Source: Archaeoglobaceae archaeon (GTDB taxonomy: Archaea; Halobacteriota; Archaeoglobi; Archaeoglobales; Archaeoglobaceae). Taken from it: DNA of 64,000 nt. Each line of letters opens with the position of its first letter. Positions within the stretch are counted from its first letter, which is position 1. A program made the translations under genes and the position numbers. The notes beneath the pieces are model-generated. The model saw only the letters and a list, made by a program, of their open reading frames with translations. It had not been told where the DNA came from and made no database searches. Positions 1 through 64,000 of the stretch are shown one piece after another. The DNA lies in the NCBI GenBank assembly GCA_025058735.1, contig JANXDX010000019.1, positions 1-64,000 on the forward strand. The letters run 5' to 3'.

Positions 1-875
1 GCATCTTGTGGACTTAGATTTTTAATGTATTGAAGATAAAGGCTCATCAGAAATGTGACGGCAAAAGTTGCAGAGTAGTTAAGAAGTGCTGCTATATTGG
101 ACATTGCAAAAACAGTGTTTTTACGGAACATTTTCACATCAAGCACAGGATCTTTCGTTCTGCTTTCAACGATTGCGAATATTATTATAGCTAAGAGTCC
201 AGTAAAAACGAGTAAAAAGCCAAGAGTTTCCGGAAGATTGGAAAAGCCAAAGATGAGTATGAATAGAGATATTGCATACATTGCAGAGCCAAATAAGTCA
301 AAACTCTCTCCTTTCGCTTCTGCCCATTCCTGTTTGACTTTTAAAATTGCGAAGATCGCAATGAAAGCTATGAGTAGGGGAAAGAGGAAAAGGGCTCTCC
401 AACCAAAGTGCTGAGTTATAAAGCCACCAAGAATTGGTCCCGAGGATAAACCAACGTAAACTGCAGAAGTATTTATTCCAATAACCTTCCCCCTTTCTTG
501 AGGAGGATAAGCTGATGTGAGCATTGCAACTCCTGTGCTTGCGATCATTGCAGAGCCAAGACCTTGGAGAAATCTGAAAAAGACTAATAAATCTCCTGAA
601 AATGCAAAGGCACAAAGCATAGATGAGACTGTAAATATGAGGAGACCGAGGATGAAAAGATTCCTCCTACCTTTTATATCCCCAAGCCTTCCCATTGGAA
701 CGAGAAACATCGCAGTCGAGAGCAAGAAAGCTGTAGTAATCCAAGCTAAAAAGATTGCGTCCAAAGCAAATTCTTTTTCGATGCTTGGTAATGCAAGATT
801 CACAGCAGAGCCCATAAAAGGTGTTAAGAAAGATGCAATTGTTGATGCGATGAGCACGAGCTTTTTCTGATCCAT
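1..875 (-). CDS. MFS transporter, DHA2/EmrB-type drug efflux permease (3' end outside window)
   Basis: Manual minus-strand translation from the ATG at 875: MDQKKLVLIASTIASFLTPFMGSAVNLALPSIEKEFALDAIFLAWITTAFLLSTAMFLVPMGRLGDIKGRRNLFILG..., with typical MFS motif A (GRLGDIKGRR). Open to the window edge, so missing from the ORF track. Confidence 0.88.
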   Translation of the reverse strand, partial: MDQKKLVLIASTIASFLTPFMGSAVNLALPSIEKEFALDAIFLAWITTAFLLSTAMFLVPMGRLGDIKGRRNLFILGLLIFTVSSMLCAFAFSGDLLVFFRFLQGLGSAMIASTGVAMLTSAYPPQERGKVIGINTSAVYVGLSSGPILGGFITQHFGWRALFLFPLLIAFIAIFAILKVKQEWAEAKGESFDLFGSAMYAISLFILIFGFSNLPETLGFLLVFTGLLAIIIFAIVESRTKDPVLDVKMFRKNTVFAMSNIAALLNYSATFAVTFLMSLYLQYIKNLSPQD

Positions 876-1080
876 AGGCGTGATCGTAAAATTTATTTAA
901 ATACTTTTTTAAATTTATGCTCAGGAAAGTTCTTACTTTCTCAAACAATTCACTTCGTTGCAAAATTTCGCTGGTATAACTTCCACAGAGGAAGAATTGG
1001 AATCTCCCAAAGTTCCTATTTTATCTTCTTTAAAAATATTCTATATGCAAGCAATTAATAAAATACTTATATAGTGTAGT

Positions 1081-1820
1081 GTTTATCAAAGACCGGTAAG
1101 AGCATGGCAATGCTGTTAGTTTTTGAATTGGATTGTAAATCTTGAGAGATCTATAAATGAAAAAAAGCTTTTTTAGGTAAAAAAGTTTACAATAAAAGTG
1201 GTAGCTTTAAATTCAAAATTCTAAGCTATTTCGCCGAAACGCCTTATACAACTTTAGCTTAGTACAAGACTTATGAGGAGGGAACTACTTCGCCCCTGCA
1301 ATCGATCTCTTCAAAGGATGAGAAGAAATTAGCTCCTTTTGTCGAATTGAAATAAAAAGCAAAACTGGTTTTCAGAGCACTACAGAGTTTTAGTTGAAGT
1401 TATGGATAAAATAAGAGAGATGAGACAAGTTAAGTTTAGAATAAGGTGAAAAATGAGTTGAGTTATTTGGGCAGAGCAGTGGAGAAGAATTTGGTAGAGT
1501 ACATGTTGGAGGGAAGGGAAATGCAATAGTAATTGACCAAACTATGAACGACCGTTTCTTCTGCATAAGACAAATACTGACGACTTACCATCATTACCTT
1601 TATTGCAACCAAAATATGGATATGAAAAACTTAGCACAAAAAATACGCAATCCTCTTAATTCTCTTCTTTTCTCTCTTTTTAGCTTTTAAGATGATCAGA
1701 GAGATCTCATTGGAGTACCATTAGCTTTAATCATCATTCTTCTTGGATTTCTACTGCTTTTTCACAGAAAAATTTTTGGTGAAGAGTATGAGTTATATTT
1801 TGCTAAACTTTTCTGAAGCA
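1081..1820 (+). pseudogene. possible decayed coding region(s), family unknown
   Basis: About 1.2 kb gap with short protein-like stretches broken by stops/frameshifts, e.g. KKVYNKSGSFKFKILSYFAETPYTTLA*, NWFSEHYRVLVEVMDKIREMRQVKFRIR*, and a hydrophobic stretch LIGVPLALIIILLGFLLLFHRK. Confidence 0.25.
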
Positions 1821-2111
1821 AACTTTTACAGAAGATATTCAAGGCTAAAACAAGCTAATCTCGGTTTATAGCAATTCTTTTTCTTTTTGCAAGAAGTGTA
1901 AAAATAAAGGTAAAAGAACTCATCTGATAGTTAACTTAATCTTCTCAGTCTAATACGCTTTAAGTAAAGTTTAAAATTTTGATATGAAAATTGACGATAC
2001 TATAAGATGACTTTATGCAAAAAATTGGACTAAAAATTGCTTATTTTCACATCTAACCAGTATTTTCTCAAACGTCAAATTCTTATGTTTCTAACAAAAA
2101 TAACATATTAC

Positions 2112-2690
2112 TTAGGAAAAAAGCTTCTTTGCTATCTCAGCAACTCTTTTTCCGAGTATTTTTGCAACTTCCAAATCTATATCCTTTGGCTCTCCCGTTG
2201 ATGTTGCTCCGTAATAACTTCCAGCCTTAAAAAGCTCTTTCACTGGTGGAATGCCGACTACGATCATTCCGTGCCCAAGAAGTGGTAAAAGCATCGAGAG
2301 CAAAGTAGCTTCTTTACCACCATGCGGCATCTCATTTGAAGTGAAAACCGCTCCAATTTTTCCCTCCAATTTTCTCTCCATCCAAAGCCTTCCAGTCATG
2401 TCGATGAACTGCTTCATCTGTGCAGACATCACTCCAAACCTTGTAGGAGCGCCAAAGATTATGGCATCGTAATTTGCAAGTTCTTCAGGCTTCGCAATTT
2501 CAAATTTCTCAAGCTCATCTTTAACTTTCAAATAGTTTGCATTTCTCTCAAGAATCTCTTTCGGAACCGTCTCTGGGACTCTTTTTATCTTTACTTCTAC
2601 TCCTACTTCTTTCGCACCATCAGCAATTGCTTTGGCGAGTTTCATCACGTTTCCAGTTATAGAATGGAATACGACAAGAACTTTTACCAT
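2112..2690 (-). CDS. wrbA: NAD(P)H:quinone oxidoreductase, WrbA-type flavodoxin-like protein
   Basis: VKVLVVFHSITGNVMKLAKAIADGAKE...GAPTRFGVMSAQMKQFID...MPHGGKEATLLSMLLPLLGHGMIVVGIP is typical of WrbA. Confidence 0.85.
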   Translation of the reverse strand: MVKVLVVFHSITGNVMKLAKAIADGAKEVGVEVKIKRVPETVPKEILERNANYLKVKDELEKFEIAKPEELANYDAIIFGAPTRFGVMSAQMKQFIDMTGRLWMERKLEGKIGAVFTSNEMPHGGKEATLLSMLLPLLGHGMIVVGIPPVKELFKAGSYYGATSTGEPKDIDLEVAKILGKRVAEIAKKLFS

Positions 2691-3208
2691 TTTTTCACCT
2701 CTTTTAATTCGTATCTGACGATGAATCCATCGTCGATTTCTCTGTAATTAACTACTTTAGCATTTGCTTCAACCGCCAGATCTTCGAAGTAGTCAAAAAC
2801 TCCACAACTCACGCAAAATGGTCCAGACATTTTTACAACTGCACTTTCATCGCTAATTTCCACTATTTCTGCTTTTGCTTCAGGAGAGCGATATTTGTTG
2901 AACTTATCTACAGCTTCCTTAAAAAAAAGCTTTTTTGTGAACTCAACTTCTCTCTCGAAACCATGTTTTTCGATCCACTTTTTGATATAGGGGCAAGAGA
3001 TCCTTATCTTCTCAAATTTCTTCGCAAACTCAAGCGCATTTTTAACTATTATAGAAGCGTAACCTTTTCCCTCTTCACCTTTCTCAACATGAGTTGATAC
3101 AAGCTCTATTTCCTTCTCCCTTGCAACGAAATCTACACGAGAGAGCTTTTTACTATTTTCATACAATACAAAAGAACCTTCTATCATCGTTTCCATAGAA
3201 AAAGTCAT
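2684..3208 (-). CDS. GNAT-like acetyltransferase domain fused to an uncharacterised Cys-containing C-terminal domain
   Basis: N-terminal GNAT_like pattern (VSTHVEKGEEGKGYASIIVKNALEFAKK...CPYIKKWIEKHGFE); C-terminal extension with GPFCVSCGVFDYFEDL. Overlaps wrbA start. Confidence 0.65.
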   Translation of the reverse strand: MTFSMETMIEGSFVLYENSKKLSRVDFVAREKEIELVSTHVEKGEEGKGYASIIVKNALEFAKKFEKIRISCPYIKKWIEKHGFEREVEFTKKLFFKEAVDKFNKYRSPEAKAEIVEISDESAVVKMSGPFCVSCGVFDYFEDLAVEANAKVVNYREIDDGFIVRYELKEVKKW

Positions 3209-3928
3209 CTGCTAAGATTAAAATTCTTTGCAGTTTTTACAAAAAATGTGAAAAAGATTTTTATTTCGATTAAGATATTTTCAGTTAACTTTAAACTACA
3301 GTCAAAGAATCTGGTGACGTGAACGAAGATCTTTCTGGTTTCTGAGTCTATTGAACCGATAATTGTGAACTTCTGTATAGAATAGAAGTCTTAGCAGATG
3401 AAATGCAAGTGTAACTAAAAATTGCATAGCAATTGAAATTCGTCAAACAATAAGACTGATCGTTTTGATATGCAAAGTGACTGAAAAGCTCTGGAGCTGT
3501 GAGGAGATCGGCTGGAAAGTTAAGAACTGTAAAATACAGCTGTTTAAGACTAAACGGCTAATTGAAGAAATTAGATTCACAATTCTTAAGCCAAAAGTAG
3601 ATCCGTGAACCCAGAAGTGAATTGAGTTGTGAACAAGTTGTGTTTATCAAAATAGTTTAATTTTTATATTTAGTCAAACGATCAATCTCATAAACCTAAC
3701 TCTGAGCTGATTGACAATTCTAACACCTTTGAACTTTATTTCACTACCTTTAAGTTTTTAGCTCTTCTAGATTCTTTAATGCTAAAAGTCTTCTAACAGT
3801 TTCTTTGCTCGTATAAGCGATCAATGATAGATTCGTAACTTCGCCCTTTAAGAGTCCCTTTTGTTCTCTGCAACAACACCAGCTTTGAGCCACTTTTCTT
3901 CATCATCATTCAATTCATCTTCTCGTTT

Positions 3929-4138
3929 TTAATCTTTATATCTTTGCACAGCGAGCAAGAATAAAAGCTCTTCCCCATCACCTGTTGCAAGTATCAAAAT
4001 TTTGAATGCATCAAAAGAAGTTACGGCACAATCGTTATTCATATCTGCTGTAAAATTCGGCTGAACCTTACCAACAGTCATCTTCAAAGCAATCAATGCA
4101 TCTACACTTGCAATCTTACCACCTGAATTACAATCTCC
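3929..4138 (-). pseudogene. dockerin type I domain relic
   Basis: Minus-strand frame immediately after a TGA: GDCNSGGKIASVDALIALKMTVGKVQPNFTADMNNDCAVTSFDAFKILILATGDGEELLFLLAVQRYKD*. Two F/EF-hand-like dockerin repeats (GDCNSGGKIASVDALIALK / ADMNNDCAVTSFDAFKIL), no usable start. Confidence 0.7.
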
Positions 4139-4311
4139 TCATTGCACTAAAGATTGAAATTAATAAAAAAGTCTGCAGCAGATAAGAAGATACAGACCAT
4201 TAAGTTATTGGATTTTAGTAATCAAAATGCATAGTTTTTTACAAAACTGCAGTAAAGACAGTGTTCATCACATGTACGAGAGTATGTATTGTAAATATAA
4301 AAAATAATATT

Positions 4312-4584
4312 TTAAAATTTATTTATTTTTTTCGATAAAATCAATCCTCTTAAAATTAAAAACCATCCAGCGATCACAAGAAGGGTTCCGAAAACAACAA
4401 CTTTTAAAGCTAGATCTTTACTTTTCAGAGAAAGAAATATTCCAGAGGATATCACCATGTAACCGATAGTTTTTATTGCTATACCGGAAAGAACTCTAAG
4501 TTTGAGAAGCATGATAATTATTTCTTTCCTTTTCACAACAGAGCTAGTTTTCAGAAAATTTAAGCGATCAGTTTTAAAATTCAT
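4312..4584 (-). CDS. small membrane protein, two predicted TM segments (start may be internal)
   Basis: ORF with hydrophobic segments GIAIKTIGYMVISSGIFL and LALKVVVFGTLLVIAGWFLIL. Confidence 0.45.
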   Translation of the reverse strand: MNFKTDRLNFLKTSSVVKRKEIIIMLLKLRVLSGIAIKTIGYMVISSGIFLSLKSKDLALKVVVFGTLLVIAGWFLILRGLILSKKINKF

Positions 4585-4661
4585 ACAAAAATATAAAATT
4601 ATTTTTAATTATACTTTATTCAAATGAAAAATAAAAAATAAATGTTTGAAAAGATCAGATC

Positions 4662-5438
4662 ATGCGAATCTACATACTTTCAGACAACAAAATTGTAAGC
4701 CCAAGGCCGAGAGGTTTGAAAGCTGAGTGGGGTCTTTCAATATACTTGGACTTAGATGAGCCGATCCTTTTAGATTGTTCACAAAGCGATTCTGCTTTTA
4801 ACAACATGAAAGTTTTGAAGCTGAAAGAACCAAAGAAGATCGTTTTAAGCCATGGACACTACGATCATACAGGCGGTCTGAAGAACTTTCTAGGAAAGGG
4901 AGTTCAAATCTATGCTCACTCAAATGCCTTCTTTCCGAGAACTTTTAAAGGTGAAGAAGTCGGAATACCTTACAGCAAGGAGGAAATTGAAAATTTTTCT
5001 AAAATAAACGTAATTTCTGAACCTTTTAAAATTCAGAAGAATGTATGGATACTTGGAGAAATACCTAGAACGCATGAAGAAGCTTTACTTGAAGATTCTT
5101 TTATGATGGGAAAGCCAGATCGAATTCTGGACGATACTTCGATAGTAGTAAAGACAGAAAAAGGTCTAGTTTTAGTCTTAGGCTGCTGCCATTCTGGATT
5201 TAGAAACACAGTAAAATACGCTGAAGAGGTTCTGAACGATGAAGTCAGATTTATAGTTGGAGGAACACATCTGATAGCCTTTAAAGATCTGAGAGAGATT
5301 TTGGAGTGGATAGAAAAGAAGGAGTTTGAATTGGTTGCACCTTGTCACTGCACTGGAATGTTGAACGAATTCTTACTCAAACAAAGACTTGGAGAAAATT
5401 GCTTGATCGTTGGTAGTGGAAGTAAGATAGAAATATAG
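4662..5438 (+). CDS. MBL-fold metallohydrolase
   Basis: HGHYDHTGGL metallo-beta-lactamase motif; GCCHSG, GGTHL and CHCTG further ligand-type motifs; related to the 7,8-dihydropterin-6-methyl-4-(ribofuranosyl)-aminobenzene phosphate synthase-like group. Confidence 0.85.
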   Translation: MRIYILSDNKIVSPRPRGLKAEWGLSIYLDLDEPILLDCSQSDSAFNNMKVLKLKEPKKIVLSHGHYDHTGGLKNFLGKGVQIYAHSNAFFPRTFKGEEVGIPYSKEEIENFSKINVISEPFKIQKNVWILGEIPRTHEEALLEDSFMMGKPDRILDDTSIVVKTEKGLVLVLGCCHSGFRNTVKYAEEVLNDEVRFIVGGTHLIAFKDLREILEWIEKKEFELVAPCHCTGMLNEFLLKQRLGENCLIVGSGSKIEI

Positions 5439-5440
5439 AA

Positions 5441-5512
5441 GCCACGGCCGGGGATTGAACCCGGGACCTTTGCCTTACCAAGGCAACGCTCTCCCAGCTG
5501 AGCCACCGTGGC
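5441..5512 (-). tRNA. tRNA-Thr (anticodon GGT)
   Basis: 72-nt cloverleaf on minus strand: GCCACGG TG GCTC AGCTGGGA GAGC G TTGCC TTGGTAA GGCAA AGGTC CCGGG TTCAATC CCCGG CCGTGGC. Acceptor, D, anticodon and T stems all pair; anticodon loop TT-GGT-AA. Confidence 0.96.
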
Positions 5513-5671
5513 TCAATTGGTTTTAGTATTTAGAAATATATCACTTTCGTTTAAAAATTTAATAAATATATATATAAATAAGCAATAAAATAAGCGCTTG
5601 AGATTTAATTTAATCATCAATTATGCGAAAAGTTTATATGCAATGATAAATAGTTTAATTTAGGTGATGAT

Positions 5672-5977
5672 GTGGATTTGAAGAATGTACTAACAGTAGC
5701 TCTAAAGTTCGATAGGAAAAATTACAGGTTTGAGGAAGACGGATGTATCTTCATCGTTGAAGGTAAAAAACATTTCAAAGTAAAGTTTAACGAAAGAAAT
5801 TTTGACATAGAAGTACTTTTAGATGAGACTTGTAGAAAAATGGAGTGCAAAGATTTAAGTTCATTGGTAAAAATCGGTGTCGTCAGTTTAAACGCTCTGA
5901 TGGCCGCAGCTTATCTTATCCACGGCTATGATGCGGCGTTGAAAGTTAAGAGAAACAGTAAAATTGTAACAGCTTAA
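5672..5977 (+). CDS. hypothetical protein (GTG start)
   Basis: 101-aa ORF preceded by GGTGATG-like RBS; no recognised family. Confidence 0.6.
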   Translation: MDLKNVLTVALKFDRKNYRFEEDGCIFIVEGKKHFKVKFNERNFDIEVLLDETCRKMECKDLSSLVKIGVVSLNALMAAAYLIHGYDAALKVKRNSKIVTA

Positions 5978-5978
5978 A

Positions 5979-6686
5979 CTAAACAAAAATTTCTCCAAAC
6001 TCTTTAAACTCCTTATACTTTTCAACTATTGTTTTTCCATCAACAAAGGGAATATCGTTTTCTTCAGCATATTTTATTGCCTTCTCCTTTGATAGAGCTC
6101 TTCCAGTTTCAGAATCAAGCATCTCACATATAGCTACTGCAGGAGCTATTCCAACGATTTCAGCCAAAGCTATGCTTAGCTCTGTTTGTCCAACTCTTTC
6201 ATAAACTAAGTTATCTGCTGCCCTAAGTAAAGCTACGTGTCCTGGACTCCTAAACTCACTACCGAAATCGAAATAACCGTTCAACATTACAGCGTCTACA
6301 GCTTCTCCTATTCTTTTTATAGTCAAAGCTCTATCTCTGTCAGTTATTCCAGTGAAGGTTTTTCTATGGTTAACCCATATAGAAAAAGAGCTTCTTGAAT
6401 CGTACTTTACATCGTTCGCTTGAGAAACTGTTTTCAAAGATGGAATTTTTTCACTTGCAACTCTTAAGATGTCGTGCATAAATGGTAAGCCCAGCTTTTT
6501 CGCAGCTATTGGATGGATCGCTACACATATCAATCCACCACCTTCAATTCTCATCTTAGCTATATCCTTTGGTTTTACGTGAATTGCTGGAATTGCAAAA
6601 TCTGTCTCTCCTTCTCTTTCATCGAAGTCGTATATCAAAATAAAATCTCCCTTTCTAAACCTCAAAAGTGCATCTTCAATGCTCAT
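5979..6686 (-). CDS. ribB: 3,4-dihydroxy-2-butanone-4-phosphate synthase
   Basis: DFDEREGETDFAIPA, ITDRDRALTIKRI, FGSEFRSPGHVALLRA motifs; adjacent riboflavin kinase. Confidence 0.93.
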   Translation of the reverse strand: MSIEDALLRFRKGDFILIYDFDEREGETDFAIPAIHVKPKDIAKMRIEGGGLICVAIHPIAAKKLGLPFMHDILRVASEKIPSLKTVSQANDVKYDSRSSFSIWVNHRKTFTGITDRDRALTIKRIGEAVDAVMLNGYFDFGSEFRSPGHVALLRAADNLVYERVGQTELSIALAEIVGIAPAVAICEMLDSETGRALSKEKAIKYAEENDIPFVDGKTIVEKYKEFKEFGEIFV

Positions 6687-7330
6687 AAGAACACCTCCAG
6701 TTCAACTATATCTCCATCTTTTAAATTTAAGACGTCTCTTAACTTGTAAGCAGAGATAACTTCGACTACATCCGAAGGATAGTGCGTTCTTTTTGGAATA
6801 ACTACTGCACAGTCTATGTTCCTAATTTTACATTTAAAAACCTTGACATCTCCAAAACTTCTTTCAGCAGTTTTAAATCCCTCTACAATTATGCTTTCTC
6901 CCTCATCAAGCTTTTTTTTCAAAAGCATATGTTCCTTCAAAACTTTCAAGTTTAAAGTTCCCGGATAAGGATCAAAGCCCAACTTTTCTATAAACTGCTT
7001 TCTATAACCTTCAAGTGAAACGTAGTATCTTCCTTCTCCAAATCCGCTGAAAACTTTTCCGCAAAGCTTTACACTGCTGAAATCTTCAAAAATTTTTTTA
7101 TAATCGAGGTATTCTTTGTACAGAATTTGAACACCTTTTTCAGTTACAACTACGAACTGTCCATCTTTTGTCAAAATTCTCTCAATTAGTCCTTTTTCTT
7201 CCAATTCTTTAAGTTTTCTAGCTGCAGTTTGAAAACTTTGATTTATTTTTTCTGCAAGTTCCTTTGCAGAGATTTTTACTGCCTTCTTTGTAGCGTTCAT
7301 CATTGCCAAAACTTTCAGTACTTCTAGCAT
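6683..7330 (-). CDS. ribK: CTP-dependent archaeal riboflavin kinase with N-terminal winged HTH (RbkR-like)
   Basis: N-terminal wHTH (KISAKELAEKINQSFQTAARKLKELEEKGLIER) followed by the archaeal kinase domain (GKVFSGFGEGRYYVSLEGYRKQFIEKLGFDPYPGTLNLK...VVIPKRTHYPSDVVEVISAYKLRD). Overlaps ribB start. Confidence 0.92.
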   Translation of the reverse strand: MLEVLKVLAMMNATKKAVKISAKELAEKINQSFQTAARKLKELEEKGLIERILTKDGQFVVVTEKGVQILYKEYLDYKKIFEDFSSVKLCGKVFSGFGEGRYYVSLEGYRKQFIEKLGFDPYPGTLNLKVLKEHMLLKKKLDEGESIIVEGFKTAERSFGDVKVFKCKIRNIDCAVVIPKRTHYPSDVVEVISAYKLRDVLNLKDGDIVELEVFL

Positions 7331-7338
7331 CTCAATGT

Positions 7339-7352
7339 TGAGAAGCTTCTCA
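7339..7352. promoter_or_regulatory. perfect 14-bp palindrome TGAGAAGCTTCTCA in the ribK promoter/leader
   Basis: Lies between an AT-rich TATA-like element (TTATATT, minus strand) and the ribK ATG at 7330. Confidence 0.55.
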
Positions 7353-7401
7353 GAATATAAGAATATCGAAATTTAGATAAGCTAAAGTTGCTACTGTCCA
7401 T

Positions 7402-7671
7402 ATGAAATTTAAAGTCGTAAGGATTGAGATGAAAGAAGAAAGTGAAGTAACTATATTTTTGAAAAAAGTCGGTTCAAAAGTTTCCACGATCCCTCAACCA
7501 GATATAAGAAATCCTTTAAGTTTTATAGAGTTTGGGATAAAGTTGAGTGAGGAGGCTGTTAAAAAGTTTGAAAGTTACGACGCTATAATAACTATGAACT
7601 TTGAAGATTACGCCGCAAAAGATTTAAAAGTTGGAGACGTTGTTGAAGTGGAAATAAAAATTTCTGAATAA
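7402..7671 (+). CDS. conserved hypothetical protein
   Basis: 89-aa ORF with coding-like composition, divergent from ribK. Confidence 0.6.
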   Translation: MKFKVVRIEMKEESEVTIFLKKVGSKVSTIPQPDIRNPLSFIEFGIKLSEEAVKKFESYDAIITMNFEDYAAKDLKVGDVVEVEIKISE

Positions 7672-7744
7672 AATAAATAATTAATATTTTATTATATTAT
7701 ATTTTTATCTTTTTAATTAAAGATTTAAATCCCTTAAACTTCCA

Positions 7745-10228
7745 TTGAACATGCGATACAGTAAACTCGTTTCAGCGATAGTTCTAATTTTAACCGTAAT
7801 TTTAGCAATAAAAATTAGAATACTGAACCCTTGGAACAGCGTTTTTACCTTTAGTGTTCTTTTGAGTGAAAACGATCCTTGGTACTATTATAGATTAATC
7901 GAAAATTGCATTAAAAACTTTCCAAACAGGATCTGGTTTGATCCAATGACCCAATATCCATACGGAACGTACACACACTTCGGCCCATTTTTAGTTTATC
8001 TCAGCACAATTTTAGCATTGATCACAAATTCAACGAGTGGAGAGGCTTTAAGAAATGTTCTAGTATTTATCCCAGCTTTTGGTGGGATTTTAGTAATTTT
8101 TGCAATGTTCTTTTTTGCAAGAAGATTCTTTGATTTGAAAACAGCTTTAATAGCATCGATACTTATAGCGATAATTCCAGGACAGTTTCTACACAGAAGT
8201 ACGTTAAGTTTCAACGATCACCACGTCTGGGAAGTTCTTTGGATGCTCTTAACTTTAGCTTTCTTCGCTTTAATTTTTGATAAAAAGTTCGATAGAAATG
8301 GAATAACGTTAGCGATCATCGGTGGTCTCTGCTTTTCCCTCTACATCTTAACTTGGGCAGCAGGCTTCACTTTTGGATTGCTTTTTGTCTCAGCTATCTA
8401 TTTATCTCTACTTTTAAGAATAAAAATATCTGCTGAAACTTTCAAACTTCTAGTAGTATTCTTTGCATCTTCAGCTCTATTTTACTTGCCTTTTGCTTTC
8501 AGAGCTCCAAGTAGTCCAGCTTTATATTCACCTATGCAACTAAACATGCTGATTTTTTATACAATTTCAACGGTTTTCCTGTGGAAGTTCGATGAAAAAA
8601 TAAAATTTTATAAAGAAGCTTTATTAATAATTTTAGCTTTGGCAGGTGTCTTTGCAGCATCTCTGATCTTTCCAGAGTTCTATACAACAATTGGAACAGT
8701 TACAGGTTATTTACAACCAAGGGGAGGTGCTTTAACAATTGGAGAAGTTAAACCTTTCTTCTCTGGAAACGGTTTCACACTGTTTCCTGCTTTTTACCAC
8801 TTCGGAACAACCTTTTTCTTCGCAGTTCCACTCTACTTTTACCTAATCTATAGACTGATCAAATTCAGAAACGCAAAAGATCTAATAATTTTACTGTGGG
8901 GAATAGCTTTGCTAGTAGCTTTGATAGGACAAAACAGGTTTGCCTACTACTTTGCAGCAGTCTCTTCGGTTTACTGTGCAGCAGTTCTCAACTTACTCTT
9001 CGAGAAACTAGATCTTTACAAGTTGATCGAAAAGAGAGGGAAAAAGAAGGTGAACTACTTTGGAGTAGCTTTAGCAATAATACTAGCATTCATAGTCTTT
9101 TATCCAACGTATTCACTAGCTGAAAGTCAAACTAGAGCTGCAGGAGTTATAAATCAGCAGTGGTTTGAGGCGATGGTTTGGCTCAGAGAAAATACACCTG
9201 GAAAAGAAAACTATGAAGACTTCTACTATAAACTCTATGAACAATCGAATCCAACCGAACCATACAAATATCCCTTCGAAACTTACGGTGTCCTTAGCTG
9301 GTGGGACTACGGGCATTGGATATTATCGATAGGAAAAAGGATGGCGATAGCTAATCCTTTCCAGCAGGGAATAGGAAGTTTTCAGGATTCTCCAGGAGCA
9401 GCTCCGTTTTTTATCTCTCAAGATGAAAGTTATTCAGAAAAGATCGCAGAAAAGTTGAAAGTAAGATACGTTGTAAGCGACATAGAGATGGCGACTGGAA
9501 AATTTTATGCAATGGCAACTTGGGCTGAAGGAGATCTACCTTTAGCAGCAAAGTATTACGATGGTTTCATGTACTATGGACAAAGAGGTTTTGGATTTGT
9601 AATGGATCCATATCTAGTACCTCCAAATTCATTCATGATTCCGCTGATAATTCCAAGCGATCTCTACTACAAGACGATGGAAGCAAAGCTTCATATTTAC
9701 GATGCAAGTGGCCTATCTCATTACAGACTTGTGTACGAAAGCAAACCTGCTTGGGATGCAGTTTACTATGAAAAAAAGAATGAAAGCGAAATTGTGCAAC
9801 AAGCTTTAGTAATAAGCTATCAGCTTGCGATCCAAAGACTTCCAGTTTACTTGCCTGCTACACAAGAAGTTCTTTACAAACTTGCATGTAGGATTAAAGG
9901 TTTATGCGATGTAGAAATACAGCCAAGCGGATACGTAAAAATATTTGAAAGAGTTAAAGGAGCTATTGTTACGGGAAAGGCTGAAAGTGATTTTGTTGAA
10001 GTATCTCTAAAGATTAAAACAAACCAAGATAGAATATTTACATACAAGAAGATTGTAAAAGTTGAAAATGGTAAATACGAGCTTATTTTGCCGTATGCTC
10101 AAGAGACGGTTTATCCTGTAAAACCGATCGAAAACTACAAGTTGAGAGCTGGGGATGTTGTTAAAGAGATCCGCTTGAGCGATGATGATGTTTTGAACGG
10201 TAAAAAGTTCAACATAGATTTAATATAA
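7745..10228 (+). CDS. aglB: archaeal oligosaccharyltransferase AglB (STT3 family)
   Basis: Multi-TM N-terminus with STT3 loop NDPWYYYRLIENC and LSFNDHHVWEVLW; catalytic WWDYG motif (VLSWWDYGHWI). Confidence 0.95.
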   Translation: MNMRYSKLVSAIVLILTVILAIKIRILNPWNSVFTFSVLLSENDPWYYYRLIENCIKNFPNRIWFDPMTQYPYGTYTHFGPFLVYLSTILALITNSTSGEALRNVLVFIPAFGGILVIFAMFFFARRFFDLKTALIASILIAIIPGQFLHRSTLSFNDHHVWEVLWMLLTLAFFALIFDKKFDRNGITLAIIGGLCFSLYILTWAAGFTFGLLFVSAIYLSLLLRIKISAETFKLLVVFFASSALFYLPFAFRAPSSPALYSPMQLNMLIFYTISTVFLWKFDEKIKFYKEALLIILALAGVFAASLIFPEFYTTIGTVTGYLQPRGGALTIGEVKPFFSGNGFTLFPAFYHFGTTFFFAVPLYFYLIYRLIKFRNAKDLIILLWGIALLVALIGQNRFAYYFAAVSSVYCAAVLNLLFEKLDLYKLIEKRGKKKVNYFGVALAIILAFIVFYPTYSLAESQTRAAGVINQQWFEAMVWLRENTPGKENYEDFYYKLYEQSNPTEPYKYPFETYGVLSWWDYGHWILSIGKRMAIANPFQQGIGSFQDSPGAAPFFISQDESYSEKIAEKLKVRYVVSDIEMATGKFYAMATWAEGDLPLAAKYYDGFMYYGQRGFGFVMDPYLVPPNSFMIPLIIPSDLYYKTMEAKLHIYDASGLSHYRLVYESKPAWDAVYYEKKNESEIVQQALVISYQLAIQRLPVYLPATQEVLYKLACRIKGLCDVEIQPSGYVKIFERVKGAIVTGKAESDFVEVSLKIKTNQDRIFTYKKIVKVENGKYELILPYAQETVYPVKPIENYKLRAGDVVKEIRLSDDDVLNGKKFNIDLI

Positions 10229-10250
10229 TAATATTATTTATATTTTTTAT

Positions 10251-11147
10251 TTATCTAAGATGCAAACAGTCTCCAGCTAAGATCTTTCTACCATTCACCA
10301 GGAGTGCACCATCGTCGTCTATTTCAGCAAAACCTTCAACAACTCCGTGAGGGGTTAGAACTCTTACAAATTTTCCAGAAGTTTTGCAAAAATTTTTATA
10401 TCTTAGAATTATCTCTCTCCAGCTTAAATTTGAAATTCTCTGAAAACTTTCACAGAATTTCTTAAAAACTAAGTTTAAACTGCAAACTTTGTAGTCGCAG
10501 AGAGATGTAGCATTTTCAAACTTATTTCTAACGTTTATTCCTACACCTACGATCACTATGGGCTCCTCATAAGTTCCAGAAAGCTCACAAAGGATTCCAC
10601 AAACTTTTTTTCCATCTATCAAAACATCGTTCGGCCATTTCAGTTCAGCTCTCAAACCTAGATCCATTATAGCCTCCGCTACAGCTAAGCCTGAAACAAT
10701 TGTTATCTTTTGCAACTCTTCAAAATGAGGTTTTAGAGTGAAAGAGAAATACAGACCTCCAAGATCACTTTCCCATCTCCTTCCCCATCTACCTCTTCCT
10801 TCAGTTTGTTTTTCTGCAAAAAACAGAATATTTGGTTTTGAAAATTTTTTTGCTCTTTCGTTTGTAGAGTCTGTAGATCTAAAATAAAACACCTCCTCAG
10901 TACCTAAAAAATCAAATGCAGCCTCAGCGATCGCGTAGGGATTTGGATCTTTCTCGTGAATTATTCTATATCCATAACCTTTTTTAGCTTCGATCTCAAC
11001 GAATTCTCTCATCTTTTTGATTCGTTTCCAAACAGAAACTCTACTTTTCTCTATTTTTCTTGCAACATCTTCACCACTTGCACCTTTTTTTATTTCCTTG
11101 TATATAATATAATCAATTTTTTTAACTCTAATCGAGATCCTTTGCAT
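10251..11147 (-). CDS. birA: biotin--[acetyl-CoA-carboxylase] ligase with N-terminal HTH
   Basis: FRSTDSTNERAKKF, EKQTEGRGRWGRRWES, LKWPNDVLIDGKKVCGIL, VGVGINVRN; HTH GASGEDVARKIEKSRVSVWKRIKKM. Confidence 0.93.
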   Translation of the reverse strand: MQRISIRVKKIDYIIYKEIKKGASGEDVARKIEKSRVSVWKRIKKMREFVEIEAKKGYGYRIIHEKDPNPYAIAEAAFDFLGTEEVFYFRSTDSTNERAKKFSKPNILFFAEKQTEGRGRWGRRWESDLGGLYFSFTLKPHFEELQKITIVSGLAVAEAIMDLGLRAELKWPNDVLIDGKKVCGILCELSGTYEEPIVIVGVGINVRNKFENATSLCDYKVCSLNLVFKKFCESFQRISNLSWREIILRYKNFCKTSGKFVRVLTPHGVVEGFAEIDDDGALLVNGRKILAGDCLHLR

Positions 11148-12111
11148 CTACAATTTCACCTTCAATACTGCTGTATCCGAGTCTTTCTCTTATTATTACA
11201 TAAGCCATCTCCGGTGGTATAGCACCTACCTCAGTTACTATTAAATCTATGTAATCTCTCGGAGTAACGTCGAAAGCTGGATTTCTAACTTTAACTCCGA
11301 TCTTGAGCAACTCTTCAGGGACAACTTCTTCAGCAGATCTTTCCTCAATGACAACCAGCTCACCGAAAAGGGTCTTTGGACTAAACTTGTATGTCTCCGC
11401 AGCTACTATGAAAGGTACTCTTGCTTCCTTAGCTGCTAAAGCAATCTGTGAAGTTCCAATTTTGTTTATCAATGTACCGTTTGCAGTTATCGTATCTGCA
11501 CCAACCACTACACAATCCACTTCTTTCATGAAAAACCTGACTGCAGAATCCACTATAAGTGTTACGTCGATTCCAATCTCTCTCAGCTGTTTTGCAGTTA
11601 TATGCCCCTGAAGTCTTGGACGAGATTCGGTAGCTATGACTTCTATCTTTTTTCCAACTTCATAAGCTCTCTTTATTATAGATATCGCTGCAGAAGAGTT
11701 ACAGTGAGTCATTACAATCGAGTTATCTTTTATCCTTTTTTCTCCAATTTCTCCTATGATCTTTTGGGCGTTCTCTACCCAACTTATGAACTCTTTTGCC
11801 TTACTTATTGCACTGATCCTTCTCTCCTCAACGGTTTCCCCTCTATAATTTAAGACGTAGTTTACAGCATTGTAAAGACTGACTGCAGTTGGTCTTGTGT
11901 TTAAAATTATTGATGCAGCTTTTTTCATGTAAGAATCAAAGCTTTCTGAAGGGGCTGTTTCTGCAACATTTTTTAAAATTTCAGCTGCAAATTTTGCAAT
12001 TCTAGCTGCTCCTCTAATTTCCATGTTCTTTATTTTCTTGGCCGCATCGATCACGAACTGAAACATGTTAAAAAATCCTAACCTATTGTTAAAACTTTTG
12101 TTTTCAAACAA
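11128..12111 (-). CDS. ribose 1,5-bisphosphate isomerase / eIF2B alpha-like protein
   Basis: MEIRGAARIAKFAAE, VMTHCNSSAAI, ESRPRLQGHITAKQL, VVGADTITANGTLINKIGTSQIALAAKEARVPFIVAAETYKF. Real start may be the internal Met near 12066. Confidence 0.88.
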   Translation of the reverse strand: MFENKSFNNRLGFFNMFQFVIDAAKKIKNMEIRGAARIAKFAAEILKNVAETAPSESFDSYMKKAASIILNTRPTAVSLYNAVNYVLNYRGETVEERRISAISKAKEFISWVENAQKIIGEIGEKRIKDNSIVMTHCNSSAAISIIKRAYEVGKKIEVIATESRPRLQGHITAKQLREIGIDVTLIVDSAVRFFMKEVDCVVVGADTITANGTLINKIGTSQIALAAKEARVPFIVAAETYKFSPKTLFGELVVIEERSAEEVVPEELLKIGVKVRNPAFDVTPRDYIDLIVTEVGAIPPEMAYVIIRERLGYSSIEGEIVDAKDLD

Positions 12112-12237
12112 TTATTATTTTTTATTTTTATTTTAAATTTTTATTTAATTTAAATGTTTTGATTATTATATTTTAAAAATATATATATTTTTCTTATTTT
12201 TAATTAAACTTTTAAAATATGGAACTTAAAAAATCTG

Positions 12238-13920
12238 ATGAACTGCAGAGCAGTTTCACCACTGATAGGCTTCATACTTTTGATGGCAATATTGATGGGA
12301 TTGATAGGTATTCTACAGTCTACAACTTTACCTCAATGGAACAGAGCTGTTGAGACAAGACATTTCAGTTCTCTAAAATACGAAGTAGCTGAAATAAGTG
12401 AAGTTTTATCTATTTCAGCTTCAACAGGAAGTCCTGCAAAAGTTGTTTTTAAAGCAGGAATTGAATATCCAAACTACTATTTCCTATTCTCTCCTCCAAA
12501 ATCTTCTACTACGATAACTGCAAAAGATCTGAAAATAAAGATCGAAGGATCTATCAACTTCACAGACAAAACTTCAGCCATATTGATCGAACCCAACTAC
12601 CTCTACTCTCAACGCTCAAAGTTGATCTACGAACATTCAGCAGTTTTAAGGTTTGAAAACAACGTAATTTTGTTTGAATCTGATCAGAACTCTTTTACAG
12701 AAAATTCGATCCATCTTTACATCATCAAAGCTAAATTTTACAGTTTTGCGACAACAGAGAATGCAAACATAATTTTTGTCCCTGAGTTTGTCAGCGGAGT
12801 AAATGTATTTAGTGGAAACTTGAGTTTTGAATGTTTTGATGAGAAAACTGCCGCTAAATGGTACGAAACTCTGAGTAAAATTTATGAAGTATCAAAAAAC
12901 GGCAGTGAAGTGAAGATCGAGAAACTCAAAAACGTCTCCCTGTCTATTACTATCTTTTCTGCTTACGTTTTGGTAAGTGGAGAAGTAAGAGAGATGTTTG
13001 ATAGAGACGTCGTGCTTGTCAACGTTTCACCTTTACATTTAATGGTCAATAGAGGATCGACTGTATCGATCGGAGTTAAAGTACTGTTGAACAATAGCAA
13101 CATAACAGTTAAAAATGTTCCAGTTTATGTAAACGATTTTTGCAATGGAAACGTTGTACTTTTAAGCAATGAACTTGGCGAAGTTTGGTACAACTTCTAT
13201 GCAAGTCCGAGCTGTAGAGAAGATGTAACCGTAACTTTTCTTGCCCAAAAAGATCTAAAGTTTAAAATAAAGATCGTAGACGTTGGCTGCATCTTTAACT
13301 TAACATGGTTGAACTTCAGTACTGGAAAAATTGTTGAAAAAGATGAGTGGTATTGTAATTTGACAGAAATTTGTAGCAAAAACTTTGTGTTGAATGTTAA
13401 ATATTTGTCATCCAACGTTCAAGATGCTCTGGTAAATTTTGCAAAAGATTCAAATATAATTTTAATTAATAAAAATACAAGTTACACAGATGGTCGAGGA
13501 AACGCAACTGTAAACGTTACAGCTAAAGGTTTTGGAACTGTAAATTTGATCGGAATAGTGGGAGGTTGTATAAAAACCTTACAAATAACAATTAACCCTA
13601 CACCAATTAATTACACTTTAACTTTACATGTGTGCGGTAGACGACCTGAATGGCGCGTTAACGTCGATCCTCCAAATAGCAATTGCGAAGTAGGAGAAGG
13701 TTTTAATACTTGCCTATTTAATTACCCTGCAGGAACAAGAGTAACTCTCACAGCTATTCCACGTGGTAATTTCGTTTCTTGGCATAGAGATTGTGAAAAT
13801 CAGAGCAATCCTTGTATACTGACGATTGATTCAAACAAAGTAGTTTTTGCAGAGTTTGAAGGTTGTAGAGTGTTACCGGCTCCAACGCCTATAATACCTA
13901 CTCCAGTACCTTATATTTAA
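12238..13920 (+). CDS. secreted/surface protein with type IV pilin-like N-terminus, many N-glycosylation sequons and a C-terminal InlB-B-repeat-like domain
   Basis: N-terminus MNCRAVSPLIGFILLMAILMGLIGILQST; many N-X-S/T sequons; C-terminal VTLTAIPRGNFVSWHRDCENQSNPCILTIDSNKVVFAEFEGC; proline-rich end PAPTPIIPTPVPYI. Confidence 0.7.
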   Translation: MNCRAVSPLIGFILLMAILMGLIGILQSTTLPQWNRAVETRHFSSLKYEVAEISEVLSISASTGSPAKVVFKAGIEYPNYYFLFSPPKSSTTITAKDLKIKIEGSINFTDKTSAILIEPNYLYSQRSKLIYEHSAVLRFENNVILFESDQNSFTENSIHLYIIKAKFYSFATTENANIIFVPEFVSGVNVFSGNLSFECFDEKTAAKWYETLSKIYEVSKNGSEVKIEKLKNVSLSITIFSAYVLVSGEVREMFDRDVVLVNVSPLHLMVNRGSTVSIGVKVLLNNSNITVKNVPVYVNDFCNGNVVLLSNELGEVWYNFYASPSCREDVTVTFLAQKDLKFKIKIVDVGCIFNLTWLNFSTGKIVEKDEWYCNLTEICSKNFVLNVKYLSSNVQDALVNFAKDSNIILINKNTSYTDGRGNATVNVTAKGFGTVNLIGIVGGCIKTLQITINPTPINYTLTLHVCGRRPEWRVNVDPPNSNCEVGEGFNTCLFNYPAGTRVTLTAIPRGNFVSWHRDCENQSNPCILTIDSNKVVFAEFEGCRVLPAPTPIIPTPVPYI

Positions 13921-13970
13921 ATTTTATTTTATTATTTTTATTAAATTACATCTATTATAGAAAACATGAT

Positions 13971-14999
13971 CTACTGCTTCACTTCGAAATCAAACTCCTT
14001 ACAAACTTTTTCTACTGCATTAAAAGGATTTACAAAAACTAAGTTGTTAGAGAACTTAACTTCGTAATTTGGTTTGAAAATTTCATCAACTTCATCTGCA
14101 AAACCAGTTTTACTTCTTATCCTGCAAACGTAAGGACCAAGGTAAGCTCTGTTTACTCCAGCTAAAAGCATCAATGGAAGCGAACTTAGATCGTTTACTG
14201 AGCCGCAAGCTGTTATATCTGACTCTTTTAACAAGATCCTTGCTAAAGCAACAAATTTCGCAACTTTTGTAGATGGTAAAGGATAAAATTTTTCAAGAGG
14301 TGTTCCAAGAACTGGTTGAAAACTCGAAATCGAAACATGTTTTACTCCTAATTTTTTCATCCAAAAAAGTGCTTTTAGCCAAACTCTATAGTCTGTCCCT
14401 GGAAGTCCTATTAAAACTGTACTTGAAAGAGAAATTTTTCTCTTCATAATTTCTTCAGCTAACTTTAATCTAAAATCAAAGCTTTCTCCTGGCTTAAAAT
14501 ATTGAAACAATTCTTTTTCTGCAATCTCTATTGAAGCATAGATCTCTGAAACTTTGTCCCTTAGAACATCAAGTTCCTCTCCACGAATTGGATATGTATC
14601 AACTGCAACATCTAGCCCTTCTCTACTTGAAATTTTAACATATTCAATCAATTGGCTGTTGTCTTCGTTGTAACCTCCTTCCAAGGTCAGCATCTCTGCT
14701 CCACAGTCTTTTAAAAAATCAATAGCTAAGCAGAATTCTTCAAGTTTCAAGCTTTCTAACCTAAACTTCTCTACATAGTTTGAACAGTAGATACAGTACT
14801 TTTCCATTACACATTTTTTTACTGGATAAACAAAGCTATCCAACTTCAAATTTCTTCCAAAAAACTCATCTCTTATTTTTTCTGCAGTTTCAAGTAACTT
14901 TTTAATCCTGTCGTACTTGTCTGCTTTTAAAAGTAAAGCTTCACAAATTTCAATGTTCGGTTCTTCTTGAACTAATTTGAGTAAATTTTCAAATTCCAT
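13971..14999 (-). CDS. radical SAM protein, BioB/HmdB/PylB-like
   Basis: CVMEKYCIYC (CX5CX2C) cluster motif; LTLEGGYNED; SSTVLIGLPGTDYRVWLKALFWMKKLGVKHVSISSFQPVLGTPLE. Confidence 0.75.
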   Translation of the reverse strand: MEFENLLKLVQEEPNIEICEALLLKADKYDRIKKLLETAEKIRDEFFGRNLKLDSFVYPVKKCVMEKYCIYCSNYVEKFRLESLKLEEFCLAIDFLKDCGAEMLTLEGGYNEDNSQLIEYVKISSREGLDVAVDTYPIRGEELDVLRDKVSEIYASIEIAEKELFQYFKPGESFDFRLKLAEEIMKRKISLSSTVLIGLPGTDYRVWLKALFWMKKLGVKHVSISSFQPVLGTPLEKFYPLPSTKVAKFVALARILLKESDITACGSVNDLSSLPLMLLAGVNRAYLGPYVCRIRSKTGFADEVDEIFKPNYEVKFSNNLVFVNPFNAVEKVCKEFDFEVKQ

Positions 15000-15284
15000 G
15001 CCAAGGGTTGCTGTCTTTGTTTATTAGCTTTTACAAGTATTTTTAATTTTATATTTACATCCAATTTATTTATATATATTATAATATTAAAAAATTAAAT
15101 ACTATTTTATTATTTCTATTATCAAACAGTTGTAAACGTTTCAGTTTTTGCAATGTTCAGTAGAATTTCTCGCAATCGATGAGATCGGTTGTAACTTCAT
15201 AAATTTTAGAAATAATTTATATATTATTTTTATAAATTTATTCAGATAATAATAAAAACGAAAATAATAAATAAATAAAATTTA

Positions 15285-16046
15285 TTGAAGATCATGGAGT
15301 GGAATGATAGGGGGAAGAAGATCTCAGAGATTTTAAAACTCAAGACACCACCCGTAGGGGTAAAGTTTCTTGAAGATGAAAAAATACCAGAAGATGCGTT
15401 TAGACCATCAAAATACGATTTAAAAATGGCTGTTTGCCAAGCAATAGCTTTTGCAAGGTACAGTGGAAGAACCGTTGCACTAAAAGGTGAAGACTTTGCA
15501 TGCCCACCTGTAACTCTTATCTACGGCGTTGCAACTTACGATAGCTTAAAAGAGATCTTAGTCTCAGTGAACTGGTTGAAAGATATGAGTTGTGACTTTG
15601 AAGAAGTAAAGTTACCAGCTGGAAAGTACAAAGTCTTTCTTTTTGGAGATTTAACAAAAATGAAAGAGAAACCTGATGCAATTTTAATTTTTGGAAACCC
15701 TGAACAAATAGGAAGACTAATCCAAGCAAAAACATACTTTGGAGGAACTGTAAAAGCTTCTTTAACAGCAAAAATGGCCAGCTGTGCTGAAGCTTTACTA
15801 CCTGCACTACTAGATAAAGAAGTTGCTATCGCAGTCCCTGGGGCAGGAGATAGGGTTTTTGCTGCGATAGATGAGAACGAATTAGTATTTGCAATGCCAT
15901 ACGAATGGTTAGATAAAATAATCGAAGGTCTTGAAAATGCTGGAAAAGGAGCAAACGTAAGTTATCCCGTACAACGCTACCTTTTCTTTACACCAAGATT
16001 TCCAAGAACTTACAGAGAGTTTGCAGAAAAATTTAAAAAAGTTTAA
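15285..16046 (+). CDS. DUF169 family protein
   Basis: KTPPVGVKFLEDEKIPEDA...CQAIAFARYSGRTVALKGEDFACPP...FGNPEQIGRLIQA...KASCAEAL-like pattern typical of DUF169. Confidence 0.8.
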   Translation: MKIMEWNDRGKKISEILKLKTPPVGVKFLEDEKIPEDAFRPSKYDLKMAVCQAIAFARYSGRTVALKGEDFACPPVTLIYGVATYDSLKEILVSVNWLKDMSCDFEEVKLPAGKYKVFLFGDLTKMKEKPDAILIFGNPEQIGRLIQAKTYFGGTVKASLTAKMASCAEALLPALLDKEVAIAVPGAGDRVFAAIDENELVFAMPYEWLDKIIEGLENAGKGANVSYPVQRYLFFTPRFPRTYREFAEKFKKV

Positions 16047-16076
16047 ATAAAATTTTTTAATTAATTGATTTTTTAT

Positions 16077-16450
16077 TTAAATTTTCCCAAGGAACTTCCC
16101 TTCGACGATGTAAAAGATCGGATTTACTTCTGCCTTTAAGATCAACAAAATCTGGATCTCTCTTTTCCAGTTTCAAAAGTAAATTTAAATACTCAACTTG
16201 TTTTTTGTTACTGGTTTTCGAGAATTTGTAGAGTTTTTATTTTCTTTAATTGTAGTTCTTCTTTTTCCTTCTACCAAAAAAGTAAAGATACAGATTGATA
16301 GCTTTCAAAGGTTCTTTAAATTCTTTAAAGATGTTTTCTGTGACCTTTCGTTTTTCCTTCTAAAAATTTTCTTGCGAGTAAAGCTTCTCTCCAAAGTGTA
16401 ACAAGTCCCTTAGAATCGAGTAACTTCGGATGCGAAGACGAAAGCCTCAC
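16077..16450 (-). pseudogene. pyrimidine dimer DNA glycosylase (Pyr_excise-like), frameshifted remnant
   Basis: GTG at 16450: VRLSSSHPKLLDSKGLVTLWREALLARKILEGKTKGHRKH, then frame breaks, KEPLKAINLYLYFFGRRKKKNYN*, KQVEYLNLLLKLEKRDPDFVDL, and in another frame KAEVNPIFYIVEGKFLGKI*. Segment order matches the family layout (HPKYLDxKGLVALWREALLAxKVLxGKTKGYxxHPQL ... PLxAIxxYL). Confidence 0.72.
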
Positions 16451-16520
16451 GATTTAAGAAAGTTTTTAAGAAGTTTACTCAGAGATCAATTGCGGTCAAA
16501 AATAAAACAAAAAATAAAAA

Positions 16521-18377
16521 TTAGATCCCTAAAGCTTTTCTTTTTTCAACTATAACCTTTTCGATCTTCTCTGCAGCCTTTACAGGATCTTCTTCAAAAA
16601 GTATCTTTCCACCTGTCAACTTTTCTACTTCATCAGTTAACAATTTTACGACTTTTTCACTTCCAGTTATTGGAGGAATAGGAGAGACGTGAGTCGTGAC
16701 TCCATAAGCTACAGCGAATACTGCATCGATCGTAGCTTTTTGTTCCATATACTCTGGAGCAGTAGCAGCAATTGGAAGTTGCGGAATATCAACTCCAAGC
16801 TTTTCAGCTAAAATTCTCAACAAATAAGCAACCCTACCGACATCTGTACATGTTCCAAAACTTAAAACTGGTGGGATCTTTAAGGTTTCGCATAATGCTT
16901 TGAGATTTTCTCCGGCAATTTCTTTTGCTTCAAAACTAGTCAATCCAGCTACTTGTAAAGCAGCATTTCCGCAACCCATCGAAAGGACTAAGATGTTTCT
17001 CTTTATTAACTCTTTTGCAATTGCTACTGTATTTGCATCGTGTGGACCATTTTTAAGAGTTGTACAGCTTACAAGCGCAACTACACCTTTTATTTTACCG
17101 TCCTTTATTGCATTCAGCAAGTTGTCGATACCAACTAGCTTTTCTACAGCTTCATTTGAAAATCCAACTAATATCTTTTGTTTTCTTTCGATCTTTACTG
17201 CTTTACTTTTATCCCTTTTTTTGAAGTTCTCTATCGCAATTTCAATCAATTTCATTGCAATCTTTTCAACCTCTTCTGGCTTGTAATCTAGACCCTCGTT
17301 TATACCTCTAAACCTGACAAGCTTACTTACAGGTACGATCTTAACGCCGTACTTCTGATATTCTGGTAAGGAAGGTAAAGCACAGTTCATGTCTGCTGCA
17401 AAAACATCAATACAACCAGTTGCTAAGGCAAACTCCTGAGAAATCCAATTTCCTACAATTCCCGCAAAAACAGGACTAGTAGTACGCTGAAGAATTTCCT
17501 GTCCAGTTTCTATGAATCCTATGATTTTTAAACCTTTAGCTCCAGCTTTTCTTGCCATTTCTTGTATTTCTTCTTTTTCAGCAAGCTTTATCAGAGCCAT
17601 TCCAACGAAAGGTTCATGACCATCTACTGCTACGTTTACGTAACTTGGATCGAGAATTCCAAGATCTGCAAAGCTTTCGTGTGGCATAGGTGTTCCAAAT
17701 AAGATATCCTGTATCATTTCAAGAACAAACTGTGCTGCAATACACGTCGGAATACTCATAGAAATACTCTTTTTTGCAAGAGATACGTAGTTTGAATCAA
17801 CGTTTGTCATCACTGAAGTTCCTACAGTTAGAAGTTCACCGAAAACCCCTCCAGCATCTATTCCTAAATTATTCCAAATCTCCCTTCTCTTCTTTAAACT
17901 TAAAATTTCGACAAGTCTACTTTTATTGATTGAGCTCAGATCAGCGATCACGAAGTCTGCGACCTTGATCGCAATTTCTTTCTCATCTTTACCGCTTATT
18001 CCTAAAAGATTTGCAAGCCACTTGAGTTTTTCTACTTCCTTGATCTCAAAAGGAGTTTTACCTTCAGCTGTAGCTTTCAAAGTTTTTGCAGCATCAATTG
18101 CATGATAAGTGTAAGCTTCAGTTCCAAGCATATTTTTAAAAACAAGATTTCTCATTACCATTCCAGCCGCATCTATTCCGCAAGCACCGTATGGAATCTT
18201 TTCTGAGATCCTGCAAGGCCCCATACTGCAAAGTTGACAACTTAATCCTTTAGTACAAAAAGGACATCTTATTTTTTCTTGTTCATTGAATCTATCTACA
18301 ACATTCGTAGTTTCTTTCTTAACCTTCTCATACATCCTGTTTATACTTTCATGATAGCTCGGTACTTCGATCTTCAT
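16521..18377 (-). CDS. cooS: anaerobic Ni-carbon monoxide dehydrogenase catalytic subunit
   Basis: IRCPFCTKGLSCQLCSMGPCRISEKIPYGACGIDAAGMVMRNL; VALVSCTTLKNGPHDANTVAIAKELIKRNILVLSMGCGNAALQ; LSFGTCTDVGRVAYLLRILAEKLGV; HVSPIPPITGSEKV. Confidence 0.95.
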   Translation of the reverse strand: MKIEVPSYHESINRMYEKVKKETTNVVDRFNEQEKIRCPFCTKGLSCQLCSMGPCRISEKIPYGACGIDAAGMVMRNLVFKNMLGTEAYTYHAIDAAKTLKATAEGKTPFEIKEVEKLKWLANLLGISGKDEKEIAIKVADFVIADLSSINKSRLVEILSLKKRREIWNNLGIDAGGVFGELLTVGTSVMTNVDSNYVSLAKKSISMSIPTCIAAQFVLEMIQDILFGTPMPHESFADLGILDPSYVNVAVDGHEPFVGMALIKLAEKEEIQEMARKAGAKGLKIIGFIETGQEILQRTTSPVFAGIVGNWISQEFALATGCIDVFAADMNCALPSLPEYQKYGVKIVPVSKLVRFRGINEGLDYKPEEVEKIAMKLIEIAIENFKKRDKSKAVKIERKQKILVGFSNEAVEKLVGIDNLLNAIKDGKIKGVVALVSCTTLKNGPHDANTVAIAKELIKRNILVLSMGCGNAALQVAGLTSFEAKEIAGENLKALCETLKIPPVLSFGTCTDVGRVAYLLRILAEKLGVDIPQLPIAATAPEYMEQKATIDAVFAVAYGVTTHVSPIPPITGSEKVVKLLTDEVEKLTGGKILFEEDPVKAAEKIEKVIVEKRKALGI

Positions 18378-18671
18378 AAAGTAAAAGTTCTACGACAACT
18401 AATAAGTTTTTACCCGAAAATTTTCGTGATCTTCTCAGAAACTTGAAATCGGTTAGAAACTTTTTAAAAATTTCATTTTTGCTTCACGTTCTGTGCGATG
18501 ACTTTCATAAATTTACAAGTTTATAAAATTTATTTTTAAAATTATTTCTAAGTTTTATCTCTTACATAATGAAAGTTAAGCCGCTCAACGCAATCACTTT
18601 CTTTCAAGAGTGCTAAAATTAATAAACATCTCATCTAAATCCTGTTGGCACATCAAATTCGGTGAAAAGGG

Positions 18672-19658
18672 ATGACGAAGTATATTCAAATGAGAGAAGT
18701 TACAAAGAAAGATTATGAAGAGTTTATAAAGAAGAACAAAGAAATTTTCATCGAAGATGTGAGAATTAAAGTTGGAGAAAAATTCGAAATAAAGAAATAT
18801 CATCCAGAAAAATTCGAATTAGAGAAAACAAATGTCTGGTCTTTTCCAGAAAGAGGAGATTGGGCCACTCACAGAGGTGATTTTAGAGGAAACTGGCCTC
18901 CCCAACTTGTAAGAAACATAATTTTAAGGTATTCAAAACCGAGAGAGACGGTTCTAGATCAGATGTGCGGTTCTGGTACAACTTTGATAGAATGCAAGCT
19001 CCTTGGAAGGAATGCGATAGGAGTTGATATAAACTACGAGGCTTGCATATTAACAATCGATAGATTAAACTTTGAAAACCCAGATCCTTTTGAAAACAAG
19101 GAATCGAAAGAATTAGAGATAAAAGTTTACCATGGAGATGCGAGGAATTTGAATTTGATAAGAGATGAATCTGTAGATCTAATAGCAACTCATCCACCCT
19201 ACTTTAACATAATAACTTATTCAAAGAAGAGAAAAGATGACTTGTCAAAAGTTCAAAATTTGGAAGAATATTTAAAGGGTATGCATGAAGTTGCAGAGGA
19301 AAGTTTTAGAGTTCTTAAGCCAGGAAGGTACTGTGCAATACTTGTTGGCGATACTAGAATGCACAGACATCACGTTCCTATAGCTTTCAGGGTTATGCAG
19401 GAGTTCTTAGATGTGGGGTTTGTTTTGAAAGAAGATGTAGTAAAGATCCAGTGGAAGATGAAAGGTACAAGGGAAAAGTGGGAAAAACTTTCAAAAGTTG
19501 CTGATGAATGCTGGATAGATATAGATGAAGAAAAAAAGAAAAGTAGAAAATATACAGATTTCTACTTACTCTGCTACGAACATCTATTCATATTTAGAAA
19601 ACCAGAAACAAAAGAAAATTTGAAAAAAGTTAAGAACAGTTTGAAATGGTGGTCTTAG
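18672..19658 (+). CDS. site-specific DNA methyltransferase (N4-cytosine/N6-adenine type), apparently orphan
   Basis: VLDQMCGSGTTLIECKLLGRNAIGVDIN (motif I) and IATHPPYFNIITYS (motif IV-type PPY). Confidence 0.8.
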   Translation: MTKYIQMREVTKKDYEEFIKKNKEIFIEDVRIKVGEKFEIKKYHPEKFELEKTNVWSFPERGDWATHRGDFRGNWPPQLVRNIILRYSKPRETVLDQMCGSGTTLIECKLLGRNAIGVDINYEACILTIDRLNFENPDPFENKESKELEIKVYHGDARNLNLIRDESVDLIATHPPYFNIITYSKKRKDDLSKVQNLEEYLKGMHEVAEESFRVLKPGRYCAILVGDTRMHRHHVPIAFRVMQEFLDVGFVLKEDVVKIQWKMKGTREKWEKLSKVADECWIDIDEEKKKSRKYTDFYLLCYEHLFIFRKPETKENLKKVKNSLKWWS

Positions 19659-19709
19659 AAATATAAAACTTAGAAATATAAAATTTACTTTAATTATCTT
19701 CCAATCCAT

Positions 19710-20510
19710 CTACTTATTGATAGAAAATTTTTCAGTCAATCTAACTTTTTCAAATTCAAAACTTAATAGCAGGAAACTGACTGCAAGAAGAGCTATACAA
19801 ACTCCTGGTGGAACAAAACACCACCATGCATCGTTTAATATAGCTCCACGTTTTAACGCATAATGCAGCATTGCACCCCAGCTTTTGTTTGTCGGATCTG
19901 CTAAACCGATAAAACTAAGGCTTGATTCAACGATCAATGAATAAGCTACAAGCATCGAAAATCTTGCAAAGAAAATTTCAGAAAGGTTTGGAATTATATG
20001 GTGAAGGATAATTCGAAAATCTGAAGCTCCAAAGAGAATTGCACTCTGTACAAATCCACTGTTTCTTAGCTGAAAAACTCTTGCTCTAACAATTCTTGCC
20101 ATCGAAGGCCATGAAAACAATGCTATCAACAAGATTATATTGAAAATGGATGGTGGTAAGTGGAAAGAGAACACGATCAACAGTGGCAAAGTTGGGATCA
20201 CTAAAAAGACTTCGGTAAAAGTTTCAAAGATCTTCGCAGTTAAGCTGCGATAGTAACCAGAAAAAATTCCGATGAAAAGTCCAAGAATTGCAGAAAGGGT
20301 AGCTGAAAACAAACTAATTACAACTGAAACTTTTGTTGCAATTATCAACTCTTTTAATACATCTTCTCCAACATCGTTTGTACCGAGTAAGTGATCTGAC
20401 GATGGTGGGGAAAAGATTTCGCCCCTCTTCAGAGGAACTAGTTCAACTACTTGATCTGAAAAGATCGCCAGAAGTATAAAGAAAGCTACAGTCAAGATCG
20501 AAACCTTCAA
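19710..20510 (-). CDS. ABC transporter permease, DppC/NikC family
   Basis: HLLGTNDVGEDVLKELIIATKVSVVISLFSA...GLFIGIFSGY; ESSLSFIGLADPTNKSWGAML. Confidence 0.9.
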   Translation of the reverse strand: MKVSILTVAFFILLAIFSDQVVELVPLKRGEIFSPPSSDHLLGTNDVGEDVLKELIIATKVSVVISLFSATLSAILGLFIGIFSGYYRSLTAKIFETFTEVFLVIPTLPLLIVFSFHLPPSIFNIILLIALFSWPSMARIVRARVFQLRNSGFVQSAILFGASDFRIILHHIIPNLSEIFFARFSMLVAYSLIVESSLSFIGLADPTNKSWGAMLHYALKRGAILNDAWWCFVPPGVCIALLAVSFLLLSFEFEKVRLTEKFSINK

Positions 20511-21439
20511 GATCTCAACCTCGGATCTATCGCTTTTGAAATTAAATCCGCAATCGCGTTTGCAGAAATAACGATGATTGCAACAAGTATGAAGATCGCT
20601 TGAAGTATTGGATAATCTCTTACTCTAACTGCTTCCCATATAAGCAATCCTATACCTGGATAGCTGAATACGATCTCGACAAGTATTGAACCAGAAAACG
20701 CGAAGCCAAATTCAATTGCAGACATTGCAATGATCGGTGCAAGAGATGCTCTGATAACATGTCTACGGAGTACAGTTTCTCCTTTTAATCCTTTAGCTAT
20801 TGCCGTAACGATGAAGCTTTCGTTCATCGTTCCACTCACTATAGCCCTCGACATGAGTGCATTGATAGCTATCAAATGGAGAACTATCGTTGTAGAAGGT
20901 AAAATTAGTTTGTTAACATCTTCAAAAGAGCTTATAGCTCCACCAAGAGGAAAGATTCCAGCTTTGTATGAAAAGAAGTAAAGAAAAATTATACCGAGCC
21001 AGTAAACTGGTATCGAATAAACAACTATCATCAAAACAACTTCTACTTGCTTTTTTTTCCATGCGATCAAAGAACCAACGTATACACCAAAAAGAACACC
21101 AACAACTGTCGATGGTAAAGTTAGTAGAATAGTTCTCCACATGTACTCTGAAATGACTTCCAGAACTGGTTTGTGAAAGCTGAATGAATAGCCAAAGTTT
21201 CCTGTAAAAAGATTTTCAATGTACAAAAAATATTGTTCAATCAACGGTTTATCAAGCCCAAATTCTTTTCTTATCTCTTGAAGAATTTCAGGATGTAGAT
21301 AAGCTTCTTCACCAAAAAGATTTACGACTGGATCTCCAGGCATCGCTCTTGGGATTACGAAGTTGAGTGTAACTACAAGAAAAAAAGTTAAAAAATATCG
21401 AAAAAATACAGTTACTTTTTCACTTGAACCTTGAACCAA
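20507..21439 (-). CDS. ABC transporter permease, DppB/NikB family
   Basis: FVIPRAMPGDPVVNLFGEEA...LRKEFGLDKPLIEQY-like; LVEIVFSYPGIGLLIWEAVRVRDYPILQAIFI. Confidence 0.9.
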   Translation of the reverse strand: MVQGSSEKVTVFFRYFLTFFLVVTLNFVIPRAMPGDPVVNLFGEEAYLHPEILQEIRKEFGLDKPLIEQYFLYIENLFTGNFGYSFSFHKPVLEVISEYMWRTILLTLPSTVVGVLFGVYVGSLIAWKKKQVEVVLMIVVYSIPVYWLGIIFLYFFSYKAGIFPLGGAISSFEDVNKLILPSTTIVLHLIAINALMSRAIVSGTMNESFIVTAIAKGLKGETVLRRHVIRASLAPIIAMSAIEFGFAFSGSILVEIVFSYPGIGLLIWEAVRVRDYPILQAIFILVAIIVISANAIADLISKAIDPRLRS

Positions 21440-23001
21440 GTTTCATCCCCAATTATACCCATCATCGGATTGTAAACAAGAGATTCTACTTTATCAGAGC
21501 GATACGGCTGAACAATTTTACCCCAGTAGAGTGGAATTGCGTAAAGCTTTTCTGCATAAAGATCTTGTAATTTGTGAACAAGTTTTTGCCTATTCTCTTC
21601 TTTTGTTTCGTTCAACAATGCATCAACAACTTCAAAGAATTCTGCATCACTAACTACTGCCCAACCTATGTTTCTTGCATCAAAGTAACCTGTTCCATAG
21701 CCAGCCCACATTCCCATTCCCCACATAGTTGTTCGAGAGATTACGATCTCGTGAGTTTTATCGCGGTCGAGAACTTGTCTAAAGCTAGCAATATCCAGAG
21801 GTTGTAATCTGATTCTTAAACCAACTTTTTCAAGATCGCTTTTAACAAATTCTGCAAGTCTTGAAGACTCTACGATATCTGTTCTGTAAGCTAACCTTAT
21901 TTCTAAAGCTGTGCAGTTTGGATAATCTCTCCAACCATCCTTGTCACAGTCTTTAAATCCAAGTGAATCTAAAATCGAACTTGCCTTTGTTAAATTTTTC
22001 TCAAGTTTTTTAGTTTCTTTGTAAAAGCCCCAACCTTTTGGAACGAATCCAGCGTTTGGAACTTCAGCGTAACCTGCGGAAATGTACTTCACATAGTCTT
22101 CATAGCTGAGAGCATAAGATATCGCAACTCTGAACTCTGTTATGTTGAAGGGATAACGTTTACAATTGAACCAAAGAGCATTGTCAACTCCTAGGTTTTC
22201 TACTATTATAAAACTTATGTTTTCTTTACCTAAGAGTCCAGGAACTATTGCAGGATCAATTCCACGAGCGTAGAAGTAGATAGTGTCAATTTCACCTTTC
22301 AAAAGGGCCATTAGCATTGCTTGATCGTTTCCAAAGACTCTAAAGATCAGTCTATCTACGTTCGGTTTTCCTTTCCAGTAATTTGCGTTCGCTTTAAACA
22401 CGAGCAAACCTGAGGCCTTGTCAAATTTTTCAAAGATGAATGGTCCGTTGCCAAGTGTAGCGTTTAGATCAAAGAACTCAAGAGGTTTATCAACTTTTTC
22501 CCACACTCTTTTTGGCAGAACATTCATTACAGCTAGGTTCCACAGAAAGTTAGACCATGGTTTTGAAAGAGTGATCTTCACAGTCCTCTCATCGACCGCT
22601 TCAGCTTTTTCAACAAGAGCGAGATGAGCTCTGTATTCCGGTATCTTTTCCCTCAGATAATTGATAGTAAAGGCAACGTCTTCAGCAGTTAATTTACTTC
22701 CATCGTGAAAAGTTGCATTTTTTCTCAACTTAAAGATCCAAACTTTTCCACTTTCAGTAACTTCCCAACTTTCAGCTAGTTCTGGATAAATTTTTCCACC
22801 TTCTCCAATGCTTACAAGCCTATCCATCATTAAATCTCTAAGAATTCCAAAGTAATAATCAGCAAATATGTTTTCTGCTTTTATAGGCATTGTCGTTCCG
22901 ATTACGATCGTTTTCTCTTTCTTACCTACCTCTCTGTCTGCAGCGCATCCGGAAAGAAAGATTAAGATCACAACCAAAGATATTACTAAACACTTTCTCA
23001 T
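21412..23001 (-). CDS. ABC transporter substrate-binding lipoprotein, family 5 (peptide/nickel type)
   Basis: Lipobox LIFLSGCAADR; PELAESWEVTESGKVWIFKLRKNATFHDGSKLTAEDVAFTI. Confidence 0.9.
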   Translation of the reverse strand: MRKCLVISLVVILIFLSGCAADREVGKKEKTIVIGTTMPIKAENIFADYYFGILRDLMMDRLVSIGEGGKIYPELAESWEVTESGKVWIFKLRKNATFHDGSKLTAEDVAFTINYLREKIPEYRAHLALVEKAEAVDERTVKITLSKPWSNFLWNLAVMNVLPKRVWEKVDKPLEFFDLNATLGNGPFIFEKFDKASGLLVFKANANYWKGKPNVDRLIFRVFGNDQAMLMALLKGEIDTIYFYARGIDPAIVPGLLGKENISFIIVENLGVDNALWFNCKRYPFNITEFRVAISYALSYEDYVKYISAGYAEVPNAGFVPKGWGFYKETKKLEKNLTKASSILDSLGFKDCDKDGWRDYPNCTALEIRLAYRTDIVESSRLAEFVKSDLEKVGLRIRLQPLDIASFRQVLDRDKTHEIVISRTTMWGMGMWAGYGTGYFDARNIGWAVVSDAEFFEVVDALLNETKEENRQKLVHKLQDLYAEKLYAIPLYWGKIVQPYRSDKVESLVYNPMMGIIGDETWFKVQVKK

Positions 23002-23050
23002 ACAATACTTTCTACCAATTACTAAATTTAAAACTTTTTGTTTTTTAAAG

Positions 23051-23065
23051 TAATACTTGGTATTA
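23051..23065. promoter_or_regulatory. inverted repeat TAATAC-TTG-GTATTA upstream of the SBP gene promoter
   Basis: Perfect 6-bp arms, 3-nt spacer, about 50 bp upstream of the SBP ATG (23001, -), just upstream of an AT-rich TATA-like stretch. Confidence 0.4.
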
Positions 23066-23629
23066 TCTACAAAAATTTTTTTAAGCCTTGATCTGAAGAA
23101 CTTTATGGAAGTGTTGAACTGTATACAAAATTGTTGGAGAACAAAAGAGTACGACTTTGCAACAAGTCGTTCTAAGCTTGAAAACGAATGGAAAAATCTT
23201 TTAAGAAAAAAACTCGAGAAGAGAGTTCTTAAAGTTAAAGCTGGAACTGATCTCCTGGGAAAAACTTCATAGGTTTAAAGTTCAGAAGGTTAAATCTAAG
23301 CTAAAAACTGGCAATTGATATGAGATGTTCAAAAAAATAACTAATGGATACGAACGTTTAGTGGAAAAATTGTATCCCAAAATCTGATCGAGCTATGAGC
23401 GTTAAGGCAAAGATCTCTGGGCCTAGAGTTAATAAAAGTACAAAGAAGATCTCTAGAAGAGCAAGGAAAGCATCAACGATAAATGTTGTCTACTGTTTTT
23501 ACTGCAAAGAGATCGGATCAATAGAGATCGAAACGATGCAATGCAAGATCGATCCTCTTGCTACGTCTTACCTTTCAAATGATCTCTAGTTTTAAACACT
23601 CAGAAACTACTTCGTTGGAGTGAACAGGT

Positions 23630-24532
23630 ATGGTCTTAGAGATCGACAAGTTGAACGTCAAATTTCATCTAGAACCGATCGTAGTTAAAGCAGTTAGAGA
23701 CGTATCTTTAAAAATCAAGAGAGAATGCCTAGCCCTGATTGGAGAAAGCGGTAGTGGAAAATCAGTTCTAGGTATGTCAATCCTTAGAATTCTACCTGAA
23801 AACGCAAAAGTTGAAGGGAAGATAATTTTTGAAGGTAAAAACTTGTTGGAATTAAAGGAGAAAGAGATGAGAAAAATAAGAGGTTCAAGGATTTCCTGGA
23901 TCCCACAAAATCCTGCTACTTCACTCAATCCAGTATTGAAAGTTGGATTCCAAGTTAGCGAGGCTATGATCGAACATGGAATAGGAAAAAATTTTGCTTT
24001 TGAAAAAACGCTTAAACTTTTTGATTCTCTTTCTCTTAGACCTGCGGAAGAGAAAGCTAAGAATTACCCCTGCGAGCTCAGTGGTGGAATGAAACAAAGA
24101 GTTCTTGTTTGTATGGGAATTTCAAATGATCCAGATCTCATAATAGCTGATGAGCCAACAAAAGGTATCGATGTAGTTAAAAGAAATGCAGTTGCAAAAC
24201 TATTTCAGAAGTTGAAAGACGTCTCTTCTCTACTCCTCATCACCCACGATCTAAGATTTGCGGAAAAATTAGCAGATAGAGTTGCAGTAATGTACTGTGG
24301 TCAAGTGTTAGAAATAAGAGATGCTGATGAGTTTTTTAAAGAACCTTTACATCCATACTCTAAAGCACTACTCAACTCCCTCCCTCCAAAACTTGTTCCA
24401 ATAAAAGGATCTTCACCAAGCATGGTGAATCCACCGAAAGGTTGTTCTTTCCATGAAAGATGCGATTATGTTAAAGAGATCTGCAGAGAAGAAGTTCCAA
24501 ATGGAGAGATCAAATGCTGGCTGTATGCTTGA
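23630..24532 (+). CDS. ABC transporter ATPase, DppD/OppD family
   Basis: Walker A GESGSGKS, signature LSGGMKQR, Walker B LIIADEPTKGID; C-terminal oligopeptide-type Cys motif (CSFHERCDYVKEICREEVPNGEIKCWL). Confidence 0.92.
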   Translation: MVLEIDKLNVKFHLEPIVVKAVRDVSLKIKRECLALIGESGSGKSVLGMSILRILPENAKVEGKIIFEGKNLLELKEKEMRKIRGSRISWIPQNPATSLNPVLKVGFQVSEAMIEHGIGKNFAFEKTLKLFDSLSLRPAEEKAKNYPCELSGGMKQRVLVCMGISNDPDLIIADEPTKGIDVVKRNAVAKLFQKLKDVSSLLLITHDLRFAEKLADRVAVMYCGQVLEIRDADEFFKEPLHPYSKALLNSLPPKLVPIKGSSPSMVNPPKGCSFHERCDYVKEICREEVPNGEIKCWLYA

Positions 24533-25406
24533 AGGTAAAAAGTTGACAAAAATCTTTACTTCAGGATTTTTTAAAAGAAAAAAAGTTGTTGCAGTTGAGA
24601 ATGTAGATGTAAGTATTCCGAGAGGTGAGACGGTTGGATTGATAGGTGAAAGTGGAAGTGGAAAATCAACACTCGCAAGACTTCTTTGCTTACTGATAAA
24701 GCCAACCAGTGGATGCGTTCTTTTTGATGGAAGTGAAGTTACCAATTTGAAAAGAAAAGATCTAAAGACCTTCAGAAGAAAAGTTCAACTCATTCCACAG
24801 CATCCTGAAGAGGCTTTAGATCCTAGATGGAAAGTAGTTGACAGTGTTGCTGAACCTGCGAAGATCCATGGAATTTTGAATCGTAACAAATTTGACTTTG
24901 TTAGAGAACTTTTCGAGATCGTTGGATTGAAGAAAGAACACATGGATCGATATCCATACGAGTTAAGCGGTGGTGAAGTACAAAGAATTGTAATTGCAAG
25001 AGCTCTATCACTTAAGCCAGAGATCTTGATATGTGATGAACCAACTTCCATGCTTGACGCTTCGTTCCAAGCTTCGATCGTAAGATTGCTCATGGATCTT
25101 CAGAAAGAACTGAAAATTGGATACCTCTTCATAACTCACGACGTTGAACTTGCAAGAGCTATCTCCAACAGATTCTTGATAATGTTCAAAGGTGAAATAG
25201 TTGAAGATGGCTTGATAGATGAACCCCTTCATCCGTACACAAAACAACTGTTTAGCTTTGAAATTCCAGAAACAAGTAGAAAGTTGTCAAGAGGATGTAA
25301 ATTTTCAGAAGTTTGTACTGAAAAAATAGAAATTTGTGATGTAAAAAAGCCAGAACTTATTGATCTTGGTAAGAAAAAGGTTAAATGTCACCTTTATTCA
25401 AAATAG
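24525..25406 (+). CDS. ABC transporter ATPase, DppF/OppF family
   Basis: Walker A GESGSGKS, LSGGEVQR, LICDEPTSMLDAS; likely start MLEGKKLTKIF at 24525 rather than the track start 24453, because the track N-terminus overlaps dppD coding sequence. Confidence 0.9.
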   Translation: MLEGKKLTKIFTSGFFKRKKVVAVENVDVSIPRGETVGLIGESGSGKSTLARLLCLLIKPTSGCVLFDGSEVTNLKRKDLKTFRRKVQLIPQHPEEALDPRWKVVDSVAEPAKIHGILNRNKFDFVRELFEIVGLKKEHMDRYPYELSGGEVQRIVIARALSLKPEILICDEPTSMLDASFQASIVRLLMDLQKELKIGYLFITHDVELARAISNRFLIMFKGEIVEDGLIDEPLHPYTKQLFSFEIPETSRKLSRGCKFSEVCTEKIEICDVKKPELIDLGKKKVKCHLYSK

Positions 25407-25576
25407 AAATTCTTACAGCAGCCTTTCAGATCAACTTTTCTCTATAAATTAGCGAAGGTTTAAATCATGTACATAAATAATTTTTATTATAAAAATAAAA
25501 TAAATTTTTAAATATTTAATAAATCTTCATAATCAGTAGAATCAGAAAAAAATATAGAGATGATAAAACTGATAAT

Positions 25577-25864
25577 ATGAAGTTCAACTTGTCTGACTTC
25601 GAAGCTTGGCTGAGAGAAAGAGGATACGATAAACTCATGGGAGAAGAGAATTTGAAAATATTCCTTGAGTTGGGCTTTGCTTCTCTACTTTTCCAAAACA
25701 GCAACTTGCTTTCCTCTTTCATTTTCAACAAACTTGGAATAGATGTCAAGAGTGAAAGAATAGATCCAAGAATTCGCTTTGAAACTTCTAAAAAGATTGA
25801 AAAAATAGTTGCAACAAAAGATGAGATAGAGTTCAAGTTTCGAGAACCTCTTTTAAAACGTTGA
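25577..25864 (+). CDS. hypothetical protein
   Basis: 95-aa ORF, 3' end overlaps convergent aminotransferase gene by about 32 bp; no recognised family. Confidence 0.45.
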   Translation: MKFNLSDFEAWLRERGYDKLMGEENLKIFLELGFASLLFQNSNLLSSFIFNKLGIDVKSERIDPRIRFETSKKIEKIVATKDEIEFKFREPLLKR

Positions 25865-26969
25865 TCGCTAGATCTACTTCTTTCTCTGTTATACAAAGAG
25901 GTGGAGCAATTCTTATATTGGTTTCAGAAGTTGCATTGAGCAACAAACCTTTTTCCAAGCATTTTTCTACAACTTTAAAAGCATCTCTTACAGAAAAACC
26001 TAAAAGCAAACCTAAACCTCTAACATCTTCAGACAATTCCTTCAACTTTTTCTTCAAGTAGTTTCCAACTTTTTCTGCATTCTTTATAAGATTTCTCTTT
26101 TCTATTATGTCTATCACAGCAAGCGATGCTGTACAAGCTAACGGATTTCCTCCAAAAGTGGATGCGTGATCTCCAACTTCCATGTTTTTAGCTACTTCTT
26201 CCATTACAGCAGTACATCCTATTGGAATTCCGTTTCCCATTGCCTTAGCCATTGTCATTATATCTGGCTGAACTTTGTAGTGATCTTTTGCAAACCATTT
26301 TCCTGTTCTCCCAAAACCGGTTTGAACTTCGTCGAAGATGATCAAGTATCCGTAACTTTCCCTTAGATCAGATATAGTTCTTACAAAATCTTTTTCAGCC
26401 AAATAAACTCCAGCCTCTCCTTGAATCAATTCTAAAATAACAGCAGAAAAATCTTTATTTATTTTCTTCTTGAAATCTTCAGGATCGTTGAACTTTGCAA
26501 ACTCCACATCTTGTAGTAACGGTTCAAATGGTCTTCTAAACTTTTCTTTGTAAGTCACTGATAAAGCTCCCATAGTTCTTCCATGGAAAGAGTTTGTAAA
26601 AGCTAAAAATTTCTTTTTCTTTGTAGATTTTCTTGAAAATTTTAAAGCAGCCTCAACTGCTTCAGTTCCACTGTTACAAAAGAAGAATTTATCCATTCCA
26701 GTTATCTCGTTCAACCTCTCAGCTAATTGTATTTGAGGAATTGTATAAAATAAATTAGATACATGTGTTAACTTGCCAATTTGTTCACAAACTCTCCTTA
26801 CAAATTCTTCATCACTATGCCCTATGTTTATGCTAGCTATACCAGCTATTAGATCTAAGTACTTTTTACCATCTAAATCGTAAACGTAGCAACCATCTCC
26901 TCTCTCGATCAAAATTTTTTGTCTTTTAAAAAGTTGGATCAAATATTTTTTCTCCTTTTCTAACCACAT
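25833..26969 (-). CDS. argD: class III aminotransferase, acetylornithine aminotransferase-like
   Basis: YVYDLDGKKYLDLIAGIASINIGH; FCNSGTEAVEAALKFSRK; NSFHGRTMGALSVTYKEKFRRPFEP; IFDEVQTGFGRTGKWF; MAKAMGNGIPIG; HASTFGGNPLACTASLAVI. Confidence 0.88.
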   Translation of the reverse strand: MWLEKEKKYLIQLFKRQKILIERGDGCYVYDLDGKKYLDLIAGIASINIGHSDEEFVRRVCEQIGKLTHVSNLFYTIPQIQLAERLNEITGMDKFFFCNSGTEAVEAALKFSRKSTKKKKFLAFTNSFHGRTMGALSVTYKEKFRRPFEPLLQDVEFAKFNDPEDFKKKINKDFSAVILELIQGEAGVYLAEKDFVRTISDLRESYGYLIIFDEVQTGFGRTGKWFAKDHYKVQPDIMTMAKAMGNGIPIGCTAVMEEVAKNMEVGDHASTFGGNPLACTASLAVIDIIEKRNLIKNAEKVGNYLKKKLKELSEDVRGLGLLLGFSVRDAFKVVEKCLEKGLLLNATSETNIRIAPPLCITEKEVDLAINVLKEVLET

Positions 26970-27459
26970 TTTTACCCCTCTCGCTCGGAATAACTTTTAT
27001 CTTAGCATCCTCAAATTTTAAGTCAAAAACAACTTCAAGAACTTTTTCCAGAAAAACAGCCAAAGCTGCAACTTCGCTGTGTGGTTGATTTCCTACAGAT
27101 AAATTCAGATCGCACATGTGATAAACTTCTCCTGGAACTTTTTCTGCTCCGACTACAACTAAAACTTTAGAGGCTTTTTTTATTTCATCGATCTTTTTCA
27201 TCAAAGAGATCCCGTACATAGTTAAGTGAACTTTTAAACCGTCGAATTCTTTTAAAAATTTTTTCCAATTCACAGCTTCTATGAAGAAATCTCCTCCCCA
27301 GTTTTCAACAACTTTCCTTACACTTGAAAAAACTTTTTCATCGTAACAGTCGAAATATATCCCCTTAGCACCAAAAGCTCTAGCAGTTAAAGCTACGTGT
27401 GTAGAGATCCTCCTATCTCTACCTATCCTGTGACCCAACCTTAAGACGTAAACTTCCAT
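26926..27459 (-). CDS. tRNA (cytidine(56)-2'-O)-methyltransferase
   Basis: EVYVLRLGHRIGRDRRISTHVALTARAFGAKGIYF...HLTMYG...KVLVVVGAEKVPGEVYHMCDLNLSVGNQPHSEVAALAVFLE, characteristic of archaeal Trm56. Confidence 0.92.
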   Translation of the reverse strand: MEVYVLRLGHRIGRDRRISTHVALTARAFGAKGIYFDCYDEKVFSSVRKVVENWGGDFFIEAVNWKKFLKEFDGLKVHLTMYGISLMKKIDEIKKASKVLVVVGAEKVPGEVYHMCDLNLSVGNQPHSEVAALAVFLEKVLEVVFDLKFEDAKIKVIPSERGKNVVRKGEKIFDPTF

Positions 27460-28433
27460 CAGATCCTCTTAACTACTTCCCTAGTAAACTCAAATGTCTT
27501 CAAATTTCCACCTAAATCTCTAGTCTTCAATCCACTTGCTATAGTATCTTCTACAGCTTTCTCGATTCTTGAAGCTTCATCTCTGAATCCAAAATGTTTT
27601 AGCATCATGCAAGCTGTCAAGATCATTGCAGTTGGATTTGCTATTCCTTTTCCAGCTATATCAAAAGCTGCTCCATGAACTGGTTCAAATATAGCGTATC
27701 TTTCACCTATGTTCGCTGAAGGCGCTAAACCCAAGCCACCGATTAAGCCTGCAGCTAGATCGGAAACTATATCTCCAAACATGTTCGTTGTAACTATTAC
27801 ATCGAACCTGTAAGGATCCATCACCAAGTAAAGACAAGCTGCATCTATGTAGTACTCGTTGAAACTAATCTCTGGATAATCTTTAGCAACTTCTCTACAG
27901 ACATCTCTAAACAAACCGCAAGTCTTTTTCATAACGTTTGCCTTGTGCAAAGAAGTTACTTTTTTCCTTTTCTCTTTCCTTGCAAATTCAAATGCAAACC
28001 TAGCTATTCTTTCTGAAGCTTTCTTTGTTATAACTCTTAAAGTTTGTGCTACTCCATCTATCTCGAACTCAATTCCCTTGTAAAGACATTCGGTATTTTC
28101 TCTAATTATTACAACATCTAGATCCTTGTAAAGACTATCTACTCCCTTTATACTTTTTATTGGTCTAACGTTTGCAAAAACATCAAGTTCTTGTCTAAGC
28201 TTCACTATAACATCTGCAGCAGTCTCTCCTGCAGCTCCAAACAAAACAGCATCACTTTTCTTACAAGCTTCAAGAGTTTCATCCGGCAAAGCTTTTCCGT
28301 ATTTTTTCAAAGCTTCATCTCCAGCCTCATAAAATTCATACTTAAAGGGTAAATTTAGATTTTCCAACAAAATCATAGCAGCATTCATCACTTCTTTTCC
28401 AATTCCATCTCCAGGTATTACTGCGATCCGCAT
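27459..28433 (-). CDS. leuB: 3-isopropylmalate dehydrogenase family protein
   Basis: [87 protein letters not shown]. Next to leuD. Confidence 0.9.
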
Positions 28434-28897
28434 AAGAGATCCCTACAGAAGTTTACCAATCCACCTTTATCTATTATCTTTTTTAGAAAATCTGGCATCG
28501 GACTTATCTCGTATTTTTCATTTTTTGTCTTGTTGAATATGAAATTTCCTTCGATGTAAACTTCGTCTCCATCTTCTATTTTCTCAGTCTCTTTGCATTC
28601 AACGACGAGCAACCCTATGTTTATTGCATTTCTAAAAAATATCCTTGCATAGGATTTTGCTACAACCGAAACTCCAGCAGCTTTCAAGGCTAAAGCTGCA
28701 TGCTCTCTACTACTTCCGCATCCAAAATTTTCACCTGCAACTACAAGATCTCCAGGTTTAACTTCTTTTACAAATTCTGCACGAACATTTTCAAAGAGAT
28801 GTTTTGCAAGTTCCTTTGGATCGTTTATAACTAGCCATTTTCCTTGAATTATTACATCAGTATCAACGTTGTCTCCAAATTTCCATGCTCTTGGCAT
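28418..28897 (-). CDS. leuD: 3-isopropylmalate dehydratase small subunit
   Basis: WKFGDNVDTDVIIQGKWL; VVAGENFGCGSSREHAALALKAAGVSVVAKSYARIFFRNAINIGL. Confidence 0.93.
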   Translation of the reverse strand: MPRAWKFGDNVDTDVIIQGKWLVINDPKELAKHLFENVRAEFVKEVKPGDLVVAGENFGCGSSREHAALALKAAGVSVVAKSYARIFFRNAINIGLLVVECKETEKIEDGDEVYIEGNFIFNKTKNEKYEISPMPDFLKKIIDKGGLVNFCRDLLCGSQ

Positions 28898-29183
28898 AAA
28901 ACAAATCGTTGCAAGTGATAAAAATTTATGTGAACATATTTGCTAGGAGAAAAAGTTAAAAAATTCTACATTTTCAATAAAATCAACTAAAACTTTTGAC
29001 TTTTATCAAACTGCCAGAATCGTCGAGTAACACGTTTTTGGAACTTTAAAAATCAAAAATAGAGCATTACTAGCTCAATCTCAAGCACATTTCAAGGCTT
29101 GTAAGAGTATAAATGTGCAAGTTGAAAAAGATCTGATGAGATGCCGCTACCTCCAATGTGATCAAGTTTAAAAATGAAATTAA

Positions 29184-29528
29184 CTAGTCTTTTCTTGTTT
29201 TTACAGGAATTCTGTTTATGTAGGTCCTGTTCTTAAAAATTAAAGCTTCGTTTTTCCAACACTTCTCGCATTCAAAGATCAATATCTCTAACTCATCGCT
29301 TTTTGCCCAGAAACGTTGCCTCATTACACTTCCACAGTTGCAAAAGCCTCCAAATAAGTTTTCTTTTACTTCTTCACAATCCAAAACGTTACTACCTACT
29401 GCGATCTTTTTTAATTTTTCTAGAAAAATTATGCTAGTACAACTTTTTTCACTTCTGGTATCTTTGCTTTCAGGTACCTTTCTACGAAAACTGTCAAAGT
29501 TATCATAGACATAGGACAAGCTCCACAC
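29184..29528 (-). CDS. hypothetical protein with paired-Cys (zinc-ribbon-like) motifs; start uncertain, N-terminal part overlaps nfu
   Basis: FGGFCNCGSVMRQRFWAK...LIFECEKCWKNEALIFKNRTYINRIPV. Confidence 0.5.
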   Translation of the reverse strand: MWSLSYVYDNFDSFRRKVPESKDTRSEKSCTSIIFLEKLKKIAVGSNVLDCEEVKENLFGGFCNCGSVMRQRFWAKSDELEILIFECEKCWKNEALIFKNRTYINRIPVKTRKD

Positions 29529-29662
29529 GCTCCCAGTAATTGAACTTTGACAATTCCTTCTTTTTCATCAACGTCAACAAGTTCTATGCTTCCTCCATCT
29601 CTCATCAGTGCTGGCTTTATTTCTTTATCGATTATTTTTTTTACTTTTTCTTTCAAGGGCAT
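29429..29662 (-). CDS. NifU C-terminal domain (Nfu) Fe-S scaffold protein
   Basis: IKPALMRDGGSIELVDVDEKEGIVKVQLLGACGACPMSMITL; CGACPMS motif. Confidence 0.92.
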   Translation of the reverse strand: MPLKEKVKKIIDKEIKPALMRDGGSIELVDVDEKEGIVKVQLLGACGACPMSMITLTVFVERYLKAKIPEVKKVVLA

Positions 29663-29779
29663 GTATTTAGTTCTTAGAAAACTTAATAAATCTTTGGTCT
29701 AACTTATATTACTAATAAATTTATAATATTAGTTAATAATAAGCCCAAAAGATAAAAAGCTGGATGCATTCGATCTTAT

Positions 29780-31129
29780 GTGATTGCAACTTTGAGCTAC
29801 GAAGGTGGAACAATAAGGATAGACGGAGATGTTCATGTCCCATTTGCAAGGTATGATAGCAGAAGTAGATGTTACAGAGCTTTTGCTTACAAATATTCAG
29901 ATATAATAGAATTTCTTAAAGTTTCAAATGTAGAATATTTGGACAAAGTCCTAGATCCAATTCCCTGTCCAACTTTTGATGTTCACATTTCACTGAGAGA
30001 TTATCAGCTTGAAGCTGTTGAAAAGTGGATGCAGAGTAAAAAAGGTTGCATCGTTCTACCAACTGGTTCAGGAAAGACTCATATAGCACTTGAAATCATA
30101 AAAAGACTGTCAGTTTCATCTATAGTAATTGTACCTACCTTAAGCTTAGTTGAACAGTGGAAAGAAAAACTTTCAATCTTTGGTAAACAATGGATTGGTG
30201 AGTTCACAGGTCAAAAGAAAGAATTGAAGCCTATAACAGTCTCAACTTATGATTCGGCTCACATAAACATAGATAAACTTGGAAACAAGTTTCTTCTAAT
30301 GATTTTTGATGAAGTACATCATCTACCAGCTGAATCTTATAGATCGATAGCTGAAATGAGTGCATCTCCATATAGATTAGGTCTTACAGCTACTTACGAG
30401 AGAAGCGATGGATTACATAACCTTATCCCTGAACTAGTTGGAGGAAAAGTCTTTGAACTTTATCCAGAAGATCTAAGAGGAAAGTATTTAGCAGACTATG
30501 AAATTAGGAGGTTCTTTATTCCTTTAACCGAGGAAGAAGAAAAAGAGTACAGAGAAAAAGCTAAAGTTTTCAAAGAATATATAAAAATGGCTGGAATAAG
30601 ACTTGAGTCGATCGAGGATTTCCAAAAAATTGTCATGGCTACTGGAAAAGATCAAATGGCTTATGAAGCTTTAAGATCATGGGAAGAGGCTAAAAGAATC
30701 GCTTTTAATTCAAAAAATAAATTGAAAAAACTCAAAGAACTTCTTGAGACTCATAGAAGTGAGAAAATTATAATATTTACAAGACACAACGAGCTTGTTT
30801 ATAAAATTTCAAAAACTTTCTTTATTCCGGCCATAACACATAGAACTTCGGATGAGGAGAGAGAGAAAATCCTTGATGGTTTTAGAAAAGGTGTTTTCAA
30901 AGCAATTGTCAGCAGTCAGGTTTTAGATGAGGGAATAGATGTACCAGATGCTAGCGTTGGGATCATAGTTAGTGGAACTGGTAGTAGTAGAGAATTTGTT
31001 CAGAGGTTGGGAAGAATTTTAAGACCAAAGAAAGATAAGTCAATACTTTATGAGTTAGTATCTAAAGGTACCACTGAAATAAAAACTTCGAAAAGGAGAT
31101 ATGCTACCAAAAGAACTGCTAGACGTTAA
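29780..31129 (+). CDS. XPB/Rad25-type DNA helicase
   Basis: [99 protein letters not shown]. Confidence 0.93.
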
Positions 31130-32522
31130 AAGAGTAAAGGGAAAAATTTATCCAAAATTTGCTACTGCTGAGGATATTAAACTAGCGAAAAAAATAATTG
31201 AAATATTTGAAAAATGCAAAGGAAAAAAGTACAAAGTTGTCTTAGAAATTCTAAGTTCTATAGAAGATGCCGAAAATTACAAAAAAGTAAGGGGCTTTAC
31301 AAAAATTTTGGAAAAATTTTCTGAGTTTGAAGTTAAGTCACCTGTCGATCCTTTGAAGCTGAGATTTTTCCTCTTTGAAAAAGGTTACGTAGTTACTCCT
31401 GAGGAGAGAGATACTTTAGTAAAAGCTGCATCTGAAAATTTTGGGATAAGTCCTGAAGATGTTGTAAAATACATGTACGCCGATCTTGATGAAGAAAAAA
31501 TTTTATCTAAAACAAAAGAAATTTCCGCCGAAGATCTCATGAAGTTTTACAACCTTTCCCTCCTTCAAACGACTCTCTTTGATTCTTTGAGGATGACTTT
31601 CTGGACTTCATCTAACCACGAAAACATATTCAGAAAAATAAAAATGCTTGGTCTAATGTATGAAATTTTCAATTCAAAAGTTGAGATAACAGGTCCAGCA
31701 TCTATCTTGAAGATGACTAGAAAGTATGGAACTTCGATGGCAAAGCTTGTTCCATCGATAATTAAATCTGAAAAGTGGGAAATTTTCGCAGAGATCCTCT
31801 TCGATTCAAAAATTTATTTTCTTGAAATTGGGGACAGTTTGAAACATCTTTTCCCAGAATTTGAAGAGGAGATAGAGTACGATTCATCCCTTGAAGAAGA
31901 ATTTGAAAGAAAAGTAAAGATAATTTTACCTGAGTTGGAAATTAAAAAAGGTTCTGAAATAGTTAAAGCTGGAAAAAGAGTATTTATTCCAGACTTTGTG
32001 ATTAAAAAAGGTGAAAAAAAAGTGTATGTAGAAATCGCTGGCTTTTGGACACCAGAATATATTAAAAGAAAGGTTGAAAAGATTAGAGAAGCTAAGATTC
32101 CAGTAATACTCATTGCTAGAAAAGATCTTGCGATAAAAGAATGTAAACTTGAAGAAAAAGAGCTGGTTTTCTTTGATAGAAAACTGCCTTTCGCTGAAAT
32201 AGTCAAAAAGTTAAAAGACCACCTTTTGATGGAAGAAATAAGAATTGAAGGGGACATCGTTAAATTATCAGAGATTGCAGAAAGAAGTTCTATACAAGTT
32301 TCCAAGATTGTAGAAAAAATTTCAGATGATTACTTGATTATTGGGAATTATGCTGTGAAAAAAGAAGTATACGATGAGTTAAAGAGAATTTTTGAGAAAG
32401 CTGATGTTTCTGAAGTTGAAAGTATTTTGAAGACGTACAAAGTAGGTTACGATCTCTTAGAGCACTTTGGCTACAAAGTTGTGTGGACAAGTTTAAATGA
32501 ATTTAAAATTATAAAAATATAA
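31101..32522 (+). CDS. Bax1-like DUF790 nuclease, XPB partner
   Basis: [19 protein letters not shown]...; C-terminal nuclease-like [44 protein letters not shown]. Directly downstream of and overlapping XPB, the canonical archaeal arrangement. Confidence 0.9.
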
Positions 32523-32525
32523 AAT

Positions 32526-33611
32526 TTATTTTAAAAAGATGAACAACTTCGTTTTCAAACCTCCGTACTGTACAAACCTTTCATGAAAAACGTTCAAACC
32601 GTTCTTTTCAGCTAGAAAACTCATCAATCTAAATTCAGAAGTTATAACAACGAACCTCGAATTTTCGTGCATACATCTTTTTACAGCTCTACAAAGTCCA
32701 TCGTACAGTTTTTCGATCGCTCCTTTTCTTGAAACTCTTAAACCGTATGGAGGATTAGTTACTATACAATCGTAAGTTCCTTCGAGCTTCAACGCATCTC
32801 CAACTTCAAAAACTATCGTATCAAGAACCCCTGCTTTTTCTGCATTTGCCTTCGCACCATCAACGTGTTTTTTGAATTTTTCAACACCTTTCAAGTTCAT
32901 AATCTTGTTGTTCTCTTCACTAACTTCAACCTTTTCACCAAGTATTTTAAAGTAAGCAAAATCCCTATTCTTACCTGGAGAGATGTTTCTACCAAGCATT
33001 GCAGCTTCGATCAGTATAGTTCCACTTCCGCACATCGGATCGATCAAACTTTCCTCAAATTTCCAACCAGCTAACTTCACCATTGCGCAAGCTATAATTG
33101 CGTTCAAATGGGCTGGATGGTTGTAAACTCTCCACCACCTCTTATGTAAACCTTCACCCGTAGTATCTATTCCCAAGAAATACTCATCATCGATAACATC
33201 AACCCTAACTATTACATCTGGCTCATCCAAGTTAACCTTCAACCTTTCTCTATGTTTTTCTAAGAAACTGTCTATTACAGCTTGCCCAGCAACTCTAGAA
33301 ACATCGATAGATGTGAAGTTATGACTGCCAACTCTTGTACATCTTACAGCAAAACTTTTTCCTTTTATGAAATCGTAATCATGCGATTTAACAATAGAAT
33401 AAAGCTCATCCAAAGACTTGAACTTTCCCCTATCAATTAGAGCAACTACTCTCTCAGCACATCTAAGCTGAGCATTGAGTTTTGGTATAAATCCTTTTGG
33501 GGCTTCAAAGATCACTCTTCCTCTTCTTATCTCTAGTACTTTACCGTAATTTTTTATTTCTTCTGCAGTAACATCCTCAACTCCTCGCAGAGTTGTTACG
33601 TAGAACAACAT
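32526..33611 (-). CDS. THUMP-domain SAM-dependent RNA methyltransferase (Trm14/TrmN-like)
   Basis: LRGVEDVTAEEIKN; SFAVRCTRVGSHNFTS; PAHLNAIIACAMVKLAGWKFEESLIDPMCGSGTILIEAAMLGRNISPG; IVTNPPYGLRVSRKG. Start set to the internal Met (MLFYVTTLRGVE). Confidence 0.88.
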   Translation of the reverse strand: MLFYVTTLRGVEDVTAEEIKNYGKVLEIRRGRVIFEAPKGFIPKLNAQLRCAERVVALIDRGKFKSLDELYSIVKSHDYDFIKGKSFAVRCTRVGSHNFTSIDVSRVAGQAVIDSFLEKHRERLKVNLDEPDVIVRVDVIDDEYFLGIDTTGEGLHKRWWRVYNHPAHLNAIIACAMVKLAGWKFEESLIDPMCGSGTILIEAAMLGRNISPGKNRDFAYFKILGEKVEVSEENNKIMNLKGVEKFKKHVDGAKANAEKAGVLDTIVFEVGDALKLEGTYDCIVTNPPYGLRVSRKGAIEKLYDGLCRAVKRCMHENSRFVVITSEFRLMSFLAEKNGLNVFHERFVQYGGLKTKLFIFLK

Positions 33612-34824
33612 TCCATTTCTTCTTCCAATAATCTTTAATAGCCTCAATTGCTGGAAGTTTTTCCCCACTTAAATAGCTTATGCAAGCTCCACCAGCAGTG
33701 GATATGTAGCCTATTTTATTCGATAGACCAAAGAGTTCTGCTGCAGATGCAGCATGTCCTCCACCGACTATGCTGAACTTCGATTTGGTTACGCCTTTCA
33801 ATATTTCGTGAGTTCCAATTGCAAACTTTTGATCTTCAAAAACTCCCGCAACTCCTTTAACAACAACTACATCGTACTCCTTCGCAAGCTCAGCGTAGAG
33901 CTTTGCAGTTTCAATACCAATGTCTTTTATAACTTCTCCCTTGAATTTTTCTAAAGTCACATCAATTCTTTTACCTTCCTTTTCAACTCCAAGATCTACT
34001 GGTAACACTATTTTTTCTCTGTATTTTTCAAACAATTTTTTCATTTCTTCATCCTTCAATCCTTCTTTGTTCTCTTCTACAACTTTTTCATTTTCTTTTC
34101 CAATATCAAATCCTTTAAGTTTTAAGAAGTAGTTAGCTAAGACACCTGTAAGAGCTACCTTTTCTGCAATTCCATTTTCGAGAACGTTCTTCATAACTTT
34201 AACAGGATCTTTCATCTTCGCTCCACCTAGTATGAACAACTTTCTTCCATCACTTTTCAAAGCAACGTTTAAAGCTGCAACTTCTTTTTCTACAAGCCTT
34301 CCAACTACCGAAGGTAGAACTGGTACAAAACCTACTATAGATGCGTGACTTCTATGAGATGATGAAAACGCATCGTTTACAAAGATGTCGAAGTATTTTT
34401 TCAACTTTTTGACCAGATGAGACTCTGCATGTTCCTCAGGAGTTCTTTCTAGCTGTTCTTCTGAATAAAACCTAACGTTTTCTAGTAAAATTATTTCTCC
34501 ATTTTTCATATTTTTAATCTTCTCTTGAACCCTAGAACTAAAGATTTCGTCTAAATATTCAACTTCTTTCCCTAAAAGCTTTGAAAGTACTTTTGCATGC
34601 TCTTCAAGTGTTGTAAAATCTTTTCTTCCTGGTCTGCTTTGATGTGCAAGCAGAACTAACTTTGCATCCTCCAGCTCTTTTATCGTTGGAATGTGACTTT
34701 CAAACCTTGTGAAATCCAAGATCTTCGAATCTACTATCGGTGCATTTATGTCGATCCTCATTACGATAGACTTGTTGTCGACTCTAACATCATCAAGTGT
34801 CGGGATATCGTTGATCATTAGCAA
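33577..34824 (-). CDS. pgk: phosphoglycerate kinase
   Basis: MRIDINAPI, LVLLAHQSRPGRKDF, FVNDAFSSSHRSHASIVGF, GGAKMKDPVKVM, FSIVGGGHAASAAE, YISTAGGACISYLSGEKLPAIEAI. Confidence 0.94.
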   Translation of the reverse strand: MLMINDIPTLDDVRVDNKSIVMRIDINAPIVDSKILDFTRFESHIPTIKELEDAKLVLLAHQSRPGRKDFTTLEEHAKVLSKLLGKEVEYLDEIFSSRVQEKIKNMKNGEIILLENVRFYSEEQLERTPEEHAESHLVKKLKKYFDIFVNDAFSSSHRSHASIVGFVPVLPSVVGRLVEKEVAALNVALKSDGRKLFILGGAKMKDPVKVMKNVLENGIAEKVALTGVLANYFLKLKGFDIGKENEKVVEENKEGLKDEEMKKLFEKYREKIVLPVDLGVEKEGKRIDVTLEKFKGEVIKDIGIETAKLYAELAKEYDVVVVKGVAGVFEDQKFAIGTHEILKGVTKSKFSIVGGGHAASAAELFGLSNKIGYISTAGGACISYLSGEKLPAIEAIKDYWKKKWNVVLRNNSARS

Positions 34825-34864
34825 AAATCTAGAAATAATAAAAAAACTTTTCTCAACTAGTTCT

Positions 34865-36004
34865 ATGGAGATAGTAGATCTAGGTGTCCTTTGCAGTGGT
34901 ATAAAAGAGAATAAGTACGGTCTAGCTTTAGCTAGATGTAAAGGTAACGTAGCTGCAGTTTTTACAAAGAATTCAATAAAATCTGCATCGGTTTTAGTAT
35001 GTCAAGAAAACGTTTCCAATGGTAAAATTGAAGGCTTAATAGTAAACAGTGGATGTGCAAACGCTTTTACTGGAGAAAAAGGTTATGAAGATGCTAAAGA
35101 AATGTGTAAAATTGCAGCAAAGATCTTCAACTGCAGTGAGAAAAAAATTGCAATAGCTTCTACAGGAGTTATAGGAAAATTTTTAGACATGGAATGGATA
35201 AGAAAAAAAGTGAAAGAAGTTTACCACGATCTTGGAAAAAGTTATGAACATGCAGAAAAATTTGCTAAAGCAATTGTTACAACAGACAGATTTATAAAAA
35301 AAGCTTCTTCCGAAAAAGCTAGTATTTCAGCTGTTGCAAAAGGAGCTGGAATGATCGCTCCAAACATGGCTACCATGCTATGTTTTATCTTTACCTCTGC
35401 TAGCTTTGAAAGCGGAGAATTGTACGAAATGCTTAAAGAGGCTGTAGACGAGAGTTTCAACAAGTTAGTGGTTGATGGAGATACTTCAACAAATGATACA
35501 GTTTTACTTGTAGCATTGAACAAGGAAAAAGTTCAAAAAGATGTTTTCTGCGATGAACTGAAAAAAGTCTGCAAATCTATAGCTTACCAAATTGCAAAAG
35601 ATGGTGAAGGATCTACCAGAACTTTTACAGTTAAAGTTACTGGAGCTGAAAGTAAGGAAGAAGCTGAAAGAGTAGCAAAAGCCATAGCTTCATCTCTTTT
35701 AGTTAAAACAGCGATCTTTGGTAGAGATCCCAACTGGGGTAGAATTGTTGCTGCTGTTGGCTATTCCACCAAAGTTGATGAAAAGATTTCGATAGCTTTC
35801 TCTTCTGGAAAAAGTGGAGAAGAAGTTTACGTTGTGGTCGATGGAAAGATAACAGGAATTGAGCGCGAGGCTAAAAAGGTAATGGAGGAGAATGAACACT
35901 TTGAAATAGTAGTTGATCTAAACAAAGGCAATTGCGAAAGTTTTGCAATAGGCTGTGATCTTAGCTACGACTACGTTAAAATCAACTCTGCTTATACAAC
36001 TTAG
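34865..36004 (+). CDS. argJ: glutamate N-acetyltransferase / ornithine acetyltransferase
   Basis: MEIVDLGVLCSGIKENKYGLALARCKGNVAAVFTKNSIKSA; VNSGCANAFTGEKG; AKGAGMIAPNMATMLCFIFTSA (autoproteolysis MATML); DGDTSTNDT; GRDPNWGRIVAAVGYS. Start at 34865 rather than the track start 34709. Confidence 0.94.
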   Translation: MEIVDLGVLCSGIKENKYGLALARCKGNVAAVFTKNSIKSASVLVCQENVSNGKIEGLIVNSGCANAFTGEKGYEDAKEMCKIAAKIFNCSEKKIAIASTGVIGKFLDMEWIRKKVKEVYHDLGKSYEHAEKFAKAIVTTDRFIKKASSEKASISAVAKGAGMIAPNMATMLCFIFTSASFESGELYEMLKEAVDESFNKLVVDGDTSTNDTVLLVALNKEKVQKDVFCDELKKVCKSIAYQIAKDGEGSTRTFTVKVTGAESKEEAERVAKAIASSLLVKTAIFGRDPNWGRIVAAVGYSTKVDEKISIAFSSGKSGEEVYVVVDGKITGIEREAKKVMEENEHFEIVVDLNKGNCESFAIGCDLSYDYVKINSAYTT

Positions 36005-36758
36005 CTTTTTTTAATCTTTCTTCGAAAGTTTCTTTTTCTTCTTTGAAAAATATTCCAAGTGGAATCTTTTCTTTTTCAAGCATTTTTTCAAAAAGTTTAG
36101 ATCTATCTGGGATCGAATCCATGTAGTATATTCTTTCCTCAAACCATTCTCTTGTCATCAGATCATTATAAGTCGTGCAAGGCTGTAAAATGTCTACAAC
36201 TGCTGCTCCTCTGTGTTTCATAGCCTCTTTCATAATCTCTTTCAATTCTCTTATATGATAAGCGTAAGCTCTTGCGATGAAGGTGTATCCTGAAACGAAA
36301 GCTAAAAGAATAGGATTTATAGCATCGTGAACATTTGCATACGGCATAGCTTTTAGTTTAACGTTCAAAGGTAAAGTAGGTCCAGCCTGACCTTTTGTAA
36401 GACCGTAAACAGCATTGTCATGTATAAAAACCTTTAAATCAAGATTTCTTCTGCCTAGAGCTAAAAAATGTCCTGCTCCTATACCTAATATATCTCCATC
36501 TCCTCCAGAAACTATAACTAAAAGTTCTGGCTTTGAAAGTTTTATTCCAGAAGCAACAGGTATAGCTCTTCCATGTAACGTGTGTACGTTGAAAGACCCT
36601 TTTAAGTAGTAAACGATCCTAGAAGAACATCCGATCCCTCCAACAATAGAGAAATCTCGATTGATATCTATCAAAGCTTTTTGCAGGGCAGAAAGTATTC
36701 CGTAGTTTCCACATCCCGGACACCACTGTACCCATGCATCAGTCCTAAGCTCCTTCAC
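35982..36758 (-). CDS. korB: 2-oxoacid:ferredoxin oxidoreductase beta subunit
   Basis: WVQWCPGCGNYGILSALQKAL; GGIGCSSRIVYYL; HGRAIPVASGIKLSKPELLVIVSGGDGDILGIGAGHF. Confidence 0.93.
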   Translation of the reverse strand: MKELRTDAWVQWCPGCGNYGILSALQKALIDINRDFSIVGGIGCSSRIVYYLKGSFNVHTLHGRAIPVASGIKLSKPELLVIVSGGDGDILGIGAGHFLALGRRNLDLKVFIHDNAVYGLTKGQAGPTLPLNVKLKAMPYANVHDAINPILLAFVSGYTFIARAYAYHIRELKEIMKEAMKHRGAAVVDILQPCTTYNDLMTREWFEERIYYMDSIPDRSKLFEKMLEKEKIPLGIFFKEEKETFEERLKKAKLYKQS

Positions 36759-38445
36759 TTAAAATCACCTCTTTTTGACCTTCTAAAGTTGCTTTAATAG
36801 CTTTTACAACCTCATTTTCATATATTGGTCTAGCATTTAGCTTTCTCGCTACAGTATCTACGTTTCTTAAAAGAAAAGCCAGTTGGCCAGAATTAGATTC
36901 TATGCACAAAACTTTACCTTCTAATTCTTTAATTCTAGGAAAAGGACTCAATACTCTTATCTGTATAAATTTCACTGGAATGTCTATCTGCTGAATAGCA
37001 TCGATTATTGCATTCTTTGTAGAACCAAAGGAAACTATCGTTACTTCAGCATTTTCTTCCCCATAAACTTTGTACTTTTCTTTTAAAAATTCGTCGATCT
37101 TTTTAAATTTTTCTATCCTCTTTAGCATCATTTTTTCTCTTTCTATCGGATCTTCTGTTACAAATCCCATCTCATCATGCTCCAAACCGCTGAAGATTTG
37201 TGGGACAGAAAAATTTTTTGTTATTATTTTATTTTTTCTATTAAATAAATTTTCAATCTCTAAACTGTCTATCGATACTATTGAAGATGCTAGATACTTG
37301 TCAAGTAGATGGATCACTGGCACTCTAAATCTCTCTGAAATCTCAAAACTTAGAAAAACATCTTTTATTGCTTCTTCATGATTTCCTGAAGCAATTACAA
37401 CTTTTTGACAATCTCCATGACCTGAAAAGATTGTGTGCAAAAGATCTTGCTGACCTGTACGAGTTGCTATTCCAGTACTAGGGCCCGCACGCATCCATAG
37501 AGTTATCACTATTGGGATTTCTGCTTGCACAGCGAAGCTGATCATTTCATTCATTAAACTAAAACCTGGGCCACTCGTTGAAACTGAAACTCTTGAACCA
37601 CATATACTTGCCCCAAGGGCCATTCCTATAGCAGCAATTTCATCTTCAGCTTGAACTGTGATAATTTCGGTATTTTCTATAAAAAGAGGTTCATCTGTAG
37701 CTGGAGTTATTGGATAATAGCTCATGAATTCAAGTCCAGCTTTGATCTTTGCAGTAGCGACAGCCTCACTTCCACTTAGAAGTATTTTTTTCTTTTTAAT
37801 TTCAGGCAAATATCCCCTCTCAATTTTTGAAACTTTTTCTAAGGCGATTTTCATTGCTCTAACGTTATCTTCTGGATTCGGAAATTGTCTTCTTATAGAT
37901 TGTTCTATCGTTTTCTCGCCAACTCCTATAAGATAAAGTCCAACAGATAAACCCATTACGTTTATAGCTCTAGAAATTGAACTTATAGGCTTTTTCAATT
38001 CATCAGATAGCTTTACAATCATTTCTTTCAAGTTTAGTGCTACTATTCTGAGATCTTTTTTCTTCAAAACTTCTTCAAGTTTAGAGTCTCCATATGCGTT
38101 CAAGATCCTATTTTTCAAAGCTTTACTCATCGAGGGTATATTCGAGGGTTTCTTTTCAAAACTTTTCAAATCGCAAATCAGAAGGGCATCTTTTTTTAGA
38201 TTTTCTAAATGAGTAAAAACACTTTCAGCATCTAAAGCTATTAAGGAATCTAATGGTAATTTTAAAGACTTTTTTCCAACTCTTATGTGGTAATAACTGT
38301 GAGCTCCGACTATGTTGCTGTGGTACTCTCTACTTCCAAAGACGTCGTACCCTTTCATTGCAAAAGCTCTGATAGCTATTTGGCCAGCAGACTCTATTCC
38401 GCTACCCTGAGGACCAGCTACAGCTAAACTAAGATCAACCTTCAT
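36745..38445 (-). CDS. korA: 2-oxoacid:ferredoxin oxidoreductase, fused gamma-alpha subunit
   Basis: N-terminal gamma domain (VAGPQGSGIESAGQIAIRAFAMKGYDVFGSREYHSNIVGAHSYYHIRV); alpha domain YYPITPATDEPLF...AEDEIAAIGMALGASICGSRVSVSTSGPGFSLMNEMI. Confidence 0.93.
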   Translation of the reverse strand: MKVDLSLAVAGPQGSGIESAGQIAIRAFAMKGYDVFGSREYHSNIVGAHSYYHIRVGKKSLKLPLDSLIALDAESVFTHLENLKKDALLICDLKSFEKKPSNIPSMSKALKNRILNAYGDSKLEEVLKKKDLRIVALNLKEMIVKLSDELKKPISSISRAINVMGLSVGLYLIGVGEKTIEQSIRRQFPNPEDNVRAMKIALEKVSKIERGYLPEIKKKKILLSGSEAVATAKIKAGLEFMSYYPITPATDEPLFIENTEIITVQAEDEIAAIGMALGASICGSRVSVSTSGPGFSLMNEMISFAVQAEIPIVITLWMRAGPSTGIATRTGQQDLLHTIFSGHGDCQKVVIASGNHEEAIKDVFLSFEISERFRVPVIHLLDKYLASSIVSIDSLEIENLFNRKNKIITKNFSVPQIFSGLEHDEMGFVTEDPIEREKMMLKRIEKFKKIDEFLKEKYKVYGEENAEVTIVSFGSTKNAIIDAIQQIDIPVKFIQIRVLSPFPRIKELEGKVLCIESNSGQLAFLLRNVDTVARKLNARPIYENEVVKAIKATLEGQKEVILSEGA

Positions 38446-38698
38446 AGATTTCTTCTCTAAAACTGCTGTCTATGTAAGTGCAGTGGAAGATTTCATGATC
38501 TTTGTGAAATTCAATCTCATCTATGTAGAAAGAACTTCCGCAAGTTTTGCACCAAAAGATTGTACCATCGATTTTAAGTTCTTCAAAAAGTTCGCAATAA
38601 AAATCGTTCGTATAAAACATCTCTCTTTTTAAGCAATAGCCTACAAAAGAATAATGTATATGTGGAGACCAGTTGTTGCAAGTCTCACATTTCTTCAT
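38435..38698 (-). CDS. small Cys/His-rich (two zinc-binding-like modules) protein, operonic with korA
   Basis: CETCNNWSPHIHYSFVGYC...FYCELF and WCKTCGSSFYIDEIEFHKDHEIFHC; overlaps korA start. Confidence 0.65.
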   Translation of the reverse strand: MKKCETCNNWSPHIHYSFVGYCLKREMFYTNDFYCELFEELKIDGTIFWCKTCGSSFYIDEIEFHKDHEIFHCTYIDSSFREEIYEG

Positions 38699-38739
38699 AA
38701 TTGCAGTTTTTCTAGGAACTTAAGTATTTTGCTGCATAA

Positions 38740-39525
38740 CTAAATTTCTGGAACGATGATCCTTCTACCGTTGTACTTCAAGATCTCAACATTTATACCA
38801 TAGACTTCCCTTATCACATCCTCATTCAAAGCTTCAACACTACCAAAAGTGTGTATCTTTCCATCTTTCAGCACCAAGATCTTTTCAGCGTAGTTTAAAG
38901 CTAAGTTAAGATCGTGGACAGTTACGATAGCAGAAACGTTTTTCTCCTTCACAGCCTTCTTTACTATCCTCATAACTTCGATCTGATTTTTTACATCGAG
39001 GTTGTTTGTAGGTTCATCTAACAAGAGATATCTCGGTTGTTGAGCAAAAGCCCTTGCAAGCAAAACTAGCTGCAATTCACCTCCACTAAGCTCGTTCAAT
39101 TTTCTCAATGCAAGCTTTTCCAACTTGAAAAGTTTTATCACTTCTTCGACAATTTTTACATCCTCTTCTCCAACCTCCCATTTAATGTACGGTCTCCTTC
39201 CTAAAAGGATTGCATCAAAAACTGTAAGAAAACTAACTTCTCCCCTCTGCGGAACGTAACCGAACAGTTTAGCTATTTCTTCTAATTTCAGATTGTTCAA
39301 ATTTATTTTTTCAATTAAAATAGAACCTTTAGGCTTTAGAATTCTGTTCAAACACTTCAACATAGTGGTTTTTCCACTACCATTAGGTCCTAGAACAAAA
39401 AGCATCTCTCCTTCTTCTAAACGAAAAACTATGTCTTTTAAAACTTCAAAATTTCTATAAGAAAAGGAGAAGTTAGCCTCTAACATGCTTACCCCTAAGA
39501 AGCAAGTATATGAACATTGGTGCAC
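38740..39525 (-). CDS. ABC transporter ATPase, iron-siderophore/cobalamin type
   Basis: LGPNGSGKTTMLKCLNRIL; GYVPQR; LSGGELQLVLLARAFAQQPRYLLLDEPTNNLDVKNQ. Confidence 0.92.
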   Translation of the reverse strand: MHQCSYTCFLGVSMLEANFSFSYRNFEVLKDIVFRLEEGEMLFVLGPNGSGKTTMLKCLNRILKPKGSILIEKINLNNLKLEEIAKLFGYVPQRGEVSFLTVFDAILLGRRPYIKWEVGEEDVKIVEEVIKLFKLEKLALRKLNELSGGELQLVLLARAFAQQPRYLLLDEPTNNLDVKNQIEVMRIVKKAVKEKNVSAIVTVHDLNLALNYAEKILVLKDGKIHTFGSVEALNEDVIREVYGINVEILKYNGRRIIVPEI

Positions 39526-40513
39526 CGACTATCGAAGTTATTATCCCAACTGGAATTATTATCGGTGAAATTACGTTTCTTCCAATAGTATCTGCAGCTA
39601 GAAGTAAACAAGCTCCAACTAAAGAACTTGTTGGTATGAGAAATCTGTAATCCCCTCCAATTATTAATCTTACGAAGTGTGGAGCTACCAAACACACAAA
39701 TCCTATGATTCCAGTAAAAGAGACACATATCGCTGTGAGAAGAGCAGAGATCAGCATCCCTTCAAGTCTAACTTTTTTTGGATTAACTCCTAAAGATATA
39801 GCAGTTTCATCTCCAGTTAGTAAAGAATTGTAATCCCATCTCCTATAGAAGAAATAAACAAAACAAAAGATAAAAGCTAAAGTTATTACTTCGATCTCTA
39901 TCCACTTTGTCCTTCCAACATCACCAAAAGTCCAAAAAACTATCGAGGCAACTTGAACATCTGTCGCAAAATATTGGATAAGCATAACTCCAGCTTGGAA
40001 AAGAGCAGACATTGCAACTCCTGCAAGTATTATAGCTTCTGGAGATAGATCTCTAAGCTTTGCAAGAGTTAGGACAACGAAAACGCTTATAAGTGATCCA
40101 GCAAAAGCAAAGATCGGAACTATGTAAGGATTAAAGATTGTAAGAGATTCACCAACTCTATGCATTTGTCCAGCACCAAGGAACACTATAGCTACTGCAG
40201 CTCCAAAAGCAGCTCCTTGTGCAACCCCTATTGTAAACGGTGTTGCAAGAGGGTTTCTCAGAACACACTGAGTTACTGCACCAGTTACACCTAAGCTAGC
40301 ACCAACTACTATAGCTGAAACTATTCTTGGAATCCTAACGTTCCACAAGATCGGATTTCCATTGAATATTTCAAATAAAAGTTCTGAAACTGAAATTCTG
40401 TAACTTCCAAGTCCTAGAGATATTAGAGTTAGTAAAATAAGGAGAAAAATTAAAGATAAACTGAAAGAAAATCTTTTAAAAATTAACCTTTTGTATTCAC
40501 CAGCTACTGACAT
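39473..40513 (-). CDS. ABC transporter permease, FecCD/BtuC family
   Basis: WNVRIPRIVSAIVVGASLGVTGAVTQCVLRNPLATPFTIGVAQGAAFGAAVAI; GFVCLVAPHFVRLIIGGDYRFLIPTSSLVGACLLLAADTIGRN. Confidence 0.93.
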   Translation of the reverse strand: MSVAGEYKRLIFKRFSFSLSLIFLLILLTLISLGLGSYRISVSELLFEIFNGNPILWNVRIPRIVSAIVVGASLGVTGAVTQCVLRNPLATPFTIGVAQGAAFGAAVAIVFLGAGQMHRVGESLTIFNPYIVPIFAFAGSLISVFVVLTLAKLRDLSPEAIILAGVAMSALFQAGVMLIQYFATDVQVASIVFWTFGDVGRTKWIEIEVITLAFIFCFVYFFYRRWDYNSLLTGDETAISLGVNPKKVRLEGMLISALLTAICVSFTGIIGFVCLVAPHFVRLIIGGDYRFLIPTSSLVGACLLLAADTIGRNVISPIIIPVGIITSIVGAPMFIYLLLRGKHVRG

Positions 40514-41600
40514 TTATCTTCCCAAGTTCACCGTACTTCGATGCTATTTCATCGTAAAGCTCTTTTCCAACAAAGAACTTGTAAATTTCGTTTGCCTTCT
40601 CTCTAATATTTACATCTTTGAACTTTTCTGGCATCAGAACTTTCCCTATCCAGTAACTGTTCACCAAAGCCTGTTCGACGTTCGTGTTGTAGAAGTTGAA
40701 GGAATAAATTCCATAGACTCTTTCTTCTCTAAACGCCTTGAGCGATTGATAAAAAGCCTTGTCTTTTTCGTAATCCTTTTTAACTAGGAAGAGGTTTCCT
40801 AGATCTAGAAATATAACGTCCGGTTGCTCTTTTAGTATGAACTCCCTGTCTATCATGAATGGAGTAAGTATCGTCGTGTTGAACTTGCAAGCTATGTTCT
40901 CTGAATATACGTTGTTAACTTCAAATGGAGGAAATCTGCACTGTGTAGACGTGAAACCATGCTGTCCTTTAAATCCAAGTGCTCCAACGTAAACTTTTGG
41001 TTTTTCAATTCCCTTAGTTCTCTCATTTAGATCTATAACAACTCTTTCTATGTAGCTTACAATCTCCTTAGCTCTCTCCTCTTTGTTCAATATTTTCCCA
41101 GCAAGCTTTATCGATTCAAAAAGCTCAGTAGTTCTAAAATTACCCAGTACTCCATAGTTTAGAACTACTACAGGAATTCCAGTCTTTTCTTGTAAATTGT
41201 CTGCATACTGAGCACTGACTACTGCAAATATAACGTCTGGCTTGAGTTTAATTATTTCTTCAACGTTTGGTTTTGGATCGTCTGGACCTCCAACTCCTAT
41301 AGTTGATAGATTTGCTAGTTGTGGATTTGCTAATCTATACGGTCGAGTATAAGTTTCCCACGCTTTTTCAGCATTCTCGACTCCAACCACTTTATCTGTA
41401 ACTTGTAAGTAAACTAGAATTCTCAAAGCTCCAGGGCCTATAGCTACTACTCTCTCAACCTTTTTTGGAACTTCAACAGTTCTTCCAGCTAGATCTGTTA
41501 CTTTTATTTTTTCATCAACTTTTTCGGTTTTCTGCTGTACACAACCGAAAAACAAAGAAACTAAAACTAAAAGAGATAAAATCAAAAAAGCTCTTCTCAC
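40497..41600 (-). CDS. ABC transporter substrate-binding lipoprotein, FepB/BtuF family
   Basis: Lipobox LVSLFFGCVQQ; VTDLAGRTVEVPKKVERVVAIGPGALRILVYLQ; PNVEEIIKLKPDVIFAV. Confidence 0.92.
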   Translation of the reverse strand: MRRAFLILSLLVLVSLFFGCVQQKTEKVDEKIKVTDLAGRTVEVPKKVERVVAIGPGALRILVYLQVTDKVVGVENAEKAWETYTRPYRLANPQLANLSTIGVGGPDDPKPNVEEIIKLKPDVIFAVVSAQYADNLQEKTGIPVVVLNYGVLGNFRTTELFESIKLAGKILNKEERAKEIVSYIERVVIDLNERTKGIEKPKVYVGALGFKGQHGFTSTQCRFPPFEVNNVYSENIACKFNTTILTPFMIDREFILKEQPDVIFLDLGNLFLVKKDYEKDKAFYQSLKAFREERVYGIYSFNFYNTNVEQALVNSYWIGKVLMPEKFKDVNIREKANEIYKFFVGKELYDEIASKYGELGKINVSSW

Positions 41601-42262
41601 AATACCACCTCCTCCATCTTCGAATTCTCAAACTTCACGATCCCTCTACCAACGACAGCGTAATAACTGCCAGAACACTTTAAACAAAGACCATCCTTTA
41701 TTCTAGTGATCATCACAGATTCTCCACACTTTTTGCACCTAGAATCTTTAAAAATCGGAGCTCTTTCAATAGGTTCAACTTTTACTCTCTCTATTTTAAA
41801 TTCTTTCTCTGGAATTTCTAGCATTTTCCAACTTATTTTTTCCCAAAGTTCAGAAAGTTCTTTTAACTCTTCAGAACTTCCACTTCTTTTAACTACGACT
41901 TTGTCAAAAAGTTCTAAAGCTCTCCTGTCAAAATACTTTCTAATTTTTTCAGTCTCTACGTAAATTCTTACTCCATTCCAGTCACTTCTTCTAACTAATG
42001 TGAGAGCATTTTTTCCAAGATCTAAATATATAAGACTGTTGTTCCCAAAAGTGCAACCAGTTGCAACTTGAACACCATCGGTTAAGCAGTTGTTGCATTC
42101 AACTATTGCCAAGACGTCTTCTGCTATACTAATTCCTTCATCTCTACTAACTATTTCTAAATTTTTCATAGCTATGTCTGAAATCCTGATACCCAACGCC
42201 AGAAATGGACATGAATGTCCATGAAATTCTCTAGCTTTCTTCAGCAATTCTGCTAAGTCCAT
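41597..42262 (-). CDS. FmdE-family protein with C-terminal zinc ribbon-like domain
   Basis: REFHGHSCPFLALGIRISDIAMK...VECNNCLTDGVQVATGCTFGNNSLIYLDLGKNALTL (FmdE core); C-terminal CKKCGESVMITRIKDGLCLKCSGSYY. Confidence 0.9.
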   Translation of the reverse strand: MDLAELLKKAREFHGHSCPFLALGIRISDIAMKNLEIVSRDEGISIAEDVLAIVECNNCLTDGVQVATGCTFGNNSLIYLDLGKNALTLVRRSDWNGVRIYVETEKIRKYFDRRALELFDKVVVKRSGSSEELKELSELWEKISWKMLEIPEKEFKIERVKVEPIERAPIFKDSRCKKCGESVMITRIKDGLCLKCSGSYYAVVGRGIVKFENSKMEEVVL

Positions 42263-42263
42263 G

Positions 42264-42280
42264 TTATATGTTTGATATAA
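42264..42280. promoter_or_regulatory. inverted repeat TTATAT-GTTTG-ATATAA directly upstream of the FmdE-ABC operon
   Basis: Perfect 6-bp arms, 5-nt spacer, ends 2 bp from the ATG (42262, -), between a TATA-like AATTTATTAA and the start codon. Confidence 0.45.
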
Positions 42281-42434
42281 GTTAATAAATTTTTCTCTTT
42301 TAGTATTAAAATTAAATGACGATATTTTATTTAAATTTATTTAGATAAAATATTATTATATTATTTTTATCTTTTATTTTATAGAACATAAAATTAAAGG
42401 TAAAAACTTTAAAAGCGTAGACTAGAAAAGAGTC

Positions 42435-43820
42435 GTGAAGATACAGGCAGTACTAATAATATTGTTAGCAGCATTTTTAAGACTTTATGAACTTGGAAAA
42501 GTTCCACTTTTTTACGATGAAAGTATTCATTCTTACTTTGCAAACTTAGTTTTAAAAGGTGCTTACAGCTACAATCCCGCTTATCATGGCCCACTACTTT
42601 TCTACAGTGTAGCTCCTGTAATAGCTTTTTTCGGTGAAAGCGAATTTACTCTGCGCTTAATACCAGCAGTTCTAGGAACTCTTTTCGTAGCATCAATTTT
42701 ACTTTATCGTCGCTTCATTGGAAATTCTGCAATCTTTGCCGCAATATTTGCTGCAGTTTCTCCTGTTATAGTTAATTATTCAAGGTTTTACAGGGAAGAC
42801 GTTTACCAACTTCTGTTTACATCACTTGCAATATACTTCATCCTCTGTTATCTAGAAAAGAAAAAATCTTGGAAAGAGTTGAAAGTTGATAGAGATTCAC
42901 TTTATTTAATTTTTGCAGCTATTTTCTTAGCTTTTTTTGCTTCCGTAAAAGAAACTTTTTACATTTTTGCGGCCCTCATAGCTGTTTATTTAGCTTTAGA
43001 TTTAAAGAGAATAAGATCTTCAGATCTTCTAATTTCTGCAGTAGTATTTTTAACTATTTACCTTTGCATGTACTCGAACTTCTTCACATCAGCAATCTCA
43101 GAATTTCCAGCGATCAAAGCTATAAGTTACTGGAAGTACCAGCACGATATAGCTAGAATTTCTGGCCCTCCATATTACTTTTTGGAACTACTTTTACTGT
43201 ACGATCTACCCCTTCTAATTTTAGCTTTCATCGCCGTGAAAAGATGGTTGAAGGAGAGAGACGAATTTAAGTCAATGTTCATCTTTCTCTTCTTTACAAA
43301 TTTAATATTTTATTCCTACATGCAAGAAAAAGTTCCGTGGCTTCTTGTCCATATAGAGTTTCCCATGATAATGCTTGCAGCAACTGCTGTAGGAAAAAGA
43401 TCATTTGTTTTATCAACGATCTATCTACTCTACGGTTGTGTATTTTTGAACTTCGTGAATCCTGTAAATCCAGCAGAGCCAGCTTTGTATTTGCCAACAC
43501 AGTTTGATGTTAAAGAAGCTAGGAAATTTGAAGGAAAGATCAGCATAGTTGCAAGGGCAGACGAATACTGGCCTCTAGTCTGGTACTTGAAAGGGAAAAA
43601 GGTCTACTACTCCTACGTACCAGATTCAGATATAATAATAGCTAACTACATCGAAGCCTCTAAAATTGAAGGAGAATGGAAAAAAGAAAACCTAGTTGTA
43701 AGATGTTGGACTTTTTGGACAAATCCAAGTATTGAAAAAATTCCAGAATTTCTAATTTTCAGAAAACCTCTAGCGGAAGTTTACTGCCTGAATTTTACAA
43801 TTTTTAGAAAAATATATTAA
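42435..43820 (+). CDS. glycosyltransferase family 39-type membrane protein (flippase-associated Agl23-like), GTG start
   Basis: LRLYELGKVPLFYDESIHSYFANLVLKGAYSYNPAYHGPLLFYSVAPVIAFFGESEFTLRLIPAVLGTL; multi-TM. Confidence 0.8.
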   Translation: MKIQAVLIILLAAFLRLYELGKVPLFYDESIHSYFANLVLKGAYSYNPAYHGPLLFYSVAPVIAFFGESEFTLRLIPAVLGTLFVASILLYRRFIGNSAIFAAIFAAVSPVIVNYSRFYREDVYQLLFTSLAIYFILCYLEKKKSWKELKVDRDSLYLIFAAIFLAFFASVKETFYIFAALIAVYLALDLKRIRSSDLLISAVVFLTIYLCMYSNFFTSAISEFPAIKAISYWKYQHDIARISGPPYYFLELLLLYDLPLLILAFIAVKRWLKERDEFKSMFIFLFFTNLIFYSYMQEKVPWLLVHIEFPMIMLAATAVGKRSFVLSTIYLLYGCVFLNFVNPVNPAEPALYLPTQFDVKEARKFEGKISIVARADEYWPLVWYLKGKKVYYSYVPDSDIIIANYIEASKIEGEWKKENLVVRCWTFWTNPSIEKIPEFLIFRKPLAEVYCLNFTIFRKIY

Positions 43821-43829
43821 TTTTAATTA

Positions 43830-44681
43830 TTACTTTTTAATATATCTCTTCATAATTTCTACAAACTTCTCATACTCGATGTAACCAGCTACTTTCATTC
43901 CGTCGATGAAAAAGGTAGGAGTCCCTGAAACTCCGTATCTCAGGCCTTCTACAAAATCTTCATACACTTTGCTTCTATATTTCCCAGATTCATAACAAGA
44001 TCTAAACTTTGCAACGTCTAGGTTCAAATTTGCTGCATAATCGTAGAACTTTGAAAAATCTCTTATCCATTCACTTTGTTTTTCGAACAAAACGTAATGA
44101 TATTCCCAGTATTTTCCCTGTTCTCCAGCACAAAGAGCTGCTTGCGCTGCTTTATAAGAAGTTTCTCCATGAACTGGAAAGTTTTTGAAAATAATTTTTA
44201 CATTAAATTCTCTTAGTATTCTTTTTTCAACTTCTAAACTGAACTTAGAACAAGCTGGGCAAGCATAGTCGCTAAATTCAACAATTACAACTTCTGGATT
44301 TTCAGAACCGATCGACTGGCCTTCAGTTTTTAACTCGATCGGAAAAACGTAACCAGCAGGTATTAGAAGTCTGTTGTCTATTACATAGAAAGCATCGGTA
44401 AAAACTTTTGTCCCATTCTGGTATATGTCGATCAGCACGAGGTAAGCGTTACCTTCGATTTTGTAGCTTGAGATCTTAGCATTTAATCCAGCGTAATTTT
44501 CGCGTAAAAGATCGTTTATGGTTTTTTCAATCGTTTTAACATCCAAATGATGCGGATAGAGTTTTGTTGCAGCAAAACTTACCACTGCACCGAGTAAAAA
44601 GACAGCTGCAAAAAGTACGAATCTTTGAAGTTTCATAGTTTCAATTGATAAGAAGTTATTTAAATGTTGCCCGAACTTCAA
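43830..44681 (-). CDS. membrane-anchored DsbA/thioredoxin_4 family thiol oxidoreductase
   Basis: N-terminal TM; VEFSDYACPACSKFSLEVEKRILREF; FPVHGETSYKAAQAALCAGEQGKYWEYHYVLF; SGTPTFFIDGMKVAGY. Confidence 0.88.
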   Translation of the reverse strand: MKFGQHLNNFLSIETMKLQRFVLFAAVFLLGAVVSFAATKLYPHHLDVKTIEKTINDLLRENYAGLNAKISSYKIEGNAYLVLIDIYQNGTKVFTDAFYVIDNRLLIPAGYVFPIELKTEGQSIGSENPEVVIVEFSDYACPACSKFSLEVEKRILREFNVKIIFKNFPVHGETSYKAAQAALCAGEQGKYWEYHYVLFEKQSEWIRDFSKFYDYAANLNLDVAKFRSCYESGKYRSKVYEDFVEGLRYGVSGTPTFFIDGMKVAGYIEYEKFVEIMKRYIKK

Positions 44682-44878
44682 CGCTGTCTATCATCGAAAG
44701 CTTCGCTCTCTTAAGACAGCTGACCCTGCGGGCTTGTCCCATGCCCGGGTTGCCCCAGAATCATTGCAAGCAAACGTTGCTCGCTCCTCAGAGGACCTAT
44801 CGGCATGGTGTATCCCCGAAATCGCAGAAAGCATCATCGCCAGCTTAGCTGTCTTAGCTTTCCTCCCCTTCGGGGACA
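44662..44878 (-). ncRNA. three-hairpin H/ACA-type pseudouridylation guide RNA
   Basis: Minus strand. Hairpin 1: lower stem CCCCGAA/UUCGGGG, upper stem GGAAAGC/GCUUUCU, 14 nt to ACA (GGGAUACA). Hairpin 2: CCAUGCC/GGCAUGG, upper GUCCU/GGGGC and GCGAGCAA/UUGCUUGC, 14 nt to ACA (GGGACA). Hairpin 3: GCCCG/CGGGC, upper GCUGUCU/AGACAGC, 15 nt to ACA (GGCAACA). Hairpins 1 and 3 share UAAGA...GAUGAU kink-turn-like elements; TATA-like element CTTTTATC lies about 25 bp upstream. Confidence 0.85.
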
Positions 44879-44928
44879 ATTGAATTAGTTTTTTAGGGAT
44901 AAAAGTTTTTCGAATGCAACAACTTAAA

Positions 44929-46662
44929 TTAAACTAAAATTAAGTAAGTTAAATATACCAACATCAGAAGTAGAACTATCAGTAACCAAATTCCTGAACT
45001 AAGAAGTTCCGATCCACTTCTTCCTCCAGAAGTAGATTGTTTAAAAACTGCTTCTGGCGTTGTGAATAAAACTTTAACTTTTCTAGCAAAAAGACTAGAA
45101 CTTTTGTCTAATTTTCTTGCTAAATCTACAAGTTGAACTTCGCTAAACCTTATGATCTTGTTACCTAAGATTCTACCAAACCAGTCTGTATCAAGAATTG
45201 TGGCCGCAACACCTTTGTACTTTTCACGGTAAACAAAGAAAGCTATAGATACAAAGGTAAAGAATTGTAGTGTGTTTAAAACTTTTGGAGGTTCGTACGG
45301 AGTAAATTCTACTGAATAAGGTAAAAGATCGTATAAAATTTTATATCCTGGATAAGTTCCAAAGAAAATGCAAAGAAAAGCAGCCAAACCCATAGCAACG
45401 AGCATGTTCCTAGGTACACCTGTGTAAGTTATCTCCACAGGTTTTTCTCTTGAAAACCAAACGTTCCAAGGAAGTTTTAATCCTATACAAAGATGAGTAC
45501 CTATAGCAGCACCTTCTAAAAGGATGAAAATTATTGGAAGATTTAATTCTGCTGAAGCATGTATAGTCATAGTTTTACAAACAAACCCAGCAAACAGTGG
45601 AAATCCTGCGATGGAAAAAGCCCCTATCATGTATAGATAAAATGTTGAGCGCATATATTTGTACAATCCGCCAAGCTCTGTAAATTTACTTCTTCCAGTA
45701 GCTACAATTACTGCTCCCATTCCCATAAAAAGAAGACCTTTATAAATTACGTTACCAAAAGCTAGAGAAACTGCACCGTTTATCGCTAAACTTGTCCCTA
45801 AACCAATTCCACATACCATGTAGCCAAGCTGTGAGACGATGTGGTATGAAAGAAGTCTTCTTCCATCGTTTACCATCATAGCAAATATCACTCCGTACAT
45901 CGCCATCACTGCTCCAAGCCATGCTAAGATCTCTAATCCAGGAAAAGCTCTAGCTAGTGCATATACTGCACACTTCGTTGTAAAGGCTGTCATATATATT
46001 GCACCGGTTATCGAGGCTTCTGGATAAGAATCTGGTAGCCAAGAATGGAATGGAATTACTGCTGCATTTATCATGAATCCCAGCAAAATTAAAAGATACG
46101 GAAAACTTTCCGAGTCCATGAAGATCGTGAAGTTGTCGAACTCTATTGATCCTGTATTCTGCACGTGCAGAACTATACCGGCTAAGAGACAAGAACCGCT
46201 GATCACGTGCCAAATTAAGTACCTAAAACCTGCAGAACGTGCAGCTCTTGTACCTCTGAACCAGATCAAAAATACAGCAGATATCGTCATTATTTTCCAA
46301 AATATGTACAAAGATATTAGATCTCCAGCAAAAACTGCTCCTATAGTACTTCCATAGTAAATCATCGCTGTAACATGCTCCAAATCGTTTTTTATGTGAA
46401 TGGAATATATATTCGCACATACTGCAATTATTGTAAAAACGTACGCAAAAACTAAGCTTAGCTTATCTATTCTACATGTCAACTCGTAGTTCAAGAAGTA
46501 GAACTTCCATTCTATTGGAATTTCTCCGAAGAATCCTTTTGATATTGAAATCAAGAATAAAAAGACAAAAACTGGAATTAGGAGGAAGTAAATTTTTCTT
46601 AAAAGCTTGAAAGGAATGAAAGGTATAAGTAAGGAGCTGATTATTATTAAAAGCCCGATCAT
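44929..46662 (-). CDS. Mrp/Mbh-type antiporter subunit (NuoL/M/N family), third copy
   Basis: Multi-TM; WLPDSYPEASITGAIYMTAFTTKCAVYALARAFPG; antiporter-like Lys/His-containing TMs. Confidence 0.88.
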   Translation of the reverse strand: MIGLLIIISSLLIPFIPFKLLRKIYFLLIPVFVFLFLISISKGFFGEIPIEWKFYFLNYELTCRIDKLSLVFAYVFTIIAVCANIYSIHIKNDLEHVTAMIYYGSTIGAVFAGDLISLYIFWKIMTISAVFLIWFRGTRAARSAGFRYLIWHVISGSCLLAGIVLHVQNTGSIEFDNFTIFMDSESFPYLLILLGFMINAAVIPFHSWLPDSYPEASITGAIYMTAFTTKCAVYALARAFPGLEILAWLGAVMAMYGVIFAMMVNDGRRLLSYHIVSQLGYMVCGIGLGTSLAINGAVSLAFGNVIYKGLLFMGMGAVIVATGRSKFTELGGLYKYMRSTFYLYMIGAFSIAGFPLFAGFVCKTMTIHASAELNLPIIFILLEGAAIGTHLCIGLKLPWNVWFSREKPVEITYTGVPRNMLVAMGLAAFLCIFFGTYPGYKILYDLLPYSVEFTPYEPPKVLNTLQFFTFVSIAFFVYREKYKGVAATILDTDWFGRILGNKIIRFSEVQLVDLARKLDKSSSLFARKVKVLFTTPEAVFKQSTSGGRSGSELLSSGIWLLIVLLLMLVYLTYLILV

Positions 46663-46919
46663 CTTCTATACCTCTTCTCGTAGTAATCTTCATCTCTCAT
46701 CAAAATTTTACTACTCAAAAACTTTGAAAAGACTGAAATAGCTATGCATCCAAAGAATCCGAAAAGTGCATAGAATCCTACGATCTCTTCCCATACAAAG
46801 TGATGCTTATGCTTGACAAGAACTCTAACTGGAACTTCTACGAGCACGAACAAAAGTCCTAGAATTATCGTCACTTTCGTCATTGTACTATTTCTTATAC
46901 TATTTCTTAAATACTTCAT
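46659..46919 (-). CDS. small membrane protein within the Mrp operon
   Basis: 86-aa ORF with two hydrophobic segments, overlapping both neighbouring antiporter genes. Confidence 0.6.
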   Translation of the reverse strand: MKYLRNSIRNSTMTKVTIILGLLFVLVEVPVRVLVKHKHHFVWEEIVGFYALFGFFGCIAISVFSKFLSSKILMRDEDYYEKRYRR

Positions 46920-48384
46920 TTGCAGCCACCTCAGCTAGCTCAGGAAGTAACAATACACTCGGATATATGAACAATAGGATGGAAAAAATTGCTGTGATGG
47001 AAAGAGATACTACCATGAAGAGACAAAGTACATCTCTAAATTCTTCTCTTTTAACACCTTCAGAGCCTTCAAAAAAAGCAGATATCACTATTGGAAGCAA
47101 GTATATTATGTCTAAGATCGATGCGATTATCACTACTAAAATTACGCTCAACAAGAGCGGTTGAGCAAACGTTTCTGCAGATTGTACAGCACCTAGACAA
47201 ATGTACAATTTTCCAAGAAAACCTGCTGTTGGTGGTAATCCGGCCATTCCTATTGCTCCAATTGTAAAGGCGATCATTGTTATAGGCATTACTTTTCCAA
47301 CTCCGGACAATTCACTAACTAATTTTTTACCAGTTACAACCGCAATAGCTCCAGCACAGAGGAACAGAGTTATTTTCATGTAGCCATGGAAAGTTATGTG
47401 CATCATAGCCCCCATCAAAGCTAACGGGCTTAGTAAAGATGCACCTAGGATTATAAAAGAAAGTTGGTTTATCGTCGAGTATGCAAGTCTTCTTTTGAAA
47501 TTGTCTTCACCAATTGCAAGGAGGTTTGCAACTATGACTGTAAACGATGCTAAAACTGCTAGGATCAGATCTAGATTCAAATACTTGATCAGATCGATCC
47601 CGTAGATGTAGCAAACGACTCTGATTATTCCAAAAACTCCAGCCTTAACTACTGCAACTGCATGTAGTAAAGCACTAACTGGAGTAGGCGCTATCATAGC
47701 AGTAGGAAGCCATGAATGGAAGGGCATGTAAGCAGCTTTCATAAATCCTAAAATATAAAAGAAAAATAGTATTTTAAGTAAAACTTCGTCCATCGGATTC
47801 AGTATACCTCCAGGTTTGAAATCAGTGGTACCGGTGATCGCATAAGTTATCAAGCTTGCAGCTAATAAAAAGCTTCCAGAAGTCATTAAATAAAGTAAAT
47901 ACTTTCTTCCAGCAACTAAAGCCTCCTCACTTTCTTCATGTGAAACTAAAGGATACGTAACTATTGTCAGCGTCTCATAGAATATGAATAAGGTTATCAA
48001 ATTTTCCGAAAAAGCTATACCTAAAGCACTCATTATTGATATTGCAAAGCAGAAGTAGTACCTTGTCTGCGCATGTTCTTTTAGAGCTCTCATGTATCCG
48101 ATCGAATAGAGAGAAACTAGTATCCATAGAGACGATGACGTCAACGCAAATATAAGACCAAACGCATCAACCTTAAAAGCAAATTCTATACCTGGAAGAA
48201 TTTCAAAAATCGTACACTCTATACTTTTTCCATCCAAAAATTCTTGAGCGATCAGAAATACTAAGATGAATGTTACAAAAGTTGCTATAATAGTGCAAGA
48301 CTCTCTTATGTTTGGATGTCTGTGGAAAATCAAAATAAAGAGTGAAGCTATTGCTGGAACTAAAACTGCGTAGAAAGCTATCAT
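46900..48384 (-). CDS. mrpD: Mrp/Mbh-type antiporter subunit D (NuoL/M/N family), second copy
   Basis: FHSWLPTAMIAPTPVSALLHAVAVVKAGVFGIIRV; RRLAYSTINQLSFIILGASL. Confidence 0.9.
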   Translation of the reverse strand: MIAFYAVLVPAIASLFILIFHRHPNIRESCTIIATFVTFILVFLIAQEFLDGKSIECTIFEILPGIEFAFKVDAFGLIFALTSSSLWILVSLYSIGYMRALKEHAQTRYYFCFAISIMSALGIAFSENLITLFIFYETLTIVTYPLVSHEESEEALVAGRKYLLYLMTSGSFLLAASLITYAITGTTDFKPGGILNPMDEVLLKILFFFYILGFMKAAYMPFHSWLPTAMIAPTPVSALLHAVAVVKAGVFGIIRVVCYIYGIDLIKYLNLDLILAVLASFTVIVANLLAIGEDNFKRRLAYSTINQLSFIILGASLLSPLALMGAMMHITFHGYMKITLFLCAGAIAVVTGKKLVSELSGVGKVMPITMIAFTIGAIGMAGLPPTAGFLGKLYICLGAVQSAETFAQPLLLSVILVVIIASILDIIYLLPIVISAFFEGSEGVKREEFRDVLCLFMVVSLSITAIFSILLFIYPSVLLLPELAEVAANEVFKK

Positions 48385-49871
48385 CTTATCACCGTAACCA
48401 ACTTCTCAACAAAATCTAAAGGTATACCAGTGAGCCAATATACACCAAAAGCTAAGCAGAGTATAGCTAAAAACATAGTTGGAGCAAGCATACTGAGCGG
48501 TGCTTCTTCAGCATTGTTTTCTGAATGTTTGAAGTAGAGTTCTTCGATGACTTTCAAAAAGTAAGCCAAAGTTAACAGAGTTCCTAGTAAAATTATTGCT
48601 AGCATTAAATAGTTTTGAACTTCCAGACTACCTATCGCTAGATAGAACTTCGTTACAAAGCCAACTGACGGTGGTAGTCCAATTAAGCTCAGCATTGCAA
48701 TTAAAAGCGCTGCACTCGTGTACGGCATTTTTTTTGCTAAACCAGCATAATTTCTAATATCTTTTATTCCAGTTTTATATATTATTGCTCCTACAGCTGC
48801 GAATGCGCAACCCTTTGCTATAGCATGGTTTAATATGTTTACGAGGGCTCCAGAAAGGCTCCAGTGAGATGTAAAGTAAGAGATTCCAAGCGTAATGTAT
48901 GCGATGTTTACTACACTAGAATAAGCGAGCATCCTCTTTATGTCGTTTTGTCTATATGCAAGGATAGATGCTACGACTATTGCTACTGCTGAAATAACAG
49001 GAATAAGACTCCAGGCATCTACGTAGATCTTGAGAAAATCTATAGTGAATACTGAAAAAACCAACCTTATAAGAGCGTAGATGAAAGCTTTTGCAACAAC
49101 TGTAGACATGATTAAAGTTACTGCAGATGGAGCATAGGTGTAAGCGTCAGGTTGCCAAGTGTGAAGTGGAAAGACTGCAGCTTTTATTCCAAGACCGACC
49201 AAAACTAAAACAAAAGCAACTTGAACCATCTTGTTGTAGTAGAGATTCTGAAGCAAGATCTTCATGTCTATCATGTTTAAAGTTCCTGTAACAGCGTAGA
49301 GAAAACCTATTCCAAGGAGGTAAAAACAGATCCCTAAGCTACCTAGTATCAAGTAGTTGTAAGATGCCCTTAAAGCTCTGCCACCAGCTACAGCTACGAG
49401 TGCATATGTTGATAGAGAAGCCACTTCTGCTAAGACGAAGAGATTGAAAACGTCTCCAGTAACAACGACACCACAGCATCCTGCTATAAGGAGCTGCATC
49501 AAAGTGTAAAAAGTAGGATGTTTTCTTTCATCTATTTCCTTCTCTACACTCCTCTTTGAATAAACGATACCTAAAAAACTTAGAAATAGTATTACTACTA
49601 AAACATAAGCGTTCAACTCATCTACAACATATTCAATACCCCAAGGTGGCCTCCAGCCACCCAGCCAGTACTGTATTCTTCCCTTAGTCAGCACATGGTT
49701 TAAAGTTAGAATGGAAAGTACGAAGTGGAACGTGGTCGTAAACAAAACTATGTAGTAGCACAACTTTCTATTGAAAAGCCCTACAACTAATATTGTAAGA
49801 GCAGAAAAAACACCTGTTGTAACGATCAGAACTGGAAACTGATGTACAGCTATATCATTCACCCCTTTCAA
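48381..49871 (-). CDS. mrpD: Mrp/Mbh-type antiporter subunit D (NuoL/M/N family), first copy
   Basis: FPLHTWQPDAYTYAPSAVTLIMSTVVAKAFIYALIRL; KRMLAYSSVVNIAYITLGISYF; VTGDVFNLFVLAEVASLSTYALVA. Confidence 0.92.
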   Translation of the reverse strand: MKGVNDIAVHQFPVLIVTTGVFSALTILVVGLFNRKLCYYIVLFTTTFHFVLSILTLNHVLTKGRIQYWLGGWRPPWGIEYVVDELNAYVLVVILFLSFLGIVYSKRSVEKEIDERKHPTFYTLMQLLIAGCCGVVVTGDVFNLFVLAEVASLSTYALVAVAGGRALRASYNYLILGSLGICFYLLGIGFLYAVTGTLNMIDMKILLQNLYYNKMVQVAFVLVLVGLGIKAAVFPLHTWQPDAYTYAPSAVTLIMSTVVAKAFIYALIRLVFSVFTIDFLKIYVDAWSLIPVISAVAIVVASILAYRQNDIKRMLAYSSVVNIAYITLGISYFTSHWSLSGALVNILNHAIAKGCAFAAVGAIIYKTGIKDIRNYAGLAKKMPYTSAALLIAMLSLIGLPPSVGFVTKFYLAIGSLEVQNYLMLAIILLGTLLTLAYFLKVIEELYFKHSENNAEEAPLSMLAPTMFLAILCLAFGVYWLTGIPLDFVEKLVTVIR

Positions 49872-50256
49872 CTTCCATCTCTATTATTTCATCTTCTTCA
49901 AGAGTCTTGTATTCTTTGTATATTCTGATTAGCAAAGCTAAAGCTACGCAAGTAGTTGCCGCGGCTACAACTATTCCAGTAAGTATCAAAACGTGTGGAA
50001 GTGGATTTACGTAAAGATAGCCTCTTTTTTCTGCCTCTTCCCATATTATTGGTGGAGTTGCTTCACCTATCCCTAAAGTTTGCAAGCTTCCTATGTCTCC
50101 TAACGAAATGAAAAATAGAAAGATACCGGTCTGGACAAGACTTAATCCGAGAAGTTTTTTGAGTAGATTGTTCTTTGCAAAGATCGTGTATAGACCTATG
50201 AATATAATTAAAACAGATGTCCAGTAGTTGTAGTGTTCTAAGAATTCTTCGATCAT
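49855..50256 (-). CDS. mrpC: Mrp antiporter subunit C (NuoK-like)
   Basis: FIGLYTIFAKNNLLKKLLGLSLVQTGIFLFFISLG...NPLPHVLILTGIVVAAATTCVALALLIRIY. Confidence 0.92.
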   Translation of the reverse strand: MIEEFLEHYNYWTSVLIIFIGLYTIFAKNNLLKKLLGLSLVQTGIFLFFISLGDIGSLQTLGIGEATPPIIWEEAEKRGYLYVNPLPHVLILTGIVVAAATTCVALALLIRIYKEYKTLEEDEIIEMEVERGE

Positions 50257-50724
50257 TCAATCTTCCTCCTCATCTTTCCAAGCAAGGTCGTAGAACATCG
50301 AAACGAACGATGCAAAAACTGTAACACCTATTCCAACTTCTATTATAAATTCTATTTGAACAGCTCTTGCCTCATGGGGGCCAACGAGTTGTGTAATAGG
50401 CCAAAAAGCTGAGTAGTTCAAAAACTCTGCTACTAAAAGACTCGCAAAGATGGACAAAAGTCCACAACCACAGTACAAGTATAGACCAAAACTCATAAAG
50501 AATGTATTCCAAGACTCTGGCATCTTCCTTCTTCCTTCTATGAATCCAAAAACTAATGCATGGAGTATATAAGCTGCAGCTACTATACATCCTCCCTGGA
50601 ATCCTCCTCCAGCACCTTTGCTACCTATCATCGTGTATAGACCAAAAGCTAAAACGATCGGTAGCATTTTTCTAGAAGTAGTATCAACAATTATATCTCT
50701 CTTATATTTATAATATTCCTTCAT
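50257..50724 (-). CDS. mrpB: Mrp antiporter subunit B
   Basis: IVDTTSRKMLPIVLAFGLYTMIGSKGAGGGFQGGCIVAAAYILHALVFG. Confidence 0.92.
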   Translation of the reverse strand: MKEYYKYKRDIIVDTTSRKMLPIVLAFGLYTMIGSKGAGGGFQGGCIVAAAYILHALVFGFIEGRRKMPESWNTFFMSFGLYLYCGCGLLSIFASLLVAEFLNYSAFWPITQLVGPHEARAVQIEFIIEVGIGVTVFASFVSMFYDLAWKDEEED

Positions 50725-51509
50725 AGTACACCCCTTTTCCTAACAAGCAGTATAACGCAAACAGCTGCCGTAAATATAACTATTTCCTCAAACATGGTAT
50801 CATAACCTCTATAATCTGCAAGACCTGACGTTACTGCGTTATAAATTCCAGTTTCTTCAACTGTTTTTTCCAAAACTCTTACAGGCCAATTGTATCTATA
50901 AACTTCTCCCGTTTTTTTGATGAAGTAAAGTTTTATCGGTTCATGGTAGTAGAGTTCATGAGTTTTAATCAATACATCCCACCCATCTTTAGTTTGTAAA
51001 ACCAAGTAATCTTCGAGCTCAGGAAAATTGTCTGACTTGTTGAACATCTTTTCAATTTTTTCCTTTATCTCAATTGGAACTACACCAGAGTTTAGCATTT
51101 CTACGTAGTTTTCATTCATTTCAACTCTGAAGATCATTATGTATCTGTTAGCTGGAGAATTTGCATCACCGAAAGCTGGAGCATCGCTTATTGCGTAAGC
51201 AAAAATTAAGAACAAAATTAGGACTGTCAAAAATCCAACAACCGATTGCAGTTTTTTTCTAACTTTTTTCTCTTTTCTACTTTTCAACCTCGAAAGAGTT
51301 GCAATCATCATTGCTGGTACCACACCAGCTCCTACTGCCGCTTCTGTGAAAGCTATGTCGGGCGCATTCAGTTGAAGCCATACGTTTGCCATTATGAAAC
51401 CATAAGCTCCAAATATCACTATAGCACTGAGCAGATCTCTTACAACTGAGATGCAAATCGCTGCTGAAATCAAGAAAAACAACAAAATTAGATCGAGTGG
51501 AACGATCAT
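50721..51509 (-). CDS. MbhD (DUF4040)-MbhE fusion with about 100-aa soluble insertion
   Basis: N-term DLLSAIVIFGAYGFIMANVWLQLNAPDIAFTEAAVGAGVVPAMMIATL; C-term YNAVTSGLADYRGYDTMFEEIVIFTAAVCVILLVRK; intervening hydrophilic region. Confidence 0.88.
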   Translation of the reverse strand: MIVPLDLILLFFLISAAICISVVRDLLSAIVIFGAYGFIMANVWLQLNAPDIAFTEAAVGAGVVPAMMIATLSRLKSRKEKKVRKKLQSVVGFLTVLILFLIFAYAISDAPAFGDANSPANRYIMIFRVEMNENYVEMLNSGVVPIEIKEKIEKMFNKSDNFPELEDYLVLQTKDGWDVLIKTHELYYHEPIKLYFIKKTGEVYRYNWPVRVLEKTVEETGIYNAVTSGLADYRGYDTMFEEIVIFTAAVCVILLVRKRGVL

Positions 51510-52021
51510 TGTTCACCCTCCATGAAAACGTAGGAAACTTTCCTTATCATCGTCCTCTCTTCAGCTAAAGAAGAAGCTGGCTCGCTAGCGATCGCATGAA
51601 CTAAGAATTTACCATTTTCATCGACATCTATAGTTACTGTACCAGGTGTTAAAGTTATTGAATTTGCAAGCGTTGTAATTGCTGCATCACTTCTCAAAGG
51701 AGTTGAAAATTCTATTACTTGGGGGTTTAAATCTCTAAAACCTAAAACGCGGAGAGATACGTCGATAGCAGATAGGAACATTTGGTAGAGCAACCAAAAC
51801 ATATAAACTAGATATCTAAAAGCCACAGTTCTTCTAAATTTCCCTGAAATTAAGAATTCGTGCATGACGAACGTGACGATCAGGGCGATAACTATTCCAC
51901 TTACAAGTCTAGAGAGCTCGTAATAACCTAAAATGTAGACGTTCCAAGCTGATAGGACTAACCAAAAAGCAAACATCAGCAAAAACGTTACAACTTTTCT
52001 CACGATCTCACATCCTTTCAT
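51506..52021 (-). CDS. mrpE: Mrp antiporter subunit E
   Basis: TTLANSITLTPGTVTIDVDENGKFLVHAI. Confidence 0.92.
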   Translation of the reverse strand: MKGCEIVRKVVTFLLMFAFWLVLSAWNVYILGYYELSRLVSGIVIALIVTFVMHEFLISGKFRRTVAFRYLVYMFWLLYQMFLSAIDVSLRVLGFRDLNPQVIEFSTPLRSDAAITTLANSITLTPGTVTIDVDENGKFLVHAIASEPASSLAEERTMIRKVSYVFMEGEQ

Positions 52022-52322
52022 CTCCCTTTTTCCAAACTTTCACTCCTGTATAGAATGCTGCTTTTACTATTGCATGAGTAGCAGCTGGAATTGAGAAAAG
52101 ATAAAATAAAGTTATTAAAACTAGTTTTATCGATATGAAGCTCAGACCTTCGTAAATTGTGCAGCCAACGATTATGAATAGTTGGCCCATTGTGTCGCAC
52201 TTTCCAATAGCGTGAGTCCTTGTATAAAAATCTGGAAACCTTATAAGGCCAAGAGCTCCGAGAAACATGAACGCCGATCCAATAGCTATAAGTATTGCAG
52301 AGATCAAATTGATGGGTGACAT
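52008..52322 (-). CDS. mrpG: Mrp antiporter subunit G
   Basis: FMFLGALGLIRFPDFYTRTHAIGKCDTMGQLFIIVG. Confidence 0.92.
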   Translation of the reverse strand: MSPINLISAILIAIGSAFMFLGALGLIRFPDFYTRTHAIGKCDTMGQLFIIVGCTIYEGLSFISIKLVLITLFYLFSIPAATHAIVKAAFYTGVKVWKKGDERM

Positions 52323-52579
52323 AGTTTTCCCCTCAAAAGATATTTAGCTACTATAATAACTCCAATAAAGTTCAAGATTGCGTACATCAAAGCTATATCC
52401 ACAAAATGAGGTCTTTCCATTATAAAGCCAACAAGTATGAGCAAAACTGTTGCTTTGGTTCCAACAGCGTTCGCAGCAGCTATTTGGTTATACACTCCCG
52501 GACCAACTGCAAGTCGATAGAGACACATAACTATAGTTAAACTAAGCAAAATCCCAGCAGCAAGAAAAACGAAAATCAT
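52304..52579 (-). CDS. mrpF: Mrp antiporter subunit F
   Basis: LYRLAVGPGVYNQIAAANAVGTKATVLLILVGFIMERPHFVDIALMYAILNFIGVI. Confidence 0.92.
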   Translation of the reverse strand: MIFVFLAAGILLSLTIVMCLYRLAVGPGVYNQIAAANAVGTKATVLLILVGFIMERPHFVDIALMYAILNFIGVIIVAKYLLRGKLCHPSI

Positions 52580-52690
52580 AGATTGCAGTTAAACCCTTGA
52601 TATATAAATTTTTGGATTTATTTTAGTTATAACAGATTCCAAAAATTTATTTTATTATTTAATATTTTGTTTTTAAAAATTTAGAAAATT

Positions 52691-53566
52691 TTAACTTTCC
52701 AGCAATCCAAGTTCTTTTAAAATTGTCTTCACTTTCCATGTTTTTTCCTGCGATAGTTCAACTAAAGGTAATCTAGGTTTTCCCGCAGCTAAGCCCATTA
52801 ACTCCATAGCTTTCTTAACTGGAATTGGGTTTGTTTCAATGAACAAAACTTCGAAAAGAGGGAGTAACTTAACGTTTAGATCGATAGCTTTTCTCAAATC
52901 TCCATCTCTAAAAGCCTTTACCATCTCCTTCATCAAGTGTGGTGCAACGTTTGCAGTTACACTTATAACTCCCTTTCCACCGACTGAAAGGATCGGTAAA
53001 GTTAAAAAGTCATCTCCAGACAAAACTACGAAATCTCTATCTTTTGTCAGCTGAACTATTTTTAGTACTTGTTTAAGATCTCCACTTGCCTCCTTTATTC
53101 CTACAACGTTGTCTATCTCCGCAAGCTTGGCAACTGTTTCTGGATTTATGTTTACTGCAGTCCTACTTGGAACGTTGTAAAGTATGATCGGTATCGACAC
53201 TTCGCTTGCTACAGTTTTGTAATGCTCGTAAAGTCCTTGCTGGTTCGGTTTGTTGTAGTAGGGAGTTATAAGCATAGCAGCATCAGCACCAGCTTTTTCA
53301 ACTTCTTTTGTCAACCACACAGCTTCCCTAGTAGAGTTCGATCCAGAACCACCTATTACTGGTAACTTAGATGTTTCTACAACGTATCTCACAACTTCTA
53401 CGTGTTCTTCGTAACTTAAAGTAGCAGCTTCCCCAGTAGTTCCAGCTGGTACTACTGCATCTACAAACCTTTCAAGGAAGTCTAAATTTTTTGCTATTCC
53501 TTCAAAATCTACACTGAAATCTTCTTTAAATGGTGTTACTAAAGCTGGAATGACTCCTTCAAACAT
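52691..53566 (-). CDS. dapA: 4-hydroxy-tetrahydrodipicolinate synthase
   Basis: GVIPALVTPFKEDFSVDFEGI; VPAGTTGEAATLSYEEH; LITPYYNKPNQQGLYEHYK; ILYNVPSRTAVNI; VVGIKEASGDL. Confidence 0.95.
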   Translation of the reverse strand: MFEGVIPALVTPFKEDFSVDFEGIAKNLDFLERFVDAVVPAGTTGEAATLSYEEHVEVVRYVVETSKLPVIGGSGSNSTREAVWLTKEVEKAGADAAMLITPYYNKPNQQGLYEHYKTVASEVSIPIILYNVPSRTAVNINPETVAKLAEIDNVVGIKEASGDLKQVLKIVQLTKDRDFVVLSGDDFLTLPILSVGGKGVISVTANVAPHLMKEMVKAFRDGDLRKAIDLNVKLLPLFEVLFIETNPIPVKKAMELMGLAAGKPRLPLVELSQEKTWKVKTILKELGLLES

Positions 53567-53756
53567 TTAGCTGCCCCCTATTTATTTTTCTAGTTATGTA
53601 ACCTGCAACACCGTTTCTTATCTTTTTACTCTTAATGTTTGTTAGCATTGCTACAAGTCTCTTGTTCTCGTTAAAATCGTTGGTGAAAACGTCGGGATAT
53701 TTTTTCAACAATTCTCTTGCTATGGTTTTCACATACGCAGGCTTCACAGTGCCCAT
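53559..53756 (-). CDS. 30S ribosomal protein S17e
   Basis: MGTVKPAYVKTIARELLKKYPDVFTNDFNENKRLVAMLTNIKSKKIRNGVAGYITRKI; start set to internal Met. Confidence 0.95.
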   Translation of the reverse strand: MGTVKPAYVKTIARELLKKYPDVFTNDFNENKRLVAMLTNIKSKKIRNGVAGYITRKINRGQLNV

Positions 53757-53874
53757 GAGTTGAGTCCTTCTCCAAGATTTAAAGTTTTGCTTCATCGATC
53801 ATTTAATTGAATCTTGTTTTAATTTTACAATCTTTTTCGAAAGATATTTAATATCGTTAGTACAGATACGTACG

Positions 53875-54825
53875 ATGGAAGTTAGGAAGTTGCAGCTCAT
53901 AGGCGGATCTAGTTTCATGGTTAGCTTGCCAAAGAGTTGGATAAAAAACAACGAACTCGGGCAAGGTGATGAAGTTTTTTTGAAAGTTGAGAACAACATT
54001 ATAACAATTTATCCGAAAAAGTTCTTTGAAATTTCAAAGATCGCGAGTGTAAAAATAAACAAACTTCCGAGGTACGATGAAAAATTCCTCAGGAGGTACA
54101 TATACGCTCTCTACATACAAGGTATCGATGAAATTACCGTAGAAGATGAGAACATAAACGCTAGACTCATAAGCAAAATAGGAGAAATTGTCAAAGACTT
54201 AATAGGGATGGAGATAATAGATGCTTCTGAAGGTTTTATAAGACTAAAATGCTTAGCAGTAACAGATTTTGACGTTTACAGTGTAGTTAAGAGGATGACT
54301 CAAATAATAAAGAGTATGTTGCAGACGATCAAGTACCTTACGTTGGATCCATCATCTATAAGAGATATAGAACTTCTAGAAAGAGATGCGGACAGACTAT
54401 ACTTACTAGCTGTCAGACAAGAACATAGACTTGTGAGAGAATTTTCAAGCCCAGCAAAGTGGAACGAGCTTAGATTGATATTAGGAATCAGAACAGTTGC
54501 AAAGCTTTTAGAAGAGATCGCAGATTCTTTGTACGATTTTTCGAATTACCTGCTAAAAGCTATGAATCCAAAAGAGTTCATAAACTATTTGAACGATATA
54601 GAGAATTCTTTTGAAAGAGTTTGTGAAGCTTACTTCAACTCTCAAGTAGATCTAGCTGAAGATTCGATAGAAATTTTGGAAGAAATTGAAGGTAAACTCA
54701 TAAAGGTTGAAGGGGATCCTTACTTTAAGTTATCTGTGGAATCTTTAATCATAGCCTGTAGACACATGAAATCAATATGTGAAATAGCGCTAAACAAAGC
54801 TGTCAGAGAATCTATTTATAAATAA
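53875..54825 (+). CDS. PhoU-domain protein with N-terminal AbrB/SpoVT-like DNA-binding domain
   Basis: MEVRKLQLIGGSSFMVSLPKSWIKNNELGQGDEVFLKVENNIITIYPK plus helical PhoU-like C-terminus. Confidence 0.85.
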   Translation: MEVRKLQLIGGSSFMVSLPKSWIKNNELGQGDEVFLKVENNIITIYPKKFFEISKIASVKINKLPRYDEKFLRRYIYALYIQGIDEITVEDENINARLISKIGEIVKDLIGMEIIDASEGFIRLKCLAVTDFDVYSVVKRMTQIIKSMLQTIKYLTLDPSSIRDIELLERDADRLYLLAVRQEHRLVREFSSPAKWNELRLILGIRTVAKLLEEIADSLYDFSNYLLKAMNPKEFINYLNDIENSFERVCEAYFNSQVDLAEDSIEILEEIEGKLIKVEGDPYFKLSVESLIIACRHMKSICEIALNKAVRESIYK

Positions 54826-54843
54826 AATAATAAAAAATAAAAT

Positions 54844-55425
54844 TTATTTTATATATATCGATAATAATTGTCCTACTACAGTTATGATCAAAGGGATTGC
54901 TGCAGATGCAATAGCTTTTTTGATTGTCAGCTGCATGACATGCTTTACTGCAAAAGTCAAATATATGAAGGACCAAAGTGCAGCTACAACAGAGATCATA
55001 ACTTCGGATGGAGTTACAAATATACCGTACTTGACCATTTCTAATTTCTCGTAAGCTAGAATTACGCTCACAGGACTTAAAATTATATTTGGAACAAAAG
55101 CAAAAGCTGTCTTTTTCATCGTACTAGAAAATTTCCCTGTACCACTTAGAATTCTTGCTACAATGTAAGGTATCGCTGTGTAAAAAACTACCCAGGAAAA
55201 AACGATAGATATCGGAGCTCCAACTATTATCGAAATATACGTAAAAGCTGCTATAATTTCAGCTTCTGGAATAGGTAAAGTTTTCTTTATTTCTTCGGCT
55301 ATTGACTGAGCTACTATGAAAGCTACTATTAAAGATACTACTGTTCCTAAAAGTATTACCACTAACGACTCTCTCCAACTAAAATCTTTTTTCAGAAACT
55401 TGTCTGGATTTAGTAGTAAGTCCAT
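54844..55425 (-). CDS. Yip1-family membrane protein
   Basis: LLLNPDKFLKKDFSWRESLVVILLGTVVSLIVAFIVAQ; multi-TM Yip1 pattern. Confidence 0.65.
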   Translation of the reverse strand: MDLLLNPDKFLKKDFSWRESLVVILLGTVVSLIVAFIVAQSIAEEIKKTLPIPEAEIIAAFTYISIIVGAPISIVFSWVVFYTAIPYIVARILSGTGKFSSTMKKTAFAFVPNIILSPVSVILAYEKLEMVKYGIFVTPSEVMISVVAALWSFIYLTFAVKHVMQLTIKKAIASAAIPLIITVVGQLLSIYIK

Positions 55426-55454
55426 AATAAGAGGATGAAAAAAGTTAAAAATAC

Positions 55455-55739
55455 TTACTGTTTCTTAGTTAAAACGATCTCTATCGTAGAAACATTTACT
55501 TTTCTTCCATCTTGTGCTACCAATTCTTCCGTATCTATTTTGATGTTTTTTATTTGTAGATTTTGAACAAATCTATTTCTCACAATTTCTACTACATCTA
55601 CAGCCCTACTTATTGCTTTGCCCCTGGCTTTTATAGTTAATTCTTTCGCACCTTCGTTCAGCATAGTTAACACTGCAAGTACGTAGTTCATAACAGACTT
55701 CTTACCGATCAATACAACTTGTTCAGCCACTCGTATCAC
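55455..55739 (-). CDS. albA: DNA/RNA-binding protein Alba
   Basis: [51 protein letters not shown]. Confidence 0.94.
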
Positions 55740-55783
55740 CTCGAATTTTCAGTTTTGATCGGAAATTAAACCTTTTAAGCTTT

Positions 55784-55807
55784 CGATCGATCGTTTAAAA
55801 TCGATCG
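55784..55807. promoter_or_regulatory. inverted repeat CGATCGAT-cgtttaaa-ATCGATCG between divergent alba and mtd
   Basis: Perfect 8-bp arms with 8-nt AT-rich spacer, located in the alba/mtd intergenic region. Confidence 0.45.
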
Positions 55808-55892
55808 TAGTCACATATTCTAAAGATAAATAGTTATAATTCTGTGCGATAAAAAAGCAAATGCTTAAATATTTTTCGATAAAAAGTACAAC

Positions 55893-56714
55893 ATGGCAGT
55901 AAAAGTTGGAATTGTTAAAATGGGAGCTATTGGAACTTCTTTGCTCCTTGAATATCTGCTTGATGAAAGAGCTGATAGAGAAGACATATCTGTGAGAATA
56001 GTGTCTAGCGGAGCTAAAATGCAACCAGAAGAAGCTGAAGTTGCACAGAAACTTAAAGAGTTTAATCCAGATTTAATAATCGTAGCTTCTCCAAACGCCG
56101 CATTGCCTGGACCAAAAGCTGCTAGAGAAATTTTTGAGAAAAAGCCTGTAATAGTCATAAGTGATGCTCCAGCAAAAAAGGCTAAAGATGAGCTTGAACA
56201 AAAAGGCTTTGGATACATATTTGTCAATGCAGATTCGATGATAGGAGCTAGGAGAGAATTCCTAGATCCTACTGAGATGTCGCTCTTCAACGCAGACGTT
56301 GTAAAAGTTCTTGCAGCGACTGGTGCTTTTAGAATTGTTCAAGAAGCAATAGATAAAGTTATTGAAGACATAAAAGCTGGAAAGAAGCCAGAATTACCAA
56401 AGATAACAATTACTGCTGAAATGGCAATTGAAGCTGGGAAATTTACGAATCCATATGCTAAAGTAAAAGCTCTTGCAGCTTATTACATAGCAGAGAAAGT
56501 TGCCGATCTAACTGTTAGAGGTTGCTTCGTAGAGAAAGATTGGACGAAGTACGTTCCACTTGTAGCTGCTGCACATGAAATGATGAGAATTGCAGCAATG
56601 CTAGCTGATGAGGCTAGAGAGATCGAGAAAGGAGCAGATGGAGTTTACAGAAATCCACACGCAAGAGATGGCAGAATATTGAGCAAGAGCAAATTGATAG
56701 AAAAACCTCAGTAA
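55893..56714 (+). CDS. mtd: F420-dependent methylenetetrahydromethanopterin dehydrogenase
   Basis: VKVGIVKMGAIGTSLLLEYLLDERADREDISVRIVSSGAKMQPEEAEVAQ...SPNAALPGPKAAREI...VISDAPAKKAKDELEQKGFGYIFVNADSMIGARREFLDPTEMSLFN. Confidence 0.96.
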   Translation: MAVKVGIVKMGAIGTSLLLEYLLDERADREDISVRIVSSGAKMQPEEAEVAQKLKEFNPDLIIVASPNAALPGPKAAREIFEKKPVIVISDAPAKKAKDELEQKGFGYIFVNADSMIGARREFLDPTEMSLFNADVVKVLAATGAFRIVQEAIDKVIEDIKAGKKPELPKITITAEMAIEAGKFTNPYAKVKALAAYYIAEKVADLTVRGCFVEKDWTKYVPLVAAAHEMMRIAAMLADEAREIEKGADGVYRNPHARDGRILSKSKLIEKPQ

Positions 56715-56745
56715 TCTTTTTATTTTTTCCTCTCTTTACTTTTCT

Positions 56746-57003
56746 GTGATCGGTTGGGAAGAAATACTAGTAATAATAATTCTGGCCTTAATTCTATTGG
56801 GTCCAGAGAAGTTGACCGAATTAGCTAGAAACTTAGGAAAATTGTATGGTGAATATAAAAAAGCTAAGACAATGTTTGAACTAGAAATGCTCAAAGCTAG
56901 TAAAATTGGTGATGAAGATTTTAAGAGAGAAGTAGAAAAAAAGTACGAAGAACTTAAAATCGATCTTGAAGCTTCATTAAATCGTCCTCGCTCAAACCAG
57001 TAA
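56746..57003 (+). CDS. twin-arginine translocase TatA/B-like protein (GTG start)
   Basis: IGWEEILVIIILALILLGPEKLTELARNLGKLYGEYKKA: TM-FGPxxL-type hinge-amphipathic helix. Confidence 0.85.
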   Translation: MIGWEEILVIIILALILLGPEKLTELARNLGKLYGEYKKAKTMFELEMLKASKIGDEDFKREVEKKYEELKIDLEASLNRPRSNQ

Positions 57004-57541
57004 GTTCAAAAACAGTGATACCTGCTTTAAGTTTCTCAGCCTCCTCTTTACTCATCGTTTCCATTAAAACATCGCTGCTAACTATTAAGCTGTTACCGAA
57101 CGGATCCTCTAAAATTAGTGTAAGTTCATCTTTTCCATTCATCGTCTTGGTTATTTTTTCAAGTATCCATTCACACCTCTTAACTTTATCCTCATCATCT
57201 TTGTTCCACTTCATCACAGTTTCTACGATCTCGTAAACTCTTCTAAGTATTCCTTCCAGATTTGTTATAAACGCTTGACTAGCTGGGCCTGGTTCTATTT
57301 CTACCCCAATTTCAGGGATCTTTATAGTACCTGAAGTAGACCTTACAATTTTAATAGACAGGTTATCACTTCTAATCTTTATCTTAAACCTTGTGGGTTC
57401 TCTTATTTTTGCTATGAATGAATCTGAATGCTTAAATCCACATTCGCAAACCACAGATGTTAGTATTACTTCGTCAAAGAACGGTACTTTGTAAGTAGTT
57501 ATAGTGATCTTCAAATCGCTGCCACAGGATGGGCAAATCAT
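56954..57541 (-). CDS. ZPR1 zinc-finger domain protein
   Basis: CPSCGSDLKITITTYKVPFFDEVILTSVVCECGFKHSD...LTLILEDPFGNSLI. Confidence 0.9.
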   Translation of the reverse strand: MICPSCGSDLKITITTYKVPFFDEVILTSVVCECGFKHSDSFIAKIREPTRFKIKIRSDNLSIKIVRSTSGTIKIPEIGVEIEPGPASQAFITNLEGILRRVYEIVETVMKWNKDDEDKVKRCEWILEKITKTMNGKDELTLILEDPFGNSLIVSSDVLMETMSKEEAEKLKAGITVFELTGLSEDDLMKLQDRF

Positions 57542-57903
57542 TTTCCTCCTCTGATCTTATTTCTGTCAACTCTAACTCCGGTTGGAGTTATTACTATGTA
57601 ATCTTCCCCAATTCCGACTATATCTCCTTTCACATCTTGAGCTAACTGTTTTAGATCTTTTAAAACCCTATCCAAAGTTAGTTTATCGTGCTTTATAAAG
57701 GCGAGATCTGCAACTACGATGTTTCCGTCGTATATTTCTTTCCTAATGGCCGGAATCTCTGAAAGCCCTGTAACTTCAGCAACTTTAACAAACATTTCTG
57801 CTTCCTCAGAAATTTCAGCTTCATAGTTGCTCAGATCTATTTCTTCAAATTCTTCCACTAGTACTTTTTCACTTTTTTTGAAAAACTTATCCATCAGACC
57901 CAT
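57538..57903 (-). CDS. sepF: archaeal cell division protein SepF
   Basis: EMFVKVAEVTGLSEIPAIRKEIYDGNIVVADLAFIKHDKLTLDRVLKDLKQLAQDVKGDIVGIGEDYIVITPTGVRVDRNKI. Confidence 0.9.
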   Translation of the reverse strand: MGLMDKFFKKSEKVLVEEFEEIDLSNYEAEISEEAEMFVKVAEVTGLSEIPAIRKEIYDGNIVVADLAFIKHDKLTLDRVLKDLKQLAQDVKGDIVGIGEDYIVITPTGVRVDRNKIRGGK

Positions 57904-58105
57904 ATTAATGGTTTAGCTTTGATATTTAAATTTATTCAAGAGTTTTTTATTTTATATTTTAAAGATATTTATTTTAAATAATACAAAATTTTTAAGAAAA
58001 TAAAATATAATTCTATTTTATTTTTAATATAAAATTTATCTTTTAAGCGACGAAAGTTTTTTCTTTAGAACGAACGGTAAAAATTTAAATCTGCCTACAA
58101 ATGTA

Positions 58106-58348
58106 GTGAAGCCTATGAAGGTTAGATTGCAAGATCATATATTAGTTCCTAAGCATGAAATTTTGAGTAAGGATAAAGCCGAAGAATTGTTGAAACTACT
58201 TGGTATAACTAGGGAGCAGTTACCTAAGATAAAGACATCTGATCCAATTGTGAAAGAGATAGGTGCAAAACCTGGAGACATTGTAAAGATTACAAGAAAA
58301 AGTCTCACCGCAGGTGAAAGTTTATTTTACAGACTTGTAGTAGATTGA
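58106..58348 (+). CDS. rpoH: DNA-directed RNA polymerase subunit H
   Basis: DHILVPKHEILSKDKAEELLKLLGITREQLPKIKTSDPIVKEIGAKPGDIVKITRKSLTAGESLFYRLV. Confidence 0.95.
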   Translation: MKPMKVRLQDHILVPKHEILSKDKAEELLKLLGITREQLPKIKTSDPIVKEIGAKPGDIVKITRKSLTAGESLFYRLVVD

Positions 58349-58349
58349 G

Positions 58350-59900
58350 GTGCCGTGTATGTTAGATACGAAAGTTTTGGTAAGAGTTTACTTTACCCAC
58401 GACCGCATAGTGAAACATCAAATAGATTCCTTTAATAGATTCATCGATGAAGGATTACAGAGAGTTATAGATGAACAAAAAAGGCTTGAACTTGATGTTC
58501 CAAATGTTTATGTTGAATTTGGGAAAGTTAGAGTTGGAAAACCAGAAGTTAAAGAAGCGGACGGAACAAAATCATTACTTCTTCCAGCAGATGCGAGATT
58601 AAGAAATTTAAATTATGCTGCACCGATATATTTAGAATGTACAGTTTACGATGAAGGGGTAGCTCAAGAGCCTGAGATAGTAGAGATAGGTATGTTGCCC
58701 ATAATGGTAAAATCAAAGATCTGCAACTTGCATCCAGATAACATAGACGAGGCCTTAAAGAGAGCTAGAAGAGTAGATTTTCCTGAAAAATTAAGTTATG
58801 AGGAGAAGCTGTTTAAGGCAGGAGAGGATCCTTGCGATCCAGGAGGATACTTTGTGATAAACGGAAGTGAAAGAACTTTAGTGACGTTAGAAGATCTAGC
58901 TCCAAACAGAATTTTGCTTGAGAGAGAAGAAAAATACGGAGAAAAACTCGAAATAGCTAAATGTTTTAGTCAAAAAGGTGGTTATAGAGCACTAATTACA
59001 GTTGAAAGAGATAGAAACAATGTTCTTTTAGTATCTTTCCCTCAACTTCCGAAGCCGATAAAGTTGGTCAACTTGATGAGAGCCTTGGGGATCGAGACTG
59101 ATCAAGAGATAGTAGAAATGATAAGTCTCGATGAAGAAATAGTAAAGTACGTCTTGAAAAACGTAGAAGAGGCAGATGTAGATAGCTATGAAGAAGCTAT
59201 AGAATACATAGGAAGAAGGGTTGCACCAGGACAAAGCAGAGAATACAGAATACAGAGAGCTGAGCAAGTTCTCGATCAGTACTTCCTCCCACACTTGGGA
59301 ATAGATAGATCTGCTAGAAGAGCTAAAGCATTTTTCTTAGCTAGAATGGCTGAAATGGTCTTAGAATTGTACTTAGGTAAGAGAAGAGAGGATGATAAGG
59401 ATCACTATGCAAATAAAAGACTGAAGTTGGCAGGAGATCTTATGGAAGAAATATTCAGAGTAGCTTTCCTTAGATTGATAAAAGATGTTAAGTATCAGCT
59501 TGAAAGAGCAAAAGTTAGAGGTAGACCTTTGAGAATGACTACAGCAGTTAGAAGTGATGTATTAACAGATAGAATAATGCATCCAATGGCTACAGGAAAT
59601 TGGGTAGGTGGAAGGACTGGAGTTTCTCAACTGATAGATAGACACAACTACATGTCAATACTTTCACATCTTAGAAGAGTAGTTTCTCCTCTCTCACGTT
59701 CCCAGCCACATTTTGAGGCAAGAGACCTTCATCCTACTCATTGGGGAAGAGTGTGTCCATCTGAAACACCAGAAGGGCCAAACTGCGGATTAGTTAAAAA
59801 CTTTGCTCAGTACGCTGAGGTAAGTGTTGGAACTGATGAAGAAGATATGAGGAAACTTCTCGTAACAACTTTAGGTGTTGAACCGATAAAAGGTGGTTGA
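58350..59900 (+). CDS. rpoB2: DNA-directed RNA polymerase subunit B''
   Basis: HQIDSFNRFIDEGLQ...GGYFVINGSERTLVTLEDLAPNR...SHLRRVVSPLSRSQPHFEARDLHPTHWGRVCPSETPEGPNCGLVKN. Confidence 0.96.
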   Translation: MPCMLDTKVLVRVYFTHDRIVKHQIDSFNRFIDEGLQRVIDEQKRLELDVPNVYVEFGKVRVGKPEVKEADGTKSLLLPADARLRNLNYAAPIYLECTVYDEGVAQEPEIVEIGMLPIMVKSKICNLHPDNIDEALKRARRVDFPEKLSYEEKLFKAGEDPCDPGGYFVINGSERTLVTLEDLAPNRILLEREEKYGEKLEIAKCFSQKGGYRALITVERDRNNVLLVSFPQLPKPIKLVNLMRALGIETDQEIVEMISLDEEIVKYVLKNVEEADVDSYEEAIEYIGRRVAPGQSREYRIQRAEQVLDQYFLPHLGIDRSARRAKAFFLARMAEMVLELYLGKRREDDKDHYANKRLKLAGDLMEEIFRVAFLRLIKDVKYQLERAKVRGRPLRMTTAVRSDVLTDRIMHPMATGNWVGGRTGVSQLIDRHNYMSILSHLRRVVSPLSRSQPHFEARDLHPTHWGRVCPSETPEGPNCGLVKNFAQYAEVSVGTDEEDMRKLLVTTLGVEPIKGG

Positions 59901-61718
59901 ATGAGGAAGTGTAGAGTTTACGTCAACGGAGCATTGATAGGTTTCCATACGAACGGAGCTGAATTAGCTGAAAAAATAAGAGAGATGAGGAGAAGAGGTA
60001 AAATTTCAAATCAAGTTAACGTAGCCTATTATCAAGATTCAAACGAAGTTAGAATAAATACTGATGCTGGAAGAGCTAGAAGACCATTGATAGTTGTAAA
60101 GAATGGAAAACCACTTGTAACGGAAAAAGATATAGAGAAAATCAAAAATGGTGAGATAACTTTTGAAGATCTAGTCAGGCAAGGAAAAATTGAATACCTT
60201 GATGCTGAAGAGGAAGAAAACGCTTACATAGCAGTTCATGAGTATGAACTAACTGCAGAACATACTCATTTAGAATTAGATCCTAGTCTTATAGTAGGAA
60301 TATGTGCTGGGAGCATTCCCTACGCTGAACATAATGCATCTCCAAGAAATACCATGGGAGCCGCCATGATAAAGCAAAGCTTAGGAATACCTTACTCAAA
60401 CATTTCTTGGCGCGCAGACACGAGAGGACATCTACTTCAGTATCCTCAAATTCCAATTGTTACAACTGATACTCAAAGGGTTATAAGGTACGATGAAAGA
60501 CCTGCTGGTCAGAATTTTATAGTTGCAATTTTGAGTTACGAAGGTTACAACATAGAGGATGCGGTAATTTTGAACAAGGGTAGCATCGACAGAGGACTTG
60601 CAAGGTCTTTCTTCTTCAGAACATACGAAACTGAAGAAATAAGATATCCCGGAGGACAAGAAGATAAGTTTGAAATTCCAGATGCAAACATATCAGGCTA
60701 TAGAGGAGCAGAAGCTTACAAACATTTAGATGAAGATGGTTTAGTTTTTCCAGAAACAGAAGTTGGACCAGACGATGTTCTTATAGGAAAAACCTCTCCA
60801 CCTCGCTTTTTAGAGGAGCCGACTGAACTTGGAATATCTCCACAAAAAAGAAGAGAGACTTCGATAACGATGAGAAGTAACGAGAAAGGGATAGTAGATG
60901 CAGTATTTCTGATGCAATCTGAAAGTGGTATGAAGTTAGCAAAAATTAAAGTTAGAGATCTAAGAATTCCAGAACTAGGAGATAAATTCGCTTCAAGACA
61001 TGGACAGAAGGGAGTTGTAGGATTGATCGTTCCTGAAGAAGATATGCCTTTTACAGAGTCTGGAATAGTTCCAGACATGATCTTGAACCCTCACGCGATC
61101 CCATCAAGAATGACAGTTGGACATATACTTGAAACGATAGGTGGAAAAGTTGGATGTTTGGAAGGAAGAAGGGTAGATGGTACTATTTTCCATGGAGAGA
61201 GAGAAAATGATCTAAGAAAAATATTAAAAGAATACGGGTTCAGTTATACAGGAAAAGAAGTTATGTACGATGGAATTACAGGTAAAAAGTTAATTGCAGA
61301 CGTTTTCATTGGAGTAATATACTACCAAAAGCTTTACCACATGGTATCAAGCAAAATACATGCAAGGAGCAGAGGTCCTGTACAGATACTGACAAGACAG
61401 CCAACCGAGGGAAGATCTAGGAAAGGAGGCCTTAGATTTGGAGAAATGGAAAGAGATGTCTTAATAGGACATGGAGCAGCTTTGCTTTTAAAAGATAGGC
61501 TTCTAGAGGAATCAGACAAAGTAGAAGTTTGGGTTTGTGGAAATTGCGGACATATAGCTACTTTCGATTTTCGCAAGAATACTGCTTACTGCAAAGTTTG
61601 TGATGACGATAGCAACATTCACAGAGTTGAAATGAGTTACGCTTTCAAACTCTTGCTTGATGAGCTTAAATCTATGATGGTTGCTTCAAGAATAATTTTA
61701 GGAGATAAAATAAAATAG
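59901..61718 (+). CDS. rpoB1: DNA-directed RNA polymerase subunit B'
   Basis: [15 protein letters not shown]...[18 protein letters not shown]...[22 protein letters not shown]...[15 protein letters not shown]...[29 protein letters not shown]. Confidence 0.96.
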
Positions 61719-61726
61719 GGGTAGAT

Positions 61727-64000
61727 ATGGTTCCAAAAAATATAGCTGCAATAAAGTTTGAAGTTTTATCTCCTCAAGAAATTAGGAGGATGAGTGTTGC
61801 AAAAATTACAAATCCAGAAACTTACGATGATGATGGCTTTCCAATAGATGGAGGATTGATGGATCTTCGCTTAGGAGTAATAGATCCTGGACTAAGGTGC
61901 AGAACTTGTGGAGGAAAGACAGGCGAATGTCCTGGGCATTTTGGTCACATAGAGCTTGCAGCTCCAGTAATACATGTCGGATACGCAAAACTCATAGCTA
62001 GACTTTTGAATGGTACTTGTAGGAAATGTAAGAGAATTCTTTTGAAAAATGAAAGAAAAGAAAAATTTATAGAAGAAATAGAAAAAAGAATTAAGATGAA
62101 CCAAAGCTACGATGACATAGTAAAAGAAGTTTTCAGATTAACTAAAGCTACCAAGAAATGTCCCCACTGCGGAGAAGAGCAGGTTGAAATAAAGTTTGAG
62201 AAACCAACCTTCTACTATGAAGGCGAACATAAGCTAACTCCTAAAGATGTTAGAGAAAGATTGGAAAAAATTCCTGACGAAGATCTTCTAGCATTTGGTT
62301 TAGATCCAAAATCTGTAAGACCAGAATGGTTTGTATTAACGGTACTTCCAGTCCCTCCAGTTACTACGAGACCTTCGATAATACTTGAAACTGGGCAGAG
62401 GAGTGAAGATGATCTAACTCACAAACTCGTAGATATAATCAGAATAAACCAAAGATTTTTAGAAAACAGAGAAGCTGGAGCTCCTCAGCAAATTTTGGAA
62501 GATCTTTGGGAGCTTCTTCAATACCACGTGACTACTTACTTCGACAACGAAGTAAGTGGGATTCCTCCAGCTAAGCATAGAAGTGGAAGACCCTTGAAAA
62601 CTTTGGCACAAAGACTTAAAGGAAAAGAGGGTAGATTTAGAAAATCTCTTTCAGGAAAAAGAGTAAACTTTTCTGCAAGAACTGTAGTAAGCCCAGATCC
62701 TTGTCTAAGTATAAATGAAGTAGGAGTTCCAGTAGAAATAGCTCAAGAACTAACAGTTCCAATATACGTAACACCAAAAAACATAGAGATGGCTAGGGAG
62801 TTCATATTGAGGAGAGAACATCCTTCAGCAAACTACGTAGTTAGACCAGATGGAAAGAGGTTGAAAGTTATAGACAGCAATAGAAAAGAGTTGGCAGAGA
62901 TGATCGAACCCGGATGGATAGTTGAAAGACACTTGATGGATGGAGATGTAGTTTTATTTAACAGACAACCTTCATTACACAGAATGAGCATTATGGCGCA
63001 CTACGTCAAAGTTTTACCTTACAAAACTTTCAGGTTGAATCCTGCAGTCTGTCCACCGTACAATGCTGACTTCGATGGAGATGAGATGAACTTGCACATA
63101 CCACAGAGCTTGGAAGCTCAAGCAGAGGCTAAAATACTGATGGCTGTTCAGGAGCACATACTTTCCCCAAGGTTTGGAGGGCCGATAGTTGGAGGGATCC
63201 ACGATCACATATCTGGCTTATATTTGCTAACTCACGGGAACAAGGTTTTTAGTAAGGAAGAAGTCTTACAGTTCATAAGAGCTACAGATGTAAAAGATGT
63301 ACCTCTAAAAGATGCATACACAGGAAAAGAAGTTTTTAGTTTCATACTTCCAGACATAACTCTTGAATTCAAAGCTGAAATTTGTCAAGGATGCGAAAAA
63401 TGCAAGAAAGAGAACTGTGAGTACGATGCATATGTAATAATAGAGAAAGGCAAACTCCTATGTGGAACTATAGATGAGAAAGCAGTTGGAGCATTTAAGG
63501 GTCTAATAATAGATGAAATAGCAAGAAAGTATGGAAACAGCGAGGCTAGAAGGTTTATAGATAACATGACAAAGTTAGCTATCAGAGTAATAACTGGTTT
63601 AGGATTCACGATCGGTATAGACGATGTAGATATTCCAAAAGAGGCTGAAGAACAGATAGAAGATGTAATAAAAAAAGCTGAGAGAAAAGTTGATGAACTT
63701 ATAAGAGCTTATAAAGATGGAAACCTCGAACCGATGCCAGGAAGAAGCCTGGAAGAAACTTTAGAAATGAGCATAATGAGAGAACTTGGAAAAGCAAGAG
63801 ATCAGGCTGGAAAAATAGCAAGTAGATACCTTGGTGATGAAAATTCTGCAGTAATAATGGCTGTCAGCGGTGCCAGAGGTAGTATGTTAAATGTTACTCA
63901 GATGGTAGCATGTATAGGACAGCAATCTGTTAGAGGAGAGAGGATCATGAGAGGATACACTTACTCAAAAAGATCTTTACCTCACTTCAAGCCAGGTGAT
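61727..64000 (+). CDS. rpoA1: DNA-directed RNA polymerase subunit A' (3' end outside window)
   Basis: Manual translation from ATG 61727: MVPKNIAAIKFEVLSPQEIRRMSVAKITNPETYDDDG...CRTCGGKTGECPGHFGHIEL...NADFDGDEMNLHIPQS. Not in the ORF track because open at the window edge. Confidence 0.96.
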   Translation, partial: MVPKNIAAIKFEVLSPQEIRRMSVAKITNPETYDDDGFPIDGGLMDLRLGVIDPGLRCRTCGGKTGECPGHFGHIELAAPVIHVGYAKLIARLLNGTCRKCKRILLKNERKEKFIEEIEKRIKMNQSYDDIVKEVFRLTKATKKCPHCGEEQVEIKFEKPTFYYEGEHKLTPKDVRERLEKIPDEDLLAFGLDPKSVRPEWFVLTVLPVPPVTTRPSIILETGQRSEDDLTHKLVDIIRINQRFLENREAGAPQQILEDLWELLQYHVTTYFDNEVSGIPPAKHRSGRPLKTLAQRLKGKEGRFRKSLSGKRVNFSARTVVSPDPCLSINEVGVPVEIAQELTVPIYVTPKNIEMAREFILRREHPSANYVVRPDGKRLKVIDSNRKELAEMIEPGWIVERHLMDGDVVLFNRQPSLHRMSIMAHYVKVLPYKTFRLNPAVCPPYNADFDGDEMNLHIPQSLEAQAEAKILMAVQEHILSPRFGGPIVGGIHDHISGLYLLTHGNKVFSKEEVLQFIRATDVKDVPLKDAYTGKEVFSFILPDITLEFKAEICQGCEKCKKENCEYDAYVIIEKGKLLCGTIDEKAVGAFKGLIIDEIARKYGNSEARRFIDNMTKLAIRVITGLGFTIGIDDVDIPKEAEEQIEDVIKKAERKVDELIRAYKDGNLEPMPGRSLEETLEMSIMRELGKARDQAGKIASRYLGDENSAVIMAVSGARGSMLNVTQMVACIGQQSVRGERIMRGYTYSKRSLPHFKPGD

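Follow-up and report, generated by a model that had tools for sequence, protein, structure and literature searches.

Identity of the minus-strand RNA

The window, by which we mean the whole 64,000-nucleotide stretch of DNA analysed, carries overlapping open reading frames on both strands next to a dsbA-like gene, and the question is what this locus encodes and whether its product still acts on the targets of its relatives. A first-pass annotation had proposed an unlisted H/ACA guide RNA on the minus strand. We have found, using an Rfam search, that the region matches RF00064 (HgcG = Pab40) at 44660..44932 (-) with a score of 100.7 bits (E 3.4e-26) over model positions 1–276. Membership of this family requires a full-length match, with a gathering score of 77 bits, and the match is both full-length and above that threshold; no other RNA family was found over the region up to E 1. 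The proposed class, for which an Rfam search had been suggested as the check, is therefore upheld, but the RNA is not an undescribed one. The homology suggested to a multi-hairpin A. fulgidus H/ACA RNA also holds, since the family includes Afu4.

44665..44877, minus strand: HgcG/Pab40/Afu4 three-hairpin H/ACA guide RNA (probable mature span, 3′ end approximate; RF00064 match)

The locus is present in a single copy in the 1.22 Mb draft genome (29 contigs). Among the 59 genomes of the same class searched with the model, the family was detected in 53, with 44 exceeding the cut-off, and a pattern search of the genomes with no model match revealed no convincing overlooked copy. These include G050, a member of the same genus that is 98% complete, where neither model nor pattern found HgcG. 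Weak extra HgcG-like matches occur at G025:C1:438959-439091 and as second matches in G017, G023, G024 and G048, and are possibly other H/ACA RNAs; one of the weak extra matches precedes a 16S gene by ~90 bases.

Genome G001 is presumably A. fulgidus DSM 4304, so that its copy, L021, would be Afu4. Pf7, Pab40 and Afu4 have been treated as homologous multi-hairpin RNAs (PMC2584109, PMC4652768), and Pf7 has three hairpins (PMC2584109). Taking all the evidence below together, we are highly confident that the minus-strand RNA is the HgcG/Pab40/Afu4 orthologue, with hairpin 2 (HP2) predicted to act in the A-loop and hairpin 3 (HP3) at U1915 of 23S rRNA, and hairpin 1 (HP1) probably off its ancestral site.

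Architecture and fold

Three consecutive hairpins on the minus strand, each followed by an ACA, had been described by eye, and all of them can be located in the sequence between 44877 and 44665.

44812..44877, minus strand: hairpin 1 (sequence, fold and covariation helices 1–3); lower stem 44877-44869/44820-44812, 5′ guide GGGG 44868-44865, 3′ guide GCGAU 44825-44821, kink-turn with small apical stem
44809..44811, minus strand: ACA box 1 (sequence; ACA or AAA in most homologs)
44739..44808, minus strand: hairpin 2 (covariation helices 4–6, 23S A-loop pairing); lower stem 44808-44802/44745-44739, 5′ guide GAUAGGU 44801-44795, 3′ guide CAACCC 44752-44747
44735..44737, minus strand: ACA box 2 (sequence; invariant in the 44-sequence alignment)
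44669..44733, minus strand: hairpin 3 (covariation helices 7–9, 23S helix 69 pairing); lower stem 44733-44729/44673-44669, 5′ guide GGGUCA 44726-44721, 3′ guide GUUGAA 44682-44677
44665..44667, minus strand: ACA box 3 (sequence)

By inspection, with the upper (GA) stems closed as in the homologs, the distances from upper stem to ACA are 14, 15 and 15 nucleotides. The first-pass annotation had counted 14, 14 and 15. In productive folds the ANA box lies 14–15 nt from the pocket-closing pair (PMC4652768), as it does in all three hairpins here. In every upper stem 10 pairs can be drawn as far as the sheared pairs of the kink-turn. Each of the three hairpins shows, by inspection, GA or AA / NNU-GA motifs 10 positions above its pocket and is predicted to form a kink-turn. 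The near-identical UAAGA.../...GAUGAU elements of HP1 and HP3, previously read as kink-turns, coincide with the kink-turn positions of the homologs (GAG.../...UGA). In this genome HP1 and HP3 have A·A where Afu4 has the sheared G·A pair.

The region folds with a stability z of −3.78 against 200 dinucleotide shuffles, none of which was as good. Covariation was scored on an alignment (MAFFT) of 44 oriented homologs, taking as the structure the pairs of this genome's sequence. Of its 62 pairs, 43 are altered on both sides among the 44 homologs, and helix 4, in HP2, is paired in 100% of the cells of the alignment. The covariation score is 0.398, compared with 0.192 ± 0.007 for shuffled controls and 0.08–0.13 when the partners are slid. 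Covariation in homologous loci, which had been named as a test of the proposal, is thus strong and far above both controls.

By homology with the family, L7Ae would bind the kink-turn of each hairpin, and Cbf5–Nop10–Gar1 would engage the pocket and the ACA. The internal pocket would pair with rRNA on either side of an unpaired uridine, which Cbf5 would isomerise to pseudouridine. The genome does encode Cbf5 (536.9 bits).

Targets of hairpins 2 and 3

Target patterns with a literal UN between the two guide-paired halves had been proposed for all three hairpins, and scanning these on the 23S rRNA of this genome and on the 16S rRNA of the genus gave no full match. The sites of HP2 and HP3 were obtained by relaxing the pockets so that one or two nucleotides following the target U could stay unpaired.

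HP2 pairs with GGUUG-UUC-GCCUAUU in the 23S A-loop, leaving three unpaired bases, with U2554 or U2555 (E. coli) as the target. The pattern proposed earlier, CGGGUU-UN-CUAUC, was displaced from this fit. The best HP2 site in the genome's own 23S rRNA is at E. coli 2554, with p about 0.065 against shuffles, marginal alone. HP3 pairs with GUAAC-UC-UGACCC at U1915 of helix 69 (A. fulgidus L1970, P. abyssi L2016); in the earlier UUCAAC-UN-UGACCC the 3′ half was correct and the 5′ half was not, the actual sequence being GUAAC. Here the best site in the own 23S rRNA is E. coli 1915, with p about 0.03 against shuffles, again marginal alone.

Both assignments are made stronger by the homologous positions reported for Af4.2 and Af4.3. 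A single offset of +5 puts all five of the A. fulgidus 23S positions of PMC4652768 on uridines of G001, so that A. fulgidus L2601 corresponds to E. coli U2555 and L1970 to U1915, and this offset brings the published Af4.2 and Af4.3 positions (PMC4652768) onto the HP2 and HP3 sites found here. In addition, Pab40 and Afu-4 introduce Psi2016 in vitro (PMC2584109). We predict that HP2 directs a modification in the A-loop (E. coli U2554/U2555) and HP3 that of U1915, in the loop of helix 69; both hairpins should be active.

Two features of the 23S rRNAs may be recorded here. The helix 69 loop of this genome (23S L032 460-3420 on contig C16, at ~1996) reads UAACUCUGACC, with an A1916C change adjoining the HP3 target, while every other aligned sequence, E. 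coli included, has A at E. coli 1916. The 23S rRNA of G050 retains the target uridines of HP1 and HP3, and its A-loop reads GCCUGUU rather than GCCUAUU in the stretch expected to pair with the HP2 5′ guide.

The ancestral target of hairpin 1

In A. fulgidus, the HP1 pocket CGGGG/GCGAG pairs with CUUGC-UA-CCUCG at position 2547 of the G001 23S rRNA, and this pairing beats all 200 shuffles. The L1970/L2016 site is 572 nt upstream of it, a spacing identical to that between L2016 and L2588 in P. abyssi. Hairpin 1 of Pab40 has L2588 as its confirmed target (PMC4652768), U2588 being guided in vitro (PMC6138745). From this complementarity and spacing, the homologous HP1 is predicted to pair on either side of the U that corresponds to L2588 of P. 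abyssi (E. coli 2496). The target U is kept in all 21 other genomes with a readable site (22 readable including our own), and the 20 relatives tabulated all combine it with 8–10 of 10 flanking pairs (10/10 in 16). Guide and target change in step in G015 and G017 (UUUGC/CAUCG with GCGAA/GAUG). The literature assigns Af4.1 to 16S position 1167; no good A. fulgidus HP1 pairing was found at the published S1167, and this assignment could not be squared with the pocket.

Apparent loss of the hairpin 1 target in this genome

The corresponding site in the genome's own 23S rRNA reads CUUGC-GA-CAUCG: the target U is replaced by G and 7 of the 10 guide–target pairs are left. Positions 2455 and 2496, which we take to pair in 23S helix 89, are A-U in the relatives and U·G here. 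The guide reads AGGGG/GCGAU, against CGGGG/GCGAG in Afu4. In the 20 relatives tabulated the HP1 pocket is complementary to the L2588-equivalent U, and that of this genome is not. The target lies outside the Rfam definition, so the mismatch weakens a claim on HP1 function but not one on family membership. To judge from the rRNA sequence, HP1 probably no longer makes the E. coli 2496 modification and looks like an orphaned or retargeted guide. We favour, with reasonable though not strong confidence, the reading that a conserved Cbf5-guided Psi site in helix 89 was lost through a compensated change from A-U to U·G, leaving a folded HP1 that has been orphaned or has moved.

The target first proposed for HP1, AUCGC-UN-UCCCC, has no significant site in the own 23S rRNA, and no significant new site was found there for the HP1 pocket (best p about 0.2). 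That HP1 has been retargeted since the uridine at 2496 was lost, for example to AAUCGC-UC-CUCU in 23S rRNA (E. coli ~757), to 16S rRNA (of which this genome has the last ~330 bases only, at the start of contig C16) or to another RNA, would agree with the retention of its fold, kink-turn and ACA despite the absence of the ancestral target U. Ten contiguous pairs, wobbles among them, form at the best 23S candidate, but its score is at chance level, with the p-value given above, and relatives with an HP1 that suits the ancestral target have the E. coli ~757 site as well. We regard a new target as unlikely.

We consider it quite improbable that the changes at 2455 and 2496 are an assembly or binning error and that HP1 remains a guide for the ancestral site. 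The draft genome, in 29 contigs, lacks a complete 16S gene, and its 23S rRNA has 19 substitutions at otherwise invariant positions, A1916C among them, all of which could point to error. Against this, the two facing bases are both altered and the pair is kept (A-U to U·G), which argues against a sequencing error, and the HP1 guide has drifted too, to 7/10 pairs when the target U is disregarded. The 23S contig, C16, also bears the only full-length LeuS gene of the genome, and G050 is the nearest relative by both LeuS and 23S rRNA (its 23S being partial in this comparison); mis-binning of the contig is thus unlikely. The preferred reading remains that the helix 89 site has been lost.

The 19 substitutions compare with 0–7 in the other aligned Archaeoglobi, which suggests that rRNA has evolved fast in this small genome of 1.22 Mb. 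The same 23S rRNA has G2448 and A2499, as does that of G015, where most relatives have A2448/C2499; this suggests that the two positions, near the peptidyl transferase centre, change together.

Overlapping reading frames and flanking elements

A protein-coding role for the region, through the ORF at 44645..44848 (+) or that at 44691..44879 (-), is highly improbable and was rejected: both frames are open, but the homologs keep no open frame in the same strand and phase, and the strong covariation of RNA pairs and the Rfam match stand against it, so that the first-pass description of both ORFs as artefacts is sound.

Two TATA-like elements were noted by inspection on either side of the RNA.

44899..44905, minus strand: TATA-like CTTTTAT, ~25 bases upstream of HP1, probable promoter
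44657..44664, minus strand: TATA-like TTTAAATA, putatively serving the downstream dsbA-like gene, which it precedes

The first ~55 RF00064 model positions (1–56) fall upstream of HP1. As the P. abyssi transcript reportedly begins with the first base of its H/ACA motif (PMC4652768), this stretch of the Rfam match is probably promoter. The listed TTG start of the dsbA-like ORF (43830..44681, minus strand), at 44681, overlaps HP3. An ATG at 44636 lies ~25 bases after TTTAAATA, which fits a leaderless start, and from the sequence it is probably the true start rather than the TTG.

Comparison with related guide RNAs and implications

The Pab40 RNA of Pyrococcus and Thermococcus (RF00064) resembles the RNA described here in having three hairpins in the same order and in matching the full-length model. 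Pa40.1, with target L2588, corresponds to the HP1 lineage, and Pa40.3, with target L2016, to HP3. Pa40.2 differs from HP2, being described with a 23-nt 3′ guide and L1932 as its target, whereas HP2 matches the A-loop site reported for Af4.2; and the target U is present for Pa40.1 but missing for HP1. The A. fulgidus orthologue shares the HP2 pocket and has a closely similar HP3 pocket. In Haloferax, the H/ACA hairpins of Hvo1 and Hvo2 are homologues of stems II and III of Pf7/Pab40 (PMC2584109). A stem I homologue was not found in haloarchaea, consistent with the absence of the modification there (PMC2584109). In this genome, by contrast, hairpin 1 is kept and the target U has been lost, so that the genome may represent an intermediate state.

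The RNA itself is already covered by Rfam and is a textbook archaeal H/ACA guide, so that locating the copy here is added annotation. It belongs to a known family and shows a modest oddity of its own lineage, the loss of the HP1 target. The HP1 pocket and its 23S site can be traced through about 20 Archaeoglobi, and in one genus the guide changes in step with its target. If our reading of HP1 is true, this genome would provide a natural snapshot of guide turnover within a multi-hairpin guide RNA, and, with the target uridine gone and the hairpin kept, it would make it possible to test directly how a guide RNA loses or switches its targets.
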